DNA from: Halobacterium sp. DL1 | GTDB taxonomy: Archaea > Halobacteriota > Halobacteria > Halobacteriales > Halobacteriaceae | Assembly: GCA_000230955.3 (NCBI GenBank) | Contig: CP007060.1 | Location: 1,364,001 to 1,428,000, forward strand | Direction: 5' to 3' | DNA: 64,000 bases | Shown: positions 1 through 64,000 of the stretch, in pieces | How positions within the stretch are numbered: position 1 is the first letter of the stretch | Layout: the number at the start of each line of letters is the position of its first letter | The notes under the pieces: model-generated | The model's database searches: none | Seen by the model: only the letters and a program-made list of their open reading frames with translations | Told to the model about the DNA's origin: nothing | Position numbers and translations under genes: made by a program

Positions 1-1
1 C

Positions 2-1786
2 AAGCACACCGCGGTCGTCAACCCGCACGCCCGCATCGAACTCCAGGAGCCCAAGGGTGAAATCAAGGCCGAGCGCGCGGAGGGCGCGGGCCTGCCCAAG
101 GAGACCGAGGAGATTCGACCCCACCCCCACGGCGTCGAACTCGGGACGCTCATCAAGATGCTCGACGACACGGACTCCCACTCTGTTTCCGGGTTCCTCC
201 AGGGGGAGTTCACGCGCGTCGGGAAGAAGACCGCAGACAACATCGTCGAGGCGTTCCTCGACCGCCACTACGGCCGCGAGATGCGCTGGCGACCGCCCGG
301 CGTGGAGTCGGAGGTCGACCTCGAATCGGTCGTCGTCGACGCCGTCTCCAACAAGGGTGCCGCCGACACCGAGGCGTTCGCCGAGCGCGTCGTAGACGCC
401 ATCGAGGACGCCGGCCGCGTCGGCCACTCGGAACTCCAGTCGCTCGTCGCGGACGCCGCCGATGCCACCGAGAAGGAGACGGGGAAGACGTTCGGCGACA
501 CCGTCCAGCAGAACGTCGTCGAGGCGGTCTGGACCGAACTCACGGCCGACCGCGCGGACGATATCTTCGTCGCGGTCGACGCCGCGACCACCGCCCAGAA
601 GGACGACGCCACCGTGCGCGGCCTCGCCGAGCGCATCGCCGACAAGTTTGGGGCGGATACGCCCAGCGACCGCGTCACCCGCGACCAGCTCTCGGAGTTC
701 GTCGAGCGCGCCGCGGAGATGACCGAGGACATCGAGGACGCGACCATCGGCGACACCGCCCGCGAGAACGTCGTCCGCGAGATCTGGACGGAGATGGCGA
801 CGGTGCCCGACGACCCGCCGCTCACGCGGGAGGTCGGCGCTGACCGCGACGTCGCCAGCGACCTCCTCGCCGCGATGGAGAGCGTGCAAGTGATGGCACC
901 CCCGACCTCGTGTCTCTCCCCCATCGACGCGGACCTGGTGGAGGCCGGCCTCCGCAAGGAGTTCGACGCGGAGTTCTACGCCGCCTCCACCCGCGACGCC
1001 GACGTCCACGGCGGCGACCCGTTCATCGTCGAGGCCGGCATCGCCTACGGCGGCGAACTCGAGGCCGAGGGCGGCGTCGACCTGATGCGGTTCGCCAACC
1101 GCGTGCCGCTTGTCTACCAGCGCGGTGCGTGTGCGATTACCGAGGTCGTCAAGGACATCGGCTGGCGGAACTACAACCTCGACCAGCCCGGTAGCTCGGG
1201 GCTCCCCCAGGGCCCGGCGGTCATCATGGTGCACGTCGCGTCGACGAACGTGCCGTTCACCAGCGAGTCGAAGGACGCCGTTGCCCACGTCCCGGCCATC
1301 GAGGACGAGATCGAGCTCGCGGTGCGGGAGGCCGCCCGCGAACTCAAGTCGTTCCTGAAGAAGAAGCGCTCGATGCGCAAGCGCCAGCAGAAGCAGAACG
1401 TCATCATGGACATCCTCCCGAAGATGGCCACGAAGGTCTCGGAGATGACCGGTCGCGAGCAGGTGAACGTGAACGACTCGCTGGCACGTATCATGAACAA
1501 CGTCCTCGTGGAGCGGGAGGTCGAGGACGGGACGGTGACGCTCCGCGTGGAGAACCACGGGAGTTCCGCCGCCGACGTCGACCTCACCGACATCGTCTCC
1601 GCGGAGCCCGCCGACCCGACCGACGGCAACGTCGTGGAGATGGACGGCGAGTGGTTCGTGAAGTGGTCGCCGTCGATCTCCGGCGGCGACACCGAGACGC
1701 TCTCCTACGAGGTCGATGACGCCGACGCGACCTTCGACCTGAACGTGGACGGAATCGAGGACGCCCGACTCACTCTCAACCAATGA
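2..1786 (+). CDS. top6B: DNA topoisomerase VI subunit B (5' end outside window)
   Basis: This is the C-terminal part of the ATPase subunit of the type IIB topoisomerase, which relaxes and decatenates DNA together with Top6A. About 594 residues are visible and the frame is open to the left edge, so the start and most of the N-terminal GHKL ATPase fold are missing. The visible part opens with a stretch containing [12 protein letters not shown], typical of the segment after the ATPase fold. It continues into an H2TH-type region and then the transducer domain, where [13 protein letters not shown] and SESK carry the expected switch-lysine region. A beta-rich C-terminal extension follows. The stop overlaps the top6A start (ATGA, 1783-1786), so the two subunits are translationally coupled. 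The identification is firm. Confidence 0.96.
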
Positions 1787-2877
1787 GCTACGCAGACACC
1801 GACGACGACGCCCGAGAACGCCTCATCGCGATGGCCGAAGAGTTCTACGACCAGTTCGAGGACGGGGAGATCCCCCGGATGACCCTGCCCACGCGCTCGA
1901 AGTCCAACATCGAGTACGACGAGGACGCCAACGTCTGGGTGTACGGCGACCGCACGAGCACGCGCTCGGCGAACTCCGTGCGCGGCGCCCGGAAGCTCCT
2001 GAAGTCCGTCTACACCGTCGACTTCCTCGCCCACCAGCTCGACGACGACCGCTCCTCGACGCTGCGTGAGTTGTACTACCTCTCGGAGTCCTGGGACGAG
2101 AAGGAGGCCCAGTTCAACGACCAGAGCGAGTCCGACAAGCTCGTCGAGGACCTCGAAATCGTCTCCGGCGTGAAACGCGAGGACTTCCACATGCGCCCCG
2201 AGGAGTCCGGCGCGAAGGTCATGGGGCCGCTGCTCCTCCGCGAGCAGACCAACCGTGGCGACCGCGAGATTCACTGCCAGGACGACGTCGGCCAGGGCGG
2301 CTACCAGATTCCGAACAACCCCGACACCATCGAGTTCCTCGACTCGGACGCCGACTTCATCCTCGCGGTGGAGACCGGCGGGATGCGCGACCGCCTCGTC
2401 GAGAACGGCTTCGACGGCGAGTACAACTGCCTCGTCGTCCACCTCGGCGGCCAGCCCGCCCGCGCCACCCGCCGACTCACCAAGCGCCTCCACGACGAGG
2501 TCGGCCTCCCGGTCACGGTCTTCACTGACAGCGACCCCTGGTCCTACCGCATCTTCGGTTCGGTCGCCTACGGCTCGATCAAGTCCGCACACCTCTCGGA
2601 GTATCTCGCCACGCCGGAGGCGCAGTTCATCGGCATCCGCCCGGAGGACATCGTCGACTACGAACTGCCGACGGACCCCCTCAGCGACTCCGACATCAAC
2701 GCCCTCGAGTCCGAACTCGAAGACCCGCGGTTCCAGAGCGACTTCTGGACCGAACAGATCGAGCTCCAGCTCGACATCGACAAGAAGGCCGAGCAGCAGG
2801 CGCTCGCCTCCCGCGGCCTCGACTTCGTGACGGACACTTACCTGCCCGAACGCCTCGACACCATGGGCGTCATCTAG
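1783..2877 (+). CDS. top6A: DNA topoisomerase VI subunit A (Spo11-like)
   Basis: This is the DNA-cleaving subunit of topoisomerase VI, homologous to Spo11, which forms 5'-phosphotyrosyl links. It is 364 residues, a normal length. The winged-helix catalytic motif LRELYYLSE lies at residues 95-102, and Tyr99 is the likely nucleophile by analogy with the second Tyr of the Spo11 pair. The Toprim domain has Glu197 (VETGG) and the DxD pair Asp249/Asp251 (FTDSDP) for metal binding. The start overlaps the top6B stop by four bases, so this is one operon and equal amounts of the two subunits are expected. Confidence 0.97.
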
Positions 2878-2946
2878 TCGGTTCGTCTCTCTCGCCAACT
2901 TCTGCGTTCTCGGTTGCCGCCTGGGACAGATGCAAGACCGTGCGGT

Positions 2947-2960
2947 AGTTCCTCGGAACT
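2947..2960. promoter_or_regulatory. 14-bp inverted repeat abutting the MFS start codon
   Basis: The sequence AGTTCC-TC-GGAACT is a perfect 6+2+6 inverted repeat ending one base before the ATG at 2961. In a leaderless transcript this lies at the transcription start, a usual place for a repressor site. No regulator is identified here. Confidence 0.45.
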
Positions 2961-4145
2961 ATGGACCACGGCCCGGCGCTCCGCGACCACCCGATCGTGG
3001 TGGCGAGCATCTTCGGTACCATCGTCGCATCGGGTGCCTTCGAGATCGTCCCGGCGAGCACGACGCCCGTGATGGCCGACCAGCTCGGCGCGAGCGCCGC
3101 TGAGGTCAACTGGCTCGTGAGCGTCATGCTCGGCGTCGCCGTCGTCGCGAGCCTCCCCTCGGGGGCGATCGTCGACCGATTCGGGGCCCCGCGTAGTTTC
3201 GCGCTCGCGGCTGTGACGCTGGTCGTCGGTGGCGTGGTGGGCTGGCATTTCACCCGACAGGGCGCCTACTGGCCGGTGTTCTGGTCGCGGTTGGTGGCGG
3301 GAATCGGCTTCGTACTCGTCTGGAACACCGGCCTCACCGTCGTCGGACAGTTCCAGAACGCCGCGACCGCGACCGGACTGTTCACCGCCGGCGGCCCCAT
3401 TGGGTTCGCGGTTGGTCACCTCACGGGACCGACCATCGTCGCGGAGTACGGCGCAGCATCCGTCTTCCTCGTCTACCCACTGCTCATGCTCCCCGCACTC
3501 GCCGGGGTGCTTCTCGCCTGGGACGACGAGCTGGCCGGCGGTGGGACCGGCGAGTTACCCTCGCTCGGCGACGTGCTGAGCGTCTCCCGGAACAACTCCG
3601 TACTGCTGGTCTGCGTGCTGGGGTTCGTCGCCTACTCACTGTACCTCTTCATCAACAGCTGGGTGCCGACGTACCTCACTGAGGAGCTTTCGCTGTCGCT
3701 CGCCCAGAGCGGCGCGCTGACCGCGATGTTCCCGCTGCTGGGCGCCATCTCCCGGGCGAGCGGTGGCGTCGTCACCGACCGGCTGTTCGGCGGCCGGACG
3801 CGGCCCGTCGTGCTCGCCTCGCTGTTCGTCTCCGGAGTCGCCGTCGCCGGCATCGCGCTCTCCTCGACGTACCTCGTGGTGGCAGCGTTCCTCTTCGTGG
3901 GCGGCTACTTCGTCCAGTTGAGTCTCGGTCTCTTCTACAGCGTCGTGCCGACCGTCGTCGCCGACGCCAACGTCACCACGGCTGTCGCGCTGCTCTCGAG
4001 TGTCGGCCTGTTCGGCGCGTTCAGCGCGCCGCTGGTCGCCGGCGCGGTCATCCAGGCGACGGGGTCGTACGCGGCCGCGTTCGGCTACGCGCTCGGGCTC
4101 ACTGCCGTCGGGTTCGCCCTCGCCGTGCCGTACTTCCACGACTGA
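2961..4145 (+). CDS. MFS family transporter
   Basis: A 394-residue integral membrane protein with about 12 hydrophobic segments, the usual major facilitator size. Between TM2 and TM3 it has the MFS loop signature (GAIVDRFGAPRS, about residues 70-81), and the second half has the matching loop GGVVTDRLFGGRTRP. The two-fold repeat and absence of soluble domains fit a proton-coupled transporter. It resembles the CynX/NarK-like MFS groups, but the substrate cannot be read from sequence. It stands alone: top6A ends 83 bp upstream and the convergent ligase gene follows. A perfect inverted repeat directly before the start suggests ligand-dependent repression. Confidence 0.88.
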   Translation: MDHGPALRDHPIVVASIFGTIVASGAFEIVPASTTPVMADQLGASAAEVNWLVSVMLGVAVVASLPSGAIVDRFGAPRSFALAAVTLVVGGVVGWHFTRQGAYWPVFWSRLVAGIGFVLVWNTGLTVVGQFQNAATATGLFTAGGPIGFAVGHLTGPTIVAEYGAASVFLVYPLLMLPALAGVLLAWDDELAGGGTGELPSLGDVLSVSRNNSVLLVCVLGFVAYSLYLFINSWVPTYLTEELSLSLAQSGALTAMFPLLGAISRASGGVVTDRLFGGRTRPVVLASLFVSGVAVAGIALSSTYLVVAAFLFVGGYFVQLSLGLFYSVVPTVVADANVTTAVALLSSVGLFGAFSAPLVAGAVIQATGSYAAAFGYALGLTAVGFALAVPYFHD

Positions 4146-4173
4146 CCGCAAGCGGAGGGGCCAGACAGCCTCC

Positions 4174-5841
4174 TCATCCCTGCTTCTCGGCGGTGCGCTC
4201 TACGCGCTCGATGGTGTCCGCAGTCTCCGAGGTCTTGTCCTCGCGAACGGTGACGAACCGGGGGAAGCGGAGCGCGTAGCCCGAGGAGTACGTCGGGGAC
4301 TCCTGTATTTCCTCGTAGCCGACCTCGAAGACGACGGCGGGCTCGATATCGACAGCCTGGCCGTCCTCCGCGCGGATGTGCGGTTCGAGCAGTTCGGTGA
4401 GCTCCGCGAGTTCCTCGTCCGTGATGCCCGTGGCGACCTTCCCGATGGTCTCGAAGGCGTCGTCGTCCTCGTCGCGAGCGGACAGCAGGAACGTCCCGAG
4501 GAACGAGGCGCGTCGCCCCTCGCCCCACTCCGCTCCCGTGACGACGAGGTCCAACGTCTCCACGTCGGGTTTGCGCTTCAGCCAGTGTTTTCCGCGGTCG
4601 CCCGGTGTGTAGGCGGCGTCCGGGTCCTTCAGCATGATGCCCTCGTGACCGCTGTCGAGCGCGCGCTCCTCGAAGGCCGCTATCTCGTCGGGGTCGTCCG
4701 TGACCAGCAACTCGGAGACCGCCGACTCGTCGCCGACGACCGCTTCGAGGCGCTCGTAGCGCTCCAGGAACGGTGCTTCGAGCAGGTCGTCTCCGCCCGC
4801 GTGCAGGCAGTCGAAGGCGTTCAGTTCGACGCGAACCTCCTGGCGCATCGCCTCGACGTCGTGCTTCCGGCGGAACCGCTTGAGGATCTCCTGGAACGGG
4901 AGCGGGTCGCCGTCCGCGGAGACTGCTACCGCTTCACCGTCGAGGATGACCGGCGCTTCGACGTGCTCCTCGACGAACTCCACGACCTCCGGGAGCGCGG
5001 CGGTCACGTCCTCCATGTTCCGGGAGTACAGCGAGACGTTCTCGCCGTCCCAGTGGACCTGCAGGCGGGCACCGTCGAACTTCGTCTCGACGGCCGCCTC
5101 CGCCCACTCCTCGAGGGCGTCGGTGACTGTGCCAGCCTGGGCGAGCATCGCCTGCACGGGGCGCCCGACTTCGAGGTGCATCGCGTCGAGTCCGGACTCG
5201 CCGTCGTCGCGGGCCGTCTCGGCCACGAGGCCGTAGTCGTTGGACACCTGGAGCGCGCGCTTCACGGCGTCGACGGGCAGGTCGAAGGCCGCCGCGATGG
5301 CGTCGCGGACGGTGCCCTCGCCGACGCCGATGCGCATCTCGCCGAGCACGAGGCGCGCGAGGTAACGCGCTTCCTCGCTCGAACAGCGGTTGAACAGGCC
5401 GAACAACAGCGTGACTTTCTCGTCCTGGCTGCCGTCACCCTCGGCGGCCGCGAGCGCCTCGAGTTCCGTGAACACCGCCGTGACGGTGAGGTCGTCACCA
5501 CCGCTCTCGTCGCCGAACGCCGCGAGTCCGGCCTGTCCGCCGAGGTCCAGGCTCGTTGCCACCTCGCCGATGTCGCCGGTCTCGGCGAGGCGGTCCTCGA
5601 CGTCGCTCACTGAGACGTTCGTCCCCGCCGCCCGCGCGAGCGCCTCGTAGCAGAGCCGCGGACCGATGTCGAGTTTCGTCTCCGAGTGGGCCGGAAAGAC
5701 TCGCCCCTGAACGAACCGCGCGACGACGCCCAGGTCGTCGTCTGCGTCGGCGAATAGGTCGGTGACGAGCGCGACCACCTCGAGGTCCGCTGGTTCGGCC
5801 TCGATGTCGGCGGCGTGGGCGGCGAACGAACCGAATTCCAT
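4174..5841 (-). CDS. lig: ATP-dependent DNA ligase
   Basis: The replicative and repair ligase of archaea, which seals nicks using ATP. It is 555 residues, the standard archaeal LigI length. The N-terminal DNA-binding domain (about 1-230) precedes the nucleotidyltransferase core. The core has motif I ETKFDGAR with adenylated Lys254, motif III LYSRN (271-275), ILDGEAV (299-305), AFDCL (342-346), motif IV EGIMLK (400-405) and motif V LKRKP (about 421-425). A C-terminal OB fold follows. All key residues are intact. A BoxA-like GATTTACC lies about 28 bp before the ATG, so the transcript is probably leaderless. It converges on the MFS gene. Confidence 0.97.
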   Translation of the reverse strand: MEFGSFAAHAADIEAEPADLEVVALVTDLFADADDDLGVVARFVQGRVFPAHSETKLDIGPRLCYEALARAAGTNVSVSDVEDRLAETGDIGEVATSLDLGGQAGLAAFGDESGGDDLTVTAVFTELEALAAAEGDGSQDEKVTLLFGLFNRCSSEEARYLARLVLGEMRIGVGEGTVRDAIAAAFDLPVDAVKRALQVSNDYGLVAETARDDGESGLDAMHLEVGRPVQAMLAQAGTVTDALEEWAEAAVETKFDGARLQVHWDGENVSLYSRNMEDVTAALPEVVEFVEEHVEAPVILDGEAVAVSADGDPLPFQEILKRFRRKHDVEAMRQEVRVELNAFDCLHAGGDDLLEAPFLERYERLEAVVGDESAVSELLVTDDPDEIAAFEERALDSGHEGIMLKDPDAAYTPGDRGKHWLKRKPDVETLDLVVTGAEWGEGRRASFLGTFLLSARDEDDDAFETIGKVATGITDEELAELTELLEPHIRAEDGQAVDIEPAVVFEVGYEEIQESPTYSSGYALRFPRFVTVREDKTSETADTIERVERTAEKQG

Positions 5842-5945
5842 CGAGTGGAGCTACCCACCTCCAGTAGGTAAATCCCGCGAACCGCGGGCGGCGCCACTTC
5901 GCCATCGTCGCCGCTTATTAGGCCCGTGACAGCGAAGGTCCCCCC

Positions 5946-7475
5946 ATGCCAGGGTCGGACCTCGTCGACCGAGTAGGGGACGTCCTCGATGTCGACCCGG
6001 AGACGTTCCAGCAGCGGGTTCGCGAGGACGCCGAGACTATCAAGGGGGAGATAGCAGCGGGCACGTTCGACAACCCGCAGGCCATCGTCGGCCTGGAGTA
6101 CGAGTTCTACGCGGTCACCGACGACTGCTCGCTCGCCAGGGTGCCACGCCGCGTGCTCTCGTTCGTCGGGTTCGAGAAGGAACTCGGCCTCCACAACGCC
6201 GAGATGACGCTGAGCCCGCAGCCGCTCAACCGACACGGGTTGGCCGCCCAGGAGGCGGAGGTGAAGGCGAACCTCGACGCAGCCACGGAGCCGATGGCCG
6301 CGGAGGGACTCCACCTCGTCAGCGACGGCATGTGGACGATTCCCCCGGAGGGCGAGACGGCCGAGAGCTACCTCACGGACAGCGTCGAGCGCGACGGGAT
6401 GATGCTCGCGACGAATATGAGCGCGTCGGCCCGCTACCACGCGATGGCCAACACCGGCCAGCCGGCGGGGATGCGACTGGACGCCCCGCACGTGAGCCTC
6501 CAGGCGGACACCGTGATGCCGGAGGCGCTCATCACCTCGATCCAGCCCCACTACCAGGTGGCCCAGGCGGTCGACCTGCCCGACCGCTTCAACTACGCGC
6601 TCAGGTTCGCCGCGCCCCTGCTCGCACTCGCGGTGAACTCGCCGGTGTTCCCGCCCGACCTCTACGACGACGACGCTCGGGCAGAGGAGATTCTCCGCGA
6701 CGGGTGGGCGGAGTCCCGCATCGACGTCTTCGAGACGGTGTTGAACGTCTCTGGCGAGCAGGAGAAGGTCACGTTTCCCCGCGACCTGGCGGACGTCTCG
6801 GCGGCCATCGACCGGGTCGCTACCGACGATACCATCGTCCCGATGTCGGTGTCGAAGAGCGGCCGCTTCGACGACGAGTTCGCCCACTGGCGTCGCAAAC
6901 ACGGCACGTACTGGCGGTGGGTCCGACCGGTGTTCGGCGGGTCATCGAAGGAGAAGGCCAACGCTCGCATCGAGTTCCGCCCGGTCGCCGGCCAGCCGAC
7001 GGTGCGGGACACCATCGCCGTCCACGCGGCGTTCGCCGGCCTGCTGGAGAACCTCCCGCGGACCGACCACCCGCTCCGGGAACTCGACTGGGAGGCCGCC
7101 CGCGACAACTTCTACGACGTCGCCCGCGACGGCCTCGACGCCGAAATCGAGTGGATAACCGCAGAAGGCGACCGCGTCACCGACAGGAAAGAAATCTACA
7201 CGGACTTCTTCGACCAGGCGGAGGCCGGCCTCAAACGCCGCGGCCTGTCCGAGGAGGAGGCCGCGAAGTACCTCTGGCCGCTCCGCCACCGCGCCCGCCA
7301 CGCCGTCACGCCCGCCGGGTGGAAGCGCGACCGGATACGGGAGGCCCTTGACGAGGGGAGTTCCTTCGAGAACGCGGTGTACGCGATGCAGTGCGAGTAC
7401 ATCGAGAACCAGCGGGAGACGCTGCTCTCGGGGAGTTTCGCGGACTGGGTGGGGCGGGGCGACGAACTGGAGTAG
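5946..7475 (+). CDS. Glutamate-cysteine ligase-like (GCS2 superfamily) protein
   Basis: A 509-residue soluble protein of the carboxylate-amine/glutamate-cysteine ligase superfamily. The N-terminal motif VGLEYEFYAV (about residues 49-58) matches the GxExE metal and substrate strand. ARIEFRPVAGQP, near residue 340, matches the R-x-E-x-R strand near the active site. Haloarchaea use gamma-glutamylcysteine as a main thiol, so a ligase role is plausible. However, this protein seems longer than the haloarchaeal GshA I know, so it may be a paralogue acting on another amino acid or amine. BoxA GCTTATTAGG lies at 5911-5920. The gene is monocistronic and convergent with psmB. Confidence 0.7.
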   Translation: MPGSDLVDRVGDVLDVDPETFQQRVREDAETIKGEIAAGTFDNPQAIVGLEYEFYAVTDDCSLARVPRRVLSFVGFEKELGLHNAEMTLSPQPLNRHGLAAQEAEVKANLDAATEPMAAEGLHLVSDGMWTIPPEGETAESYLTDSVERDGMMLATNMSASARYHAMANTGQPAGMRLDAPHVSLQADTVMPEALITSIQPHYQVAQAVDLPDRFNYALRFAAPLLALAVNSPVFPPDLYDDDARAEEILRDGWAESRIDVFETVLNVSGEQEKVTFPRDLADVSAAIDRVATDDTIVPMSVSKSGRFDDEFAHWRRKHGTYWRWVRPVFGGSSKEKANARIEFRPVAGQPTVRDTIAVHAAFAGLLENLPRTDHPLRELDWEAARDNFYDVARDGLDAEIEWITAEGDRVTDRKEIYTDFFDQAEAGLKRRGLSEEEAAKYLWPLRHRARHAVTPAGWKRDRIREALDEGSSFENAVYAMQCEYIENQRETLLSGSFADWVGRGDELE

Positions 7476-7501
7476 GGCCGCAGAACAGCGACGGGTGCCG
7501 A

Positions 7502-8233
7502 CTACAGGATGTCGTCGAACGTCTTGTGGCCGACGATGGTGATGCCGTCGGCGGTGATGCGCGTGATGTGGATGCCGTTGCCGGACGCCGTGTCGCGCTC
7601 ACTGGCCGACTGGACGGCCTGGGCGCCGACGCGCTCGGCCTCCTCCATCGTCAGGTCGTCGGTGTACTCCTGTTCGAGGACACCGAGCGCGTAGGGCATT
7701 CCCGAGCCCTGCGCGGTGTACTTGTCGGACATCGAGGAGCCGCCGGGGTCGAGGCTGTAGACGTGAGCACCCTCCTCGTCGACGCCGCCCAGGATGGGCA
7801 CGACGAGGAAGAACGGGCCACCACGGAGCAGGTTCGACGCCATCGTGGAGAGCGCGTTGATGGACATGTACTCGCCGCGGCGGGCCTCGTAGAGGTTGGC
7901 CTCAGCGCGGAGCGAGCGGATGAACGCCTGCGAGCCGCCGACGGAGCCTGAGATGGAGAGGGCTGCGTTGGGCTGAATCTCCTCGACCTTCTGGACGTTC
8001 TTGTTGGAGATGACGCGGCCGCCGAGGCTGGCGCGCATGTCGGAGGCCATCACGACGCCGTCCTCGGTGGTGATGCCGACGATGGTGGTGCCGGTCTTGT
8101 TGACGTTCTCCATGTCCTGCGTCGAGAAGTCGTGGTCCGGAAGGGAGCCGACTTCCGGTTCGTACGGGTTCGGGGTGTCGTCGAACCGAGCCCGGTTCCG
8201 GGCGAAGTCGGAGCCTTCGTTGGAGTTGAACAT
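7502..8233 (-). CDS. psmB: Proteasome beta subunit
   Basis: The catalytic subunit of the archaeal 20S proteasome, an N-terminal-nucleophile hydrolase. The 243-residue precursor has a propeptide of about 48 residues rich in Asp/Asn/Glu. The cleavage signature is TG-TTIVGI, giving Thr49 as the mature N-terminal nucleophile. Asp65 (ASDMRAS), Lys82 (about position 33-34 of the mature chain) and the downstream SGSVGGSQ and GSGMPYALG motifs match active beta subunits. The psmA gene is not next to it. A BoxA-like element 25-34 bp upstream and no Shine-Dalgarno suggest a leaderless mRNA. Confidence 0.97.
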   Translation of the reverse strand: MFNSNEGSDFARNRARFDDTPNPYEPEVGSLPDHDFSTQDMENVNKTGTTIVGITTEDGVVMASDMRASLGGRVISNKNVQKVEEIQPNAALSISGSVGGSQAFIRSLRAEANLYEARRGEYMSINALSTMASNLLRGGPFFLVVPILGGVDEEGAHVYSLDPGGSSMSDKYTAQGSGMPYALGVLEQEYTDDLTMEEAERVGAQAVQSASERDTASGNGIHITRITADGITIVGHKTFDDIL

Positions 8234-8257
8234 TACTGGAGGTTACCAGTCCGGGAC

Positions 8258-8267
8258 GGATAAAACC
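8258..8267 (-). promoter_or_regulatory. BoxA promoter element of psmB
   Basis: On the minus strand this reads GGTTTTATCC. It is centred about 29 bp before the psmB ATG, the normal spacing for leaderless transcription. Confidence 0.55.
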
Positions 8268-8332
8268 ATCTTTTCCGGGGTTCTGCGTGGTGCCGCGAAT
8301 CCCGGCGAGCGAGCGTCTGCGTACCGGTCGCG

Positions 8333-8500
8333 TCAGTTCGCGGACCGGTAGGCGCGTTCGGTCTGTTCGACGATGCGGCCGAACGGAAGCGTGACGCCTG
8401 CCTGACGGAACAGCAACGCGACGGGTAGCAGCAGGATGCCGAGTGCGAGCGTGGACTGGTACAGCGCGAACAGTCCGAATTGGGTGATGCGGTCGAACAT
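8333..8500 (-). CDS. Small membrane-anchored haloarchaeal protein
   Basis: A 55-residue protein starting MFDRITQFG. One strongly hydrophobic segment (about residues 8-30) is followed by a polar tail ending in ERAYRSAN. I do not recognise a function; it looks like one of the small conserved single-span proteins common in haloarchaea. An ATG 21 bp further upstream (8521) is in frame, but the only good BoxA (TTTATA, 8527-8534) lies about 31 bp before 8500 and only about 10 bp before 8521, so the shorter form is chosen. Confidence 0.6.
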   Translation of the reverse strand: MFDRITQFGLFALYQSTLALGILLLPVALLFRQAGVTLPFGRIVEQTERAYRSAN

Positions 8501-8526
8501 CGGATACCATCGCCCAGACAAGACCA

Positions 8527-8534
8527 GTATAAAT
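8527..8534 (-). promoter_or_regulatory. BoxA element deciding the start of the 55-aa membrane protein
   Basis: ATTTATAC on the minus strand is a near-ideal archaeal TATA box. Its distance from 8500 fits leaderless initiation there and excludes the upstream ATG at 8521. Confidence 0.6.
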
Positions 8535-8749
8535 GCATTCCGGCCTGTCGGTGCTGGCTACCCCGACGCAGTGATGCGATTAAACCCAACTTGTCCCTGG
8601 CCCAAGCTGCGGTGCCGGAAATCGTAGTCAGTCGTATGCTCGCCGTGGGTGTGCGGATGGCACTCTGTAAGTTATGAGGATAGTTCGGGTCACGTCCGCC
8701 GCGACGGGCGAACCACAAAGCACGACTTTCCCCGCGCCGATAGGAGTGT

Positions 8750-9112
8750 ATGAGCAACTACGTCGTTGCGATGGAAGCTGCCTGGTTGGTCCGTGACGTC
8801 GAGAACTCCGACGACGCCATCGGCGTCGCCGTGAGCGAGGCCGGCAAACGGCTGAACGACAAGGACCTCGACTACGTAGAGGTCGAGGCGGGGGTCACCG
8901 GCTGTCCCGCCTGCGGGGAACCCCTGGACGCGGCGTTCCTCGCGGCGAAGACGGCGCTCGTCGGGCTCGTCCTCGAACTCACCGTGTTCAACGCCGACAG
9001 CGAGGAGCACGCCAAGCGCATCGCGAAGAGCGAGGTCGGCGGCGCGCTCCGCGACGTCCCCCTGGAGGTCATCGAGGTCATCCAGGAGGACGGCGACGAG
9101 GAGGACGCGTAG
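8750..9112 (+). CDS. UPF0212 (DUF555) family protein
   Basis: A 120-residue acidic protein matching the archaeal UPF0212/DUF555 family almost end to end, recognised from the N-terminus MSNYVVAMEAAWLVRDV and the region GCPACGEPLDAAF. The CPAC motif (about residues 52-55) could bind a metal or act in redox chemistry. The function of the family is unknown. The start has a purine-rich GGAG a few bases upstream and also an AT-rich element about 24 bp upstream, so either initiation mode is possible. It lies alone between two divergently or independently expressed genes. Confidence 0.88.
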   Translation: MSNYVVAMEAAWLVRDVENSDDAIGVAVSEAGKRLNDKDLDYVEVEAGVTGCPACGEPLDAAFLAAKTALVGLVLELTVFNADSEEHAKRIAKSEVGGALRDVPLEVIEVIQEDGDEEDA

Positions 9113-9153
9113 TCGCCCGAACATTTATTAATAACTGCTGGTAATCGGTTGGT

Positions 9154-9693
9154 ATGTACCTGCCGACGCCCGACGAGTTGCGAACGCGTCGGACCTCGCT
9201 CGAGTTGACCCAGAGCGACCTCGCCGACCGCGCAGGCGTCTCACAGCCACTCATCGCCCGCATCGAGGGCGGCGACGTCGACCCAAGACTCTCGACACTG
9301 CGACGAATCGTCGAGGCGCTCGACGAGGCCGAGGGCGATATCGTCCGCGCGGGCACTCTGATGCACGAGGAAGTGATCAGCGTCGCGCCCGACGACTCCG
9401 TCAAGGAGGCCGTCGAGAAGATGCAGGAGGCCGGCTACTCCCAGCTCCCCGTCATCACGAACGGGGTCCCAGTGGGTTCTATCAGCGACAGCGACGTCGT
9501 CAGCGCGGGGAGCGACATCGCTGACCACCCCGTCCGCGAGGTGATGAGCGAGAGCTTCCCCACCGTCTCCCAGGACGCCAGCGAGGACGAGATTTCGAGC
9601 CTCCTCGACCACTACAAGGCCGTGATGGTGACCGACGACGGTGAGACGGTCGGCATCATCACGCAGGCCGACGTCGCAGCCCGGGTGAGTTAG
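9154..9693 (+). CDS. XRE-type HTH and CBS-pair transcriptional regulator
   Basis: A 179-residue protein with an N-terminal XRE/Cro helix-turn-helix (about residues 7-60, with LTQSDLADRAGVSQPLIARIE) fused to two CBS domains (about 66-120 and 125-178). CBS pairs usually bind adenine nucleotides or S-adenosyl ligands, so this is probably a DNA-binding switch that reads energy or cofactor state. Similar HTH-CBS proteins are widespread in archaea. BoxA TTTATTAA lies at 9124-9131, 27 bp before the ATG, so the transcript is leaderless. The target genes are unknown. Confidence 0.87.
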   Translation: MYLPTPDELRTRRTSLELTQSDLADRAGVSQPLIARIEGGDVDPRLSTLRRIVEALDEAEGDIVRAGTLMHEEVISVAPDDSVKEAVEKMQEAGYSQLPVITNGVPVGSISDSDVVSAGSDIADHPVREVMSESFPTVSQDASEDEISSLLDHYKAVMVTDDGETVGIITQADVAARVS

Positions 9694-9776
9694 CCCGACC
9701 GTCGCTCACCGAATCCGTCATCGTCGCGTACGGGGTCGGGCAGAAGATACTTCATTTCGCCATTCGACCTCCCAGT

Positions 9777-10388
9777 ATGGACCGGCGTCGCTACCTCCGG
9801 CACGCCGCTGCCGCGGCCGTCGCCGCGGTGTCTGCGGGTTGTTCGTCGGACAACGACTCGCCGAGGGAGTCGGAGGCCGACCTGACTACGCCGGCCGACC
9901 CCAGGGTAAGGACGCACAGATGGGCACCGCCGGACGACAGTCTCAGCTGTGCCGACGAGGCCGTGGAGCCGATGGAGGCCGTGACCGACGAACAGTTCCC
10001 CGAGCAGTCGGACGCCCTCGAACTGACAGCTTCGACGGACACCGTCGTCATCGGTGACGAAATCACGTTCTCGCTCCGGAACGTCGGCACTGAAGTGACG
10101 AGCCTCGGCTCCATTCACACGTACGCGTTCCAGCGCCGCGACGGGGACGGCTGGGCGCCTGTCTACCACACCTTCGGGTCGGAGTGGTATAGCGCGTGGA
10201 TTGGATTCTGGCCCGGTGGCGGCTACGACTGGTCATTCACCTTCGACCGAAACGGCCTGGAACGGAGGAACAGCACCAACCCGAGCTACCTCGTCTGCTC
10301 GCCGCTCGAACCTGGGACGTATCGATTCGTCCACTGGGGGTCGAGCAGGCCCGCCCTCGCGACGGAGTTCACCGCCGAAGCACCCTGA
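9777..10388 (+). CDS. Tat-exported lipoprotein of unknown function
   Basis: A 203-residue secreted protein. The N-terminus MDRRRYLRHAAAAA is a twin-arginine signal followed by the lipobox SAGC, with Cys22 as the lipid-anchored residue. The mature part starts with a Ser/Asp/Glu-rich linker. A beta-rich domain (about residues 65-203) with STDTVVIGDEITFSLRNVG and a C-terminal SPLEPGTYRFV motif resembles the Ig-like/BsuPI-type intracellular-proteinase-inhibitor fold. The function is not known. It is a single gene with an AT-rich element about 27 bp before the ATG. Confidence 0.75.
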   Translation: MDRRRYLRHAAAAAVAAVSAGCSSDNDSPRESEADLTTPADPRVRTHRWAPPDDSLSCADEAVEPMEAVTDEQFPEQSDALELTASTDTVVIGDEITFSLRNVGTEVTSLGSIHTYAFQRRDGDGWAPVYHTFGSEWYSAWIGFWPGGGYDWSFTFDRNGLERRNSTNPSYLVCSPLEPGTYRFVHWGSSRPALATEFTAEAP

Positions 10389-10474
10389 ACCGTCCGACCG
10401 GAGCGCACAGGAGCCCCCGATTCATTCTGTCGGTACCGTGAGTCGTCGAGGCGGAGACTGGCAACGGGACTGGC

Positions 10475-11464
10475 TCAGAGCGTCAGCCCGCGAACCGCCA
10501 CTTCCTCGCCTTCCTCGACCTCGCCGATCTTCTCGCCGTCCGTCGCTTCGACCAGCGAGTCGGCCTCGCTCTCCGGGAGTGCGACGACGAAGCCGGTGCC
10601 CATGTTGAACGTCCGGTGCATCTCCTCGTCGTTCACGTTCCCGGCGTCCTGTACGAACGCGAAGACGTCCTGGGCGGGCAGCGGGTCCGAGACGTCGTAC
10701 CGGAACTCGCCCATCCGCTCGAGGTTCGTCCAGCCGCCGCCGGTAACGTGGGCCGCGGCGTGGGCGTCGTGGTCTCGCAGGTCCTCCAGCAGGTAGGCGT
10801 AGATGCGCGTCGGTTCGAGGAGCGCGTCGCCGACCGTCTCGTAATCGTCGCCCGGAAACGGTTCGTCGAAGCCGCCCGCGCGCTGGGCAGCCTCGCGGGC
10901 GAGCGTGAGTCCGTTCGAGTGGATACCCGAGGAGGGGAAGCCGACAAGCGCGTCCCCTGCCTCTGCCTCACCCGGGAACAGGTCGTCCTCGGTTGCGAGT
11001 CCGGCGACGGTACCCGCGAGGTCGAACCCCTTCACGACTTCCGGCATGACGGCCGTCTCGCCGCCGACGAGCGCCATCCCGGACTCCTCTGCGCCTGCGG
11101 CGAGTCCCTCGCCGAGTTCCGCCGCGCGCTGCTCGTCGGGTTCGTCGACGGCGAGGTAGTCCACGAACGCGGCGGGTGCGACGCCCGCCGCGACGAGATC
11201 GTTGACGTTCATCGCCACGCAGTCGATGCCGACGGTGGAGTAGTCGTCCATCGCCTCCGCGACGAGCAGTTTCGTGCCGACGCCGTCCGTCGCGAGCGCG
11301 AGGTAGCGGTCCCCCAGGTCCACGAGGCCCGCGTACTCGGTGGTGTCCGCGACGCCGGACACCGCACCCACGAGCGCGGCCGTCGCGGCCTCGCTCTCCT
11401 CGATGTCCACGCCCGCTTCGGCGTAGGTCAGCTCGTCGCTGGCATCCTCGTCGCTGTCAGTCAT
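10475..11464 (-). CDS. purM: Phosphoribosylformylglycinamidine cyclo-ligase (AIR synthetase)
   Basis: Catalyses the ATP-dependent ring closure of FGAM to AIR in purine synthesis. It is 329 residues, a normal PurM length. Family motifs are present in order: AGVDIE near the N-terminus, LATDGVGTK (about 56-64), the MNVNDLVAAG region, the glycine-rich GGETAVMPE, and the substrate loop FPSSGIHSNGL. The start is preceded by a 12-bp perfect inverted repeat (11465-11476) and a BoxA-like element about 25 bp upstream. purL, encoding the preceding enzyme, lies about 13 kb away and is not co-transcribed. Confidence 0.96.
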   Translation of the reverse strand: MTDSDEDASDELTYAEAGVDIEESEAATAALVGAVSGVADTTEYAGLVDLGDRYLALATDGVGTKLLVAEAMDDYSTVGIDCVAMNVNDLVAAGVAPAAFVDYLAVDEPDEQRAAELGEGLAAGAEESGMALVGGETAVMPEVVKGFDLAGTVAGLATEDDLFPGEAEAGDALVGFPSSGIHSNGLTLAREAAQRAGGFDEPFPGDDYETVGDALLEPTRIYAYLLEDLRDHDAHAAAHVTGGGWTNLERMGEFRYDVSDPLPAQDVFAFVQDAGNVNDEEMHRTFNMGTGFVVALPESEADSLVEATDGEKIGEVEEGEEVAVRGLTL

Positions 11465-11476
11465 ACACGGACGTGT
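11465..11476. promoter_or_regulatory. 12-bp inverted repeat abutting the purM start codon
   Basis: ACACG-GA-CGTGT is a perfect 5+2+5 inverted repeat next to the purM ATG and downstream of its BoxA-like element. The position fits an operator for repression. No such repeat is seen before purL. Confidence 0.4.
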
Positions 11477-11503
11477 GTATTTGGCGGCGAAAAGCGTGCC
11501 GGT

Positions 11504-12097
11504 CTATACGCCGAAGAACAACACGACCGCCGGGCCGATGGTCGGGACCGCCGCCGCGGCGTAGGCGACCGGACTCCAGTCGAGGACCGTTGCGCCGTCG
11601 AGCGGCCCGAACGGGATCATGTTGAAGCCCGCGAGCAGCACGTTGATGAACAGGCCCCGCTGGCCGATGTCCGGCGCGAACGGGATGACCGCCAGCGAGA
11701 CGCCGGCGAGCGCGACGTTGGTCAGCGGGCCCGCGAGCGCGATGAGACCGTGCTCCTTCGGAGTGATGTAGCCGCGGTGGTGGACCGCGCCGGGCGCCGC
11801 GAAGAGGAACCCCGCGAGGCCGCCGGCGACGGCGAGCGCGAGCATCCCGTAGTCGGCGCGGAACTCCGCGTGTTGCCCGAAGTTCACCGCGACCACCTTG
11901 TGCGCGAGTTCGTGGAGGAGGAAGGCGACGCCAACCGTCGCGAGGCTGAGCGCGAACTCGGCGACGAACAGGTCGCTGACGAGCACGTCGGCCATGTTCG
12001 TCGGCGTGATGCCCCGGACGTACAGCAGGCTGAACGCGAAGCCGAGAGCGACCCACGCGATCACGAGGTCCCGTCCCTCGCGGGCGCTGACCTTCAT
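11504..12097 (-). CDS. Site-2-protease-family (M50) metalloprotease
   Basis: A 197-residue integral membrane protein with about six hydrophobic segments. The zinc-binding motif HELAH (about residues 64-68) is in a membrane helix, and the second motif NMIPFGPLDGATVL (about 160-173) supplies the distal Asp, as in intramembrane-cleaving M50 proteases. No PDZ domain is visible. The ATG at 12097 overlaps the stop of the TraB-family gene upstream by four bases (ATGA), so the two are translationally coupled. A longer frame reaching 12532 is only antisense-style extension inside the TraB gene. The substrate is unknown. Confidence 0.88.
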   Translation of the reverse strand: MKVSAREGRDLVIAWVALGFAFSLLYVRGITPTNMADVLVSDLFVAEFALSLATVGVAFLLHELAHKVVAVNFGQHAEFRADYGMLALAVAGGLAGFLFAAPGAVHHRGYITPKEHGLIALAGPLTNVALAGVSLAVIPFAPDIGQRGLFINVLLAGFNMIPFGPLDGATVLDWSPVAYAAAAVPTIGPAVVLFFGV

Positions 12098-13599
12098 CGG
12101 AGCAGCCCCCAGATCGCGTCGGCGCTGTTCTCGACGCCCGTCAGCATCGCGTCGGTGACCGCGCCGACGCTGTCGAAGGGGCCGCCGATGAGCGGCAGCA
12201 CGACGAACGGGAACAGCGCGCTCGCGACGAAACTCCCGACGTTCGTCAGCGCCACCACCGAGATGAGGCGGAACAGCGGGACGTCCAGCATCTCGGAGAC
12301 GAGCGTTCGGATGGGCGTCTCCTCGTCGCTCATGAGTTCGTTCAGCGTGGAGATGTCCGAGACGTTCACGTCGAGGTAGCGGAGTTCGACGTAGCCCGCG
12401 AACCAGCCCGGCGCGAGCAGCGGGTTGACGCTGGTCAGCCACGCCACCGCGCCGCCCACGCCCGCGCTCGTCCAGTGTGCCCCACCTAGCTTCGCCGCCC
12501 CTGCGGAGATGATACCGTTGAACAGGAACCACGCGCCGAACACCTGGAGCAACACCGTGTTGCCGACGCCCGCCATCACGAGCAGGCCGAAGAAGACGAG
12601 GAAGCCGACGGTGAACAGGAGGCCGAGCAGTTTGAACACGGAGAACCGGCTCTTCTGGACGCCGGTCAGCGACGCCATCGGCGGCAGCGTCTCGGGGTTC
12701 TCGAGGTAGCGCTCGATGCCCTCGCGGTGGCCCGCGCCGACGACGGCGACGACGTGTTTCCCCTGCTCCCGGAGCGCGACCAGGCTGTGGGCGATGTAGG
12801 CGTCCCGCTCGTCGATGAGCGCCTCCGCGCCCTCCGGGCTGAACCGCCGGAACTCCTCCATCATCGCCGAGACGACGTCGGCGTCCGTGAGGTCCTCCAT
12901 CGAGAACTCCTCGACGTCCTCGGGTTCCTTGCGCACGAACACCAGCGCGAAGACGACCCCGAGGACGACCGCTCCGCCCGCGGCGAACAGCACCGCCTCC
13001 GCGAGCAGCGACAGCACGCCGACCACGTTCCCGAGCAGGCCACTCACGCCCGGCGGCGGTGGCACGAGGAACGGGCCCGCGACGATGCCGGCGACGATGC
13101 CGGCGAGGAAGCCGACGAACGCGCCGACGGCGAGGCCGAGCGTCCGGCTGTCGGTCACTCCGAGCGCGAGTTCGCCCACCAGTCGTAACTTCTCGAAGCT
13201 GCTCATCCGCGCCCAGAACCGCTGGATGGTCACCTGGATGTCGCGGTCGACGAGCGCCACGTCCGCGCCCGAGCGCTCTGCGGCGTCGACCGCGGCCTTC
13301 ATGTCCGCGCCGGGTTCGATACCGAAGCGGTCGCCGAGGCGCTTCTGGACGTACGACAGCAGCCAGTACGCGAGGAACTGGAACGCCATGCTCCCCTTCA
13401 GGAGGTCGCTGGCGTCGAGGTCCTCGGGCGCCTCACCCTGCATCTGGCGGAAGCGACCCTCGTCGAGTTCGACCGCGACGACGTCGGGGTTCTCCTCCTC
13501 GACCACGCGCTCGACCTCCTCGACGCTGTCCGCGGAGACGTGGGCGGTCCCGACGACCCGGACGGAGCCCTCCTGGGTCGCCGCGGCTTCCTCGCTCAT
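12094..13599 (-). CDS. TraB/PrgY-family membrane protein
   Basis: A 501-residue protein. The N-terminal TraB domain (about 1-280) has the conserved VVGTAHVSADSVEEV and VVAVELDEGR motifs and the late GAGHREGIERYL motif, which place it in the TraB/Tiki fold of putative metal-dependent peptidases. Hydrophobic segments are inserted around residues 150-220, and a C-terminal block of about five more spans follows. In Enterococcus, PrgY/TraB limits peptide pheromone activity; the archaeal role is unknown. The overlap with a downstream M50 intramembrane protease suggests a shared membrane proteolysis job. Confidence 0.88.
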   Translation of the reverse strand: MSEEAAATQEGSVRVVGTAHVSADSVEEVERVVEEENPDVVAVELDEGRFRQMQGEAPEDLDASDLLKGSMAFQFLAYWLLSYVQKRLGDRFGIEPGADMKAAVDAAERSGADVALVDRDIQVTIQRFWARMSSFEKLRLVGELALGVTDSRTLGLAVGAFVGFLAGIVAGIVAGPFLVPPPPGVSGLLGNVVGVLSLLAEAVLFAAGGAVVLGVVFALVFVRKEPEDVEEFSMEDLTDADVVSAMMEEFRRFSPEGAEALIDERDAYIAHSLVALREQGKHVVAVVGAGHREGIERYLENPETLPPMASLTGVQKSRFSVFKLLGLLFTVGFLVFFGLLVMAGVGNTVLLQVFGAWFLFNGIISAGAAKLGGAHWTSAGVGGAVAWLTSVNPLLAPGWFAGYVELRYLDVNVSDISTLNELMSDEETPIRTLVSEMLDVPLFRLISVVALTNVGSFVASALFPFVVLPLIGGPFDSVGAVTDAMLTGVENSADAIWGLLR

Positions 13600-13723
13600 T
13601 GCTACTGACGATTGGCGGACTGGCCTTACGCTTGTCGGATACCCGTGGCGTCTGGTCCCTGCGGCCCCCGACCACTGAACCCGGGTCGCAAGGTTTCAAT
13701 GCGATGGCTGCGAAGCCCCACGT

Positions 13724-14188
13724 ATGACCGACTCGGCGCGCCTGTTGGACTCGTACACGGAGATGACGGAGATGCTGCTGCCCAACGACACGAACAACCT
13801 GGGCCGGGCGCTCGGGGGCGCGGTGCTCCACTGGATGGACATCTGCGCGGCCATCGCGTCGATGCGCTTCGCGGGCAACCAGTGTGTCACCGCGTCGATG
13901 GACCACGTCGACTTCATCAGCCCCATCGAGATGGGGGAGGTCGCCGTCGTCGAGGCGTACGTCTTCGATACCGGTCGGACGAGTATCGACGTGAAAGTCG
14001 ACGTGCGTGCGGAGGACCCCCGGGAGGGAACCAAGCGCAAGACCACCTCGTCGTTCTTCACCTTCGTCGCTCTCGACGACGACGGCAAGCCGACGGACGT
14101 GCCGGACCTGCGCTGTGACTCCGAGGCCGAGGAGGGACTGCGGACGGCCGCCTTCGATGCGAAGGCCGCCCAGCGAGAGGACGCCTAA
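13724..14188 (+). CDS. Acyl-CoA thioesterase (hotdog fold)
   Basis: A 154-residue protein with a single hotdog thioesterase domain of the acyl-CoA hydrolase (YciA/BACH-like) type. The segment NNLGRALGGAVLHWMDICAAI (residues 25-45), with Asp in the central helix, and VDFISPIEMGEVAVVEAYV are the recognisable motifs. It probably hydrolyses short or medium acyl-CoAs in the cytosol and works as an oligomer. BoxA GGTTTCAATG lies about 28 bp before the ATG. The following gene has its own promoter-like element, so the two are probably not an operon. Confidence 0.87.
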   Translation: MTDSARLLDSYTEMTEMLLPNDTNNLGRALGGAVLHWMDICAAIASMRFAGNQCVTASMDHVDFISPIEMGEVAVVEAYVFDTGRTSIDVKVDVRAEDPREGTKRKTTSSFFTFVALDDDGKPTDVPDLRCDSEAEEGLRTAAFDAKAAQREDA

Positions 14189-14219
14189 GCTTTTCCCAGT
14201 CCGCGGCCTACCACCACGC

Positions 14220-14669
14220 GTGTCTCTCGACGCGCCAGCACCGGACCCGCCCGAGCTCGACGGCGACCCCGACGAGTACGACGACCTGACCGTTCAGGGG
14301 ACCGACTATCACCGCGACGACCTCCAGGCGTTCCTCGAGGACGGCGCGTGGGCGGAGGCGTTCGAGTCGTGGGCGGCCGAGACGGACCTCGACCGCGAGG
14401 CGTTCGACGCCGCCGTCGACCTCGGCCTCTTCGAGCAGTTCGACTTCTTCTGGGACGACTTCGCCGACCGCGTTGGCTACCACGCCCCGGGCCTCCCCGA
14501 GAACTGGCGCGAGCGCGAACTCCACCCCGACCTCGACTCCTGGGGGACCGTCTCCGGCATCAACGCGTCGCTGGCGGAACTCGGCGCGGAGGTCTCCAAC
14601 CATCTCAAGGAGGAGTACGTCGACTGGGAGGCCGAGTACGACACGCCCGACGACCTCCCGGACTTCTAG
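14220..14669 (+). CDS. Conserved haloarchaeal protein of unknown function
   Basis: A 149-residue, highly acidic soluble protein rich in Asp, Glu, Trp and Phe (for example FEQFDFFWDDFADRVGY). It has no signal peptide or membrane span and I recognise no catalytic motif. The GTG at 14220 is chosen because the BoxA-like AAGCTTTTCC (14187-14196) sits about 28 bp upstream and because upstream codons in the frame are read as the thioesterase in another phase. It converges on gatA with a hairpin between them. Confidence 0.7.
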   Translation: MSLDAPAPDPPELDGDPDEYDDLTVQGTDYHRDDLQAFLEDGAWAEAFESWAAETDLDREAFDAAVDLGLFEQFDFFWDDFADRVGYHAPGLPENWRERELHPDLDSWGTVSGINASLAELGAEVSNHLKEEYVDWEAEYDTPDDLPDF

Positions 14670-14776
14670 AATCGTTTGCGCTACGGGTCGCCGATGGCGA
14701 CCCTCGGCAAAATCTCCACCAGAATCACGCCTGGTCCCTTCGCACGCCTCGGGCGCGCGGCGGTCTGCGGGCTCGA

Positions 14777-14795
14777 CCGCTCGCTTGGCGAGCGG
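14777..14795. terminator. Perfect hairpin just downstream of gatA
   Basis: CCGCTCGC-TTG-GCGAGCGG is an 8-bp perfect stem with a 3-base loop, ending three bases past the gatA stop, between two convergent genes. Archaeal termination mostly needs T-runs, which are absent, so this may act as a 3'-end stabiliser or roadblock rather than a classic terminator. Confidence 0.4.
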
Positions 14796-14797
14796 AA

Positions 14798-16069
14798 CTA
14801 CGACTCGACCGCAGCAGCCGCGTTGACGATGGTCTCCTCGCCGAACGCCGGGCCGACGAACTGGAGGCCGACGGGGAGGCCGTCGACGTCGCCCACGGGG
14901 ACCGAGATGGCGGGGAGGTTCGCGAGGTTCGCTGGCGTCGTGTTGGCGTCCGCGAGGTACATCTGGACCGGGTCGTCGAGGCTCTCGCCGAGCTTCGGGG
15001 GGAGGACCGGCATCGTCGGCGAGGCGAGCACGTCCACCTTCTCGAACGACTCGTCGAAGTCTCGCTTCACGAGCGAGCGGGCCTCCTGGGCCTGCTTGTA
15101 GTACTTGTCGTGGTAGCCAGCCGACAGCGCGTACGTGCCCATCAGGATGCGGCGCTTCACTTCGTCGCCGAACCCCTCGGAGCGCGCCTCCGAGAACGAC
15201 TCGTTCCAGTCGCCCTCGAAGCCGCCGGAGTGGCCGTAGCGCACGCCGTCGAAGCGCGCGAGATTCGAGGACGCCTCGGACATCGCAATCACATAGTAGG
15301 CCGCGACGGCGTACTCGCAGGACGGGATGTCGACGTCCTCGACAGTCGCACCCCGCGCCCGCAGGTCGTCGAGCGCGTCCTCGAACGTCGCGACGACGGC
15401 CTCGTCCGCACCCTCGACGAGTTCGTTCGGGACGCCGACGGTGAGGCCGTCGACGTCGCCCTCCGCTGCCGACGCGTAGTCCGAGTCGGCGCCCTCCGCC
15501 CGCGTCGTCCCGTCGTTCTCGTCGGGACCGGCGAGCACGTCGAGCATCGCGGCGGCCTCCTCGACGGTCGGCGCGATGGGGCCGATCTGTTCCAGGGAGT
15601 TCGCGTAGGCGACGAGGCCGTAGCGCGACACGAGCCCGTACGTCGGCTTGATGCCGACGACGCCGCAGTACGCGGCCGGGGCGCGGATTGAACCCCCAGT
15701 GTCGGAACCGAGCGCGAGGTCCGCCTCGCCACCGGCGACGGCCGCCGCGGAACCGCCCGAGGAGCCCCCAGGCACGCGGTCCTCGTCGACGGGATTCTTC
15801 GTCGCGCCGAAGTAGGACGTCTCGGTGGTCGTCCCCATCCCGAACTCGTCCATGTTCGTCTTGCCGACGATGGTCGCGCCCGCGTCCTTCAGGCGTTCGA
15901 CGACCGTCGCGTCGTACGGCGGGACGTACTCCTCGAGCATCCGCGACCCGCAGGTCGTGCGGACGCCCTCCGTAGAGATGTTGTCCTTGACGGCGACGGT
16001 GGCGTCCGCCAGCGGGCCGTCCTCGTCGCCCTCGATGGTCTCCTCGGTGATGAACGCGTTCAGCCCCAT
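14798..16069 (-). CDS. gatA: Asp-tRNA(Asn)/Glu-tRNA(Gln) amidotransferase subunit A
   Basis: Amidase subunit of GatCAB, which converts misacylated Glu-tRNA(Gln) or Asp-tRNA(Asn) to the amide form. It is 423 residues, slightly short of bacterial GatA. The amidase-signature triad is present: Lys in VAVKDNIST, the cis-Ser in GGSSGGSAAAVAGG, and the nucleophilic Ser in SDTGGSIRAPAAYCG. The ATG directly abuts the gatC stop (16070-16072), so the two genes form an operon. gatB is not in the window, as is common in archaea where the three genes are scattered. Confidence 0.95.
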   Translation of the reverse strand: MGLNAFITEETIEGDEDGPLADATVAVKDNISTEGVRTTCGSRMLEEYVPPYDATVVERLKDAGATIVGKTNMDEFGMGTTTETSYFGATKNPVDEDRVPGGSSGGSAAAVAGGEADLALGSDTGGSIRAPAAYCGVVGIKPTYGLVSRYGLVAYANSLEQIGPIAPTVEEAAAMLDVLAGPDENDGTTRAEGADSDYASAAEGDVDGLTVGVPNELVEGADEAVVATFEDALDDLRARGATVEDVDIPSCEYAVAAYYVIAMSEASSNLARFDGVRYGHSGGFEGDWNESFSEARSEGFGDEVKRRILMGTYALSAGYHDKYYKQAQEARSLVKRDFDESFEKVDVLASPTMPVLPPKLGESLDDPVQMYLADANTTPANLANLPAISVPVGDVDGLPVGLQFVGPAFGEETIVNAAAAVES

Positions 16070-16345
16070 CTACGACACCTTCGGCCCCTTGAAGCGGCCG
16101 TCCTCGGTCTCCTCGGCGTTCGCGAGGGCCTCCGCCTGGGTCAGACAGTCCTCGACCTCGTCGTCACGCATCACGTTGACGAGTTCCGGTTCTGAGTCGA
16201 CCTCGGGCACCTCCTCGAGCGCCTCGAACTGCTCGAGTATCTCCCCGAACTGGTCGACGAACTCGTCGACCGCGTCGTCGTCGAGGTCGACGCGCGCGAG
16301 GTCCGCGACGTGCCGTACTTCCTCGGCGTCCACGGAATCGGTCAT
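16070..16345 (-). CDS. gatC: Asp-tRNA(Asn)/Glu-tRNA(Gln) amidotransferase subunit C
   Basis: The 91-residue stabilising subunit of GatCAB. It starts MTDSVDAEEVRHVADLARV, where the last part is the typical GatC N-terminal helix, and ends with the usual MRDDEVEDCLTQAEALANA stretch. The start at 16345 fits GatC length, and the BoxA-like GCTTACCG lies about 26 bp upstream. The longer open frame to 16555 has no GatC homology and is rejected. It is first in the gatC-gatA operon and divergent from tfb. Confidence 0.93.
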   Translation of the reverse strand: MTDSVDAEEVRHVADLARVDLDDDAVDEFVDQFGEILEQFEALEEVPEVDSEPELVNVMRDDEVEDCLTQAEALANAEETEDGRFKGPKVS

Positions 16346-16570
16346 GTTCCAGCGATTGCGCGTGCCAGCGGTAAGCGTTTCGATGGCCGCACCGCTCACT
16401 ACCGGGCCAGAAAGCGCGCCGACGAGCGCCGTCGAGAGGGGTCGTTTCCAACTGACAACAACCGCGCCGTCACGTGGTAACGGCTGCCAAAGCCCTTTTG
16501 TTCTCTCGCACCCTCGTTCAATTCGTATTCGACGTTCTTTCGGCCACAGAAACAACGGTCAGCCCTCACA

Positions 16571-17563
16571 ATGAGTGATAGCACACGGACCCGCGAGGAG
16601 GAACGGGAGGCGGAAGAGCGACGCACGAGAGCGGAGTCCGAAGCCAAGGACGCCAAGCAGGATATCGCCTGTCCCGAGTGCAGCGGCGACCTGGTGGTCG
16701 ACGAGGAGCGCGGCGAGACGGTCTGCGGTGAGTGCGGCCTCGTCGTCGAGGAGGACAGCATCGACCGCGGGCCGGAGTGGCGCGCGTTCAACGCCACGGA
16801 GAACGACCAGAAGTCCCGCGTCGGCGCCCCGACGACGAACATGATGCACGACAAGGGGCTCTCGACGAACATCGGCTGGCAGAACAAGGACGCCTACGGC
16901 AACTCACTCTCCGGGCGGCAACGACGGAAGATGCAGCGCCTGCGCAAGTGGAACGAGCGTTTCCGAACGCGGAACAGCAAGGAGCGAAACCTCAAGCAGG
17001 CCCTCGGCGAGATCGAGCGGATGTCCTCCGCACTCGGCCTCCCCGACAACGTCCGGGAGACGGCGTCGGTCATCTACCGACGCGCGCTGAACGAGGACCT
17101 GCTTCCCGGGCGCTCCATCGAGGGCGTCGCCACCAGCGCGCTCTACGCCGCCGCGCGGCAGGCGAACACCCCTCGCAGCCTCGACGAGGTGGCCAACGTC
17201 AGCCGGGTCGAGCGCGACGAGATCGCCCGCACCTACCGCTACGTCGTCCGCGAACTCGGCCTCGAGGTCGCGCCCACAGACCCCGCGAGCTACGTCCCCC
17301 GGTTCTGCTCGGAACTCGACCTCCCCGACGAAGTCGAGCGCCGCGCTCGCGAACTCCTCACGGCTGCCGAGGACGCCGGCATCACCTCCGGGAAGTCGCC
17401 GGTCGGCCTCGCCGCGGCCGCCGTCTACGCCGCCAGCCTGCTCACCAACGAGCGAATCACCCAGAGCGAGGTCAGCGACGTCGCGAACATCAGCGAGGTC
17501 ACCATCCGCAACCGCTACCACGAGATTCTCGAGGCCGGCGGCGAGGAGTCCATCGAGGCGTAA
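16571..17563 (+). CDS. tfb: Transcription initiation factor TFB (TFIIB homologue)
   Basis: A 330-residue general transcription factor that bridges TBP-bound promoter DNA and RNA polymerase. The zinc ribbon has Cys34, Cys37, Cys52 and Cys55. It is followed by the B-reader/linker with SRVGAPTTNMMHDKGLSTNIGW. Two cyclin-like repeats follow (about 130-220 and 225-320), each with the GRSIEGVATSALYAAAR- or GKSPVGLAAAAVYAASL-type motif. Before the zinc ribbon there is a charged 30-residue N-terminal extension. Haloarchaea carry several TFBs with different promoter sets, so this is one paralogue of several. The 225 bp upstream hold several AT-rich elements, so its promoter may be complex. Confidence 0.96.
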   Translation: MSDSTRTREEEREAEERRTRAESEAKDAKQDIACPECSGDLVVDEERGETVCGECGLVVEEDSIDRGPEWRAFNATENDQKSRVGAPTTNMMHDKGLSTNIGWQNKDAYGNSLSGRQRRKMQRLRKWNERFRTRNSKERNLKQALGEIERMSSALGLPDNVRETASVIYRRALNEDLLPGRSIEGVATSALYAAARQANTPRSLDEVANVSRVERDEIARTYRYVVRELGLEVAPTDPASYVPRFCSELDLPDEVERRARELLTAAEDAGITSGKSPVGLAAAAVYAASLLTNERITQSEVSDVANISEVTIRNRYHEILEAGGEESIEA

Positions 17564-17647
17564 AACTGACCACCCGACACTGGCGCGACCCCTCTGGCCG
17601 ACAGCCCTCGCACCCGTTTTGACCGTCTCGCGACAGGGAAGAGCCGT

Positions 17648-17878
17648 CTACGCGTCTTCCTCCGTCAACTCGACCTCGTAGCCCAGGTCCTGTACGACGG
17701 ACTTGATCTCCACCTCGGAGATGAGTTCCTCGCCGTAGCGGACCGTCACCTCCCCGCTGCCCGCGTCAGCTTCCGCGAGTTGGACGCCTTCTCGCTCTCG
17801 CAGTGCCGCCTCTATCTCCTCGACGTCGCCCTCGGACTCCAGGCCCGGCACGGCGAACGTCGTTCGGCTATTCGCCAT
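17648..17878 (-). CDS. HMA-like small protein lacking the metal-binding CxxC
   Basis: A 76-residue protein with the beta-alpha-beta-beta-alpha-beta pattern of heavy-metal-associated domains: TTFAVPGLES, VEEIEAALREREGV, GEVTVRYGEE and IKSVVQDLGYEVEL. In copper chaperones the first loop carries CxxC; here that loop is GLESEGD and the protein has no Cys at all, so copper binding of the usual kind is not expected. It may be a protein-interaction relic or bind other cations through its acidic loop. The ATG at 17878 is chosen because the frame above it lacks acidic, family-like sequence. Confidence 0.75.
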   Translation of the reverse strand: MANSRTTFAVPGLESEGDVEEIEAALREREGVQLAEADAGSGEVTVRYGEELISEVEIKSVVQDLGYEVELTEEDA

Positions 17879-18068
17879 TGTACACCTCGTTGGGCAACCC
17901 GGCTCCCGAAGTACCGCGACCGTTTCCGTCTCGCAGAACGCTGCTGGCTGGCTCGACTGACGGGCGGTCACCTGCGTGCATGCAAGAAGCTTCGGCAATC
18001 AGCTGGTTAGTCCTTGTGCCGGGGGACGCCTCGGGGTCGCCATCAACTCGTGGCTGGCCCGGGAAGCG

Positions 18069-18077
18069 GGTTAAACC
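18069..18077 (+). promoter_or_regulatory. BoxA element of the 2-oxoacid dehydrogenase operon
   Basis: GGTTAAACC, centred 26 bp before the E1-alpha ATG, points to leaderless transcription of the E1 alpha/beta operon. Confidence 0.55.
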
Positions 18078-18098
18078 GCTGGAACGAGTAACGGTACC

Positions 18099-19190
18099 AT
18101 GCCACGCGAGGAGATCGCTCAGTTCACCATCGACTCGGTACAGGTGCTCTCGGAGGACGAGACCGTCGACGAGGAACTCGTCCCCTCGCTGTCCGACGAC
18201 GAACTGCTAGAACTGTACGAGGAGATGAAGCGCTCGCGTCGCCTCGACGAGCGGGCCATCGCGTTGCAGCGGCGCGGGGAGATCGGCACGTACGCGCCGG
18301 CCATCGGCCAGGAGGCCGCCCAGGTCGGGAGCGCGTTCGCGATGGCCGAAGAGGACTGGCTCGTGCCCTCGTTCCGCGAGGGGCCAGCGCTCCTCGCACA
18401 CGGTGTCGAACCGCATCAGTTGCTCTGGTACGCGATGGGGATGGAGGAGGGCGCCGAGATTCCCGGCGGCGAGGGCGCGCTCCCACCGTCGATTCCAGTC
18501 GGCACCCAGCCGCTCCACGCCGTCGGCGTCGGCTGGGGGGAGTCACTCCAGGGACGCTCGAACGTCGCGGTCACCTACTTCGGGGACGGCGCGACCAGCG
18601 AGGGCGACGTCTACGAGGCGCTCAACTTCGCGGGCGTCTACGACGCCCAGACCGTCTTCGTCTGTCAGAACAACCGCTACGCTATCTCGACGCGCCTCGC
18701 CGACCAGACCGCCGCCGAGACGCTCGCACAGAAGGCCATCGCGGCGGGTATCGAGGGCATCCGCGTCGACGGCAACGACGTCCTCGGCGTCTACCGCGTG
18801 GCGAAGGAGGCCATCGAGAAGGCGAGAGACGGCGAACCGGTGCTGATAGAGGCGCTCACCTACCGGCGCTCGATGCACACGACGTCCGACGACCCCTCCG
18901 TCTACCGGGAGTCGGAGGAGGAGGACGAGTGGGCAGCCAGGGACCCAATCGTCCGCTTCCAGGTGTACCTCCGGAACCGGGGGATTCTCGACGACGAGAC
19001 GGTGGCGGAGATCGACGAGCGCATCGAGACCGAACTCGCTGCGGAGATTGAGAAGGCCAGGGAGGGCGAGGCAGACGTCGACCCGGCGGACATGTTCCGG
19101 CACGTGTACGAGGAGATGCCGGCGTCCCTGGAGCGACAGATGGCCACGTTCGAGTCGGCCGGCCTGCCCGGCGGTGAGACGGATGGTTGA
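18099..19190 (+). CDS. 2-oxoacid dehydrogenase E1 component, alpha subunit
   Basis: The thiamine-diphosphate-binding subunit of a pyruvate or branched-chain 2-oxoacid dehydrogenase E1. It is 363 residues. The ThDP/Mg motif is GDG (162-164) through NN (191-192). The loop TSDDPSVYR (about 262-270) corresponds to the regulatory loop phosphorylated in mitochondrial E1 alpha. It forms an alpha2beta2 enzyme with the next gene, which overlaps it by 8 bp. No lipoyl E2 or E3 gene is nearby. Haloarchaea usually oxidise pyruvate with a ferredoxin oxidoreductase, so the substrate here may be a branched-chain or other 2-oxoacid. Confidence 0.92.
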   Translation: MPREEIAQFTIDSVQVLSEDETVDEELVPSLSDDELLELYEEMKRSRRLDERAIALQRRGEIGTYAPAIGQEAAQVGSAFAMAEEDWLVPSFREGPALLAHGVEPHQLLWYAMGMEEGAEIPGGEGALPPSIPVGTQPLHAVGVGWGESLQGRSNVAVTYFGDGATSEGDVYEALNFAGVYDAQTVFVCQNNRYAISTRLADQTAAETLAQKAIAAGIEGIRVDGNDVLGVYRVAKEAIEKARDGEPVLIEALTYRRSMHTTSDDPSVYRESEEEDEWAARDPIVRFQVYLRNRGILDDETVAEIDERIETELAAEIEKAREGEADVDPADMFRHVYEEMPASLERQMATFESAGLPGGETDG

Positions 19191-20148
19191 ACAGCTCCGG
19201 ATGGTCGAGGCCGTCCGCGAGACGCTGCGCGGGGAACTGGAACGGGACGACAGCGTCGTCGTTTATGGCGAGGACGTCGCCCGTGCGGGCGGCGTGTTCC
19301 GGGCGACGGAAGGGTTGGTCGACGATTACCCTGACCGGGTCTTCGACACGCCCGTCGCGGAGGCGGGCATCATCGGGACCGGCGTCGGCCTCGCCGCGAC
19401 TGGGCTCCGACCAGTGCCCGAGATCCAGTTCCAGAGCTTCCTCTACCAGGGGTTCCACCAGCTCGCCCAGCACGTCGCCCGCATCCGCAGCCGCACCCGC
19501 GGGACTATCACCTGCCCGATGACCATCCGGACGCCGTACGGCGGCGGCATCCACGCACTCGAACTCCACTCCGAGAGCTTCGAGGCGGGGTTCGCCCACG
19601 TCCCCGGACTGAAGGTCGTTGTCCCGTCGACGCCGGCCGAGACGACCGGCCTGCTCAGGACTGCCGTCCGCCACCCCGACCCCGTCGTCTTCATGGAGCC
19701 GACCCGGATCTACCGAGCCTTCCGCGAGGAGGTGCCCGACGACCACGAGATTCCGCTCGGAGAGGCCCGCCTGGCGGCCGAAGGCGACGACGTGACGGTC
19801 GTCGCGTGGGGGTCGATGCTCCGCGAGACGCTGGACGCCGTCGAGGACCTGGACGCGAGCGTCGAGGTCGTCGACCCGCGGACCATCTACCCACTTGACA
19901 CCGAGACCATCGTCGACTCGGTGAAGAAGACCGGTCGCTGCGTCGTCGTCCACGAGGCGCCCCGGACCGGCGGGATGGCCGGCGAGATAACGGCCCGCGT
20001 CAACGAGGAGGCGTTCCTCCACCTCGAAGCGCCCGTCGAGCGGGTCACCGGCTACGACGTGCCGGTGCCGATGTTCGCTCGCGAGGACGACTACGTCCCG
20101 GACACCGACCGCATCGCCGCCGGCATCCAGCGCGCACTCGACTTCTAG
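19183..20148 (+). CDS. 2-oxoacid dehydrogenase E1 component, beta subunit
   Basis: A 321-residue partner of the E1 alpha subunit. It has the N-terminal transketolase pyrimidine-binding domain with VVVYGEDVARAGGVF, the family stretch VFDTPVAEAGIIGTGVGLA, and a C-terminal domain with VVDPRTIYPLD and VVHEAPRTGGMAGE. The ATG at 19183 lies eight bases inside the end of the alpha gene. The open frame further upstream is Arg-rich antisense-type sequence and is rejected. Together the pair should decarboxylate a 2-oxoacid and transfer the acyl group to a lipoylated E2 encoded elsewhere. Confidence 0.92.
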   Translation: MVEQLRMVEAVRETLRGELERDDSVVVYGEDVARAGGVFRATEGLVDDYPDRVFDTPVAEAGIIGTGVGLAATGLRPVPEIQFQSFLYQGFHQLAQHVARIRSRTRGTITCPMTIRTPYGGGIHALELHSESFEAGFAHVPGLKVVVPSTPAETTGLLRTAVRHPDPVVFMEPTRIYRAFREEVPDDHEIPLGEARLAAEGDDVTVVAWGSMLRETLDAVEDLDASVEVVDPRTIYPLDTETIVDSVKKTGRCVVVHEAPRTGGMAGEITARVNEEAFLHLEAPVERVTGYDVPVPMFAREDDYVPDTDRIAAGIQRALDF

Positions 20149-20217
20149 GCGCGGTGGTTCGACTCGCTCCGGCCGGGTGGCCGGGAACGCCTCGAACAGT
20201 ACTGCGACGCCACCTGA

Positions 20218-20227
20218 GCTTTATTGG
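20218..20227 (+). promoter_or_regulatory. BoxA element of the antiporter operon
   Basis: GCTTTATTGG lies about 28 bp before the ATG at 20250. It separates the antiporter operon transcriptionally from the E1 genes and supports 20250 as the start. Confidence 0.55.
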
Positions 20228-20249
20228 ACTGCCGAACCCCCGTACTACC

Positions 20250-20747
20250 ATGGTCATCTACGAGGCGGACGTTCCTGGCGTCGGCAAACGGTTCGACGTG
20301 GAGGTGGGTGACGAAGAGCGCCTGGTCGTCATCGTCCACCACGACGGCAGACGCGAGATCTACCGGCGGGACCACCCGGACGCGGACGCCGAGAAGCTGT
20401 TCGACCTCTCCTCGTCGGAGGCAAGACAGGTCGCGAACGTCCTCCAGGGCGCCGACTTCCAGCCGCTGGACCTCGACGAGGTCGACGTGCCGCTGGGGAA
20501 CGCCTTCATGGAGTGGGTGGAGATTCCCGACGACTCCCCGCTCACCGGCGAGACCATCGCCGACGCGAAACTCCGCGAGCAGACGGGGACGACCGTCGTG
20601 GCCATCCAGCGGGACGACGAGACGATCGGGAGTCCGGAACCCGACACCGTGCTCTCGACGGGCGACATCCTCGTCGTCATCGGTTCGCGGGAAGAGCAGC
20701 GGGCGCTCGACACGCTCCTCGAGACGGGGTCGGTCGAGAACGCCTAG
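20250..20747 (+). CDS. TrkA-C domain regulatory subunit of a cation/proton antiporter
   Basis: A 165-residue soluble protein. The N-terminal part is a small domain beginning MVIYEADVPGVGKRFDVEVG, and the C-terminal part (about 80-160) is a TrkA-C (RCK-C) domain with IPDDSPLTGETIADAKLRE and DTVLSTGDILVVIGS. It resembles the AmhM/YhaT subunits that gate K+ or NH4+ efflux antiporters by ligand binding. The stop is directly followed by the ATG of the antiporter gene, so the two form one complex. Confidence 0.9.
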   Translation: MVIYEADVPGVGKRFDVEVGDEERLVVIVHHDGRREIYRRDHPDADAEKLFDLSSSEARQVANVLQGADFQPLDLDEVDVPLGNAFMEWVEIPDDSPLTGETIADAKLREQTGTTVVAIQRDDETIGSPEPDTVLSTGDILVVIGSREEQRALDTLLETGSVENA

Positions 20748-21932
20748 ATGGCGGGACCGCTCCTCCTGGAGATCGGTATCGCGTTGCTCGCGCTCACCGT
20801 CGTGGGCGCGCTCGCCCAGCGCTACCAGCAGTCGGTGATTCCCGCGTACATCGGGGCCGGCATCCTCGTCGGGCCCTACGTTCCGACGTCCTTCGGCGGG
20901 TTCTCGCTGCGCCTCGTCTCCGACAGCGAGTTCGTCAACACCGTCGCGGAGCTCGGCATCATCCTGTTGCTGTTCTTCCTCGGACTCGAGTTCAGCATCG
21001 GGACGCTCCTCCGGAACCGCAACAGGCTGGCGAAGGTCGGCGCGATAGACCTCGTCGCGAACGCCCTCGTCGGCGTCGCCATCGCCGCGGCGTTCGGGTT
21101 CGGGCTGACTGGAATCATCCTCGTCGCCGGCGTCGTCTACATCTCCTCGAGCGCGGTCATCACGAAGGGGCTTACGGAGTTCGGCTGGCTCGCGAACCCG
21201 GAGAGCGAGGTCATCCTCAGCACGCTCGTCGTGGAGGACATCGTCATCGCGGTGTACCTGGCGGTCGTCTCCGCGGCCGTCGTCGGGAGCGGCCCCATCA
21301 GCGAGGCAGCGGTGACCGTCGTGCAGTCGTTCGCCTTCCTGGCGGTGCTCGCCGCCGTCGCGTACTACGGGACGAACTACGTCGGGCGCGTCTTCGCCGT
21401 CGACTCCGACGAACTGTTCGTCCTCCGCGTGCTCGGCGTGACCGTCTTCCTCGGCGCCGTCGCCCTCCAGATCGGCGTCAGCGAGGCCGTCGCCGCGTTC
21501 TTCGTCGGCACCGCGTTCAACGGCTCCGGCCTTGAGGACCGCATCGAACACCTCCTCTCCCCGGTCCGGGACGTCTTCGCGGCCCTGTTCTTCTTCTCCA
21601 TCGGCCTCGCGACGGACCTGCTGGTCGTCGTGGACGTCTGGCTGTTCGTCGCCGTGGCCGTGGTCTGTACGGCGGTGTCGAAGCTACTGAGCGGCTTCGC
21701 GAGCGGTCGCGTCTTCGGGCTCACCGACCACCGGTCGGCCAGGGTCGGCCTCGGTCTGGTCGCCCGCGGCGAGTTCTCCCTCATCATCGCGACGGTGGCG
21801 GCCACGAGCGCCATCCCCGCCGTCAGCCAGTCGATACCCGCGTTCACCGTCGGCTACGTGCTCGTGATGAGTCTCGTCGGCTCGCTGTCCATCCAGCACG
21901 GCTCCCGGCTCTCCTCACTGGTCCAGTCGTAG
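20748..21932 (+). CDS. CPA2-family cation:proton antiporter (KefB/AmhT-like)
   Basis: A 394-residue integral membrane protein with about 12 spans of the monovalent cation:proton antiporter-2 family. Characteristic features are the early IPAYIGAGILVGPYV segment, LLLFFLGLEFS, and the late LGLVARGEFSLIIA motif. No cytoplasmic RCK domain is fused to it; the preceding gene supplies it in trans, as in AmhM-AmhT. The likely job is K+ or Na+ exchange for protons in a cell that holds molar KCl. The ion cannot be decided from sequence. Confidence 0.92.
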   Translation: MAGPLLLEIGIALLALTVVGALAQRYQQSVIPAYIGAGILVGPYVPTSFGGFSLRLVSDSEFVNTVAELGIILLLFFLGLEFSIGTLLRNRNRLAKVGAIDLVANALVGVAIAAAFGFGLTGIILVAGVVYISSSAVITKGLTEFGWLANPESEVILSTLVVEDIVIAVYLAVVSAAVVGSGPISEAAVTVVQSFAFLAVLAAVAYYGTNYVGRVFAVDSDELFVLRVLGVTVFLGAVALQIGVSEAVAAFFVGTAFNGSGLEDRIEHLLSPVRDVFAALFFFSIGLATDLLVVVDVWLFVAVAVVCTAVSKLLSGFASGRVFGLTDHRSARVGLGLVARGEFSLIIATVAATSAIPAVSQSIPAFTVGYVLVMSLVGSLSIQHGSRLSSLVQS

Positions 21933-21977
21933 GCGACCGGCTGGGTCCACGGGAACCTCCCACCCGGATTCCGAACC

Positions 21978-21986
21978 GGTTACGTG
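21978..21986 (+). promoter_or_regulatory. BoxA-like element of the Nudix gene
   Basis: GGTTACGTG, centred about 26 bp before the ATG at 22008, is consistent with leaderless transcription. Confidence 0.4.
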
Positions 21987-22007
21987 CTATCGGTGTCCTG
22001 AGCGACC

Positions 22008-22478
22008 ATGGAGACGACTCGCCACTTCACCGCGACCGTCTACGTCGTCAACGACGGCGCGACCGCCCTCCACGAACACGACCGACTCGGCATTCGCATC
22101 CCGCCCGGCGGCCACGTCGACCGCGACGAACTTCCCCACGAGGCCGGCGTCCGCGAGGTCCGCGAGGAGACCGGCCTCGAAGCGACGATTCTCGGCGACG
22201 CGCCCGACGTCCCCGCGCCGGACGGTCGAGCGCTCCCCAGCCCCCGCTACCAGATGCTGTACGACATCGACGTCCATGAGGACGGGCGGGTCGCCCACCA
22301 GCACATCGACCACCTCTACTTCGCCATCGTCCCGTCGCGGGACATCGACCCCGCGTCGGGCGAGGAACCTCCTGGTGCGTGGGAGTGGTACACGCCCGCG
22401 GACCTCCGTGGGAGCGACCTCGACGCCGACACCGTCCAGCTCGGCCTGGAGGCCATCGAGGCCGCCTGCGACGGTTAG
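22008..22478 (+). CDS. Nudix hydrolase
   Basis: A 156-residue protein with a complete Nudix box GX5EX7REUXEEXGU at about residues 36-58: GGHVDRDELPHEAGV then REVREETGL. It hydrolyses a nucleoside diphosphate linked to some moiety with Mg2+, but the substrate cannot be assigned. The segment HIDHLYFAIVPS and a C-terminal WYTPADL stretch resemble the ADP-ribose or m7G-type subgroups only loosely. It converges on the asparagine-synthase-like gene with a four-base overlap of the stops. Confidence 0.88.
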   Translation: METTRHFTATVYVVNDGATALHEHDRLGIRIPPGGHVDRDELPHEAGVREVREETGLEATILGDAPDVPAPDGRALPSPRYQMLYDIDVHEDGRVAHQHIDHLYFAIVPSRDIDPASGEEPPGAWEWYTPADLRGSDLDADTVQLGLEAIEAACDG

Positions 22479-23539
22479 CGGCGACTCTCGACGTACTTCG
22501 TCACGTGGTCGTCCATCCGGCGCTTGAAGCCGGCCTGCCGGGCCAGACGGTCGACCTCGCGGGCGACCAGACTCCCGTACTGCACGGCCTTCTTCTCGCG
22601 GTCCGCGACCGGGTCGGGGAGCCACTCCCGTGCGGCCTCGCGGAGCGCGCGCTTCCGCACGCCGCCCGAGACCAGCCACTCTTCGGACAGCGTCAGCGCC
22701 GCGCGCACCACGTGGTCGTGGAGCAGCGGCGTCACGGGTTCGACGCCGGCGGCCCGCAGCGCACGGATGTCGCGCTCTAGCTGGTTCGGCAGTGTCTCCA
22801 GGACCTCCCGGCGCGCGCCGCGGACGGTGTCGGCCTCGACCCGCGGGTCCTCTGGTGCCTTCGCCACCTTCGCGTAGCCGCCGAACAGTTCGTCGGCGCC
22901 CTGTCCGAGCGCGAGGCGGTCGTAGCCGTCCGCGGCGGCCCGCCGCGCGACAAGGTATAGCGGGAGCGCTATCTGGACGTCCATCGCGTTCGTCCGCCCG
23001 ATTACCCGTGACACGTCCGGCACAGCGTCCTCGATGTCCGATAGGCTGACCTCGTGGACGCGCAGGTCGCCCTCGCACCCCATCGCGGCGGCGGAGTCCC
23101 GTGCGGCCTCGACGTCCGCGCTGCCCTCGAAGCCGACGACGTACAGTGGGGCGTCGAGCTGCGCTGCGACTAGCGCGGAGTCGACGCCGCCGGAGAACGC
23201 GACCGCTAGACCGTCGGTGTCGACGTCGTCGAGCACGCTGTCGATGGCGTCGCGCACCCGCTCGACCGGTCGTTCGTCGTTCGCTGGTACGTCCGGGAGC
23301 GTCCAGACCCGGCGTGTCTCCCCCGATTCACGGACGTGGCCAGCGGGGAGTAGCGTCGACCTCGGCAGTTCGTCGGGGTCGTGGCTCCACTCCACCCCGT
23401 CGTAGTAACAGAGTTCGCGTCCGAGCACGTCGCGGACCAGTCGGCCGTCCGGGAGTTCGCCGGCGAAGCCACCAGTCCCTGGGAGGGGGTCGCCGGATTC
23501 GAGCGCCGCGGCGACCGTTTCGGTGGCCGCCCCGCGCAT
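22475..23539 (-). CDS. Asparagine-synthase-like ATP pyrophosphatase without glutaminase domain
   Basis: A 354-residue protein corresponding to the C-terminal synthetase domain of AsnB. The PP-loop SGGVDSALVA begins at residue 116 for AMP formation, and GQGADELFGGYAKVAK further on matches the ATP/substrate region. The N-terminal 100 residues are short and lack the Cys-initiated Ntn glutaminase domain, so ammonia or another amine must be the nitrogen donor. The start overlaps the stop of the PHP gene by one base (TGATG). It may be an amide ligase or a tRNA/metabolite-modifying enzyme rather than asparagine synthetase. Confidence 0.83.
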   Translation of the reverse strand: MRGAATETVAAALESGDPLPGTGGFAGELPDGRLVRDVLGRELCYYDGVEWSHDPDELPRSTLLPAGHVRESGETRRVWTLPDVPANDERPVERVRDAIDSVLDDVDTDGLAVAFSGGVDSALVAAQLDAPLYVVGFEGSADVEAARDSAAAMGCEGDLRVHEVSLSDIEDAVPDVSRVIGRTNAMDVQIALPLYLVARRAAADGYDRLALGQGADELFGGYAKVAKAPEDPRVEADTVRGARREVLETLPNQLERDIRALRAAGVEPVTPLLHDHVVRAALTLSEEWLVSGGVRKRALREAAREWLPDPVADREKKAVQYGSLVAREVDRLARQAGFKRRMDDHVTKYVESRR

Positions 23540-24222
23540 CAGAAGAACTCCGAGAAACGGTTGCGCACGCGGCGTTTCGCGCCGCCGGCGGCCTGCCGGA
23601 AGCTGATGTACCACGGCGTGCGCTTGCCCTCCACGCTCGTCTCGCCGCGGCGAATCGCGTCCAGAATCGCGGACAGCGAGTGGTCGTCTGCGCCCACCCG
23701 AGTGACGGCCTGCCCCACCATCTCCGCGATGTGGGCGTCGCTGCCCGCTGTCATCGGGAGGTTCCGGTTGAGCGCGAACGCCTCGGCCTGGCGGTTCGCC
23801 CGCCCGGTGAGTAGCCGCGAGTTGTACACCTCGATTGCGTCCGCCGACGCGAGTTCGTCCCGCGTGATGTTGGCCGCGACGCCACTCCGTGAAGACTGGA
23901 ACGGGTGTGGCACGACGGCGATGCCGCCGCGGTCCCGTATCTCGTCGAGGGTCTCTACGAACGGGAGCCCCGAGGGCACCGCATCGTGGACGCCGATGGC
24001 CAGCACGTGGCCGTCGGCGCTGGTCACCTCCATCCCGGGGATGCCGACGAGGTCGTACTTCGGCGCCAGGTCCGCGGCGCGCAGGCTCGCCGTTATCTCG
24101 TCGTGGTCCGTGACCGCGAGCGCGTCCAGACCCACCGCCTGGGCCTGCTCCAGCAGCATCTCGACGGGGTCCCGGCCGTCGTGGGAGAGCTCGGAGTGGG
24201 TGTGCAGCTCGACGGACAGCAC
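23539..24222 (-). CDS. PHP-domain metal-dependent phosphoesterase
   Basis: A 227-residue PHP (polymerase and histidinol phosphatase) protein. The HTH metal motif sits at residues 7-9 (ELHTHSELSHDG), followed by AVTDHDE, the VVPHPF motif, and the C-terminal TAGSDAHIAEMVG motif with its metal-binding Asp/His. The family hydrolyses phosphoesters, for example 3',5'-bisphosphates or histidinol phosphate. I chose the GTG at 24222, nine codons below the first ATG, because it gives the usual N-terminus beginning at the HTH strand and has a T-rich element about 28 bp upstream. It is coupled to the asparagine-synthase-like gene. Confidence 0.83.
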   Translation of the reverse strand: MLSVELHTHSELSHDGRDPVEMLLEQAQAVGLDALAVTDHDEITASLRAADLAPKYDLVGIPGMEVTSADGHVLAIGVHDAVPSGLPFVETLDEIRDRGGIAVVPHPFQSSRSGVAANITRDELASADAIEVYNSRLLTGRANRQAEAFALNRNLPMTAGSDAHIAEMVGQAVTRVGADDHSLSAILDAIRRGETSVEGKRTPWYISFRQAAGGAKRRVRNRFSEFF

Positions 24223-24352
24223 GGAACAAGATTGCAGGGGGGTCGGCAAAAGCGCCCCGGTACGGACCTCCCTCGCTGGGACCTGCCCGGCGGAGTTGCA
24301 CGAGCGTGCACATAGAAACGACTAAACTCACGCAGAAGAACCAAGAAGGTGA

Positions 24353-26452
24353 ATGCCACTCGCCGACTCGGACCGCCGTCTGGTCGAAGCCGAACTCGGC
24401 CGCGACCCCACGCCCGCGGAGGTCGCGCTCTTCGAGAACCTCTGGAGCGAACACTGCGCGTACCGCTCCTCGCGCCCGCTGCTGTCTGCCTTCGACAGCG
24501 AGAGCGAGGACGTCGTCGTCGGCCCCGGAGACGACGCCGCGGTCGTCTCGGTGACCGACGACCTCTATCTCACGTTCGGCGTCGAGAGCCACAACCACCC
24601 CTCCTACGTCGACCCGTACGACGGCGCTGCGACCGGCGTCGGCGGCATCGTCCGGGACACGCTTTCGATGGGCGCCTACCCCATCGCGCTCGCGGACAGC
24701 CTCTACTTCGGGGGCTTCGACCGCGAGCACTCCCGCTACCTCCTGGAGGGCGTCGTGGAGGGAATCAGCGACTACGGCAACGCCATCGGCGTGCCGACGG
24801 TCGCCGGCTCCACGCAGTTCCACGACGGCTACGAGGGGAACCCGCTGGTCAACGTCGCCTGCGTCGGGCTGCTCCACGCCGACCGCCTCGTCACGGCCGC
24901 GGCCAAGGAACCGGGGAACAAACTCGTGCTCGTCGGCAACGGGACGGGACGCGACGGCCTCGGCGGCGCGAGTTTCGCCAGCGAGGACCTCGCGGAGGAC
25001 GCCGAGACGGAGGACCGGCCCGCTGTCCAGGTCGGCGACCCGTACACGGAGAAACTCCTCATCGAAGCCAACGAGACGCTACTCGACCGCGACCTCGTCG
25101 TCGCCGCCCGCGACCTGGGCGCGGCGGGCCTCGGCGGCGCGTCCTCCGAGATGGTCGCCCAGGGCGACCTCGGCGCGCGCATCGACCTGAACGCCGTCCA
25201 CCAGCGCGAACCGAACATGAACGCCCTCGAGATCCTCCTCGCGGAGTCCCAGGAGCGCATGTGCTACGAGGTCCGCCCGGATGACGTCGACGCCGTCCGC
25301 GAGGTCGCCGAACGCTACGACCTCGGCTGCTCGGTCATCGGCGACGTGACTGAGGGGAACTACGTCTGTGAGTTCGGCGGGGAGACAGTCGTCGACGCGC
25401 CCGCCGAGTTCCTCGCCGACGGCGCGCCGATGAACGACCTCGCTCGCGAGGACCCGCCGGTACCCGAGACCGACCTCCCGGAGGTCCCGCTCGGCGAGGC
25501 GTTCGACGCCGTGCTCGGGAGTCCGAACACCGCGAGCAAGCGCTGGGTGTACCGCCAGTACGACCACGAGGTCGGCAACCGGACGCTCCGGCGACCCGGC
25601 GAGGACGGCGCGCTGCTCGCGCTCCACGAAGCTGAGGAAGAGACCGCCGTCGCGCTCTCCGCGGGCGCGAACCCGAACTGGACCGACACGGACCCGTACC
25701 GTGGTGCGTACGCAACCGCCGTCGAGAACGCGACAAACCTCGCCGCGGCGGGCGCGCGACCGCTCGCAGCGGTCGACTGCCTGAACGGCGGCAACCCGGA
25801 GAAGCCCGCCGTCTACGGCGGCTTCGCGGCCGCAGTGGACGGCCTCGCGGACGGCTGCCGCGACCTCTCGGTCCCCGTCGTCGGCGGCAACGTCAGCCTC
25901 TACAACGACTCCGTCGCTGGTCCCGTGCCGCCGACGCCGACGCTCGCGATGCTCGGCGTCCGCGAGGGCTACGACGCGCCTGGGAGCGCGGTCAGCGGCG
26001 ACGGCGAACTCGTCCTCGTCGGCGGCCACGACGACACGCTCGGTGGCTCCGAGTACCTCGCGCAGTTCGACGGCAGCGACACGTTCCCCGACGTCGACGA
26101 CGCGGGAGTCGCGGCGGTCCGCAGGGCAGCTACCCACGACGCCACGCTCGCCGTCCACGACGTGAGCGACGGCGGCCTCGCGGTCACGCTCGCGGAGATG
26201 GTGACCGGGGACGCTGGCGTCGATGCAGACGTCCCGAGCATCGACGCGCTGTTCTCGGAGGCGCCCGGCCGGGCCGTCGTGGAGACGACGGACGCCGACG
26301 CGCTCGCGGACGAGGTCGCGGTGCCGGTCGTCTCACTCGGAACGGCGACCGAAGACGGAGGGCTGTCGCTGTCCGTCGGCGACGCTGGCGTCGAGTACGA
26401 CTTCGAGGAGATCGTGGCTGCTCGTGACGTGCTCGCCCGCGAACTGGACTAG
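24353..26452 (+). CDS. purL: Phosphoribosylformylglycinamidine synthase subunit PurL
   Basis: Large subunit of FGAM synthase, which amidates FGAR using ammonia from PurQ, with ATP. It is 699 residues, the archaeal/Gram-positive small-PurL size. Motifs in order are [45 protein letters not shown], the [10 protein letters not shown] region and the GTATEDGG end region. It is built of two AIRS-like halves, like PurM. purS and purQ are not adjacent. The stop overlaps the convergent small membrane protein gene by three bases. Confidence 0.97.
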
Positions 26453-26643
26453 GCCAGCGTCGGGAGGACGTACGCCACCGCGACGCCGACCAGCAGGACG
26501 AGGAAACCGACGAGAATCTTCCCCTTTGAGTACGCCTGCATCGGAGACGTGACGCGCTGGTCCGCCTCGCCGCCCTCGTGGGCGTCGGGGTCGTGGGCCG
26601 TCCCTGGAGCGTCGCCGTGCGTATCGTCGTGGTCTGCGGTCAT
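26449..26643 (-). CDS. Small haloarchaeal membrane protein
   Basis: A 64-residue protein with an Asp/His/Glu-rich N-terminal half (residues 1-33), a conserved-looking [11 protein letters not shown] motif, and a single C-terminal hydrophobic span (about 42-62) ending at the C-terminus. The topology suggests a tail-anchored protein. The His- and Asp-rich tail could bind divalent metal. Function unknown. The ATG at 26643 is preferred over 26739, because the extra residues carry three Arg/Gly-rich stretches unlike the acidic family pattern. Confidence 0.65.
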
Positions 26644-26717
26644 GCGCGACGCTTCGAACGGGCCGTACTTGGCAGTACCGAACCAGGCGCCGCGGGCGCG
26701 GTGCGGACAGACGAAAC

Positions 26718-26726
26718 CCATATTCG
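26718..26726 (+). promoter_or_regulatory. BoxA element deciding the hisF start
   Basis: CCATATTCG, centred 26 bp before 26748, supports the internal ATG as the true hisF start over the ORF beginning at 26727, which would place the box within 10 bp of the start. Confidence 0.6.
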
Positions 26727-26747
26727 GTGTTCGCGCCAAGCGACGGT

Positions 26748-27557
26748 ATGCTCACCAAGCGCGTCGTGCCCTGCATCGACGTGGACATCGACGACGACGG
26801 GAACGCCGCGGTGTACACCGGCGTCAACTTCGAGGACCTCGAGTACACCGGCGACCCGGTGGAGATGGCCAAGCGGTACAACGAGTCGGGCGCCGACGAG
26901 TTCGTCTTCCTCGACATCACGGCGAGTTCGGACGGCCGCGAGACGATGCTCGACACCGTCTCCCGGGTCGCCGACGAGGTGTTCATCCCGCTCACCGTCG
27001 GCGGCGGCATCCGCGACACCGAGGACATCAAGGAAACGCTGCGGGCGGGCGCCGACAAGGTGTCTATCAACACCGGCGCGCTCGAACGCCCGGAACTCAT
27101 CACCGAGGGCGCGAAGGCGTTCGGGAGCCAGTGCATCGTCATCAGCGTCGACGCGAAGCGCCGCTTCGACGATCGCGGCGAGCAGTACGAGCAGGTGGAC
27201 GGCGAGTCCTGCTGGTTCGAGTGCATGGTGAAGGGCGGCACTGAAGGGACGGGCGTCGACGCGCTGGAGTGGGTTGCGGAGGCCGAGGAGCGCGGGGCCG
27301 GCGAACTGTTCGTCAACTCCATCGACGCCGACGGGACGAAGGAGGGGTACGACCTGCCGCTGACGGGCGCCGTCTGCGACACCGTCTCGACGCCCGTCAT
27401 CGCGTCCTCGGGCTGCGGGTCGCCCCAGCACATGGTCGACGCCTTCGACGCCGGCGCGGACGCTGCGCTTGCGGCGTCCATCTTCCACTTTGGCGACTAC
27501 ACCGTCGAGGAGACGAAGCAGTACCTCGACGAACACGGCGTCCCGGTTCGCCATTGA
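26748..27557 (+). CDS. hisF: Imidazole glycerol phosphate synthase subunit HisF
   Basis: The cyclase subunit that joins PRFAR and ammonia to make IGP and AICAR in histidine synthesis; HisH supplies the ammonia. It is 269 residues in a (beta-alpha)8 barrel. The N-terminal active-site strand MLTKRVVPCIDV has Asp11. IPLTVGGGIRD holds the first phosphate loop, ISVDAKRRF the second catalytic Asp, and IASSGCGSPQHMVDAF the second phosphate site. The start is fixed by the homology and the BoxA position. AICAR links this gene functionally to purine synthesis, but it is not in an operon with purL. Confidence 0.96.
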   Translation: MLTKRVVPCIDVDIDDDGNAAVYTGVNFEDLEYTGDPVEMAKRYNESGADEFVFLDITASSDGRETMLDTVSRVADEVFIPLTVGGGIRDTEDIKETLRAGADKVSINTGALERPELITEGAKAFGSQCIVISVDAKRRFDDRGEQYEQVDGESCWFECMVKGGTEGTGVDALEWVAEAEERGAGELFVNSIDADGTKEGYDLPLTGAVCDTVSTPVIASSGCGSPQHMVDAFDAGADAALAASIFHFGDYTVEETKQYLDEHGVPVRH

Positions 27558-27573
27558 ACCCATCGGCGAACCA

Positions 27574-27582
27574 CTTATGGTT
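27574..27582 (+). promoter_or_regulatory. BoxA element of the 133-aa unknown gene
   Basis: CTTATGGTT lies 26 bp before the ATG at 27604, in an AT-rich stretch unlike the surrounding DNA. Confidence 0.5.
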
Positions 27583-27603
27583 TTGGTGGTAAATAGTGAC
27601 AGT

Positions 27604-28005
27604 ATGTCACACTTCCGTACGTCGGGGCCGCCCGACACCGACCCGGGAGAATGTCCGGCGAACGGCCCCCTCGAACCGGGGCGGTCCGTCGTGGAGGCCG
27701 TCGAGTGCAACACGGCCAGGTTCGTCGACTTGACGGGAACGTCCGGGGGTGTGGTCCCGACATACCTCGTGTTGACGGGCGCCGAACGCGCGAACGTGTC
27801 GCTGTCGGGGACCGAGGTCTACGCGTTGCCGGAGATACAGAACGCACTCGCGTACTTCGGTCCGGAGACGAACAGCGTCCGCGTCCACACCTGTCCGGAG
27901 CGTCGAACGCTACTGAACGAACACGTCGCGGCGTTGACCGACGGCGGGGAGTCCACCGTCGAGTTCGCCGACCGGACGTTCGACCTGGACGTCGTCCTCG
28001 GCTAG
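27604..28005 (+). CDS. Conserved haloarchaeal protein of unknown function
   Basis: A 133-residue acidic soluble protein. The body (about 35-130) alternates strands and helices, for example [35 protein letters not shown] and [15 protein letters not shown], giving an alpha/beta fold. Two Cys (in GECPANG and HTCPERR) are not in a metal-binding arrangement. No motif I recognise. The start at 27604 is chosen by the BoxA spacing; the longer frame extends into hisF. It ends four bases into the convergent rpoL gene. Confidence 0.65.
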
Positions 28006-28286
28006 ACCGCGGCCTCGAAAATGTCCGCGAAGTCTCGTAGTTCGTCGCCCGTACGGTTCGCCGCGGACTGCAGCGCGTCCAGCGGGTCCGTGTCCTCGTC
28101 AGTCTTGATGGTGAGCAGCGGCTCGGTCTGCCCGCCGGACTGCTCGGGGTTGACGTCGTAGGAGGCGGCCTCCACGCCGTCGGTCTCCAGCAGCGCACCC
28201 TTCAGCACGTTCATGAACGTGTGGTTCTCCCCGGCGATCTCGATAGTGAGTTCCGCGTCGCCCTTCTCGATGACCCGCAGATCCAT
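28002..28286 (-). CDS. rpoL: DNA-directed RNA polymerase subunit L (Rpo11)
   Basis: A 94-residue core subunit that pairs with Rpo3 (D) to form the assembly platform of archaeal RNA polymerase, like eukaryotic Rpb11. The diagnostic segment is [20 protein letters not shown] (about residues 19-38), followed by the partly polar [16 protein letters not shown] strand. The start at 28286 gives the normal length. BoxA-like GTTGAAACG lies about 27 bp upstream. It converges with the unknown 133-residue gene. Confidence 0.94.
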
Positions 28287-28308
28287 ACCCCGTGATTCGG
28301 AACTGCGG

Positions 28309-28317
28309 CGTTTCAAC
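28309..28317 (-). promoter_or_regulatory. BoxA-like element of rpoL
   Basis: GTTGAAACG on the minus strand, about 27 bp before the rpoL ATG, fits a leaderless start. Confidence 0.45.
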
Positions 28318-28433
28318 GTTTCGAAGCCCTGATTGGACGAAGCACGGTCCGGCCAGCTGACGGACCGGCGGCCGTTCCCGGCGGAACTCGCGGACGCCAC
28401 TGCTTTATTCTCCCGCGCCAAGGCACCACCTGT

Positions 28434-30209
28434 ATGAACGTCTCCCCGCTGGTGGTGGTCGCCGGCACGGCCCTCGTGGCCCTCGCAGTGCTGGCGGTCG
28501 TCTCCCGCTTCCGCCAGTTCTCGCTGCGCTCGTACGGCGTGCCGATTGCCGTACTGGCCGGTGTGGTCGTCGCGGTCGCCACCGGCACCCTGAACGTCTG
28601 GCGGGGGACCGCGTGGGTCGGCGTCGTCGTCTTCCTGGGTTCCCTGGTCGTGGTACTGTCGAGCGGTGAGGGCCGCGCGTTCTGGCAGCGCGTGCGCTCC
28701 CGGCTCCTCTTCGGGGTGCCGTGGGGGACGCTGGTCGTCACCGGAGCCATCGTCTGCTTCTACCTGTTCGTGCAGTTCGGCGCCCGCGGCACCGGGTCGC
28801 CGCTCGTCATCCCGTTCGTCTCCTGGTCGTACTTCTACCCGCTGGGCGTCCTGACCGCGCCGCTGGCCCACGCGAGCCTCGGTCACGTCACGAGCAACCT
28901 CGTCGGCACGCTCGTCCTCGCACCGGTCGTCGAGTACGCAGTCTCGCACTACCCCACCGAGCGGGGAACCACGTCGTTCGGGTCGTGGCGGACGAACCCG
29001 TACGTCCGCGCGTTCGTGCTCTTTCCCCTGGGTGTCGCCATCATCTCCCTGCTCACGGGCCTGTTCTCGTGGGGGGCGACGATCGGCTTCTCCGGCGTCG
29101 TCTTCGCGTTCGCCGGCTTCGCGCTCGTCCGCTACCCGCTCGCGACGGTCGTCGCCGTCGCCGCCCGGGACGTGGTCTCCCTGCTGTGGTCGGTGCTCCA
29201 GAACCCTATCTCGTTCGCGTCCGTCTCGCCGTCGTTCTCACCGCCGTGGTGGGCGGGCATCTCTGTGCAGGGGCACCTGTTCGGATTCCTCGTCGGCGCG
29301 GTGCTGGCGGCGGTCCTGCTCTCCCGCCGGGAGGAGCGCCCGTCGGCCGCTCGCGTCTGGTTCGGGTCGGTCGTCCTCGCGACGTCGCTGTCGCTGTGGG
29401 CGGTGTGGTGGTACGGTCAGAGCGTCGACTACGTCCTCTACCGGTCACTCGGCGTACTGCTCGTCGTTGGGCTCGCGCTCACACTGACCGCCGCAGTGCG
29501 CGCCGACGAGACGACCATCGCGCGCGACCTCACCGGGCGGAGGGCGGCGGTGCTGTTGCTGTTGCTGCCCGTCGTCACGATGTCGATGGCCGCGGTCCCC
29601 ATCAACCTCACCACCGTCGAAGACTCGTCGCTGGCCGGCGACCCCGTCGAGATCCGGGGCTACGAGGTGACCTACGCGGAGGACGTGCAGAACGAGCGGG
29701 TGGCGTCCGTCCAGTTGCCGTTCTTCGCGCAGGCGACGAACGTCTCCGCGAGCGGCGTCATCGTCGCCAGCGACAGCCGCACCATCTGGACGGAGCGCGT
29801 GAGCGCCGGCGAACTCGCGTTCTTCGGCGACAGTTCGGTGACGGTCGGGGGCATCGGCTGGGAGGAGACCGTCTGGGCGCACCGCCGCGGCTGGGTGCCC
29901 CGTGGTGGCAGCCCCGTCTACAACGTCTACCTCGAACCGCCGGGCGCGGACTGGCGGCCGGTGTTCGCCTCCAGCAGTTCCACCGCCGACCCCGTCGTCG
30001 CGGACCGACAGGTGCGCATCGACGCCGAGACCGGTCGGTTCACTCTGGAAGTAGTGCGCAACGACTCCGTGCTGGGAACGGCGCGGATTCCGCCGGTCAA
30101 CGAGTCGACGAGCGCCGGCGGTCTGACGTTCCGCCGGCAGGAGGCGAGACTGCTCGCCGAGCGGGGGAACACGACCGTGACGGTGGCTACTCGCGAGACC
30201 TACGAGTAG
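28434..30209 (+). CDS. Rhomboid-family intramembrane serine protease with extracellular domain
   Basis: A 591-residue membrane protein. Three N-terminal spans (about 5-75) precede a rhomboid core: [13 protein letters not shown] (145-157, with His146, His151, Asn155) in the second core helix, GFSG with catalytic Ser220, and catalytic His281 in the last core helix. About three further spans (305-390) follow. A roughly 190-residue, beta-rich, presumably extracellular domain begins near residue 395 and ends the protein. Rhomboids cut transmembrane substrates; the tail may select or be a substrate. BoxA GCTTTATTC lies about 28 bp before the ATG. It converges on the METTL5-like gene, overlapping its end by 23 bp. 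Confidence 0.85.
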
Positions 30210-30816
30210 CCCACTCGACCCTGAACGCCTCGACGTCGAGTGTCTCCCGCTCGCTCGTGTGGAAGTCGAACTGGCGGTCGACGTCGAACTCGGCGGCGAA
30301 CGCGTGGGTGAGTTCGCCGCCCCTGTCGGTAGCGAAGGACTCGACGAACGCCCTACTCCCGCTATTGTGGATGGAGTAGGAGACGTCGGCGACGTCCGCC
30401 GCCGCGGCGAGGAACTCACGGTCGGCGTGGCGCTGGCCCGCTTGAGCGCCGAAGGGTGGATTCATCACGACGGTGTCGACGCTCGATAGCGGTGGGCGCG
30501 TCGCGTCGCCGAGCAGCCAGTCGACGGCCACGCCGGGGTCGACTCGCTCCTCGTTCTCGCGTGCGACAGCGAGTGCTTCCGGGTCTCGTTCGATTGCGAT
30601 GACTCGCTCGGGACTCCGCGTCGCGGCGCCGAGCGCGAGCATCCCCGTTCCCGTGCCGAGGTCCGCGACGGAGCGGCCGGCGACGTCGCCGTGGAGGTCC
30701 GCGAGGTGGAGGAGGTGGGCGGCGATGTCCGCGGGCGTGGGGTACTGTTCGAGCGCGGCGCTCGGGTTCCGGAACCCTTCGACGGCCGATAGTCGACGTT
30801 CGAGCGCGCGCTTCAC
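30187..30816 (-). CDS. METTL5-like N6-adenine methyltransferase (likely rRNA)
   Basis: A 209-residue Rossmann methyltransferase. The SAM motif VADLGTGTGMLALGAA (about 49-64) and motif IV NPPFG (about 118-122) are present, with the following GQRHADREFL and SYSIHNSG stretches and a C-terminal FDFHTSERETLDVEAFRVEW. This order matches eukaryotic METTL5, which makes m6A in 18S rRNA, much better than generic N6-methyltransferases. An rRNA substrate is thus inferred. The start is GTG at 30816, with a T-rich element about 28 bp upstream. It converges on the rhomboid gene. Confidence 0.82.
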   Translation of the reverse strand: MKRALERRLSAVEGFRNPSAALEQYPTPADIAAHLLHLADLHGDVAGRSVADLGTGTGMLALGAATRSPERVIAIERDPEALAVARENEERVDPGVAVDWLLGDATRPPLSSVDTVVMNPPFGAQAGQRHADREFLAAAADVADVSYSIHNSGSRAFVESFATDRGGELTHAFAAEFDVDRQFDFHTSERETLDVEAFRVEWATRRSRE

Positions 30817-30867
30817 GACGGAGGCGAGGAGACGACGGGCGAAGAAACCTGCGTTAGAACCGGGCAG

Positions 30868-31254
30868 TCAGTCGAGTGCGAGGCCGTCGACGTCGAGGCT
30901 GACGCCGTCGCGGTGGGCGCGTTCGGCGACCGCCGAGAGCGCGGGACGGGCCTTCTCGGGGCACTCGACGGCGTCGACGTCGACCGTGAGCTGGTTCGCG
31001 CCGATGAACGCGGCCGCGTCGACGATGTCCCGGAGGCGGTCGGCCTCGCGCTGGGTGGCGAGCGAGCAGTCCTCCTCGAAGCGTACCTCGGCCGTAACCT
31101 CTGCGGGGACGTACCCCTCGCGTGCGAGTTCAGCCGCCAGCGTTCGGAGGTCGTCCCGCGACACGTCTGCGATGGTCGTCGCCTCGACGGCGACTGGGGT
31201 TCGCTCGATGGGGCGACAGCCTTCGACGGTGTCGGAACGGGGCGTGGTGCTCAT
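30868..31254 (-). CDS. Conserved haloarchaeal protein of unknown function
   Basis: A 128-residue soluble protein. After a short variable N-terminus it has a pattern of helix (DLRTLAAELAREGY), strand (AEVTAEVRFEEDCSL), helix (READRLRDIVDAAAFIG), strand (ANQLTVDVDAV) and helix (ARPALSAVAERAHRDG), which would suit a small alpha/beta binding domain. No catalytic motif or metal ligand set is visible. The ATG at 31254 is favoured over the one at 31281, because the BoxA-like GGTTTTTGTATTT (31274-31286) would sit on top of the upstream start. Confidence 0.6.
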   Translation of the reverse strand: MSTTPRSDTVEGCRPIERTPVAVEATTIADVSRDDLRTLAAELAREGYVPAEVTAEVRFEEDCSLATQREADRLRDIVDAAAFIGANQLTVDVDAVECPEKARPALSAVAERAHRDGVSLDVDGLALD

Positions 31255-31273
31255 GGAACTACATACATAGCGG

Positions 31274-31286
31274 AAATACAAAAACC
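31274..31286 (-). promoter_or_regulatory. BoxA element of the 128-aa unknown gene
   Basis: GGTTTTTGTATTT on the minus strand, centred 26 bp before 31254, decides the start. Confidence 0.5.
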
Positions 31287-31358
31287 TTTGCAGATGCTCA
31301 GTAGTAATACCTCATTGCACAACGTTATCCGTTGCCACGTCTCTTTCTCGCAAGGAAC

Positions 31359-32525
31359 ATGCCAGCTGGGGACCCGAGCGGGCCGGAGGACGGCTCGGTG
31401 CTCGTATTACACGTCGACGACGAGCCCGATTTCGCCGACCTCGTGGCGGAGTTCCTCGAACGGGAGGACGACCGCCTCGAGGTAGCCACGGCCACGAACG
31501 CCGACGACGGACTCGACGCGCTGGCAGAGCGGCCGGTCGACTGCGTCGTCTCGGACTACGACATGCCCGGGACCGACGGGATCGAATTCCTGGAGGGCGT
31601 CCGCGAGGCGTTTCCCGAGCTCCCGTTCGTGCTGTTCACGGGGAAGGGCAGCGAGGAGGTGGCCAGCGACGCCATCTCCGCAGGCGCCACGGACTACCTC
31701 CAGAAAGAACGCGGCACCGACCAGTACGCCCTGCTCGCGAACCGCGTGCGCAACGCCGTCGAGAAGCGCCGCTCCCAGAGCGCGCTCGCCGAGCGCAACC
31801 GCCGACTCGAGACGCTCGTCAGCAACCTCCCGGGTGTGGTCTACCGGTGCCGGAACGAACCCGAGTGGCCAATGGAGTTCGTCGGCGGCGAGTGCGAGGA
31901 ACTGACCGGCTACCCAGCCGAGACCATCGAATCCGGCGACGTGGTCTGGGGCGAGGAAGTCCTCCACTCCGAGGACGCAGAGCCAGTCTGGGCCGAGGTC
32001 CAGTCCGCGCTGGAGCGCCGCGAACCGTTCGAGGTCACGTACCGCATCCACACCGCGGACGGCGAGCGACGAACCGTCTGGGAGCGCGGCCGCGGCATTT
32101 TCGAGGACGACGAACTCGTCGCACTCGAGGGATTCATCACCGACATCACGAACCGTCAGCGGCGGAAGCAGGAGCTCGAACGGAAGAACGCGCGCCTGGA
32201 GGTGCTCTTCGAGAACTCCCCGGATCTGATAGTGGTCCACAACGAGACCGGAATCATCGTCGAGGCGAACCGGCGGTTCCGCGACGAACTCGGCTACACC
32301 CAGGCGGAGGTGGTCGGGATGGCCGTCTGGGACATCGCCGTCGACGCGACCGAGGAGGGTGTGCGGGAGATCGAGCGGGAGACCGGGGTCGGCGACCTCC
32401 AGCGGTTCGAGTCGACGTACGAGCGCACCGACGGGGACCGGTTTTCGGTCGTCAACCACCTGACTCGACTCGACTTGAACGGCCGAGAGCGATACGTCGC
32501 CATCGGTCGCCTCGCGGACCACTGA
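31359..32525 (+). CDS. Response regulator with two PAS domains, no kinase
   Basis: A 388-residue soluble signalling protein. The receiver domain (about 13-130) has the acidic pair DDEP, phospho-acceptor Asp66 (VVSDYDMPG), and the late DYLQKERG Lys. Two PAS domains follow (about 150-265 and 275-385), joined by coiled-coil-like helices. There is no histidine kinase, HTH or other output domain, so the output is probably protein-protein contact or ligand sensing. The ATG at 31359 is chosen over a TTG at 31332. No partner kinase is nearby; the closest pair is at 57-59 kb. Confidence 0.82.
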   Translation: MPAGDPSGPEDGSVLVLHVDDEPDFADLVAEFLEREDDRLEVATATNADDGLDALAERPVDCVVSDYDMPGTDGIEFLEGVREAFPELPFVLFTGKGSEEVASDAISAGATDYLQKERGTDQYALLANRVRNAVEKRRSQSALAERNRRLETLVSNLPGVVYRCRNEPEWPMEFVGGECEELTGYPAETIESGDVVWGEEVLHSEDAEPVWAEVQSALERREPFEVTYRIHTADGERRTVWERGRGIFEDDELVALEGFITDITNRQRRKQELERKNARLEVLFENSPDLIVVHNETGIIVEANRRFRDELGYTQAEVVGMAVWDIAVDATEEGVREIERETGVGDLQRFESTYERTDGDRFSVVNHLTRLDLNGRERYVAIGRLADH

Positions 32526-32560
32526 GGAGTCCACAGAACGACTCTGGAGTGGACTGTCGC

Positions 32561-33598
32561 CTACCAGGTGCCGTGGAACGTGTCGAAGGAGAGTTCGTCG
32601 AGGGGCTTGTTGCCGACCGCAATCTCGTACTCGCCGGGCGTGAGCATCGGCTGCTTGAACTGCGGGCCGTCGTCGGTCGTGATGCGCGGACAGCCAGTGT
32701 TGACGTAGGCGTCCATCCCGAAGTTCGTGAGTCGGTCCGGGGTGACCTCGTCCATCGTGATGAGGTAGGCGTTCTCGTTGTTCTCCACGATCTCGTTGGC
32801 CTGGTCCCAGCGACCCTGGCCGATCTTCGTGCAGAAGATGACGCCCCACGTCTCGGCGTCCATCGCCTTGTGGACGGAGGCGTAGCGCTGCTTGAGGAAC
32901 TTCTCGGTGTCCGCTATCGAGACCGAGTTGTTGACGGGGTCGGCGATGACGACCGTCTTCTCGGGGTGTTCCATCGCGAGGCCGAGCGGGTGGAACTTGC
33001 CGCCGCCGACGTACAGCACCTGGTCGGCGTCGATGTCCGCGCTCGCGTAGTTGCAGCCCAGGACCTGCCCCTCGTTGGTGAGGCGGTCGTCGCCGCGGCG
33101 CGTGTGGACGTCGAAGCCGCGCTCCTCGAGGTACTCTCGCATCTCGTCGAAGCGGTTCATGTGCTGGGCGGTCGTGACGAGGCCGACGTCGCCCTCCTCG
33201 AGTTCGTCGAGGGACTGCTCCATGATGGGTTCGACCTCGACGTTCGAGAACAGCGGCACGTAGATGATCTTCTCGGACTCCTTCATGGGGGAGTGCCCGA
33301 AGTGGACGAAGACGTCCGTCCGCCGCATCATGTAGGTGTCGAGGTCGCAGGCGCCGTAACACGGCTGCCCGGAGATGAGGATGCGCACGTCGTCGGGGAG
33401 CAACTGCCTGAGGTCGTCGGCGACGGCCGGCCCGCGTCGCTTCAGCCCCTCCGGGAACTGGAGCCCCACCTTCTCCGCGCCGCGTTCCTCGACCTCCTCG
33501 ACGATGCGGTCGAGTTCGTAGTCCCACGTCCGGTCGTGTTTCAGGGAGAGGCCAGTCTTCCGGAGGTCTCCCGCCGAACGCGTCTCTTCGTGGCTCAT
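32561..33598 (-). CDS. dph2: Diphthamide biosynthesis radical enzyme Dph2
   Basis: Transfers the 3-amino-3-carboxypropyl group of SAM to the EF-2 histidine, the first step of diphthamide synthesis. It is 345 residues in three related domains. The three Cys that hold the 4Fe-4S cluster are visible in their usual contexts: Cys84 (CYGACD), Cys182 (GCNYA) and Cys303 (TGCPRI). Unlike eukaryotic Dph1/Dph2, the archaeal enzyme is a homodimer, and no second homologue is seen here. It is monocistronic and divergent from the DUF385-family gene. Confidence 0.95.
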   Translation of the reverse strand: MSHEETRSAGDLRKTGLSLKHDRTWDYELDRIVEEVEERGAEKVGLQFPEGLKRRGPAVADDLRQLLPDDVRILISGQPCYGACDLDTYMMRRTDVFVHFGHSPMKESEKIIYVPLFSNVEVEPIMEQSLDELEEGDVGLVTTAQHMNRFDEMREYLEERGFDVHTRRGDDRLTNEGQVLGCNYASADIDADQVLYVGGGKFHPLGLAMEHPEKTVVIADPVNNSVSIADTEKFLKQRYASVHKAMDAETWGVIFCTKIGQGRWDQANEIVENNENAYLITMDEVTPDRLTNFGMDAYVNTGCPRITTDDGPQFKQPMLTPGEYEIAVGNKPLDELSFDTFHGTW

Positions 33599-33750
33599 TG
33601 CTCACCGGTACAGGCTTCGCTCGTTTAACCCCGGCGGTTCCCCGAAGCGCCCAGAGCAGGTGCGCGAACCACTCACAGGCGCGTTCTGGGTTCGCACACT
33701 AGAGCGGACTCCGGGGGACCTTATGCGCGGTCAGCACGTACTGTGTCAGC

Positions 33751-34299
33751 ATGGCGCGAACAACCTCGCCGTGGTGGCTGCGGCTCTCGCTGTGGTTTGC
33801 GGCGACGCGACTCGGAACCTGGGTGTTGTCACGGACGCTCCCCCGCGTCGACCGCGTCCTCTCGAGCGTCTCCGGCGGTCGGCTCTCCATCGCCAGGCTG
33901 CTGTCGGCGCTCGGCGCACCGGTCGTGGAACTGACAACAGTCGGCACGAAGACGGGGAAGCGCCGCAGCGTCCCCGTGCTGGGCTTTCGGGACGGCAGGA
34001 AGTGGGTCGTGGTCGCGTCTAACTGGGGACGCGACCGACAGCCCGCCTGGTACCACAACCTGCGAGCCAGGCCGGACGTCGAGCTGTCCTTCGGTGGCGA
34101 GACGGAGCAGTACGTCGCTAGCGAAGTGACCGGGGCGAAACGGGCCGCGTACTGGAGCCGCCTCGAAGCGCTGAATCCCGGTCTCGAAGCGTACCAGGAG
34201 CGCTCGGGGGACCGCGACATCCCGGTCGTCGTCCTCACTCCCAAGCCGATGGCCCAGGCGAGGACGGCCCCGGGAGGTCGAGTCAGCGCAACTCAGTAA
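33751..34299 (+). CDS. Deazaflavin-dependent nitroreductase-like (DUF385/Ddn) protein
   Basis: A 182-residue protein of the split-beta-barrel flavin/F420 reductase family related to mycobacterial Ddn. The signature is TTVGTKTGKRRSVPVLGF (about 62-79), then VVVASNWGRDRQPAWYHNL and RPDVEL. It probably binds F420 and reduces quinones or other acceptors at the membrane face; the N-terminal amphipathic helix (about 8-25) supports membrane contact. Haloarchaea make F420. BoxA CCTTATGCG lies at 33719-33727. The next gene has its own BoxA-like element. Confidence 0.85.
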   Translation: MARTTSPWWLRLSLWFAATRLGTWVLSRTLPRVDRVLSSVSGGRLSIARLLSALGAPVVELTTVGTKTGKRRSVPVLGFRDGRKWVVVASNWGRDRQPAWYHNLRARPDVELSFGGETEQYVASEVTGAKRAAYWSRLEALNPGLEAYQERSGDRDIPVVVLTPKPMAQARTAPGGRVSATQ

Positions 34300-34416
34300 C
34301 CGTCCGCGGTGGCGGTGTGTGTCGTCGTCCGTCTCCGTGAGCGGCTCGCGAGACCCTCGGCGACGGTCACCCCCGGTTCCGGCAGGTTGAAAGACCGGCG
34401 GCCCCAACCCGGAACC

Positions 34417-34815
34417 ATGAGTGTCGATTCCGACGCCGCGGCCGCGACCGAGACGACGGACGCAGAGGCGCTCGCGCGCCAACTCGGCGAGGCGATCACC
34501 GAACTCCCCGAGTACCAGGACTTCGAGGAGGCCAAACGCGAGGTCGAGACGAGCGAGGAGGTCCAGGAGCGTATCGGCGAGTTCGAGGAGATCCGCCAGG
34601 AGTTCATGCTCGCCCGCCAGACGGGCGACGCGACCCAGGAGGACATCGAGCGCGTCCAGGAGGCCCAGGCCCACCTCCACGACCACCCCGCGATGGCGGA
34701 GTACCTCGACGCCCAGGACGCCGTCCAGGAGACCTTCGAGGAGCTCAACGACGTCATCTCCGAACCGCTCGACGTGGACTTCGTCGGCGAGTCCGGCGCC
34801 TGCTGTCAGGACTGA
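34417..34815 (+). CDS. YlbF-family regulator-like protein
   Basis: A 132-residue, all-helical, acidic protein of the YlbF/YmcA (DUF964) family. The family helix ITELPEYQDFEEAKREVE (about 24-41) and the EYLDAQDAVQETFEELN stretch are recognisable. In Bacillus, YlbF, YmcA and YaaT form a complex with RNase Y. Here the protein ends with ACCQD, a Cys pair that could bind a metal or Fe-S cluster, as in the bacterial trio. The start at 34417 is fixed by the BoxA-like GGTTGAAAG (34384-34392). It converges on the HTH-10 gene, overlapping by 10 bp. Confidence 0.82.
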   Translation: MSVDSDAAAATETTDAEALARQLGEAITELPEYQDFEEAKREVETSEEVQERIGEFEEIRQEFMLARQTGDATQEDIERVQEAQAHLHDHPAMAEYLDAQDAVQETFEELNDVISEPLDVDFVGESGACCQD

Positions 34816-35453
34816 CGGTCGACCGCTTCTCGCGAGAGATTCCGCATCGCTCGGCGCAACCGCTCCGAGACCGACTGTTCTGAGACGCCCAGTTCCTCGG
34901 CGACTGCAGCGAGCGACGCGTCCCGTGGCACCTCGAGGTACCCCGTTTCGAGGGCGAGTTCGAGGGCCTCCGACTGGGCCTCCGTGAGACAGGACTGGTT
35001 CGGCGCGTCGGGCTCGTCGTAGATACTCTGGACCGTGAACTCGACCGCCGCTTCGTCGGCCTGGGCCTGGAACTCGCGGAGCGCGTCCCGGTCCGGGAAC
35101 CGCACTCTGTTGTGCCACTCGCCGCCGCTGGCGCCGACGTTGAGCTGGGCGGCACCGACCTCCAGCCAGCGGTTGTACATCTGGACCTCCACGTCCTCCG
35201 CGACCCGGTACCGGTAGAGGCGTCGTCCCTCGAAGTCCTCGAGCAGCGCGACGTCCGTGACTGTCGGGTCCGCGCGGATGGCGTCGTCGAAGGTCTCGAG
35301 GTCGCCGCCAGTCGCCCAGAGCATCGTGACGACGTCCTCCGGCGGCACCCCGTCGACGGACTCGACGCTGATGGCGACGTCCGGCGCGCGTCTCATCGTG
35401 TCGGTCAGGACGAGCCGCGGGGACCTGAGCGTGAACTCCACGATGATACTCAT
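34806..35453 (-). CDS. HTH-10 (Bat-type) transcriptional regulator
   Basis: A 215-residue regulator with an N-terminal bacterioopsin-activator-type sensor (about 1-150) and a C-terminal HTH-10 domain (about 155-210). The recognition region is EAQSEALELALETGYLEVPR, then LAAVAEELGVSEQSVSERLRRAMRNL. This family regulates haloarchaeal metabolic and stress genes, usually by binding near its own or adjacent promoters. The start at 35453 is preferred over four codons upstream. It is divergent from the MBL hydrolase gene, which it may regulate. Confidence 0.86.
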   Translation of the reverse strand: MSIIVEFTLRSPRLVLTDTMRRAPDVAISVESVDGVPPEDVVTMLWATGGDLETFDDAIRADPTVTDVALLEDFEGRRLYRYRVAEDVEVQMYNRWLEVGAAQLNVGASGGEWHNRVRFPDRDALREFQAQADEAAVEFTVQSIYDEPDAPNQSCLTEAQSEALELALETGYLEVPRDASLAAVAEELGVSEQSVSERLRRAMRNLSREAVDRQS

Positions 35454-35532
35454 CACCCGACACACGCAGGCCGTCGGGAAAATTCCTGGCTTTCCCCGGA
35501 ACGCTTAGGGACGCGCCGGCTGACCCTCCGGT

Positions 35533-36372
35533 ATGGTACACTCCGACTGGGGCGACTGGCTGCCCGAGGCCATCGCCGACGCCGACCCCGAGGGAGTAGC
35601 GGTCTGGTATCTCGGCTGCAACGGCTTCGTGCTGAAAGGCAGCGGCGGGACGACGCTGTTCGTCGACCCCTACTTCGGCACGGGCGACCCGCCGCGGACG
35701 GTTCGGATGGTCCCCGTTCCGATGAACCCGCGGGACGTCACGGAGGCTGACGCCGTCTTCGCCACCCACGAGCACTCCGACCACGTCCACGGCCCGAGTC
35801 AGGCGCCGATACTCGCGGAGACCGGCGCGACGTACTACGGTCCCGACGACTCCGTCGCGCTGGCCCGCGACGAAGAGGAGTGGCACGACCGGTACGCCGT
35901 CCAGGCCGACCAGTACGAGGAAGTCGCGGAGGGCGACACCGTCGAAGTCGGCGAGTTCACGGTCCACGTGGAGTTCGCACACGACCCCGACGCGACCCAC
36001 CCGGTTTCCTACGTCTTCGAGCACGACGCGGGTACCGTCTTCCACGGCGGGGACACGAAGCCGAGCGAGGAACTCGAGCGCGTGGGCGAAGCCTACGACA
36101 TCGACCTCGGCATCCTCGCGTTCGGCTCCGTCGGCCAGATTCCGGACAAGCAGACCCGCGAACCGAAGCGCACGCGCTGGTACAGCGACGAGAACCAGGT
36201 CGTCGAGGCCGCGAGCGCGCTCCAGTTCGACCGGCTGCTCCCCTCGCACTGGGACATGTGGAAGGGGTTGACCGCGGACCCGACGGCGCTCCACCACCAC
36301 GTCCGGAGTTTCACGTACCCCCGGCGCCTCGAGGTCGCGGAGATCGGGGACCGCGTGGACGTCGAGTCGTGA
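35533..36372 (+). CDS. Metallo-beta-lactamase-fold hydrolase (UlaG-like)
   Basis: A 279-residue MBL-fold protein. The metal motif THEHSDHVHG (about 78-87) is the HxHxDH form, with the later GGDTKPSEE Asp and LPSHWDMWKG His completing a binuclear site. The sequence WYLGCNGFVLKG opening and the absence of a beta-CASP insertion match the L-ascorbate-6-phosphate lactonase (UlaG) group, but the true substrate in haloarchaea is unknown. The intergenic region with the HTH-10 gene is 79 bp and holds a BoxA-like CGCTTAGGG about 28 bp before the ATG. Confidence 0.84.
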   Translation: MVHSDWGDWLPEAIADADPEGVAVWYLGCNGFVLKGSGGTTLFVDPYFGTGDPPRTVRMVPVPMNPRDVTEADAVFATHEHSDHVHGPSQAPILAETGATYYGPDDSVALARDEEEWHDRYAVQADQYEEVAEGDTVEVGEFTVHVEFAHDPDATHPVSYVFEHDAGTVFHGGDTKPSEELERVGEAYDIDLGILAFGSVGQIPDKQTREPKRTRWYSDENQVVEAASALQFDRLLPSHWDMWKGLTADPTALHHHVRSFTYPRRLEVAEIGDRVDVES

Positions 36373-36432
36373 CAGGGAAACTTGCTTTCGAGTCGGCGGG
36401 CAATTTAAGTCCTGCCTTGCGTAGGTGGGGGT

Positions 36433-36468
36433 ATGCACGACCAGCGAACGGGTGGTTGCTGTGAGTGA
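36433..36468 (+). other. 11-codon leader mini-ORF overlapping the coiled-coil gene start
   Basis: ATG-to-TGA frame encoding MHDQRTGGCCE. A BoxA-like AATTTAAG at 36398-36405 predicts transcript start around 36428, so this ATG would be at or near the 5' end. Its stop overlaps the GTG of the next gene. It may be a leader peptide or a chance frame. Confidence 0.3.
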
Positions 36469-37786
36469 CGAGACGGTCGTCGAGAGCGACGGGGTCACTG
36501 TGAGCAAGTTCTTCAACGGAGAGGACTTCCCGGTGCCCGCCGTCGCCTTCGACGTCTCCTCCTCACGGGACAGCCCCGTGGAACTGCGAATCGTCGACGA
36601 GATACCCGAAGAGTTCGGCATCGACCAGATCGGCTTCCACCCCGAGTACGGGAGCGAGAACTGGACCGCCAGCGGCGACGGCGTCGTCCGCTTCGAGCGC
36701 GAGATCGAGGCCGGCGAGACGTTCACCACCGTCTACGGCGTCCGCATGGAGGACGGCCAGGACGAGACACCGTTCCTCTCCGCGCCGACCGTCGAGATCG
36801 ACGGCGAAGACATCGACGACGTCGTCCCGCCCGAGTCCACCGACGTCGTCCGCGAACTCGCGGGCGGCGAGCGCGACACCGTCCCCGGCCTCGAGGACGA
36901 CGAGGAACTGGAAGCCGAGGTCGCCGCGAGTTCCGGCGGCATCGACTCCCTGGACGACGACGCCGAAATCCTGGAGGGCGACATCGACCTCGGGTCCGAC
37001 GACGCGGCCGACGCGGCGGCAGACTCGGACGCCGATGCGGACAAGGACTTCCTCGACGCCGACGACGAGGACCCGGACCCCGTCGAGGCCGGAGAGGAAC
37101 TCGACCCGGTCGATGGCGGTGAAGACGACGAGAGCGACGTCGGGCTTCCCGACCCCGACGCGCCGAGCGAGACAGCCATCGGCGCGGACGCCGACCCGGT
37201 CACCGAGACGGCGAGCCTGGACGAGGAACCTCCGGCCGCTATTGGCTTCGACGCCGGTGACGTCGCCGGCGCACTCGCGGAGGCCATCCGCCAGGACGAG
37301 GTCAGCGACGAGGACATGGAGACGCTCGACGAGGCGTTCGGCGGCATCTCGGGCAGCACGGAGGTCGAGATAGAGCACGTCCAGAGCCGCGTCTCCGAAC
37401 TCGAGGCGTACACGGACGCCCTCGAGGCGTTCCTCGACGATAACGGTCCGGCACAGGACCTGCTGGCGGAACTCGAAGCGGACGTCGGGAGCCTCTCCGA
37501 GGACCTCGGTGAACTGGAGGCCAGCGTGGAGAACGCGGCCGACGAGCGGGAGACGCTCCGGGAGCGCGTCGCGGACGTCGAGGCGGAGTTCGACGCCGTC
37601 GACGACCTCTCCGACGACCTCGAGCGCCTCCGTGGCGACGTCGAGGCACTCGACGAGCGCGTCGCCGACACCGAGGACGCGGTCTTCGAGATCGGGGACA
37701 TCGAGGACGACCTCGAGGACCTCGAGGACCACGTCGACGAGATCGAGGAGTGGCGCAACCAGCTGTCGGACGTCTTCGGCACGTAG
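36461..37786 (+). CDS. Acidic coiled-coil protein of unknown function
   Basis: A 441-residue protein if the GTG at 36461 is used. The N-terminal domain (about 1-110) is beta-rich with VSKFFNGEDFPVPAVAFDVSS, VELRIVDEIPEEFG and VRFEREIEAGETFTTVYG, like a small beta-sandwich. The middle (about 115-270) is an extreme Asp/Glu/Ala-rich linker. The C-terminal third is a long coiled coil (about 300-435) with heptads such as LAELEADVGSLSEDLGELEASV. No membrane span or catalytic motif. In-frame GTGs at 36425 and 36452 are alternative starts. Confidence 0.68.
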   Translation: MSDETVVESDGVTVSKFFNGEDFPVPAVAFDVSSSRDSPVELRIVDEIPEEFGIDQIGFHPEYGSENWTASGDGVVRFEREIEAGETFTTVYGVRMEDGQDETPFLSAPTVEIDGEDIDDVVPPESTDVVRELAGGERDTVPGLEDDEELEAEVAASSGGIDSLDDDAEILEGDIDLGSDDAADAAADSDADADKDFLDADDEDPDPVEAGEELDPVDGGEDDESDVGLPDPDAPSETAIGADADPVTETASLDEEPPAAIGFDAGDVAGALAEAIRQDEVSDEDMETLDEAFGGISGSTEVEIEHVQSRVSELEAYTDALEAFLDDNGPAQDLLAELEADVGSLSEDLGELEASVENAADERETLRERVADVEAEFDAVDDLSDDLERLRGDVEALDERVADTEDAVFEIGDIEDDLEDLEDHVDEIEEWRNQLSDVFGT

Positions 37787-37851
37787 GCGAACTCGGCCGG
37801 GGTATCCCCGGAAGCGGAACCGTTTTTGACGCGCGAGGGCTCTTTCCCACA

Positions 37852-38760
37852 ATGACTACGCCGGTTCGCGTCGCCGTCCCGCGCAAGGGACGGCCGCTGG
37901 AAGCCGTTCTCGACCGCCTCGCGGCGTGCGCCGACGCGACGAGCGTCGCGGACAATGTCGTCTCGACGCTGCGCTATGAGAAGGCGCTCGCGAAGGACGA
38001 GCAGACCGACGACCGCGGCGTCTACGAGCGCCTCGCCGCGTACAGCGACCCCGACGACCCGAACCGTCCCGACTACACGCTTCTCCGGGACGCGCGCGCC
38101 GGGAAACCCCGGCGCATCGCCTTCGACTCGCTCTCTCTCGACGTCGACGGGACGCCGGTTCAGTTGATCGGCCGGGAGGAGCCGTTCCGCGCGCTGCGCA
38201 CCCACGAGTTCGCGCTCGGCTTCGACAGCGCCGACCTCGTCCTCGAGGAGGTCGTCCAGTTGCGCCCGGAGCCGCTGTCGACCATCGCGGACCTGAACGC
38301 CCGAATCGACCCACACGACACCGACGTCCGGGTCGTCTCGGGGCTCGGCGACACCGTCTACCACACGCTGCTGGCGACGCCCGCTGCTGTCCAGTCCGTC
38401 GACGCCGACGGACTCGACCGGGAGTTCCTCGCCGCCTACGAGGGCGAGGTCTGTATCAGTCCGCGCTACGAGCGCCTCGTGGAGGCCGTTCTCGGCACGG
38501 ACGCCACAGAGGGCGTGGAGTTCGTCTACCCCGACGCGGGCCGCGAGGAGGAAGCTGCCGTCGCGGACACCGGCGTCGGCGTCTACCTCACGGTTACTGG
38601 TTCTACCGCGCGCGAACACGGTCTCGAGGTGGGCGAGCCGCTGTTCCCAAGCGAGACGGTGCTGATGCAGAACAGCTCCGAAGCCGAGGGCGCCGACGTC
38701 GAGGCGGTCCAGCGCGCGCTCACCACCGAACCGTCGGAAACCGCGATTCCGCCGCAGTAG
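37852..38760 (+). CDS. Conserved haloarchaeal protein with HisG-like N-terminus
   Basis: A 302-residue soluble protein. The start MTTPVRVAVPRKGRPLEAVL resembles the first strand and loop of ATP phosphoribosyltransferase (HisG), including the KGRxLE signature. The middle segment TIADLNARIDPHDTDVRVVSGLGDTVYHTLLA and the second half do not match HisG, and the HisG phosphate loop is not recognisable. It may be a diverged periplasmic-binding-fold relative with a new ligand. The start at 37852 is fixed by BoxA CCGTTTTTGA (about 37820-37829). hisF is elsewhere in the window, so this is not a his operon. Confidence 0.6.
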   Translation: MTTPVRVAVPRKGRPLEAVLDRLAACADATSVADNVVSTLRYEKALAKDEQTDDRGVYERLAAYSDPDDPNRPDYTLLRDARAGKPRRIAFDSLSLDVDGTPVQLIGREEPFRALRTHEFALGFDSADLVLEEVVQLRPEPLSTIADLNARIDPHDTDVRVVSGLGDTVYHTLLATPAAVQSVDADGLDREFLAAYEGEVCISPRYERLVEAVLGTDATEGVEFVYPDAGREEEAAVADTGVGVYLTVTGSTAREHGLEVGEPLFPSETVLMQNSSEAEGADVEAVQRALTTEPSETAIPPQ

Positions 38761-38825
38761 CGACGGACGGGAGAGTTTGGTAGAACAGCGCCACCCACCG
38801 ACGCTGCCTCGGGTGCTGACATCGG

Positions 38826-39992
38826 TCACCCAGGCGGCCCATTTTCGCTGTCTGGCCCGGTCGATTCGACGTACTCCGTAGTGGCACCATCTTCGTCGGT
38901 GGCAGCCCGTGGCTCGTCCGTGGTTGCAGTCTCCCGGGATTCGGGACGCACGAGCAGCGGGAGGACGTTCACGACGAACTCGACGATGACCACCATCAAC
39001 AGCGGTGCCAGGAAGATGCCGTACCAGCCGAACAGCACGGGACCGAGCAGGTACGCGAACATCACGAGCCCCATGTGGTAGCGCTCGCCCGACAGCCTCG
39101 GTCGGATGTACGTCCGGACGACGTTGTCGAACACCACGCTCATGAAGAGGTAGAACGCGACGGGAATCCAGAGGAGGGACTGGTCTGCGTTGTAGGCACG
39201 GAGCCCCAGGAACGCGACGATGAACGCGTACACGACCGAGCGCCCGACGAGCGGCACGAGGGTGAACAGCCCGGTGACGACAGCCAGCAGTAGCGCCGTC
39301 GGAATCCGGAGGGGCGCCGGTGCGACGAGATTGAAGACGGTGTAGATGATTGCAGCCAGCACGATGACGGCGAATATCGTGAGAGAGTAGCCGAAGTAGA
39401 CCGACGTCAGGCCCCGGTCGACGCCGCGGAGGTAGTCGGCGCTCAGTGAATCCGGGCCCAGGACGTTGGTTTCGAACCACCCGGCTAGCCGCCGGTCTTC
39501 AGTGAGCAGGAAGAACGCCAGGATGAGCACGAGGGAGACGTTGAACAGCGTCGTCGCCAGCACACCGACCACGACGCCGAACTGGTCGAGCACCGGCGAG
39601 ACCGCGGGGTTCTGGAGTATCACGACGACGGTCTCGACGGGGTCCGTCGGGAGCTCCGCGACCGAGAACGGGAGGTCCCTGAGGGCGGCCTCGACGGTCT
39701 CCGAGGAGAGGAATCTGAGTATCTGTCCCAGCGCGATAGCGAGGAACGCTGCGACGAAGAGGAGGATGGGGACGACGATGAGGAGGAGCGTGAGTACGGC
39801 CGCTAGCGACCGCGAGGGGGCGTGGCGCTGGAGTCGGCGCGAGATGGGGCGCGCGACGTAGTAGGTGAACAGCCCGAAGACGATCCAGCCGACGTTCTGG
39901 CGTCCGACCCAGACGAGCACCCCGAAGATGACGAGGCCCAGAATCCACCAGGCAATTCCAGGGCGTTGGGGCCGGGTCCCCGCTTCGACCAT
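38826..39992 (-). CDS. AI-2E/PerM-family membrane exporter
   Basis: A 388-residue membrane protein with about eight spans of the AI-2E transporter (PerM, formerly UPF0118) family. Typical features are two N-terminal helices, a long soluble loop at about 90-135, and the membrane segments around VVTGLFTLVPLVGRSVVYAF and LLGPVLFGWYGIFLAPLL. Members export varied small solutes, including Na+/Li+ in some haloarchaeal and bacterial cases. The C-terminal 35 residues are polar and acidic. BoxA-like GGTTAACTG lies about 28 bp before the ATG, so it is leaderless. Confidence 0.88.
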   Translation of the reverse strand: MVEAGTRPQRPGIAWWILGLVIFGVLVWVGRQNVGWIVFGLFTYYVARPISRRLQRHAPSRSLAAVLTLLLIVVPILLFVAAFLAIALGQILRFLSSETVEAALRDLPFSVAELPTDPVETVVVILQNPAVSPVLDQFGVVVGVLATTLFNVSLVLILAFFLLTEDRRLAGWFETNVLGPDSLSADYLRGVDRGLTSVYFGYSLTIFAVIVLAAIIYTVFNLVAPAPLRIPTALLLAVVTGLFTLVPLVGRSVVYAFIVAFLGLRAYNADQSLLWIPVAFYLFMSVVFDNVVRTYIRPRLSGERYHMGLVMFAYLLGPVLFGWYGIFLAPLLMVVIVEFVVNVLPLLVRPESRETATTDEPRAATDEDGATTEYVESTGPDSENGPPG

Positions 39993-40252
39993 GTGACTAC
40001 TACTACTGCGGCGACACAGTTAACCTTTCAGCGCACCAGTACGTTCTGCGAGCGTCGCTGTGGATTCTGCGTCTGGATCACGTCGCACGGCCACGGACAC
40101 CGGCACGAGGGAGGCTGTGAGCAGGGCCCGCGTGTGTCCCGAAGTAGATATCCGAGCGTGGAGGTTCACGGTCACCCGTTCGCCGCGACCACGGTAACGG
40201 TGTCCTCGTTACTATCGACGAGACGTGCGCAGCGCCAGGGGAACAGCGCCAC

Positions 40253-41707
40253 TCAGCCGCTACAGTTCCGTTCGACGAGCAGCACGCGGTTCGTCGGCTC
40301 CGGGCCGTCGAGACGCGTCGGCTGGAGGACGGCGTAGACGGAGACGTTCCGGAGTGTGGCGTCGTTGCGGGCGTCCCAGCGCTCGCAGAGGTAGCCAGCG
40401 AACTGCGAGGAGAGTTCCGGAGCGTCCGCGCCCTGGAGGTTGGTGAGGTACTTCCGCCAGCGCGCGCTGGGGTACGTCGAGGAGACGTCTGGCGGTTTCT
40501 CCCAGTCGAAGCTGCCGCCCTGGAACGCGTCGACGCGCTCACCCGACTCGAGCGTGCCGGGCGCCGTGAACCACGCGTCGGTCCCCAGCGGTGCCGGTGC
40601 GAACATGTTCCACCGCGGGCTGGGGTCGCTGTTCACCGGCGCGTCCTGGGGGATGGCCACGAACCCGACGGTCGCAGCGTTCCAGACGAGCACGACCACC
40701 AGCACGACGGCGAGTCCGCCGGAGAGCGACCGGTTCCACCACAGCCGAACCGACTCGGGGGGCGTCGGAAGCGAGACCAGCGGCAGCGTCTCACGAAGCC
40801 GACGCTCCCACCCGTGGACGGGCAGGTCGCGGAGTACTGGAACTGCGTCCCGACCGGGCAGTCGGTCCCAGACCACGGCCGGGACGAACGGGAGCAACGC
40901 CGCGACGGAGATGAGCGGGAAGAGGCCGAGTTGCATCGTGGCGAGCATCCCGAGGTGCATCGCCGCGAACAGCGCGACGAGCGCGGCGCGCAGCCACCCC
41001 GTCAGCACGAGCAGGAGGAACGACCCCGCGACCAGCGTTATCCAGAGCTTGTCGAACGCCGCCAGGAGTCCGGGGTACTGGGCGAGCACCTCGCCGAACC
41101 CGACGACGAACATGTCGAGGCTGAAGACGTACTCGATGGCCTCGCCGCTCTTCCAGACGTCGCTGCGGAGTTTGAGCGCGGCGTTGACGGAGTAGACGAC
41201 CACCACCTGCAGGAGCACGCCCGCGGTGGCCACGGACAGCACTCGACCCCGGTGGTTCTCGCTCCGGACGGCGTCGACGGACCACCGCTCGCCGAGCGGG
41301 AGGAAGATTGCCCAGAGGAACAGCATCCGGAAGAGGATGTCCCCGCCGTTCAGTACCATCGGGTTCCGGTACTGAAGAGAGACGAGCAACACGCCGGTCA
41401 CCACGGTCGCGAGCGTCGTCCGGTAGCCGACGAGCATCGCGAGCGCGACGACGGCGGCCAGCACGAACAGCGCTCCCTGGACCCACGCGCTGCCCGACAG
41501 CGCGTGGATTGAGAACTGACTGATCTCGGGCCACCGCTCGTACAGCAACGCTGTCGGCAGGACGCCGGCGTCCGTGTAGAACGCGACGAGGCTCCGCGAG
41601 CGGAGGGCCAGGTCGGCGAGCACGAGGCTGGCGAGCGCGACGCGGAACGCCGCCAGCGCTCGCTCGTCCGCGCCGAACCGGCTGGCGACTGCGTCCCGGA
41701 CTGTCAC
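40253..41707 (-). CDS. HTTM (vitamin-K-carboxylase-like) membrane protein
   Basis: A 484-residue protein of the HTTM family, related to vitamin-K-dependent gamma-carboxylases by its horizontally transferred transmembrane domain. About seven spans occupy residues 20-300. The segment YRNPMVLNGGDILFRMLFLWAIFLPLG matches the family core. The C-terminal domain (about 350-484) is extracellular or beta-rich with few motifs. Its substrate in haloarchaea is unknown. I use GTG at 41707, with BoxA AGCTTATTCG about 27 bp upstream; the frame above it contains no family sequence. Confidence 0.8.
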   Translation of the reverse strand: MTVRDAVASRFGADERALAAFRVALASLVLADLALRSRSLVAFYTDAGVLPTALLYERWPEISQFSIHALSGSAWVQGALFVLAAVVALAMLVGYRTTLATVVTGVLLVSLQYRNPMVLNGGDILFRMLFLWAIFLPLGERWSVDAVRSENHRGRVLSVATAGVLLQVVVVYSVNAALKLRSDVWKSGEAIEYVFSLDMFVVGFGEVLAQYPGLLAAFDKLWITLVAGSFLLLVLTGWLRAALVALFAAMHLGMLATMQLGLFPLISVAALLPFVPAVVWDRLPGRDAVPVLRDLPVHGWERRLRETLPLVSLPTPPESVRLWWNRSLSGGLAVVLVVVLVWNAATVGFVAIPQDAPVNSDPSPRWNMFAPAPLGTDAWFTAPGTLESGERVDAFQGGSFDWEKPPDVSSTYPSARWRKYLTNLQGADAPELSSQFAGYLCERWDARNDATLRNVSVYAVLQPTRLDGPEPTNRVLLVERNCSG

Positions 41708-41728
41708 AGTTGGTCCTCCCGTGCACGC

Positions 41729-41738
41729 CGAATAAGCT
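41729..41738 (-). promoter_or_regulatory. BoxA element deciding the HTTM gene start
   Basis: AGCTTATTCG on the minus strand, centred about 27 bp before the GTG at 41707. Confidence 0.5.
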
Positions 41739-41809
41739 TTCCGTGGGCCACCCGGCACCACCGGCCCCGAGTCGGGGCTTTATGCGCGTGGGAGGCGTGC
41801 AATCGACGG

Positions 41810-42634
41810 ATGACAGACGCCGACAGCGAGGGCCAACAGCGCTCGACGTACACTTGGTCGGCGGGCCGCTATCCGTCGCTCGCGCCGAACTTCCTGCCGG
41901 CCATCGCCCGCGTGGTGAGCGCGGCGGGAATCGACCCCGGGAACCGGGTGCTCGACGTCGGTTGTGGCACGGGGAACGCCGCGCTGACCGCCCGCCGCGC
42001 CGGCGCGGAGGTGGTCGGCGTCGACGTCACGCGACCGATGCTCGAACTGGCCCGCGAGGGCGCCGCGCTGGCCGACTACGACGACATCGAGTGGGTCGCG
42101 GGGGACGCCGAGGTGCTCCCGTTCCCGGACGGCAGTTTCGACGCCGTGCTCTCGAACTTCGGGCACGTGTTCTCCCCGGAGGCGAGCGTCGCGGGCAGCG
42201 AGATGGTCCGGGTCGCGCGCGAGGGCGGCCGGGTGGCGTTCACCGCATGGTCGCCGAACGGCCTAGTCGGGGCGCTTACCGACGTCCTCGACGACCACGT
42301 GGCCCACGAGAACCACGACCCGTGGGCCCACCTCCGCTGGGGGAAGCCGGGGTTCGTCCGGGAGCAACTGGGTGAACACTGCGAACTCTCTGTGCAGCGC
42401 CGCATCGCCCGCTTCCGGTACGTCTCCCCGCAGCACTTCTGGCGGGAGTTCGCCGAGGAGTCGGGGCCACTGTCGCCGGCGCTCAGACAGCTAGAGGAGC
42501 AGGACGCCCGGGAAGCACTCCGCAGGGACGCGCTCGCGACGCTCGACGAGTGGTTCGCGGACAACGCGGTCCGCGTCGAGTACCTCCAGGTCCGTGGCAT
42601 CGTCGGCGGCGCCACGAGAGCGGACCGCGATTAA
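41810..42634 (+). CDS. Class I SAM-dependent methyltransferase
   Basis: A 274-residue methyltransferase of the UbiE/Methyltransf_11 type. The SAM-binding motif VLDVGCGTGNAAL begins near residue 47, the acidic VVGVDVTRPML follows, and FDAVLSNFGHVFSPEA is the post-motif region. The small-molecule or lipid substrate is not known; the proximity to the HTTM gene is divergent and does not decide it. BoxA GCTTTATGC (about 41778-41786) lies about 28 bp before the ATG. It is the last ordinary gene before the low-GC integrase patch. Confidence 0.85.
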   Translation: MTDADSEGQQRSTYTWSAGRYPSLAPNFLPAIARVVSAAGIDPGNRVLDVGCGTGNAALTARRAGAEVVGVDVTRPMLELAREGAALADYDDIEWVAGDAEVLPFPDGSFDAVLSNFGHVFSPEASVAGSEMVRVAREGGRVAFTAWSPNGLVGALTDVLDDHVAHENHDPWAHLRWGKPGFVREQLGEHCELSVQRRIARFRYVSPQHFWREFAEESGPLSPALRQLEEQDAREALRRDALATLDEWFADNAVRVEYLQVRGIVGGATRADRD

Positions 42635-42919
42635 GCTGACCGTCGGGGCCACCTTTCGCTGCTAGCTCCTCGTGACGAACGTTTCTCAAGCCAATTCCTC
42701 GTTCCTCGCTCCCCGCCCCATCGAGATCGGGTGCTCTGAGCGCTCCACGGTCGATGCAGTCGACGGACACTGACGAAATCGCCCGTAGCCATGCGATAGA
42801 ACGCCTCTGCAGGTGGATTGAGGTGCCGCTATCAGTTCTGAGAATACCTTCAGTGAAGGGGTCCAGTCAGGCACCGAGTTGATATAGCAGGATACAGTTT
42901 ACGAGTCTGCCACGCGACG
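42635..42919. other. Low-GC intergenic spacer downstream of the recombinase
   Basis: 285 bp with no plausible gene. The part next to the recombinase stop is AT-rich (GTTGATATAGCAGGATACAG near 42880, then a TTAGATAAGTATACTTTACG stretch at the gene end). No tRNA, att core or transposase fragment could be identified. Confidence 0.5.
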
Positions 42920-43972
42920 CTACGACAGGGAGTAGATGTTAGATAAGTATACTTTACGGACCCTGTCTCCCCAGTTGTGAGTGTACGTGTCGATGATGTC
43001 GTCCGCCACGTCTCCGCGGAGATATTTCACGACGCCGCGGTCTCCGGTTCGGTCCCGGAGGTGAGTCGTGAAGAAGTGTCGGAAGTAGTGGGGCGTGACG
43101 TTCTCCGCGGCGTCACCGCCCGTTCGGTACCAACCCGCTGCCTCGGCGTGTCGGCGCACCATTGAGCGCACCATCTCCGGCGTCAGGCGCTCTCCCCACG
43201 CGTCTCGCGTGCTCACGAACAGCGGCTCGGCCTCCGATGTGGCGTCGGGCCGTATTGCCAGCCACCGGACGAGAGCGGCTTTCAGCTCCCCGTCGACGGG
43301 AACGAGCGTCGCGCGCTTGCGCTTGTTCGACGCAGTCCGTTCTTCGCCGTTGACTGTCTCGCCGCGGCTCATCGCCGGATCGACGAACAGCGTGTCGGGT
43401 CGACCGTCGAGTTGTCCCCGGGTTCCGAGGTCGTAGGAACCCTCGACCGCCGGCGTGGCCAGTGAGACGTCGCGAACGTCGAGGTTGCAGAGTTCGCCGA
43501 CCCGCAGCCCTGTCTTCAGGAGCGCCACAATCACGGCGCGCTCTAGCGGGTGGGTGATATCGGCGACGAACTCCCGCATTCGCTCGACGGAGACCTCGCG
43601 GCGCGTCGGGTCGGTGTCGATGGCTTCGTCCATCTCCTGCATCACGAGCGCCATCGGGTTGGCGTCGAACGTCCCGACCTGGGTCATGTAGCTGTAGAAG
43701 CGGTTGAGGTAGGAGGCGTACGTGGCGACGGTACTCTCGGCGTGCTCGCCGCGGAGTTCGTGCACCCACGCGAGGCAGTCCCGGCGGTCCGCCTCCGCGG
43801 CCGTCGTGTCGAACTCCGTCAGGAACGCCTCGAACTCCTGGAGGACGCGGCCGTAGGCCTCCCGCGTCCGCTCGGACTTCCCGTGGTAGCCCATGTCCTC
43901 GAGGAAGTACTCGACCGGGTCCTCCGTGTCGGCGTCACCGCGGTCGGCAGCGGCCGATGCTTCACCGCTCAT
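42920..43972 (-). CDS. Tyrosine recombinase (XerA/integrase family)
   Basis: A 350-residue site-specific recombinase. An N-terminal SAM-like DNA-binding domain (about 15-115) precedes the catalytic domain. Catalytic residues visible are Arg157 (GLRVGE), Lys219/221 region (NKRKRATLVPV), His295 and Arg298 (HYFRH), and Tyr330 (DTYTHNWG). The usual LGH histidine is replaced in YLRGDVADD, a pattern I associate with a haloarchaeal branch. The start overlaps the stop of the DUF5805 gene (ATGA), so both are made together. It could resolve chromosome dimers or move an element; the gene-poor flanks suggest a former element. Confidence 0.88.
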   Translation of the reverse strand: MSGEASAAADRGDADTEDPVEYFLEDMGYHGKSERTREAYGRVLQEFEAFLTEFDTTAAEADRRDCLAWVHELRGEHAESTVATYASYLNRFYSYMTQVGTFDANPMALVMQEMDEAIDTDPTRREVSVERMREFVADITHPLERAVIVALLKTGLRVGELCNLDVRDVSLATPAVEGSYDLGTRGQLDGRPDTLFVDPAMSRGETVNGEERTASNKRKRATLVPVDGELKAALVRWLAIRPDATSEAEPLFVSTRDAWGERLTPEMVRSMVRRHAEAAGWYRTGGDAAENVTPHYFRHFFTTHLRDRTGDRGVVKYLRGDVADDIIDTYTHNWGDRVRKVYLSNIYSLS

Positions 43973-44346
43973 GCGTCCTCCTGGAGCACGAAGCCGTCAC
44001 GGCGCGGGTCGAAGCGAATCTCGCCCGCCTCTGACAGCGCCTGGACCGTCTCGTCGAGTCGGTCCTCGAAGTCTCCGGACAGTTCGTCGACGAGCTGGTC
44101 CCACGAGACGACCCCCTCCGCAGAGAGGGTCGCGAGGACCCGGTCTTCGAGGCCCTGACCCCTGGGGTCTGACCCCTCAGAACCACCTTCCTCGCGGTCG
44201 GTCAGGAACCCTCGTCGCCCGGCCTGTACCATCGACCGGAGGAACTCGCTGAGGGACATGTCCATCTCCTCTGCATGCGTCACCCACTGCTCCTTCTGGT
44301 GGGCTGGCACGTACGTCTTCACGACTGCTCGGTCGTCACCGGCCAT
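43969..44346 (-). CDS. DUF5805 protein, partner of the recombinase
   Basis: A 125-residue protein. The N-terminal half has AVVKTYVPAHQKEQW, then a ribbon-helix-helix-like MSLSEFLRSMVQAGRR segment. The C-terminal half has LEDRVLATLSAEGVVSWDQLVDELSG, a winged-helix-like unit. This architecture fits DUF5805, which in haloarchaea is commonly found directly before XerC/D-like recombinases, and suggests a DNA-binding accessory or directionality factor. The start at 44346 matches family length. It is coupled to the recombinase by ATGA. Confidence 0.82.
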   Translation of the reverse strand: MAGDDRAVVKTYVPAHQKEQWVTHAEEMDMSLSEFLRSMVQAGRRGFLTDREEGGSEGSDPRGQGLEDRVLATLSAEGVVSWDQLVDELSGDFEDRLDETVQALSEAGEIRFDPRRDGFVLQEDA

Positions 44347-45274
44347 GGACCACCGATTCGAGGCCGCCTCCTTCAATGTTCCCTTCTCCGTGGATAAAGA
44401 CCCTTATCCAGGAACTGGGCGCTACCATTTGGTGTTATGTAGTACCAGATTCGCCGATACAGTGGATGGAAAACACTGCCTTGGATGATAAGTGGATTTC
44501 CTATGTGGTGCTCCATAGAAGGATAAACTCTTCTGTCTGTTCGGCGGTTCGAGTCGGTTCGCCCCGTTCAGTTCCAGGCACACCAGTAGAATGCCCACCA
44601 GACTTGATCCGTCAAGCAACTCTCAATCCCGATTGGCGAGGCAATTGCGACGGATGCTCTGGGCTAGTGGAACTAGCTATCGCCGAGTGGGTCGAGGAGG
44701 GTTCGTAGTTCGGTTGACCAGGTCAGTCTACCATGCCGTTCTCCGGAAACCCGAACGACCGCACACTCGCTTCTCGGCTCGGACGGCTGGTGGAGCACCC
44801 TCACACCCCAACAGGCAGTGAACTGGGGCCTGGATAGTTCGGACCCACAACACAGAGTACACCGGGCGCACTGAGTCCTTTCGCTCAGCGGCACAGCTAG
44901 TGTGTCGAATGTGGTTCTCCTAGCCCGTTTCCTATAGGGTGAGCGGCTTCAGCAGCGGAGGAACGCAGCATGAATCGCATCGAGTGATATCGAAGGAGAA
45001 TCGGAAGCCACTCTCGTGCGCTGGCTCGTTGGGCGCGCATCGCAGTCGACGAGTGGAGCCCCGAACTGATTCGGGGGTGAATGCCTCGATTTATGGGATT
45101 CTCGAATTTTGAAATCGTGTGTCGAGGCAGTCGCGCTGTCCGAACAGCAACTCGTAAACTGTATGCTGCGATACGAAGGCCTCGGTGGATTTTCTTCTTC
45201 GTTTTGGTCGAAAACCAACACGCAGCGACCTACGGAAACGGAGACGACGAGGTCCAGCAACCCGTTGGTTGGGG
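44347..45274. other. Gene-poor low-GC patch beside the recombinase
   Basis: 928 bp without a credible gene. Local GC is far below the rest: in 44461-44520 only 26 of 60 bases are G or C, while coding rows nearby are mostly G/C. Short open frames (for example 44376-44708 and 45081-45240 on the plus strand) have no acidic bias and no recognisable domain. A small perfect inverted repeat CTAGT-GGA-ACTAG lies at 44664-44676. The patch looks like decayed or foreign DNA left by an element carried with the recombinase. Confidence 0.6.
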
Positions 45275-46318
45275 TTACTCGCTCAGCACGTGGATCGCGT
45301 CCGGAGGGAGCATCGCGCGAACGACGGACTCGGGTTCGACGTGCACCTGTTCGAAGGTCGCCGGTTGGAGCGATGCGACGAGCGAGAGGTCCGTGCCGTC
45401 GACGTCCACGAGGACCCGGTGTTCGTCGCCCTCGTTCAGGTGGCGGCGAACCGTTCCGGCGAGCGCGTTCTCGTCGGCGGTTTCGGTCGCCGAGGCGTCC
45501 CGCAGTTGGACCCGAGACGGACGGACGCAGACGCTGACGGATTTCCCAACCGAACTGTCGGCCCGTGCTCGGAGGGTTTGTTCGCCCACGGCGAGTGTGA
45601 GCGAATCGCCGTTCTGTTCGAGCACTGTCGCGTCGAAGACGTTCTCGCTCCCGGTGAACCGGGCGACGAACTCGGAGTCCGGACGGTCGAGGATGGTCTG
45701 TGGTGGACCGACCTGTTGGATACTCCCGTCCCGGATGACCGCGATGCGGTCGCCGAGCACCGTGGCCGCGCGCTGGTCGTGGGTCACGTAGATCGTCGGA
45801 ATCTCCAGCGACCGGAAGAGGTCGTGCAGTTCGTCGCGCAGGCGGCGACGAATCGGCGTGTCGAGACTAGACAGCGGCTCGTCGAGCAACAGGACCTCGG
45901 GGTCCGCAGCGAGTGCCCGGGCGAGTGCGACGCGCTGGCGTTCGCCACCTGAGAGGGCAGACGGTCGGCGGTCAAGAACGTCCTCGATTTCGAGAGTCGC
46001 GGCGAGGGCACCTGTCCGGTCACCATCTGTCGCGGCGTACTCGACGTTCTCCCGCGCGGTCATGTGCGGGAACAGCGCGCCGTCCTGAAACACCAGTCCC
46101 ACGCCGCGGTCCTCGAGTGGGCGACCGACGAGTGGCCGTCCGTTCAGTGAGATGTCGCCAGCGTCGGGAGTGGCGATGCCGGCAATCGTCGAGAGCAGCG
46201 TCGTCTTCCCGCTCCCCGAGGGCCCCAGCAACGAGAGCACCTCGTCGCCGACCGTGAGGTCGACAGGCCCGAAGTCGAAGTCGCCGTAGGATTTTGCGAG
46301 TCCAGTTATGTTTAGCAT
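45275..46318 (-). CDS. wtpC: Tungstate/molybdate-type ABC transporter ATPase
   Basis: A 347-residue ATPase of the oxyanion importer. The Walker A GPSGSGKTT begins at about residue 36, the signature LSGGERQRVALARAL lies in the middle, and Walker B LLLDEPLSSLD follows. A C-terminal regulatory domain (about 235-347) of the TOBE type may sense the anion. It is last of three genes in the order binding protein, permease, ATPase, and four bases separate it from the permease stop. The start at 46318 gives the family N-terminus MLNITGLAKSYG. Sulfate is a less likely alternative substrate. Confidence 0.88.
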   Translation of the reverse strand: MLNITGLAKSYGDFDFGPVDLTVGDEVLSLLGPSGSGKTTLLSTIAGIATPDAGDISLNGRPLVGRPLEDRGVGLVFQDGALFPHMTARENVEYAATDGDRTGALAATLEIEDVLDRRPSALSGGERQRVALARALAADPEVLLLDEPLSSLDTPIRRRLRDELHDLFRSLEIPTIYVTHDQRAATVLGDRIAVIRDGSIQQVGPPQTILDRPDSEFVARFTGSENVFDATVLEQNGDSLTLAVGEQTLRARADSSVGKSVSVCVRPSRVQLRDASATETADENALAGTVRRHLNEGDEHRVLVDVDGTDLSLVASLQPATFEQVHVEPESVVRAMLPPDAIHVLSE

Positions 46319-46322
46319 CGAG

Positions 46323-47132
46323 TCACTCCAGTGGATTGGTTCCGAGGACGTCGAGGACGACGAGCGTTCCGACGGCGATACCGACGAGGATGACCGCGAC
46401 GGGGAACGCGTTCTCAAGGCCGAGTGTCGTGAACGACACCCAGATCTGGACCGGCATCGTCCGCGGGTAGTACGCGAGCATGATGGTCGCGCCGAACTCG
46501 CCCATCGCCCGGGCGAACGCGAGGGTGACGCCGGCCAGAATCCCCGGCCACGCGAGCGGGAGGGTGACGCGTCGGAACGTGGTGAACCTGCGCTTGCCGA
46601 GCGAGCGCGAGGCGTGTTCGAGGCTCCGGTCGACGCTCTCGATGGCCGCCTTCGCGGTGACGACGACGAACGGCGACGCGACGAACGTCTGCGCGAGGAC
46701 GACGCCCGCCAGCGAACGCGTCAGCGGGAATCCGCTGGCCCCGGCCGCACCCCCGAGCAGCGTGTTCGGCCCGACGACGGTCAACAGCACCATCCCGCTG
46801 ACGACCGGCGGCAACACCAGGGGGAGGACGACGACGGCGGTGACGACCGTCGGTAACCGACCGTCGGTGCGCGCGAGCCAGTACGCCAGCGGGAGGCCGA
46901 ACACGGTGGCGATGACCGTGCTCGCGCTGGCGCCGAGCAGCGACGTCCGGGCCGCCGCGAGCACTTCGGGGTCGTCCAGTCGAGCGAGGACGGCGCCGGG
47001 TGGCTGGCTCGCGACGAGTGCCAGCAGCGGCAGGAGGTAGTAACAGAGCAACACCGCACCGAGGACGAACGCGACCGAGAGCCAATCGAACCGTCCGGCG
47101 ACGGACTCAGTTCGCGACGTTCTCGGGAACAT
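46323..47132 (-). CDS. wtpB: Tungstate/molybdate-type ABC transporter permease
   Basis: A 269-residue ModB/WtpB-type permease with about six spans and the EAA loop RAMGEFGATIML (about 212-223), which docks the ATPase. The N-terminal helix begins after a short polar stretch. It is second in the operon, and its ATG lies 26 bp inside the 3' end of the binding-protein gene, an overlap that forces co-translation. A start further downstream would lose part of the first span, so 47132 is kept. Confidence 0.88.
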   Translation of the reverse strand: MFPRTSRTESVAGRFDWLSVAFVLGAVLLCYYLLPLLALVASQPPGAVLARLDDPEVLAAARTSLLGASASTVIATVFGLPLAYWLARTDGRLPTVVTAVVVLPLVLPPVVSGMVLLTVVGPNTLLGGAAGASGFPLTRSLAGVVLAQTFVASPFVVVTAKAAIESVDRSLEHASRSLGKRRFTTFRRVTLPLAWPGILAGVTLAFARAMGEFGATIMLAYYPRTMPVQIWVSFTTLGLENAFPVAVILVGIAVGTLVVLDVLGTNPLE

Positions 47133-48009
47133 TGCCGGTGTAGCGTGGGTAGTCCTGGGGCACCACGAAGCCGTACTCTCGGAGGTACTGTCCCGTCGTC
47201 TGTTCGCCGAACACGTCGACCACTGCGGTCGATTCGCGGCGAGCGGTCGACCCGTAACTGATGGGGGCGCCCGTGACGACCGTCCCGCCCGGAAGTTCGT
47301 AGGACACCGACGCGTACCGGTCCGCGTACTCGGGCGTGCTCAGGTCGATTTCGGGGGGTAACTCGACGTAGTCGTAGCCCCGCTCGACAGCCATGCTCCG
47401 GTACGCGACGGCCGCGTTGACCGACCCCGTCTCGAACTGACTGACGAGTTGCGTCTCCGGGTAGACCTGCCCGCGGCGTGGAATCGTCTTCCGGAGGTTC
47501 TCTGTCGTTCCGTAGTACTCCGTGGCCAGTTCGAGCACGAACAGCGTCCGGTAGCCGAGCGGGTCCAGGTCCGGGTCGGTCCGGCCGAGCGCGACGTCGC
47601 CCTCGAGCAGCGGCCGGTACCACCGGTCGGGCCCCGCCTCGGCGATGCGCTGCCCGCCGTCGGTGTCCTGGTTGTAGGCGAGGACCACCGAGTTAGTCGC
47701 GAACTCCGCGTACCAGTCGGGTTCCATCGGGCCGTCGAACAGCGCGACGTCAGCGACCGACACGATGTCGGGGTCTTTCTGGCCCTCCGCGACGAGGCGA
47801 GCGACTTCGGCGGAGCCACGCGCCTCGACTTGCAGGTTCGCGTCGACGGCCGGCCGGAGCCCGTTCTCGAGGGCGTTGTTGAGGCTCCCGGCAGCCAGCA
47901 GGGACACAGTCGGCCCCGGGTCGCCGGCCAGCGCAGAGCACCCCGCGAGCGCTCCCGCGCCGGCGGTGAGACCGGCGATGACGTCCCGGCGACCGAGCGT
48001 GCGCGCCAT
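47107..48009 (-). CDS. wtpA: Tungstate/molybdate-type substrate-binding lipoprotein
   Basis: A 300-residue Tat-exported lipoprotein. The N-terminus has GRRDVIAGLTAGAGALAGC, twin Arg followed by a lipobox, Cys25 being the likely anchor. The mature protein is a two-lobed binding fold of the WtpA/ModA-like type with VSLLAAGSLNNALE, DIVSVADVALFDG and VELPPEIDL. In the archaeal homologues it delivers tungstate or molybdate for molybdopterin enzymes. It is first in the operon. The palindrome GTGTATACAC sits between its start and a BoxA-like element and may be the regulator site. Confidence 0.86.
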   Translation of the reverse strand: MARTLGRRDVIAGLTAGAGALAGCSALAGDPGPTVSLLAAGSLNNALENGLRPAVDANLQVEARGSAEVARLVAEGQKDPDIVSVADVALFDGPMEPDWYAEFATNSVVLAYNQDTDGGQRIAEAGPDRWYRPLLEGDVALGRTDPDLDPLGYRTLFVLELATEYYGTTENLRKTIPRRGQVYPETQLVSQFETGSVNAAVAYRSMAVERGYDYVELPPEIDLSTPEYADRYASVSYELPGGTVVTGAPISYGSTARRESTAVVDVFGEQTTGQYLREYGFVVPQDYPRYTGNVPENVAN

Positions 48010-48011
48010 GC

Positions 48012-48021
48012 GTGTATACAC
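48012..48021. promoter_or_regulatory. 10-bp palindrome upstream of the oxyanion transporter
   Basis: GTGTATACAC is a perfect palindrome three bases before the wtpA ATG. A BoxA-like element lies just upstream (48031-48038), so the site straddles the expected transcription start. Confidence 0.45.
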
Positions 48022-48030
48022 AGACGGTTT

Positions 48031-48038
48031 CCGTATAG
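48031..48038 (-). promoter_or_regulatory. BoxA-like element of the wtpABC operon
   Basis: CTATACGG on the minus strand, about 26 bp before the wtpA ATG. Confidence 0.4.
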
Positions 48039-48092
48039 TCGTAACGCAATCAATTCTGGTTACGTGGGCGCCGGGAGGGAGGGGGCGGACCC

Positions 48093-48971
48093 TCAGCGCA
48101 CGTCGGAACTCGACGCCCGCGACAGCAGGACCACAGCGATGGCGCCGAGCACGAGGTCGAGGGCGACCAACACCACGATTCCGGGGACGACGCCGTCGAG
48201 GGTCCCGCCGAACACCGACACGTCGACGACGCTCGCTACGTCCCGGTCGAGCATCAGCGACCGGGCGGCGTCGACGCCGTACGTGACGGGGTTGAGGCTG
48301 GCGAACGTCTGGACCCACCCCGGGAGCGAGTCCAGTGGGAGGAACGCACTCGAGAGGAACAGCAGCGGGAACTGGAGGAGGTTCGCGGCGATGATGGTCG
48401 ACTCCTGGTCGCGGGTGATGACGGCCAGGGAGTTCGACAGCGCGAGGAACCACAGCGAGAACAGGATGCCGACGGCGACGATGGCGACGGCGCCGACCAC
48501 TCCGGTCGCGATCTCCGCGCCGAGCAGCACGCCGAGACCGAGGATGATCGATATCTGGATGGCGATGCGGAACACCTCCGCGGCGGTCTTGCCGACGAAG
48601 ACGGCCGTCCGGTTCATCGGCGAGACGAGCACCTTCTCGAACATCCCGTTCTCGATGTCGTTGACCAGACCGATGCCCGACGTGATGGCCGCGGCGAGCG
48701 CGACCTGTATGGCGATGGCTGGAACGAGGTACGTCTCGTAGTTGATGCCGGGGATGCCGCGGTTGACGGCGTCGCCCGCGACGTTGCCGAACACCTCCGT
48801 GAACAGCACGAGGAAGATGATGGGCTGGACGAGCGACACCACGAGCACGAACGGGTTGCGGACGGCCTTGAGGTTCCAGCGCTTGAAGTTCACCCAGACG
48901 TCCCCGAAGAAGGAGTTGCCGGAGCGCTCGACGCGGCGGTCGGCGGCCGCGTCGCTGGCGGGCGAACTCAT
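48093..48971 (-). CDS. ABC-2 family transporter permease
   Basis: A 292-residue permease of the ABC-2 (DrrB-like) type. It has about six spans with an N-terminal cytoplasmic tail and the family pattern VLVSPMNRTAVFVGKTAAEVFR (about 116-137), the coupling helix region. The start overlaps the ATPase stop by four bases (ATGA). Such pairs export hydrophobic compounds, lipids or drugs; the cargo is not predictable. Ser/Asp-rich tail residues at both ends are ordinary for haloarchaea. Confidence 0.88.
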   Translation of the reverse strand: MSSPASDAAADRRVERSGNSFFGDVWVNFKRWNLKAVRNPFVLVVSLVQPIIFLVLFTEVFGNVAGDAVNRGIPGINYETYLVPAIAIQVALAAAITSGIGLVNDIENGMFEKVLVSPMNRTAVFVGKTAAEVFRIAIQISIILGLGVLLGAEIATGVVGAVAIVAVGILFSLWFLALSNSLAVITRDQESTIIAANLLQFPLLFLSSAFLPLDSLPGWVQTFASLNPVTYGVDAARSLMLDRDVASVVDVSVFGGTLDGVVPGIVVLVALDLVLGAIAVVLLSRASSSDVR

Positions 48972-50017
48972 CGACCCACCTCCCCCTCCTCGGGCGTCTC
49001 GACGTCGAGCTCTTCGCCCGTGATGGCGAGGAACACGTCGTCGAGAGTCGGTGCCCGGATGTTGAATCCGGTCACCGTCAGCCCCGCGTCCCGGAGCGCG
49101 ACGAGCAGGTCGGTGCCGTACTGGCGCGCGGTCTCGGCGGTGACGCTGATGCCGGTCTCGGTCTCCGAGACGGAGGCGTCGTCGAACGCCTCGAACTCGC
49201 GGGCGATGTTCGCGGCGCGGCTTCGGGCGTCGCCGTCGCCCTCCAGTTCGACGTCGAGGACCTCGCCGCCCACCTCGCGCTTGAGGTCGGCGGGGCTCCC
49301 CTCTGCGACGATGTTGCCGTCGAGGATGACCGAGAGGCGGTCACAGAGCTGGTCGGCCTCCTCGAGGTACTGCGTGGTGAGAAAGATGGTGGTGCCCCGG
49401 TCGTTGATGCGGCGGAAGTAGTCCCAGAGCCGGTTGCGGGCCTTCGGGTCGAGTCCCGTCGTCGGTTCGTCGAGGAACACGAGCGGCGGCTGGTGGACGA
49501 GCGCGGTGGCTGCGTCGAGGCGTTTCTTCATCCCGCCGGAGAACTCCTCCGCGCGTTTGTCGGCGACCTCCTCGAGGCCGACCAGTTCGAGCAGTTCGTC
49601 GATGCGGTCCTGGCGGTCGCCCCGGGGGACGCCGTAGGCCTCGCAGGCGAATCGGATGTTCTCCTCGGCGGTCAGTTCGGGGTCGATGCTCGTCTCCTGG
49701 GCCATGTAGCCGATGGATTGGCGGACCTTCCGGGGTTCGGAGCGGACGTCGAAACCGTTGACGTGGACGTCACCCGCTGTCGGCGAGAGCAGCGTCGCGA
49801 GCACCTTGATGGTGGTCGTCTTCCCCGCGCCGTTCGGGCCGAGGAAGCCGAAGAACTCCCCCTCCGGCACGGTCATGTCGACGCTCCGGACGGCCTCGGT
49901 ACCGTCGGCGTACGTCAGTCCCAGTCCCTCCACGTCGATTGCTGGAGCCCTGGACCGCGCCTCTTCGGTCCGGGTCGCCGCCGGCTCGGCCGGCGACTCG
50001 GACTGTGGTGTTGGCAT
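48968..50017 (-). CDS. ABC-2 type transporter ATPase (DrrA-like)
   Basis: A 349-residue ATPase of the daunorubicin-exporter type. Walker A GPNGAGKTT (about 60-68), the Q-loop YMAQETSID, the signature FSGGMKKRLDAA and Walker B LVFLDEPTTGLDP are intact. The C-terminal 110 residues form the DrrA-type regulatory domain, ending in a Glu-rich tail. The N-terminal 28 residues are a polar haloarchaeal extension. It is first in the two-gene operon and sets its translation with the permease. Confidence 0.92.
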   Translation of the reverse strand: MPTPQSESPAEPAATRTEEARSRAPAIDVEGLGLTYADGTEAVRSVDMTVPEGEFFGFLGPNGAGKTTTIKVLATLLSPTAGDVHVNGFDVRSEPRKVRQSIGYMAQETSIDPELTAEENIRFACEAYGVPRGDRQDRIDELLELVGLEEVADKRAEEFSGGMKKRLDAATALVHQPPLVFLDEPTTGLDPKARNRLWDYFRRINDRGTTIFLTTQYLEEADQLCDRLSVILDGNIVAEGSPADLKREVGGEVLDVELEGDGDARSRAANIAREFEAFDDASVSETETGISVTAETARQYGTDLLVALRDAGLTVTGFNIRAPTLDDVFLAITGEELDVETPEEGEVGR

Positions 50018-50152
50018 ACCGGTACTAGCGGGGCGGGCTGTAAAGTCGTTCAGCTTCGAGTAGTCGAAGTCTCGCCCTCGCTGTCGCAGTTCGACTGTTT
50101 GGAGGTTCAGTGGCAGTCAGGCGTGACCAGCAGGAGCTTCCCACTACCCTAG

Positions 50153-50162
50153 GCTTATTCGG
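50153..50162 (+). promoter_or_regulatory. BoxA element deciding the DUF502 gene start
   Basis: GCTTATTCGG, centred 27 bp before the ATG at 50184, supports that start over the GTG at 50175. Confidence 0.5.
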
Positions 50163-50183
50163 CTCGCCTTCCCGGTGACGCGT

Positions 50184-50858
50184 ATGCGAATCAAGACATC
50201 GCTGAAAAGTAACTTCACGGCGGGACTCGTGCTGGTCGGGCCGCTCGTCGTGACGCTCGTCATCCTTCGGACGCTGCTCGGCTGGCTCGGTGGGCTGCTC
50301 GACCCCATCGTGGAGGGAACCCGACTCGCCACCCAGACCGGCGACAGCACGGTGCTCGCACAGCTACTCGCACTCGGCATCATCGCCGCTCTCGTGACGG
50401 TGCTGGGCTTCCTGGCCCAGCGCACCGTCGGGAAACGCATCTTCGGGCGGACCGGCCGCCTCGTCGACTTCCTCCCGGTGTTCCGGACTATCTACGGGAG
50501 CGTCCGCGGGATGGCGTCGTCCGTCGTGAACCGGAGTTCGGACTTCGAGTCCGTCGTCTACGTCGAGTACCCACGCGACGGCGTTTACCGCCTCGGCCTG
50601 AAGACTGGCAACAGTCCCGAGGACCTCTCGGAGATTGCGGGCGAGCGCGCGCACAACGTCTTCTTCCCGGGGAGCCCGAACCCGACGCAGGGCTCGCTCA
50701 TCCTCGTGCCCGACAGTCGCGTCTACGACTCCGAGTTGAGCGTCCGCGCCGCCATCCGCCTGCTGATGACGACCGGGATGGACCAGTCCGACTCCGTCAT
50801 CGAACTCGACGACGACGAGGTCGTGTTCCCCGGCGACCACCCGGGGTCCGCGGACTGA
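50184..50858 (+). CDS. DUF502 family membrane protein
   Basis: A 224-residue protein of the DUF502 family. Two N-terminal membrane spans (about 12-34 and 55-78) precede a cytoplasmic domain with PVFRTIYGSVRGMASSV, VYVEYPRDGVYRLGLKTG and FFPGSPNPTQGSLILVP, the diagnostic family motifs. The function is unknown. The start is ATG at 50184 by promoter spacing; a GTG nine bases earlier is possible. It is a single gene, convergent with the large transducer. Confidence 0.85.
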   Translation: MRIKTSLKSNFTAGLVLVGPLVVTLVILRTLLGWLGGLLDPIVEGTRLATQTGDSTVLAQLLALGIIAALVTVLGFLAQRTVGKRIFGRTGRLVDFLPVFRTIYGSVRGMASSVVNRSSDFESVVYVEYPRDGVYRLGLKTGNSPEDLSEIAGERAHNVFFPGSPNPTQGSLILVPDSRVYDSELSVRAAIRLLMTTGMDQSDSVIELDDDEVVFPGDHPGSAD

Positions 50859-50936
50859 GCGCCGCGGGCGGACCATCCGCTACACGAACACGAGAACCAC
50901 GTAAAGAATTGGACGGGAACTGCCGGAGTTCTGCAG

Positions 50937-53900
50937 TCAGTCGTCTTGCCGGTCGAACTCCCAGTCGCCGCCGTCGGTGGCCGGTTCGACGGACCCGGAG
51001 ACCGCCGAGGCGTCGACGTCCCTGCCGCTCGTTCCGCTGTCCTCGCCGACCTGGAACTGGGTGACGAGTTCCTGGAGGGACTTCGCGGACTGCGAGACGC
51101 CCTGGACGCTGGTCGTCACCTCGTCGATGGCGGCGGTCTGCTCCTCGGTCGCCGCGGACACGTTGCTCGCCTCGGCGGCGGACTCCTCGCTCACTGCCGA
51201 CACCTCGTCGACCATCGCGACGACCTCCTCGGTGGAGACCGCCTGGTCCTCCGCGGCGTCCGAAATCTCCTCGACGCCGCGCTCCGCGTCGGTCACCGCG
51301 TCCGCGATGTCGTCGAACATCTCGATCGCGTTCCCGATGGTCTCGGCCCCGCTGTTCACGCTGTTCTGCATGGACTGCATGTCCTCGACGGTCTCGTCGG
51401 TGCTGTCCTGTATCTCGGAGATGAGCTGTTCGACCTCTTCGGTGGCATCGCCGGCTTCCGCCGCCAGCGTCTTGATCTCGTCCGCGACGACCGCGAACCC
51501 TTCGCCGGCCTCGCCGGCGCGGGCGGCCTCGATGGACGCGTTCAGCGCGAGCAGGTTGGTCTGCTCGGCGATGTCCGTGATCAGCTGGACTATCTCGTTG
51601 ATCTCCGTGATTTGGTCCTCTAGGCTCTCGACCTGGTCGACGGCCTCGTCGGCCTCGGACTCGATTGCCGTGATTTCGTGGGTTGCGTCCGCGGCGTGGT
51701 CGCGGCCGCGGTCTGCCAGTTCGACGGCTTCGTTCGCCGTCACGACGACGTCTTCGGCCGACGACGCCACCTCCTCGATGGTCGCCGAGAGGTCGTTCAT
51801 CTCGTGAGAAACGGACTGTAGCTGTTCGGTCTGCTGGTCGGCGCCGCTGGCGATCTCCTCGACGGCCTGGGCGGTTTCCTGGCTCGCCGACTTGATCTCC
51901 TCGGCGCTCGCGGCCGTCTCGTCGCTCAGCTCCGCAAACTTGTCGGCGACGTCCCGAACCTCCGCGAGGCTGGTCTCTATCTCCTGGAGGCCGGCCTCCA
52001 GGTCGGTCATCACGACGCCGTACTGCCCGGGGAGGTCGGTGTCGAACTCCTGGTCGAGGACGCCCTCTCGCAGCAGGCGGCTGGTCTCCTGTAGCTGGTC
52101 GAAGCTCCCGGAGAGCTGTCGGACGCCCCCCTGCAGGTCTGCGAGGACCTCGCCGTACTCGCCGGGGAGGTCGGTGTCGACTTCCTGGTCGAGTTCGCCC
52201 CCGCGAATCCGCTGGCTCGTCTCCCGTATCTCGTCGAAGGCGACCTGAAGCCGACCGATGCCGTCGTCGAGGTCGGTCATAATCGTGCCGAACTCGCCGG
52301 GGAGGTCAGTGTCGATGTCCTGGTCGAGGTCACCCTGGCGGAGTCCCTCGCTGACACCCCGCAGCTCAGTGACCTGCCGGCGGAGGTTCGTCCGCATGTC
52401 GTCGAACGCGTCGACCAGTTCGCCGACCTCGTCGTCGCCAGCGTTCACCTCGACGGTGTCCTCGAAGTTGCCCTGCGAGAGCGACTTCGCCTGGTCGCGG
52501 ACCGCCTCGATGGGCCGCGAGAAGTACCGCGCAGCGAGGTATCCCAGGCCGACGACGGCGACGATGATGCCGCCGACGAGCAACAGCAGGAGGTTACGCG
52601 CGGACGTCGTGCGGTCGTCGAGGGCCGCCGCGAGCGCCGCGCTCGGCCCGGTCACGTCTGTCTCGGGGACGGTCCCGAGAACTGCCAGCTGTTTGTCGCC
52701 GAACTGGAGCGGCGCGTAGGCGACGTAGTAGTTGCTCTTCGCTCCGTCAGAAGCGGTTCGCGTGTACGTCTCGAGTCCGGAATCTCCGGCGAGGATCTGC
52801 TCTTTCGCGATATCGGTCAACGAGCCGTACTGCTGGCTCGTGATGCTCGACCCTGCGGTGACAACAGACTCGTCGGGGTGACTCAGAATCGTTCCCTCCC
52901 CGTTCACGATGCTGAGGTGGCCGGACTCACCGACCGTCATCCCGGTCGCGAGATCGGTGACGATGCCGTAGTCGAACTTGAGCGCCACCGTGCCGCCGAA
53001 CTCGCCGTCGTGGTAGACCGGCGTGGCGATGTAAACCATCTGCTCGCCGTTCACGTTGCGGACGTCACCGACGTACACCTCGTCCTTGCCGAGCGTCTTC
53101 GCGTTCTTGAACCACTTGGTGTTCGCGTAGGACGTGCTGTCGAGGGACTCGGAGACGACCGACCCGTTGTCGTTCCGGTGGGCGCGTGTGACACCCCACC
53201 CGTTCTCGTCGGTCATCACGATCTCGTCGTAGGCGTAGCGCTCTTCGCCATCGGCGGTGACCGTCCGAGTGTTCAGGTAGCTCTCGAAGGAGTCGCGGAT
53301 GCCGTCGCGGGCGTTCTCGACGGCGCTCGTCTGGAGCTCGTAGTAGTAGACGCTCGGCGCGAGCACCCACTCGAAGTCCTCGTAGTACGTGTAGGCGATG
53401 AACTTCTGCTCGGTCGGGTTGCCCTCCTGGGTGGTGTCCTCCCAGTCGTATTGGGCGATGCCCCACTCCTCGCCGTTCCGGATGGCCGCCTCGGACTGGA
53501 CCGTGGACTCGATGTCCTCGAAGACGGTGAGGTCAGCGTCCTCGACGAGGTTGAACCCGTCTGCCAGGTTGTGGTGGGAGACGATGGAGGAGTCCAGCGT
53601 CGTCACGTAGGCGTAGCCCGTCTGACCGATGTAGCCGGGCTGGTGCGTGTCGGCCAGCGTCCCGCTGGGCTGGGTGAAGTTGCCCGCCGTCCCGAACAGC
53701 GTCGCCTCAACTTCGTCTTTCACGGCCTGTTGCTCCGAGGCGGAGAGCTGTTCCCAGTTCTGGCCGCCGTACTGCCGTTCGAGAATCTGCTGTTTGGCCG
53801 TCTCGACGGTGTCGTGCATCTGGAGCGCGACGAAGCCGACCTGCCGGTGGCTCTGCTCCCGTATGAGTTCCATCTGCCCCGCTTCGGCGGCCTGGTAGTT

Positions 53901-54155
53901 CTGGACTGGCGTCGACTCCGCCAGCGACCGCACGTCGACGCGGCGCACGTTGAGGAGGTTCTGGAGTTCTCCCTGTCTCGACTGGACCGTGTCGTTCAGT
54001 TCACCCGTGATCTGATCCTCCAACGTCGTGGTGCTCTGGTCCTGCGCGTACGAGCCCACGGATTCCATGTTCTGGAGGCCGGCCACACCCACGGCCGAGA
54101 CGGGAACCAGCGAGATGACGAGACAGAGTACGATGAGCTTCGTCCTTATCTTCAC
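50937..54155 (-). CDS. Halobacterial methyl-accepting chemotaxis transducer (Htr)
   Basis: A 1072-residue sensory transducer. TM1 (about 6-28), a 490-residue extracellular sensor with a dCache-like YxY/GxGG composition (29-518), TM2 (520-545), a canonical HAMP (about 545-600), then three near-identical 45-residue HAMP-like repeats (motif starts at 608, 653 and 698), and an MCP signalling hairpin whose tip is at about 862-898 ([19 protein letters not shown]). The tail is polar and acidic. It should control the CheA kinase, and the ligand is unknown. The start is GTG at 54155, overlapping the stop of a 41-residue ORF (GTGA). No CheB/CheR methylation genes are near. Confidence 0.93.
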
Positions 54156-54277
54156 GACCGCTCACCCGGGCTGCTTGCGGCTGCTGCAGCCGTGTCCTTC
54201 GACCGTGCCTCTGCCCTGCCGCCCGACTGTTCGAACTTCCTTTCTCTCCGGGAATCCCTGCCCCCGTTTTCTTCCAT
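54152..54277 (-). CDS. Small ORF coupled to the transducer gene
   Basis: A 41-residue ORF beginning [15 protein letters not shown] and ending SSPGERS. It has 8 Arg and 2 Lys, more basic than a typical haloarchaeal protein. A strong BoxA (54299-54310) is about 27 bp before its ATG, so it would be the first leaderless frame of the transducer mRNA. Its TGA overlaps the transducer's GTG start by GTGA, the usual coupling geometry. It has no recognisable domain. It may act as a leader peptide enabling the GTG start or as a real small protein. Confidence 0.5.
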
Positions 54278-54298
54278 GTGTCCGCCGTCACTATATGG

Positions 54299-54310
54299 GG
54301 TAATTAAATC
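54299..54310 (-). promoter_or_regulatory. BoxA element of the small-ORF/transducer transcript
   Basis: GATTTAATTACC on the minus strand is a strong TATA-like box in an otherwise GC-rich region. Its distance (about 27 bp) fits the 41-residue ORF start at 54277, not the transducer start. Confidence 0.55.
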
Positions 54311-54384
54311 TTGTGTGGCGTTCTTTCCTCCGATAACGTCGGGGTTGAATCTCCGACATGAATCGGCCTTCGACGCACTGTCAC

Positions 54385-55302
54385 TCAGCCGAGGCGGGCT
54401 GCGAGGCGGTCCATCGCGTCGTCCGCGGCGGCGACGTCGTCGGTGAGGCTGAGGAATCCGTGGGCCATCGACGGGTAGTGGTGGTGCTCGACCGGTGTCC
54501 CGCCGGCGTCGAGGGCGGAGGCGTACGCCTCTCCCTCGTCCCGGAGCGGGTCGTGTCCGGCGGTGACGACTGTCGCTGGCGGCAGGTCGCCGTGGTCGGG
54601 GGCGCGCAGGACGCTCGCGTACGGGTTCGCGGCGTCGACGGGACTCCGGCAGTACTGGGCCCAGAACCACTCGACGTCAGCGCGGGTGAGCAGCGGGCCA
54701 TCTCCGTGCTCTCGGTAGGACTTCCGGCTCGTGTTCCGGTCAGTCATCGGGTAGAGCAGCGCCTGGTGGGCGAGGTCGGGTCCGTCGAACGCCCGTGCGC
54801 GAAGCGCGACGGCGGCCGCGAGGTTGCCGCCCGCGCTCGTCCCCGCGACGGCGACGCTGTCCGGGTCACCACCGAACGCGGCCGCGTTGTCGACGGTCCA
54901 CTCCAGTGCGGCGTAAGCGTCGTCGAGGCCCGCTGGGAACGGGTGTTCGGGCGCGAGGCGGTAGTCGACGCTGACGACGACGCAGTCCGCGCGGGCGGCG
55001 AGTTCCCGGCAGACGCCGCCGATGGAGTCCAGCGTCCCGAGTGTCCACCCGCCGCCGTGGTAGAAGACGACGACGGGTGCTGGTCGCTCTGGGTCGTCGT
55101 GGTAGACGCGGACGGGCACCTCGCCCGCGGGGCCGTCGAACGCGAGGTCACGGGCGAACGCGACCTCTCGCGGGTTTTTGGCGGTGAACACCTCGTCCTC
55201 CACGCGGCGCGCGGCCGGGACGGAGAGTTCGTGCCACTCCGGGACGCCGGCAACGCGAACCCGCTCGACGACCGCCGCCAGTTCCGGGTCGAGTTCGCTC
55301 AC
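54385..55302 (-). CDS. Alpha/beta hydrolase of the hormone-sensitive-lipase group
   Basis: A 305-residue esterase-type hydrolase. The oxyanion-hole motif HGGG is at 82-85, the nucleophile elbow GTSAGG has Ser156, Asp251 (AGHDPLRDE) is the acid, and His281 (MAHGF) completes the triad. These place it in the HSL (bacterial esterase) family. It is divergent from kynureninase with only 69 bp between them, so a role as an arylformamidase (N-formylkynurenine to kynurenine) is a fair guess, because animal arylformamidase is a related HGG-type hydrolase. The start is GTG at 55302, set by the family N-terminus. Confidence 0.8.
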   Translation of the reverse strand: MSELDPELAAVVERVRVAGVPEWHELSVPAARRVEDEVFTAKNPREVAFARDLAFDGPAGEVPVRVYHDDPERPAPVVVFYHGGGWTLGTLDSIGGVCRELAARADCVVVSVDYRLAPEHPFPAGLDDAYAALEWTVDNAAAFGGDPDSVAVAGTSAGGNLAAAVALRARAFDGPDLAHQALLYPMTDRNTSRKSYREHGDGPLLTRADVEWFWAQYCRSPVDAANPYASVLRAPDHGDLPPATVVTAGHDPLRDEGEAYASALDAGGTPVEHHHYPSMAHGFLSLTDDVAAADDAMDRLAARLG

Positions 55303-55329
55303 GGCTGTCCATCTCACCCCGCAACCGAA

Positions 55330-55344
55330 AACGTTCGGAACGTT
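55330..55344. promoter_or_regulatory. Inverted repeat between hydrolase and kynureninase genes
   Basis: AACGTTC-G-GAACGTT is a perfect 7+1+7 inverted repeat. Its centre (55337) is exactly 35 bp from each of the two start codons and overlaps the expected BoxA positions on both strands, so one bound dimer could control both genes. Confidence 0.55.
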
Positions 55345-55371
55345 CTCGTCGCTGGCGTCACACGGTGGGGT

Positions 55372-56643
55372 ATGGACGAGTTCGACGCGTCGCGGTCCGC
55401 GGCCCGGATGCGCGACGCCGAGTCCTCGCTGACGGGGCTCCGCGAGCGGTTCTCGACGCCCGAGGGGACGGTGTACATGGACGGTAACAGCCTCGGGGTC
55501 CACGGCGAGGACGCCGCGGTGGCCCTCGAGCGCGCCGTCGACCAGTGGCGGGAACTCGGTATCGAGGCGTGGACGGAGGCCGACCCGCCGTGGTTCGACT
55601 ACGGCGAGCGACTCGGCGACCGACTCGCGGACGTCGTCGGCGCCAAACCCTCGGAGTGCGTCGCGGCGAACTCCACGACGGTGAACATCCACGCGCTCGT
55701 CGGAACGTTCCTCGACGCCGCCGACGGCACGCGCGTCGTGGTCAACGAACTCGACTTCCCGACCGATCACTATGCCATCCGCGCACAGCTGGAGGCGCGT
55801 GGCCTCGACCCAGTGGAGAACCTCGTGGCCGTCGAGAGCGACGACGGGCGGACAATCGAGACGGACGCTATCGAGGCGGCTGTCGACGACGACACCGCTA
55901 TCGTGTTCATGCCCTCCGTGCTCTACCGGAGCGGTCAGCTGTTCGACCTCGAAGCCGTCACCGACGTCGCCCACGAGCACGACGCGTTCGCGGGGTTCGA
56001 CCTCGCTCACTCCGTCGGCGTCGTCCCCCACGACCTCCACTTCGACGGCGTGGACTTCGCGGTGTGGTGTAGCTACAAGTATCTCAACGCGGGACCGGGC
56101 GCCATCGCGGGTCTCTACGTTCACGAGGACCACTTCGACCTCGACCCTGCGCTCCCCGGCTGGTGGGGTCACGAGTCGGCGACGCAGTTCGACCTGCGCC
56201 CGGAGTTCACGCCCGCCCCGGACGCGAGCGCGTGGCAGATAGGCACGGTGCCGGTGTTCTCGGCCGCGCCGCTGTTCGGTACGCTCGACGTCGTGGAGGC
56301 GGCGGGCATCGACGAACTCCGCGCGCACTCGGTGTCGCTCACTCGATACCTCATCAGCCTCGTCGACGAGCACCTCCCGGAATGTACGGTCGGTAGTCCC
56401 CGCGAGGCCGACCGACGCGGCGGCCACGTCGCGGTCGAACACCCCGAAGCCGGGGCGCTCAGTCGCGCGCTCCGGGACCGCGGCGTGGTCGTCGATTACC
56501 GGCCGCCGAACGTCGTCCGGGTCGCGCCGTCGCCGTACTTCGTCGGCTACGAGGACGTGTGGCAGGCAGTCGACGAACTCCGCGTGGTGCTCGAAGAGGA
56601 CGCACACGCCGACTACGCCGCCGAGGCGGACTCCGTCACCTGA
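55372..56643 (+). CDS. kynU: Kynureninase
   Basis: A 423-residue PLP enzyme that cleaves kynurenine to anthranilate and alanine (or 3-hydroxykynurenine to 3-hydroxyanthranilate). The N-terminus has the family motif TVYMDGNSLG (about 33-42). The PLP-contact FDLAHS (209-214) and PLP-lysine Lys236 in WCSYKYLNAGPG are present, followed by the family GWWGHE motif. The start at 55372 follows the mirrored promoter geometry. Anthranilate can feed tryptophan synthesis or be degraded. A long frame opening at 54358 is antisense to the hydrolase and is rejected. Confidence 0.94.
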   Translation: MDEFDASRSAARMRDAESSLTGLRERFSTPEGTVYMDGNSLGVHGEDAAVALERAVDQWRELGIEAWTEADPPWFDYGERLGDRLADVVGAKPSECVAANSTTVNIHALVGTFLDAADGTRVVVNELDFPTDHYAIRAQLEARGLDPVENLVAVESDDGRTIETDAIEAAVDDDTAIVFMPSVLYRSGQLFDLEAVTDVAHEHDAFAGFDLAHSVGVVPHDLHFDGVDFAVWCSYKYLNAGPGAIAGLYVHEDHFDLDPALPGWWGHESATQFDLRPEFTPAPDASAWQIGTVPVFSAAPLFGTLDVVEAAGIDELRAHSVSLTRYLISLVDEHLPECTVGSPREADRRGGHVAVEHPEAGALSRALRDRGVVVDYRPPNVVRVAPSPYFVGYEDVWQAVDELRVVLEEDAHADYAAEADSVT

Positions 56644-56661
56644 GGCCGGTTACGCGGACGT

Positions 56662-58962
56662 CTACTCGCTCGTCGTGAACTCGAAGCGCGCGCCGCCATC
56701 CTCCCCGTCGGTCACCGACATCGTCCAGCCGTGGGCCTCGGCGATGCTCTTCACGATGGCGAGGCCGAACCCGGTGCCGTCCTCGCTGTGTGTCTCCCCG
56801 GACTTCAGGACGCTGTCGCGGTGGTCCAGCGGGATGCCGGGGCCGTCGTCCGAGGCGAAGAAGCCGTCCTCGGTCGTGCCGACTCTCACCGTGACACTCG
56901 GGCCAGCGTGCTCCACGGAGTTCCCGAAGAGGTTCTCCAGTAGCGACCCGAACCGCGAGGGGTCCGCGAGGAGCGTCGCGTCGCCGGTTACCTCCAGGGC
57001 TGCACCGTCGGTCTCCACGTTCCGCCACGCCTGCTGGGCGGCCGTCGACAGCGACACGTCGACCGTCTCGTCGAGGCTGCGCCCCGTCCTGGCGAGGGTG
57101 AGCACGCTCTCGATGATGTCGTGCATCCGTTCGAGCGCGGTGTCCGCCCGCTCGAAGTGCTCGTCGTCCCCGGTCTGTTCGGCGAGTTCGACGTAGCCCC
57201 GCGCGACGTTCAGCGGGTTCCGGAGGTCGTGGCTGACGATGCTGGCGAACTCCTCGAGGCGGTCGTTCTGGCGCTCCAGTTCTCGCTCGCGCTCCTTGCG
57301 GTCGGTGATGTCGGTGTACATCGCGTAGCCGTGGACGTTCGGCTTGTCCAGGCGGAACGGCACCACGTCGAGCAGGAAGTCCCGCGGGCCGTCCACGGCG
57401 ATGCGGCGAACCTCGACGTTCACGCTCTCCCCCTCCTTGAGCTTCTGGTTGTACACCTCGGCCTCGGTGATGGCGTCGGGTGGAACGATGTACTCGTCTA
57501 TCCGTTCGTTTGCGAGTTCGGACTCGCCGTAGCCGAACACGCGCTCGAAGGCGGGATTGATCGACTGGATGACGGGCTCCCCGTCCTCGACGAAGAAGCT
57601 CCCGGTCGGGCTCGGAATGTTCTCGAACAGCGCGGCGAGGCGGTTGCGCTCGCGGCGCAGTTCCGCCTCGCGTCGGTGGAGCATCTGTACGCGGTCAGCC
57701 CGGTCGAGCGCCGCCTCGCCGTTCGCAGCCAGCACGCGCACGAGGTCGCAGTCGGTCCGGCTGAGCGTCCCCCGCTCGGTGGCGCCGACGAGTAGCACGC
57801 CGTGCTCCCCGAGTGGGTGGATGATCTCCTCCTCGATGAGCGTCTGCGGGTTGTGGACGTCCTGGTGGTCCGGGACGTAGTCGAACCGCTCGGACTCCCC
57901 GTTCTCGTACACCCGCCACGCGAGGCTCTCGCCGGCCTCGAGCACCGGCGGTTCGTCACCGCCGACGGGTCCGGAGACGGCCGCCGGCAGGAGCGCGTCG
58001 CCGTCCTCCGAGACGAAGAACACGCCGACGTACGGCAGCCCGAGCAGGTCTTCCGCCACGTCGACGATGACCGACGCTATCTCGCCGGAGGTGTCCACGG
58101 CGAGCATCCGTCGCATGGCGTCGTGGAGGCCCGTGAGCGTCCGTTCGCGGTGGTGTTGCTCGGTCACGTCACTGACCACTGCGAAGGCGTCGGCGCTCGT
58201 TCCCTCGTCAAGCGGTTTGACAGTGACCTCCAGAACGCGGTCGTCCGCTGGGTCTGCGAGCGTCGTCTCGAGAGTCACGTCGCCCCCTGTGGGGACGAGT
58301 GAGCCGCCGTCCGCCTCGACGAGTTCTGCGAGTGACTGATCGCGGAGTTCCGACTCGGTCGCCTCGAAGATGCGTTCGGCGGCACCGTTCGCCTGCTCGA
58401 TGGTCGCGGGCGCGTTGACGCCGGTGTCGTAGAGCACGAGCGCGTCGTCCGCCTGCTCGAACAGCGTCCGGAAGCGCTCCTCGCTCTCGCGGACGTCCTG
58501 CCGCGAACGGATTCGCTGGACCGCCTGGAACGTGTGGGAGGCGAGCAGTTCGGCGAGTTTGAGGGTCTCCTCGTCCAGGCTACCGGGTTCGTCCATGCCC
58601 GCCTGGAAGATGCCGACGTCCCCGATGGGGACGGTCACGACCGACCGGGGAGCCCCTTCTGGTAGTTCGTCGACGCGGGGGTCGTCCTCGACGTCGGGCA
58701 CCACCTCCGACTCGCCCGTCTGGTAGACCTCCCCGGCGATGCCCTCGCCGACGTCGATTCCGGTCACGCTCGGTCGCCGCCCGCTCCACGCACGCACCGA
58801 CAGGACGCCGTCGCTCTCCGTCTCCACGACCGCCGTCGAGAAGTCGAAGATGGCCGCCGCGGCGTCCGCCATCGCGTCGTACACCGTCTCGACGCGCTCC
58901 GCCCTGGCAACCTCGGTGGCGTACGCGAGCAGTTCGCTGCGCTGGTCGCTGTTGTCACTCAT
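56662..58962 (-). CDS. Histidine kinase with GAF and PAS domains
   Basis: A 766-residue soluble kinase. The order is GAF (about 15-150), PAS (about 160-285), GAF (about 300-445), PAS (about 465-565), HisKA with phospho-acceptor His578 (SIVSHDLRNPLN), and HATPase with the N box (about 675-685), the G1 box DDGPGI and the G2 box GTGFGLAI. There is no membrane span, so it senses cytoplasmic or diffusible cues such as redox, light or ligand binding by GAF. It overlaps the HalX regulator by eight bases and probably phosphorylates it. Confidence 0.9.
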   Translation of the reverse strand: MSDNSDQRSELLAYATEVARAERVETVYDAMADAAAAIFDFSTAVVETESDGVLSVRAWSGRRPSVTGIDVGEGIAGEVYQTGESEVVPDVEDDPRVDELPEGAPRSVVTVPIGDVGIFQAGMDEPGSLDEETLKLAELLASHTFQAVQRIRSRQDVRESEERFRTLFEQADDALVLYDTGVNAPATIEQANGAAERIFEATESELRDQSLAELVEADGGSLVPTGGDVTLETTLADPADDRVLEVTVKPLDEGTSADAFAVVSDVTEQHHRERTLTGLHDAMRRMLAVDTSGEIASVIVDVAEDLLGLPYVGVFFVSEDGDALLPAAVSGPVGGDEPPVLEAGESLAWRVYENGESERFDYVPDHQDVHNPQTLIEEEIIHPLGEHGVLLVGATERGTLSRTDCDLVRVLAANGEAALDRADRVQMLHRREAELRRERNRLAALFENIPSPTGSFFVEDGEPVIQSINPAFERVFGYGESELANERIDEYIVPPDAITEAEVYNQKLKEGESVNVEVRRIAVDGPRDFLLDVVPFRLDKPNVHGYAMYTDITDRKERERELERQNDRLEEFASIVSHDLRNPLNVARGYVELAEQTGDDEHFERADTALERMHDIIESVLTLARTGRSLDETVDVSLSTAAQQAWRNVETDGAALEVTGDATLLADPSRFGSLLENLFGNSVEHAGPSVTVRVGTTEDGFFASDDGPGIPLDHRDSVLKSGETHSEDGTGFGLAIVKSIAEAHGWTMSVTDGEDGGARFEFTTSE

Positions 58963-59557
58963 CGTCGGACTGGTCGGAGAGGCGCCTGAACAGCACCTCG
59001 TAGTCCTCGTTGTCGAAGTCCGCGACAACCTCGTCGAGTTCGCCACGGAGCGCTTCGAGCCTGGACCGTAGCTCAGCGAACTCGTCGGACTCCGTGACGG
59101 TGGGGTCACCGGAGTCCACCAGCAGCGCGTGCTTGCGCGCCGTCGAGAAGTAGCGCTGGACCGTGCCGTCGTACGTCGAGCGTCTGAGGAGGCGCTCGAC
59201 AGTCGCGAGGAGGGTGTCGCGGTCGACGGGTTTGCGGAGGTAGTCGTCGAACCCGAGGTCGATGATGTCGAGTTCGGGTTCGACGGCGGTGACCATCGCG
59301 ACCCGGCACTCGAGGTCGCGCTCCCGGATGGTCTCGAGGACGTCGTCGCCCGAGAGGTCTGGCATCTGCCGGTCGAGCAACACGGCGTCGACGCGCTCGT
59401 CGAGGGAATCGACTGCCTCCTCGCCGTTGTACGCAGTTCTGACTGTGTAGCTGTCGCGCAGCCAGATGGCGTAGAGGTCGGCGAGCCCCTCCTCGTCGTC
59501 GACGACGAGAATGGTGGCCGCCTCGTCGTCCGTGTTCCCGTTGTCGACGTCGCTCAT
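58955..59557 (-). CDS. Response regulator with HalX domain
   Basis: A 200-residue regulator. The receiver (about 14-125) has the acidic pair in VVDDEEG, phospho-acceptor Asp62 (LLDRQMPDLSG) and the DYLRKPVD lysine. The C-terminal HalX domain (about 130-195) is a haloarchaeal output module of unknown target, with a helical coiled-coil-like structure and no HTH. The start at 59557 is set by family length, and a T-rich BoxA-like element lies about 27-31 bp upstream. It is first in an operon with the kinase. The gene is divergent from a glycosyltransferase. Confidence 0.92.
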   Translation of the reverse strand: MSDVDNGNTDDEAATILVVDDEEGLADLYAIWLRDSYTVRTAYNGEEAVDSLDERVDAVLLDRQMPDLSGDDVLETIRERDLECRVAMVTAVEPELDIIDLGFDDYLRKPVDRDTLLATVERLLRRSTYDGTVQRYFSTARKHALLVDSGDPTVTESDEFAELRSRLEALRGELDEVVADFDNEDYEVLFRRLSDQSDDE

Positions 59558-59639
59558 ATTTGCGGTGTCCCGCGGTCTGGCGGACAAAAGAAGCGGACCT
59601 ATTTATCACTTGTTGCGTGCGGGCCGACGGTTTTGGCAA

Positions 59640-59650
59640 GCCTAAAATAC
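59640..59650 (+). promoter_or_regulatory. BoxA element of the glycosyltransferase gene
   Basis: GCCTAAAATAC, centred about 28 bp before the ATG at 59673. It points away from the kinase operon. Confidence 0.5.
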
Positions 59651-59672
59651 TCGCGCTGAGTAGCGACCGGCG

Positions 59673-60368
59673 ATGAGAGAGACCGACGGCCCCTACACGC
59701 TCGACGACGTCACCGTCGTCATGGGGACGTACAACGAGGAGGCGGCCGTGGACGCCGTCCTCGACGACATCGAGTCCGCCACGGACGGGCGCGCAAGCGT
59801 CGTCTGCGTGGACGGATCGAGCGACCGGACGCCAGAGATCGCGCGGGAACACGGCGCCCGAGTCGTCGAACAGGAGCCCCAGGGATACGGTGTCGCTGTC
59901 CGGGCCGCGCTGCTCGAAGCCGAGACGCCCGTCGTCGTCACTACCGACTGCGACGACACCTACCCGATGGAGCGCATTCCGTCGTTCCTCGACTACGTCA
60001 ACCGCGGGTACGACGTGGTAAGCGGGGACCGGCTCTACTGGGGGGCCGACGAGATGCCCGCGTTCAACCGCCTCGGTAACGCCGCGTTCGCCGCGCTGGC
60101 GTCCCTGCTCGTCGGCGAGCGAGTCCACGACACGACCACGGGGATGCGCGCCTACCGCCGCGAGGTCGTCGAGGACATCCACTGGACGCAGAACACCGGG
60201 CTCTCCGCGGAACTGCTGCTCCGCCCGCTCTGCCGCGGCTACGACGTGCTGGAGGTTCCCATCGAGTACGACGAGCGCCTCGGCGAGACGAAACTCGACC
60301 CCCTGGAAGGTGGTGCGGAGATTCTCGGCTCTATCGTCAAGGTCTGCCTCGAAGAGCGCGTTCGCTGA
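59673..60368 (+). CDS. Family 2 glycosyltransferase, dolichyl-phosphate-mannose-synthase-like
   Basis: A 231-residue GT-A glycosyltransferase. The N-terminal VTVVMGTYNEEAAVDAVLDDI (about 13-33) binds the nucleotide, VVCVDGSSDRT is the second strand, and the metal motif is seen in VVTTDCDDTYPMERI (DCDD). DTTTGMRAYRR and ETKL further on match DPM1-type enzymes. It has no membrane tail, as in single-domain archaeal DPM-like enzymes that load hexose onto dolichol phosphate for N-glycosylation. The donor cannot be specified. Confidence 0.86.
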   Translation: MRETDGPYTLDDVTVVMGTYNEEAAVDAVLDDIESATDGRASVVCVDGSSDRTPEIAREHGARVVEQEPQGYGVAVRAALLEAETPVVVTTDCDDTYPMERIPSFLDYVNRGYDVVSGDRLYWGADEMPAFNRLGNAAFAALASLLVGERVHDTTTGMRAYRREVVEDIHWTQNTGLSAELLLRPLCRGYDVLEVPIEYDERLGETKLDPLEGGAEILGSIVKVCLEERVR

Positions 60369-60679
60369 ACGAGCCGGTGGTCGAGCACGCGTCGGCCCGA
60401 CCCGTCAGCGCGGTGCAGGGTCCGTCACTCGTCCGGCGCTCCAAGAGTAATCCCTCAGCGAAGGGCGGGTTCGCACTGTAGATGAATTCTCCCCGTCAGT
60501 TGCGTCGGATTCCCCGTCGAGTGGGTCCACGCAGACGACACAGGTCGTGGTTTGCTCCGTCTCCCCGTCGTAGCTGGCCTGTTCGTCGCCTGCGGTGCCG
60601 CTCGGCCGCTCCGCTCGGGCCGGTCAAAGATGACCGCTACTGTCGACAGCACCGTCGCTCGGCTGCCGCTGTCGGTGGA
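60369..60679. other. 311-bp gap with a possible decayed coding fragment
   Basis: No good gene. On the minus strand one stop-free frame (60405-60623) encodes an acidic 72-residue stretch with TTTCVVCVDPLDGES, a zinc-ribbon-like CVVC, but it has no early ATG, and the only GTG lies after the Cys pair. It may be a remnant of a small zinc-finger protein or a chance frame. The plus-strand ORFs are Arg-rich shadows. Confidence 0.4.
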
Positions 60680-60961
60680 CTACTGCTCCCCGGGGCCGAC
60701 CGTGGGCCGAGAACGGCGTTCCTCGTCGGTCACCGACACCTTGCCGTCGCTGTCCACGGTCACCTCGTAGCCTACGTACGTGAACTGGACTGTCAGGCTG
60801 TCGGCGCGCGTCTGGACGAGCGCGGTCAACGCGTCGGGGTCCAGGACGTCGTACAGCGGCGGGAGACTTGTCGGTTCGACGGCGCTTCGGTCTGCGACTT
60901 CCCGGATGATTCTGTGGAGTAGGTCGTTGCTGGTAGAACGCTCGATGCTACTGCATTCCAT
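60680..60961 (-). CDS. HalOD1 output-domain protein
   Basis: A 93-residue protein consisting of one HalOD1 (haloarchaeal output domain 1) module. Signature parts are VADRSAVEPTSLPPLYDVLDPDAL (split as VADRSAVEP and LPPLYDVLDPDAL) and the beta segment VQFTYVGYEVTVDSDGKVSV. HalOD1 proteins are frequent stand-alone signalling outputs in haloarchaea, with unknown partners. BoxA-like GGCTTATCTACG lies about 26 bp before the ATG. It is not linked to the kinase operon. Confidence 0.85.
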   Translation of the reverse strand: MECSSIERSTSNDLLHRIIREVADRSAVEPTSLPPLYDVLDPDALTALVQTRADSLTVQFTYVGYEVTVDSDGKVSVTDEERRSRPTVGPGEQ

Positions 60962-61111
60962 TACAGAACCACAGGCTTGCGACGTAGATAAGCCTCACAG
61001 AAAGTTGCTGGCCGTTGGTGCAGGATTTCAACGACGACTGCAGAATCGCGCAACCATTGAGTTGTGGGAAGGCGCAACTTTCCACCGGAGTACTGCGGTT
61101 TTCGTCCCAAG

Positions 61112-61588
61112 TCAGTCCTCGGTAACGTCGCTCCCGAAGTGGTCGAACGGCTGGACGTGGGAGTCCTTGACGAACTGCTGGACCTCGACGTCCAGTCCGA
61201 GCGACTCGATGTCCGCCGCGATGCGCGTGACGTCGTCGCCTTCGACGGCCACCGCCTCGATGACAAGGTTCCCGGTTCCGGAGTGGATTTCGTCGACCTG
61301 CACGACGCCGTCGATGCCGATTGCCCGCTCCACGTGTTCCGCGCGTTCGCCGACGGACACCGTGCAGACGAACTTGACGCGCAGCTGGAAGCCCGCCGCG
61401 TCGTAGTCGATGTGCGGGTGGTACCCCTGGATGACGCTGCGCTCCTCCAGTCGCTCGATGCGGTTCCGGACCGTGTTCGGCGCGACGCCGACGGCTTCGG
61501 CGATGACCGACGCGGTGTTGTTCCGGGCGTCGGCCTGGAGCATGTGGAGGATGCCGCGGTCGACCTCGTCGAGTTCCGGCGGCTCCAT
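61112..61588 (-). CDS. Lrp/AsnC-family transcriptional regulator
   Basis: A 158-residue regulator. The N-terminal winged HTH has LDEVDRGILHMLQADARNN, then SVIAEAVGVAPNTVRNRIERLEERSVIQGYHP, the family DNA-binding unit (about 6-56). The C-terminal RAM-like domain (about 65-140) has VCTVSVGERAEHVERAI and DEIHSGTGNLVIEAVA and may bind amino acids. It is the AsnC family type in haloarchaea that often regulates amino-acid or stress genes. BoxA-like GGTAACAACGG lies about 27-30 bp before the ATG. Confidence 0.9.
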   Translation of the reverse strand: MEPPELDEVDRGILHMLQADARNNTASVIAEAVGVAPNTVRNRIERLEERSVIQGYHPHIDYDAAGFQLRVKFVCTVSVGERAEHVERAIGIDGVVQVDEIHSGTGNLVIEAVAVEGDDVTRIAADIESLGLDVEVQQFVKDSHVQPFDHFGSDVTED

Positions 61589-61795
61589 ACGTCGTCTACC
61601 GGAACGCGACGGAAGGCCGTTGTTACCAGTCGCCCCGGTCTGGTCGTCGGTAACTCACACCTATCCGTCAGAGGCAGCACTCTCCTCCACGGTCACAGAG
61701 GCGGTCCCAACTCTCGAACGAGCAATCCTGCGAACAGCGTCGAGAAGCATACTTCCTGCCAGATAACTCGGCCTGATCCCCGATTTCACCAGATA

Positions 61796-61804
61796 CTATT
61801 TGGG
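61796..61804 (+). promoter_or_regulatory. BoxA element of the 105-aa membrane protein
   Basis: ACTATTTGG, centred about 26 bp before 61826, excludes the much longer upstream frame that starts at 61064. Confidence 0.5.
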
Positions 61805-61825
61805 TACTGGCCTCGTAGCGTAGAT

Positions 61826-62143
61826 ATGGTAAATGACACGGAAGATACTGATGTTCGCGAGGGGGGTGGGTTCGGCGTCGACCAGGCCCTCGGCGTGGTC
61901 GACAGCGTGCTCGGGGACTGGACCCCGCTGGTCTGGAAAGCGGTGGTCTTCTACGCGCTGTGGATCGGGCTGGCGTACATCGCGATGACGACCGTCACGG
62001 GGAGCCAGACGGCCCAGTTCGCGGCCATCGCCTACTGGTTCGGCTGGCTGTTCCTCGGGATGACCGCCATCCTCGGCGTCTTCATCGCGGTCAGTGGCTG
62101 GATCGACCGGATGCGACTCTCCAGCCGGCAGAGCAAGTACTGA
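61826..62143 (+). CDS. Small two-span haloarchaeal membrane protein
   Basis: A 105-residue protein with a short acidic N-terminal tail and two membrane spans (about 34-55 and 68-93) joined by a short loop containing TTVTGSQTAQ, and a basic C-terminus RMRLSSRQSKY. The positive tail after the second span suggests both termini are cytoplasmic. No motif is recognised, and the function is unknown. It converges on the large membrane protein gene, with 21 bp between stops. Confidence 0.65.
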   Translation: MVNDTEDTDVREGGGFGVDQALGVVDSVLGDWTPLVWKAVVFYALWIGLAYIAMTTVTGSQTAQFAAIAYWFGWLFLGMTAILGVFIAVSGWIDRMRLSSRQSKY

Positions 62144-62164
62144 CGCGAAGCCAGCGACTCGATT

Positions 62165-64000
62165 CTACGCCGCTCGTACCGTCGCGTTCAGGGTCGTCCC
62201 GTCGGGTCCAGCCCCTGGGACGAAGGCCGCCTCGCCGCCGCAGTTCCTGAGGTCGGTGCAGAGCTCTCGATACGGCGTCAGCGCCCGGTAGCCGTCCGCC
62301 GTCTCCTCGACCGGGAGGCGAACGCGGTAGCTGAGGCCCGCGCCGTAGCCGCCGTCGACGAGGGCCTCGACAGTCACGCTCCCGTTCAGCGGCACGCTGG
62401 CGTCCTCGGTCTCCGGAGCCAGTCCATCGAGACGAACGCGTCCGTCACGGACAACCACGTCGAACTCGGCGCTTCCACCGGCGTCCACCGCCCCGAGTGC
62501 GTGGTGGACCCGCTCGTCGCCCGAGGAGAGCGTGAGGGTGACGCTCTCCGTCCACTCCGGGAGGCCGACACGCACGCCGGTCCGCAGCGCGTCCCCCGAA
62601 ACCACCTGCACGCGCCGGAGGTCGGGCGTGACCGGCCGCGTCGAGTACGGCGACCACGACCCCCGGTAGACGTACCGGTAGAGCTCGCGGTCCGGGTAGG
62701 CGTCCACGACGGCGAACTGGCGCTCCTCGAGCGCGTAGACGGTCCGCCCGTCGAACCCGGGGTCGTTGCGCAGCGGCTGGAACGGGTGGTTGAGCCACTC
62801 CCCGTACGGCTCGGGGAGGAACACCACCGAGTCGGCGGGCGGCGACGGCTCGAACGGTTCGTAGGCGGCCTCGTAGTGGTCCGTGAGGTCGGCGTTCTCC
62901 CGGAGTTGCGGCCCGGCGACGGACGCCGTCGCGGCGCCGAGTACCGCTCCCGTCACGACCAGCAGGGCGACCGCAGCGGGGCGAGCGCGGCCGGGCGAAA
63001 CGCGTCTCCGGACCGAGCGCCGGGCCACGTCCACGACGGCCAGCAGCCCGACTGCCGCGAACGCGCTCGCCGGCACGAGCAGGTCGAAGTGGTAGTACGG
63101 ACCGAGCGTCGAGACGAGGCCGTCGGTCGGGTCGCCCAGCGCGCCGAGCACGTTGCGGTTCCCCCAGAAGAGGAGGTTCCCCGCGACGACGCTGACGGCC
63201 GACCCTCCGAGGACTGCCGGGCGCCAGTCCCAGCCACGGTGGTGGGTCGCGTAGACGCCGACAGCCGCAAGTAGGGTGCCGAGCGCGCCGAACGGCCCCC
63301 ACGTCGTGAGGAACTCCCCGACCACCTCGGCGTTCGAGCGCACGGCGAGCCCGGGGGTGTACGTCAGTTCGTAGCCGAGAATCGCGCGGCGGCCGAACCC
63401 GAGGCCGTCGAGGGGCGCGAACGCCTGGTACGGGAACAGCAGCGGCGACCCCGTGACGACGGCGTTGTACGCGAGCGTGACGGCGACGCCGAGGAGGCCG
63501 ACGGCCGCGGTAGCGCTGCGGCGCCGGACGACCGGGCCCGTCGAGCGGTCGCGGAGCGCGGGCAGCAGCGTCCAGACGGCGTGCGCGACGAACGGGGCGG
63601 CGAACAGTACAGCCGTGTACGGTCGCGTGAAGAACGCGAGTCCGGTCGCCGCGCCCGCGATCGCAGCCCATCGTGGGCTCCCGGTGCGCTCGGCGCGGAA
63701 GTACGCGAGCGCGAACGTGAGGTTCAGCATCGTCGTCGGCGCGTACGGGAGGAAGAGACCGGACTGCACGAGGAACAGCGGGGAGCAGAGCAGGGCGACG
63801 CCGGCCACCACGCCGGTCCGGTGGTCGAATACCTCCCGAACGACGCCGTAGAGCAGGGCGACGGTGGCGGCGGCGACGGCGGGTAGCGCGTAGCGGAACG
63901 ACCCCGCGAGTTCGCCGAGCGCGAAGACCGCGGCGGTCGGCGGCGCGTACTTGGGGTAGAGGCCGCTCGCCGAGTCGACGAAGAACCACGGCCGGAACGC
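62165..64000 (-). CDS. Membrane glycosyltransferase-like protein (5' end outside window)
   Basis: At least 611 residues, truncated at the right edge. The N-terminal visible part has about eight hydrophobic spans, and the start of the visible frame includes PWFFVDSASGLYPKYAPPT, similar to the first loop of GT39/GT83-type membrane glycosyltransferases (ArnT/PMT-like). The C-terminal 250 residues are soluble and extracellular, beta-rich, with LTLSSGDERVHHALG and RVRLPVEETADGYRALTP. The frame continues past the first ATG at 63811 to the edge, so the true start lies outside. It probably transfers a sugar from a polyprenyl carrier. Confidence 0.8.
   Translation of the reverse strand, partial: AFRPWFFVDSASGLYPKYAPPTAAVFALGELAGSFRYALPAVAAATVALLYGVVREVFDHRTGVVAGVALLCSPLFLVQSGLFLPYAPTTMLNLTFALAYFRAERTGSPRWAAIAGAATGLAFFTRPYTAVLFAAPFVAHAVWTLLPALRDRSTGPVVRRRSATAAVGLLGVAVTLAYNAVVTGSPLLFPYQAFAPLDGLGFGRRAILGYELTYTPGLAVRSNAEVVGEFLTTWGPFGALGTLLAAVGVYATHHRGWDWRPAVLGGSAVSVVAGNLLFWGNRNVLGALGDPTDGLVSTLGPYYHFDLLVPASAFAAVGLLAVVDVARRSVRRRVSPGRARPAAVALLVVTGAVLGAATASVAGPQLRENADLTDHYEAAYEPFEPSPPADSVVFLPEPYGEWLNHPFQPLRNDPGFDGRTVYALEERQFAVVDAYPDRELYRYVYRGSWSPYSTRPVTPDLRRVQVVSGDALRTGVRVGLPEWTESVTLTLSSGDERVHHALGAVDAGGSAEFDVVVRDGRVRLDGLAPETEDASVPLNGSVTVEALVDGGYGAGLSYRVRLPVEETADGYRALTPYRELCTDLRNCGGEAAFVPGAGPDGTTLNATVRAA

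Follow-up and report, generated by a model that had tools for sequence, protein, structure and literature searches.

A perfect inverted repeat between a hydrolase gene and kynU in Halobacterium sp. DL1 is probably the junction of two back-to-back leaderless promoters in a putative kynurenine gene module

Introduction

In Halobacterium sp. DL1, a gene for an HSL-type hydrolase and the kynureninase gene kynU diverge from a short intergenic region that is centred on a perfect inverted repeat. Is this repeat an operator shared by the two genes, as the initial annotation proposed, and does the hydrolase act in the same pathway as kynureninase? In bacteria, the kynA-kynB-kynU cluster encodes TDO, a cyclase-type formamidase and kynureninase, and the eukaryotic kynurenine formamidases AFMID and BNA7 are alpha/beta hydrolases. 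For haloarchaea, a passage of one paper briefly mentions the kynureninase of Halobacterium salinarum as a gene for degrading aromatic amino acids (PMC11665356). A literature search of incomplete coverage, and therefore weak as evidence, returned no description of a haloarchaeal IDO or of an arrangement of HSL hydrolase, kynU and IDO.

Results

The inverted repeat is mildly notable in its gap and ordinary elsewhere

The locus lies in a 64-kb window, by which we mean the whole stretch of DNA that was analysed. Every coordinate that had been assigned to the gap was verified: it spans 69 bp, and the centre of the perfect 7+1+7 repeat (55337) stands 35 bp from the hydrolase GTG (55302, minus strand) and 35 bp from the kynU ATG (55372, plus strand). 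The features are as follows.

54385..55302, minus strand: HSL-type alpha/beta hydrolase, candidate N-formylkynurenine hydrolase (305 aa, GTG start)
55303..55371, no strand: divergent intergenic region, 69 bp between the hydrolase and kynU starts
55330..55344, no strand: perfect 7+1+7 dyad AACGTTC-G-GAACGTT (15 bp, centre 55337), probably formed by two promoter cores
55372..56643, plus strand: kynU, kynureninase (423 aa)

The dyad stands out slightly within its gap but not across the window. A perfect inverted repeat with 7-bp arms and a spacer of 0-1 arose in 0.75% of dinucleotide-preserving shuffles of the 69-bp gap, and in 3.9% of them when spacers up to 10 were allowed; the window as a whole holds 30 such repeats with a spacer of 0-1, compared with 19-28 in shuffles. 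The exact dyad occurs once in the window and once in the 3.16-Mb genome, where the sole site with one mismatch is ACCGTTCAGAACGTT (G000:C1:617259-617273; L002). Across the class its frequency is about the chance rate (7 of 292 haloarchaeal genomes, one copy each, with a total of ~3.8 expected by a first-order estimate). On this single exact copy and this chance-level frequency, we rejected the dyad as a genome-wide regulon site. Since AACGTT is self-complementary, the dyad can equally be read as two direct copies of (G)AACGTTC spaced 9 bp apart.

Each arm coincides with a predicted core promoter

The initial annotation had also noted that the dyad overlaps both BoxA positions, which is correct and proved key to the nature of the feature. 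In Haloferax volcanii, dRNA-Seq defined a TTWT TATA box and a CGAAA BRE, with 72% leaderless transcripts (PMC4983044). The base composition upstream of 293 genes from 59 haloarchaeal loci agrees with that placement: A/T content peaks at -29..-26, and positions -35..-32 are A-rich. We built a promoter matrix from ~250 haloarchaeal promoters, leaving out kynU, the hydrolase and the DL1 locus; the matrix is approximate, as the gene calls and starts of its training set were mechanically called. Its consensus, CGGAACGTTTATC, itself contains AACGTT, and its median scores are 5.0 bits for real promoters and 0.07 for shuffled ones. The best matches upstream of the two genes are as follows.

55326..55338, minus strand: predicted hydrolase core promoter CCGAACGTTTTCG, -36..-24, with the TATA quartet TTTT at -29..-26 (55331-55328)
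55336..55348, plus strand: predicted kynU core promoter CGGAACGTTCTCG, -36..-24, with the TATA quartet TTCT at -29..-26 (55343-55346)

Each core, at -36, is the top match in the upstream 75 bp of its gene (CCGAACGTTTTCG, 6.82 bits, 64th percentile of real promoters; CGGAACGTTCTCG, 6.49 bits, 60th percentile). Both genes thus carry a BRE/TATA-like match centred near -30, as is characteristic of a haloarchaeal leaderless core promoter, and we infer leaderless transcription starts for both here. The cores resemble the Haloferax promoters (PMC4983044) in where they stand before the start codon, in having an A-rich BRE and a T-rich TATA quartet, and in the lack of an evident leader, and differ from them in that two cores on opposite strands overlap and match exactly over 7 bp. 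The equal distances from centre to start are what is expected of two back-to-back leaderless promoters; because both cores happen to place the near-consensus, self-complementary (G)AACGTT equally far from their start codons, the pair reads as a perfect inverted repeat. The overlap of the predicted BRE/TATA cores (-36 to -24) amounts to 3 bp (55336-55338), and TBP/TFB complexes on the two promoters would be unlikely to fit side by side, so that the genes would compete for initiation. Such competition between two initiation complexes on overlapping cores is the mechanism that we favour, as one suggested by the promoter geometry.

The arms follow their own genes in related genomes

Among the 40 gaps read, the dyad lies beside kynU solely in DL1 (G000) and a sister species (G018). 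The distance from arm to arm is 9 bp in these two, 21 bp in G017, which has a 12-bp insertion, and 3.5 kb in G008. On the hydrolase side, GAACGTTC is found at -33 to -35 in 6 of the 7 Halobacterium orthologs (G000, G018, G017, G012, G009, G008), and G008 retains it although its kynU is 3.5 kb distant. The core on the kynU side is AACGTTCTC in G000, G018 and G017; at the matching position the other relatives have TATA-like cores that differ in sequence, namely TACGCTTATC (G010, G012), TACGCTTAAT (G009), AACGTACAT (G007, G008, G014, G016) and CGTTTATC (G013). Each arm therefore stays at a set distance from the start codon of its own gene, whereas the spacing between the arms varies, which argues for two promoters rather than one operator.

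Some features of the repeat are less readily accounted for. Between G018 and DL1, all 15 bp of the dyad are kept while the other 54 bp of the gap are 76% identical (chance ~0.016); conservation is also high on the kynU side of the gap (24/27). AACGTT is present at the core of 7/56 kynU and 8/40 hydrolase promoters (together 15/96 rows) and of 3/254 promoters of other genes, the rows being related by descent. Promoter context by itself was rejected as a reason to expect the dyad: a simulation that mixed orthologous promoters gave a 65-fold enrichment, and with unrelated genes only this became 1.7-fold (a 7-mer shared at -34..-28 by 0.016% of unrelated promoter pairs, versus 0.0097% of shuffled ones). 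The exact match of the two arms remains a coincidence or an unexplained residue.

The neighbourhood holds a histidine kinase gene and a response regulator gene

The window neighbours of the two genes encode an ABC transporter, a DUF502 protein, a chemotaxis transducer, a histidine kinase, a HalX response regulator, a glycosyltransferase and a HalOD1 protein. Two of them lie downstream of kynU.

56662-58962, minus strand: GAF/PAS histidine kinase
58955-59557, minus strand: HalX response regulator

The kinase family (~1.7-2.6 kb from kynU) and the regulator family (3.3-4.0 kb) recur in about nine loci. By eye, a possible membrane-protein ORF of ~37 residues lies between the divergent hydrolase and kynU in two further genomes (L147 and L152; G023 and G019). 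In two f8 genomes in which the hydrolase and kynU are codirectional, a gene judged by eye to be creatininase-like lies ~1.6-2 kb from the pair (L154, 4616-5374; L155, 10587-11348), and its promoter also contains GAACGTTTAATA.

A shared regulatory site is improbable

Could a regulator nevertheless use this sequence? A dimeric repressor bound to 55330-55344 would cover both TATA regions and silence both genes at once, and such a genuine operator would account for the perfect symmetry, the central position, the overlap with both cores, the full conservation in G018 and the excess of AACGTT in kynU and hydrolase promoters. Dyad symmetry overlapping the promoters, as expected of a shared operator, is indeed present. 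However, the dyad is not kept wherever the gene pair is kept: across the 40 gaps it is missing from G017 (with its 12-bp insertion), G012, G009 and G010 despite their divergent pairs, and from the other haloarchaeal kynU-hydrolase gaps examined. It is confined to two sister species, whereas the divergent pair is old and widespread, and the arms, at varying spacing, each match a generic BRE/TATA core in the right place. A second exact copy was not found in the whole genome, the class-wide frequency is at chance, and in 48-63 kb of the window no HTH regulator gene was recognised near the pair, only the histidine kinase, the HalX response regulator and the HalOD1 protein. We therefore regard an operator as improbable. 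The initial annotation had stated that it would be contradicted by kynU orthologs whose loci lack the repeat or the hydrolase; such loci exist, and its proposal of one repressor site for both genes fails.

A separate 8-bp regulator site, GAACGTTC, superposed on each TATA box would instead give the genes a common regulator and no common site. GAACGTTC is found in 6/40 hydrolase promoters, all from Halobacterium, and in 0/254 other promoters, and CGAAACGTTC-type kynU cores occur in four loci of family f3 as well. But the haloarchaeal core consensus already contains AACGTT, which is missing from 49/56 kynU promoters, and the rows are phylogenetically dependent; we consider superposed sites of this kind improbable as well. 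Two promoters meeting back to back remain our preferred account of the repeat.

The hydrolase and kynU form a conserved pair

Assignment of kynU is straightforward (TIGR01814, 350 bits against an equivalog cut-off of 246.4, residues 13-407, full-length; KYNU_C PF22580, 98.2 bits). The hydrolase matches PF07859 (260.9 bits) and carries HGGGW and GTSAGG motifs in its translation, and its closest named model, that of the LipP1 hormone-sensitive lipases (NF058653), matches over its whole length at 407.2 bits, above the equivalog cut-off of 350; in sequence the protein is a generic HSL esterase. Models of the cyclase-type arylformamidase KynB (TIGR03035, PF04199) gave no match in it. Its best 60 solved relatives in the PDB are esterases, lipases and other alpha/beta hydrolases, none named formamidase.

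Among 292 haloarchaeal genomes, kynU was found in 136 (E up to 1e-80) and the hydrolase in 83 (E up to 1e-95). We tabulated 94 kynU places; in 51 the hydrolase gene is no more than 8 kb away, diverging from kynU in 47 and separated from it by less than 600 bp in 40. A few further hydrolases near kynU fall just below threshold. Of the hydrolase-bearing genomes, 80/83 have kynU, compared with 136/292 overall (Fisher p 1.8e-30, a value that ignores shared descent). The association spans seven families, codirectional in the two f8 genomes and mostly divergent otherwise. The hydrolase and kynU belong together as a conserved module, apparently in tryptophan breakdown.

Some haloarchaea link the pair to an IDO

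TDO (PF03301) was found in none of the 292 haloarchaeal genomes, and we rejected it as the enzyme for the missing first step. IDO (PF01231) was detected in 11 of the 292, and in 8 of these 11 it shares one cluster with the hydrolase and kynU (L121, L125, L139, L141, L142, L144, L180, L181), so that in eight genomes the hydrolase has the genomic context of a kynurenine formamidase, namely linkage to both kynureninase and tryptophan dioxygenase. Of the other three, one has IDO and kynU with no hydrolase found within the 10 kb read, one has IDO and the hydrolase ~6 kb apart without kynU, and one has its IDO away from its kynU. The haloarchaeal IDO proteins match human IDO1 and the IDO2 entries in the PDB, and one histidine is kept in the alignment, at what we take to be the position of the proximal heme ligand. 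Hydrolases of the IDO clusters belong to the same clade as the DL1 hydrolase, which is split from paralogs at 100/100 support.

The gene link between hydrolase, IDO and kynU makes N-formylkynurenine the most likely substrate. The hydrolase would take the formyl group off N-formylkynurenine, and KynU would then cleave kynurenine to anthranilate and alanine. Gene neighbourhood, co-occurrence and the clusters of IDO, hydrolase and kynU all point to N-formylkynurenine hydrolysis, which is our best guess for the hydrolase. These same lines of evidence favour the suggestion of the initial annotation that the hydrolase works in the kynurenine pathway, possibly as the formamidase; the dyad, which had been offered in its favour, gives it no support.

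The hydrolase might instead be a generic esterase or act on some other ester or amide, its place by kynU reflecting inherited gene order and no common pathway. The LipP1 equivalog match, the carboxylesterases and lipases among its top PDB matches and the lack of an N-formylkynurenine-forming enzyme in the DL1 genome all fit such a reading, which we regard as possible, though rather unlikely. It sits poorly with linkage across seven families, the strong co-occurrence with kynU and the clustering with IDO in eight genomes, and with an orientation of the pair that, though usually divergent, is codirectional in two f8 genomes. An ordinary LipP1-type esterase would have no need of conserved linkage to kynU and IDO.

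The DL1 genome has a reduced set

Neither TDO nor IDO was found in the DL1 genome. Three proteins other than the hydrolase, all of PF04199, match TIGR03035 at 33.5-82.9 bits, far under its cut-off of 223, and a KynB-type cyclase was rejected as the formamidase of this genome. A 3-hydroxyanthranilate branch was likewise rejected, no 3-HAO match being above cut-off. TrpD is present. Hypothetically, the DL1 module could process kynurenine or N-formylkynurenine that the cell imports, or what non-enzymatic oxidation makes of tryptophan, with the resulting anthranilate going back into tryptophan synthesis.

Discussion

We consider it probable, on comparative sequence evidence, that the dyad marks where two leaderless core promoters meet back to back, that kynU and the hydrolase gene make up a kynurenine module conserved in haloarchaea, and that the hydrolase most likely deformylates N-formylkynurenine. 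In itself the dyad is nothing unusual; the gene module is the more important finding. The repeat illustrates a trap: with a self-complementary AACGTT in the haloarchaeal BRE/TATA core, a pair of leaderless promoters placed back to back can look like an operator.

The haloarchaeal module resembles the bacterial kynA-kynB-kynU cluster in that kynureninase is accompanied by a putative enzyme for formylkynurenine hydrolysis and, in part of the genomes, by a tryptophan dioxygenase. It differs in that the dioxygenase is of the IDO type (PF01231) and not TDO, the hydrolase is of the HSL type and not a cyclase-type KynB, the genes are divergent, and Halobacterium has no dioxygenase. With AFMID and BNA7 the hydrolase shares the alpha/beta hydrolase class, an HGGxW-type oxyanion motif and a serine triad; unlike them, it is grouped by PDB comparison with microbial HSL esterases, with no formamidase in the best 60 matches.

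For Halobacterium we tentatively suggest, as a rather speculative possibility, a kynurenine salvage without a dioxygenase. N-formylkynurenine, imported or formed non-enzymatically (for example from tryptophan by photo-oxidation in sunlit brine), would pass through the HSL hydrolase and KynU to anthranilate, and through TrpD into tryptophan synthesis. If this were true, IDO-bearing relatives would make the same intermediate, N-formylkynurenine, enzymatically, and the relative amounts of hydrolase and KynU would be set by the two divergent promoters, which would exclude each other.

Together, our results suggest a haloarchaeal kynurenine route made up of an IDO or no dioxygenase, an HSL-type hydrolase replacing KynB, and KynU. 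A formamidase role for the hydrolase would give a function to a widely conserved family that is annotated as esterases.
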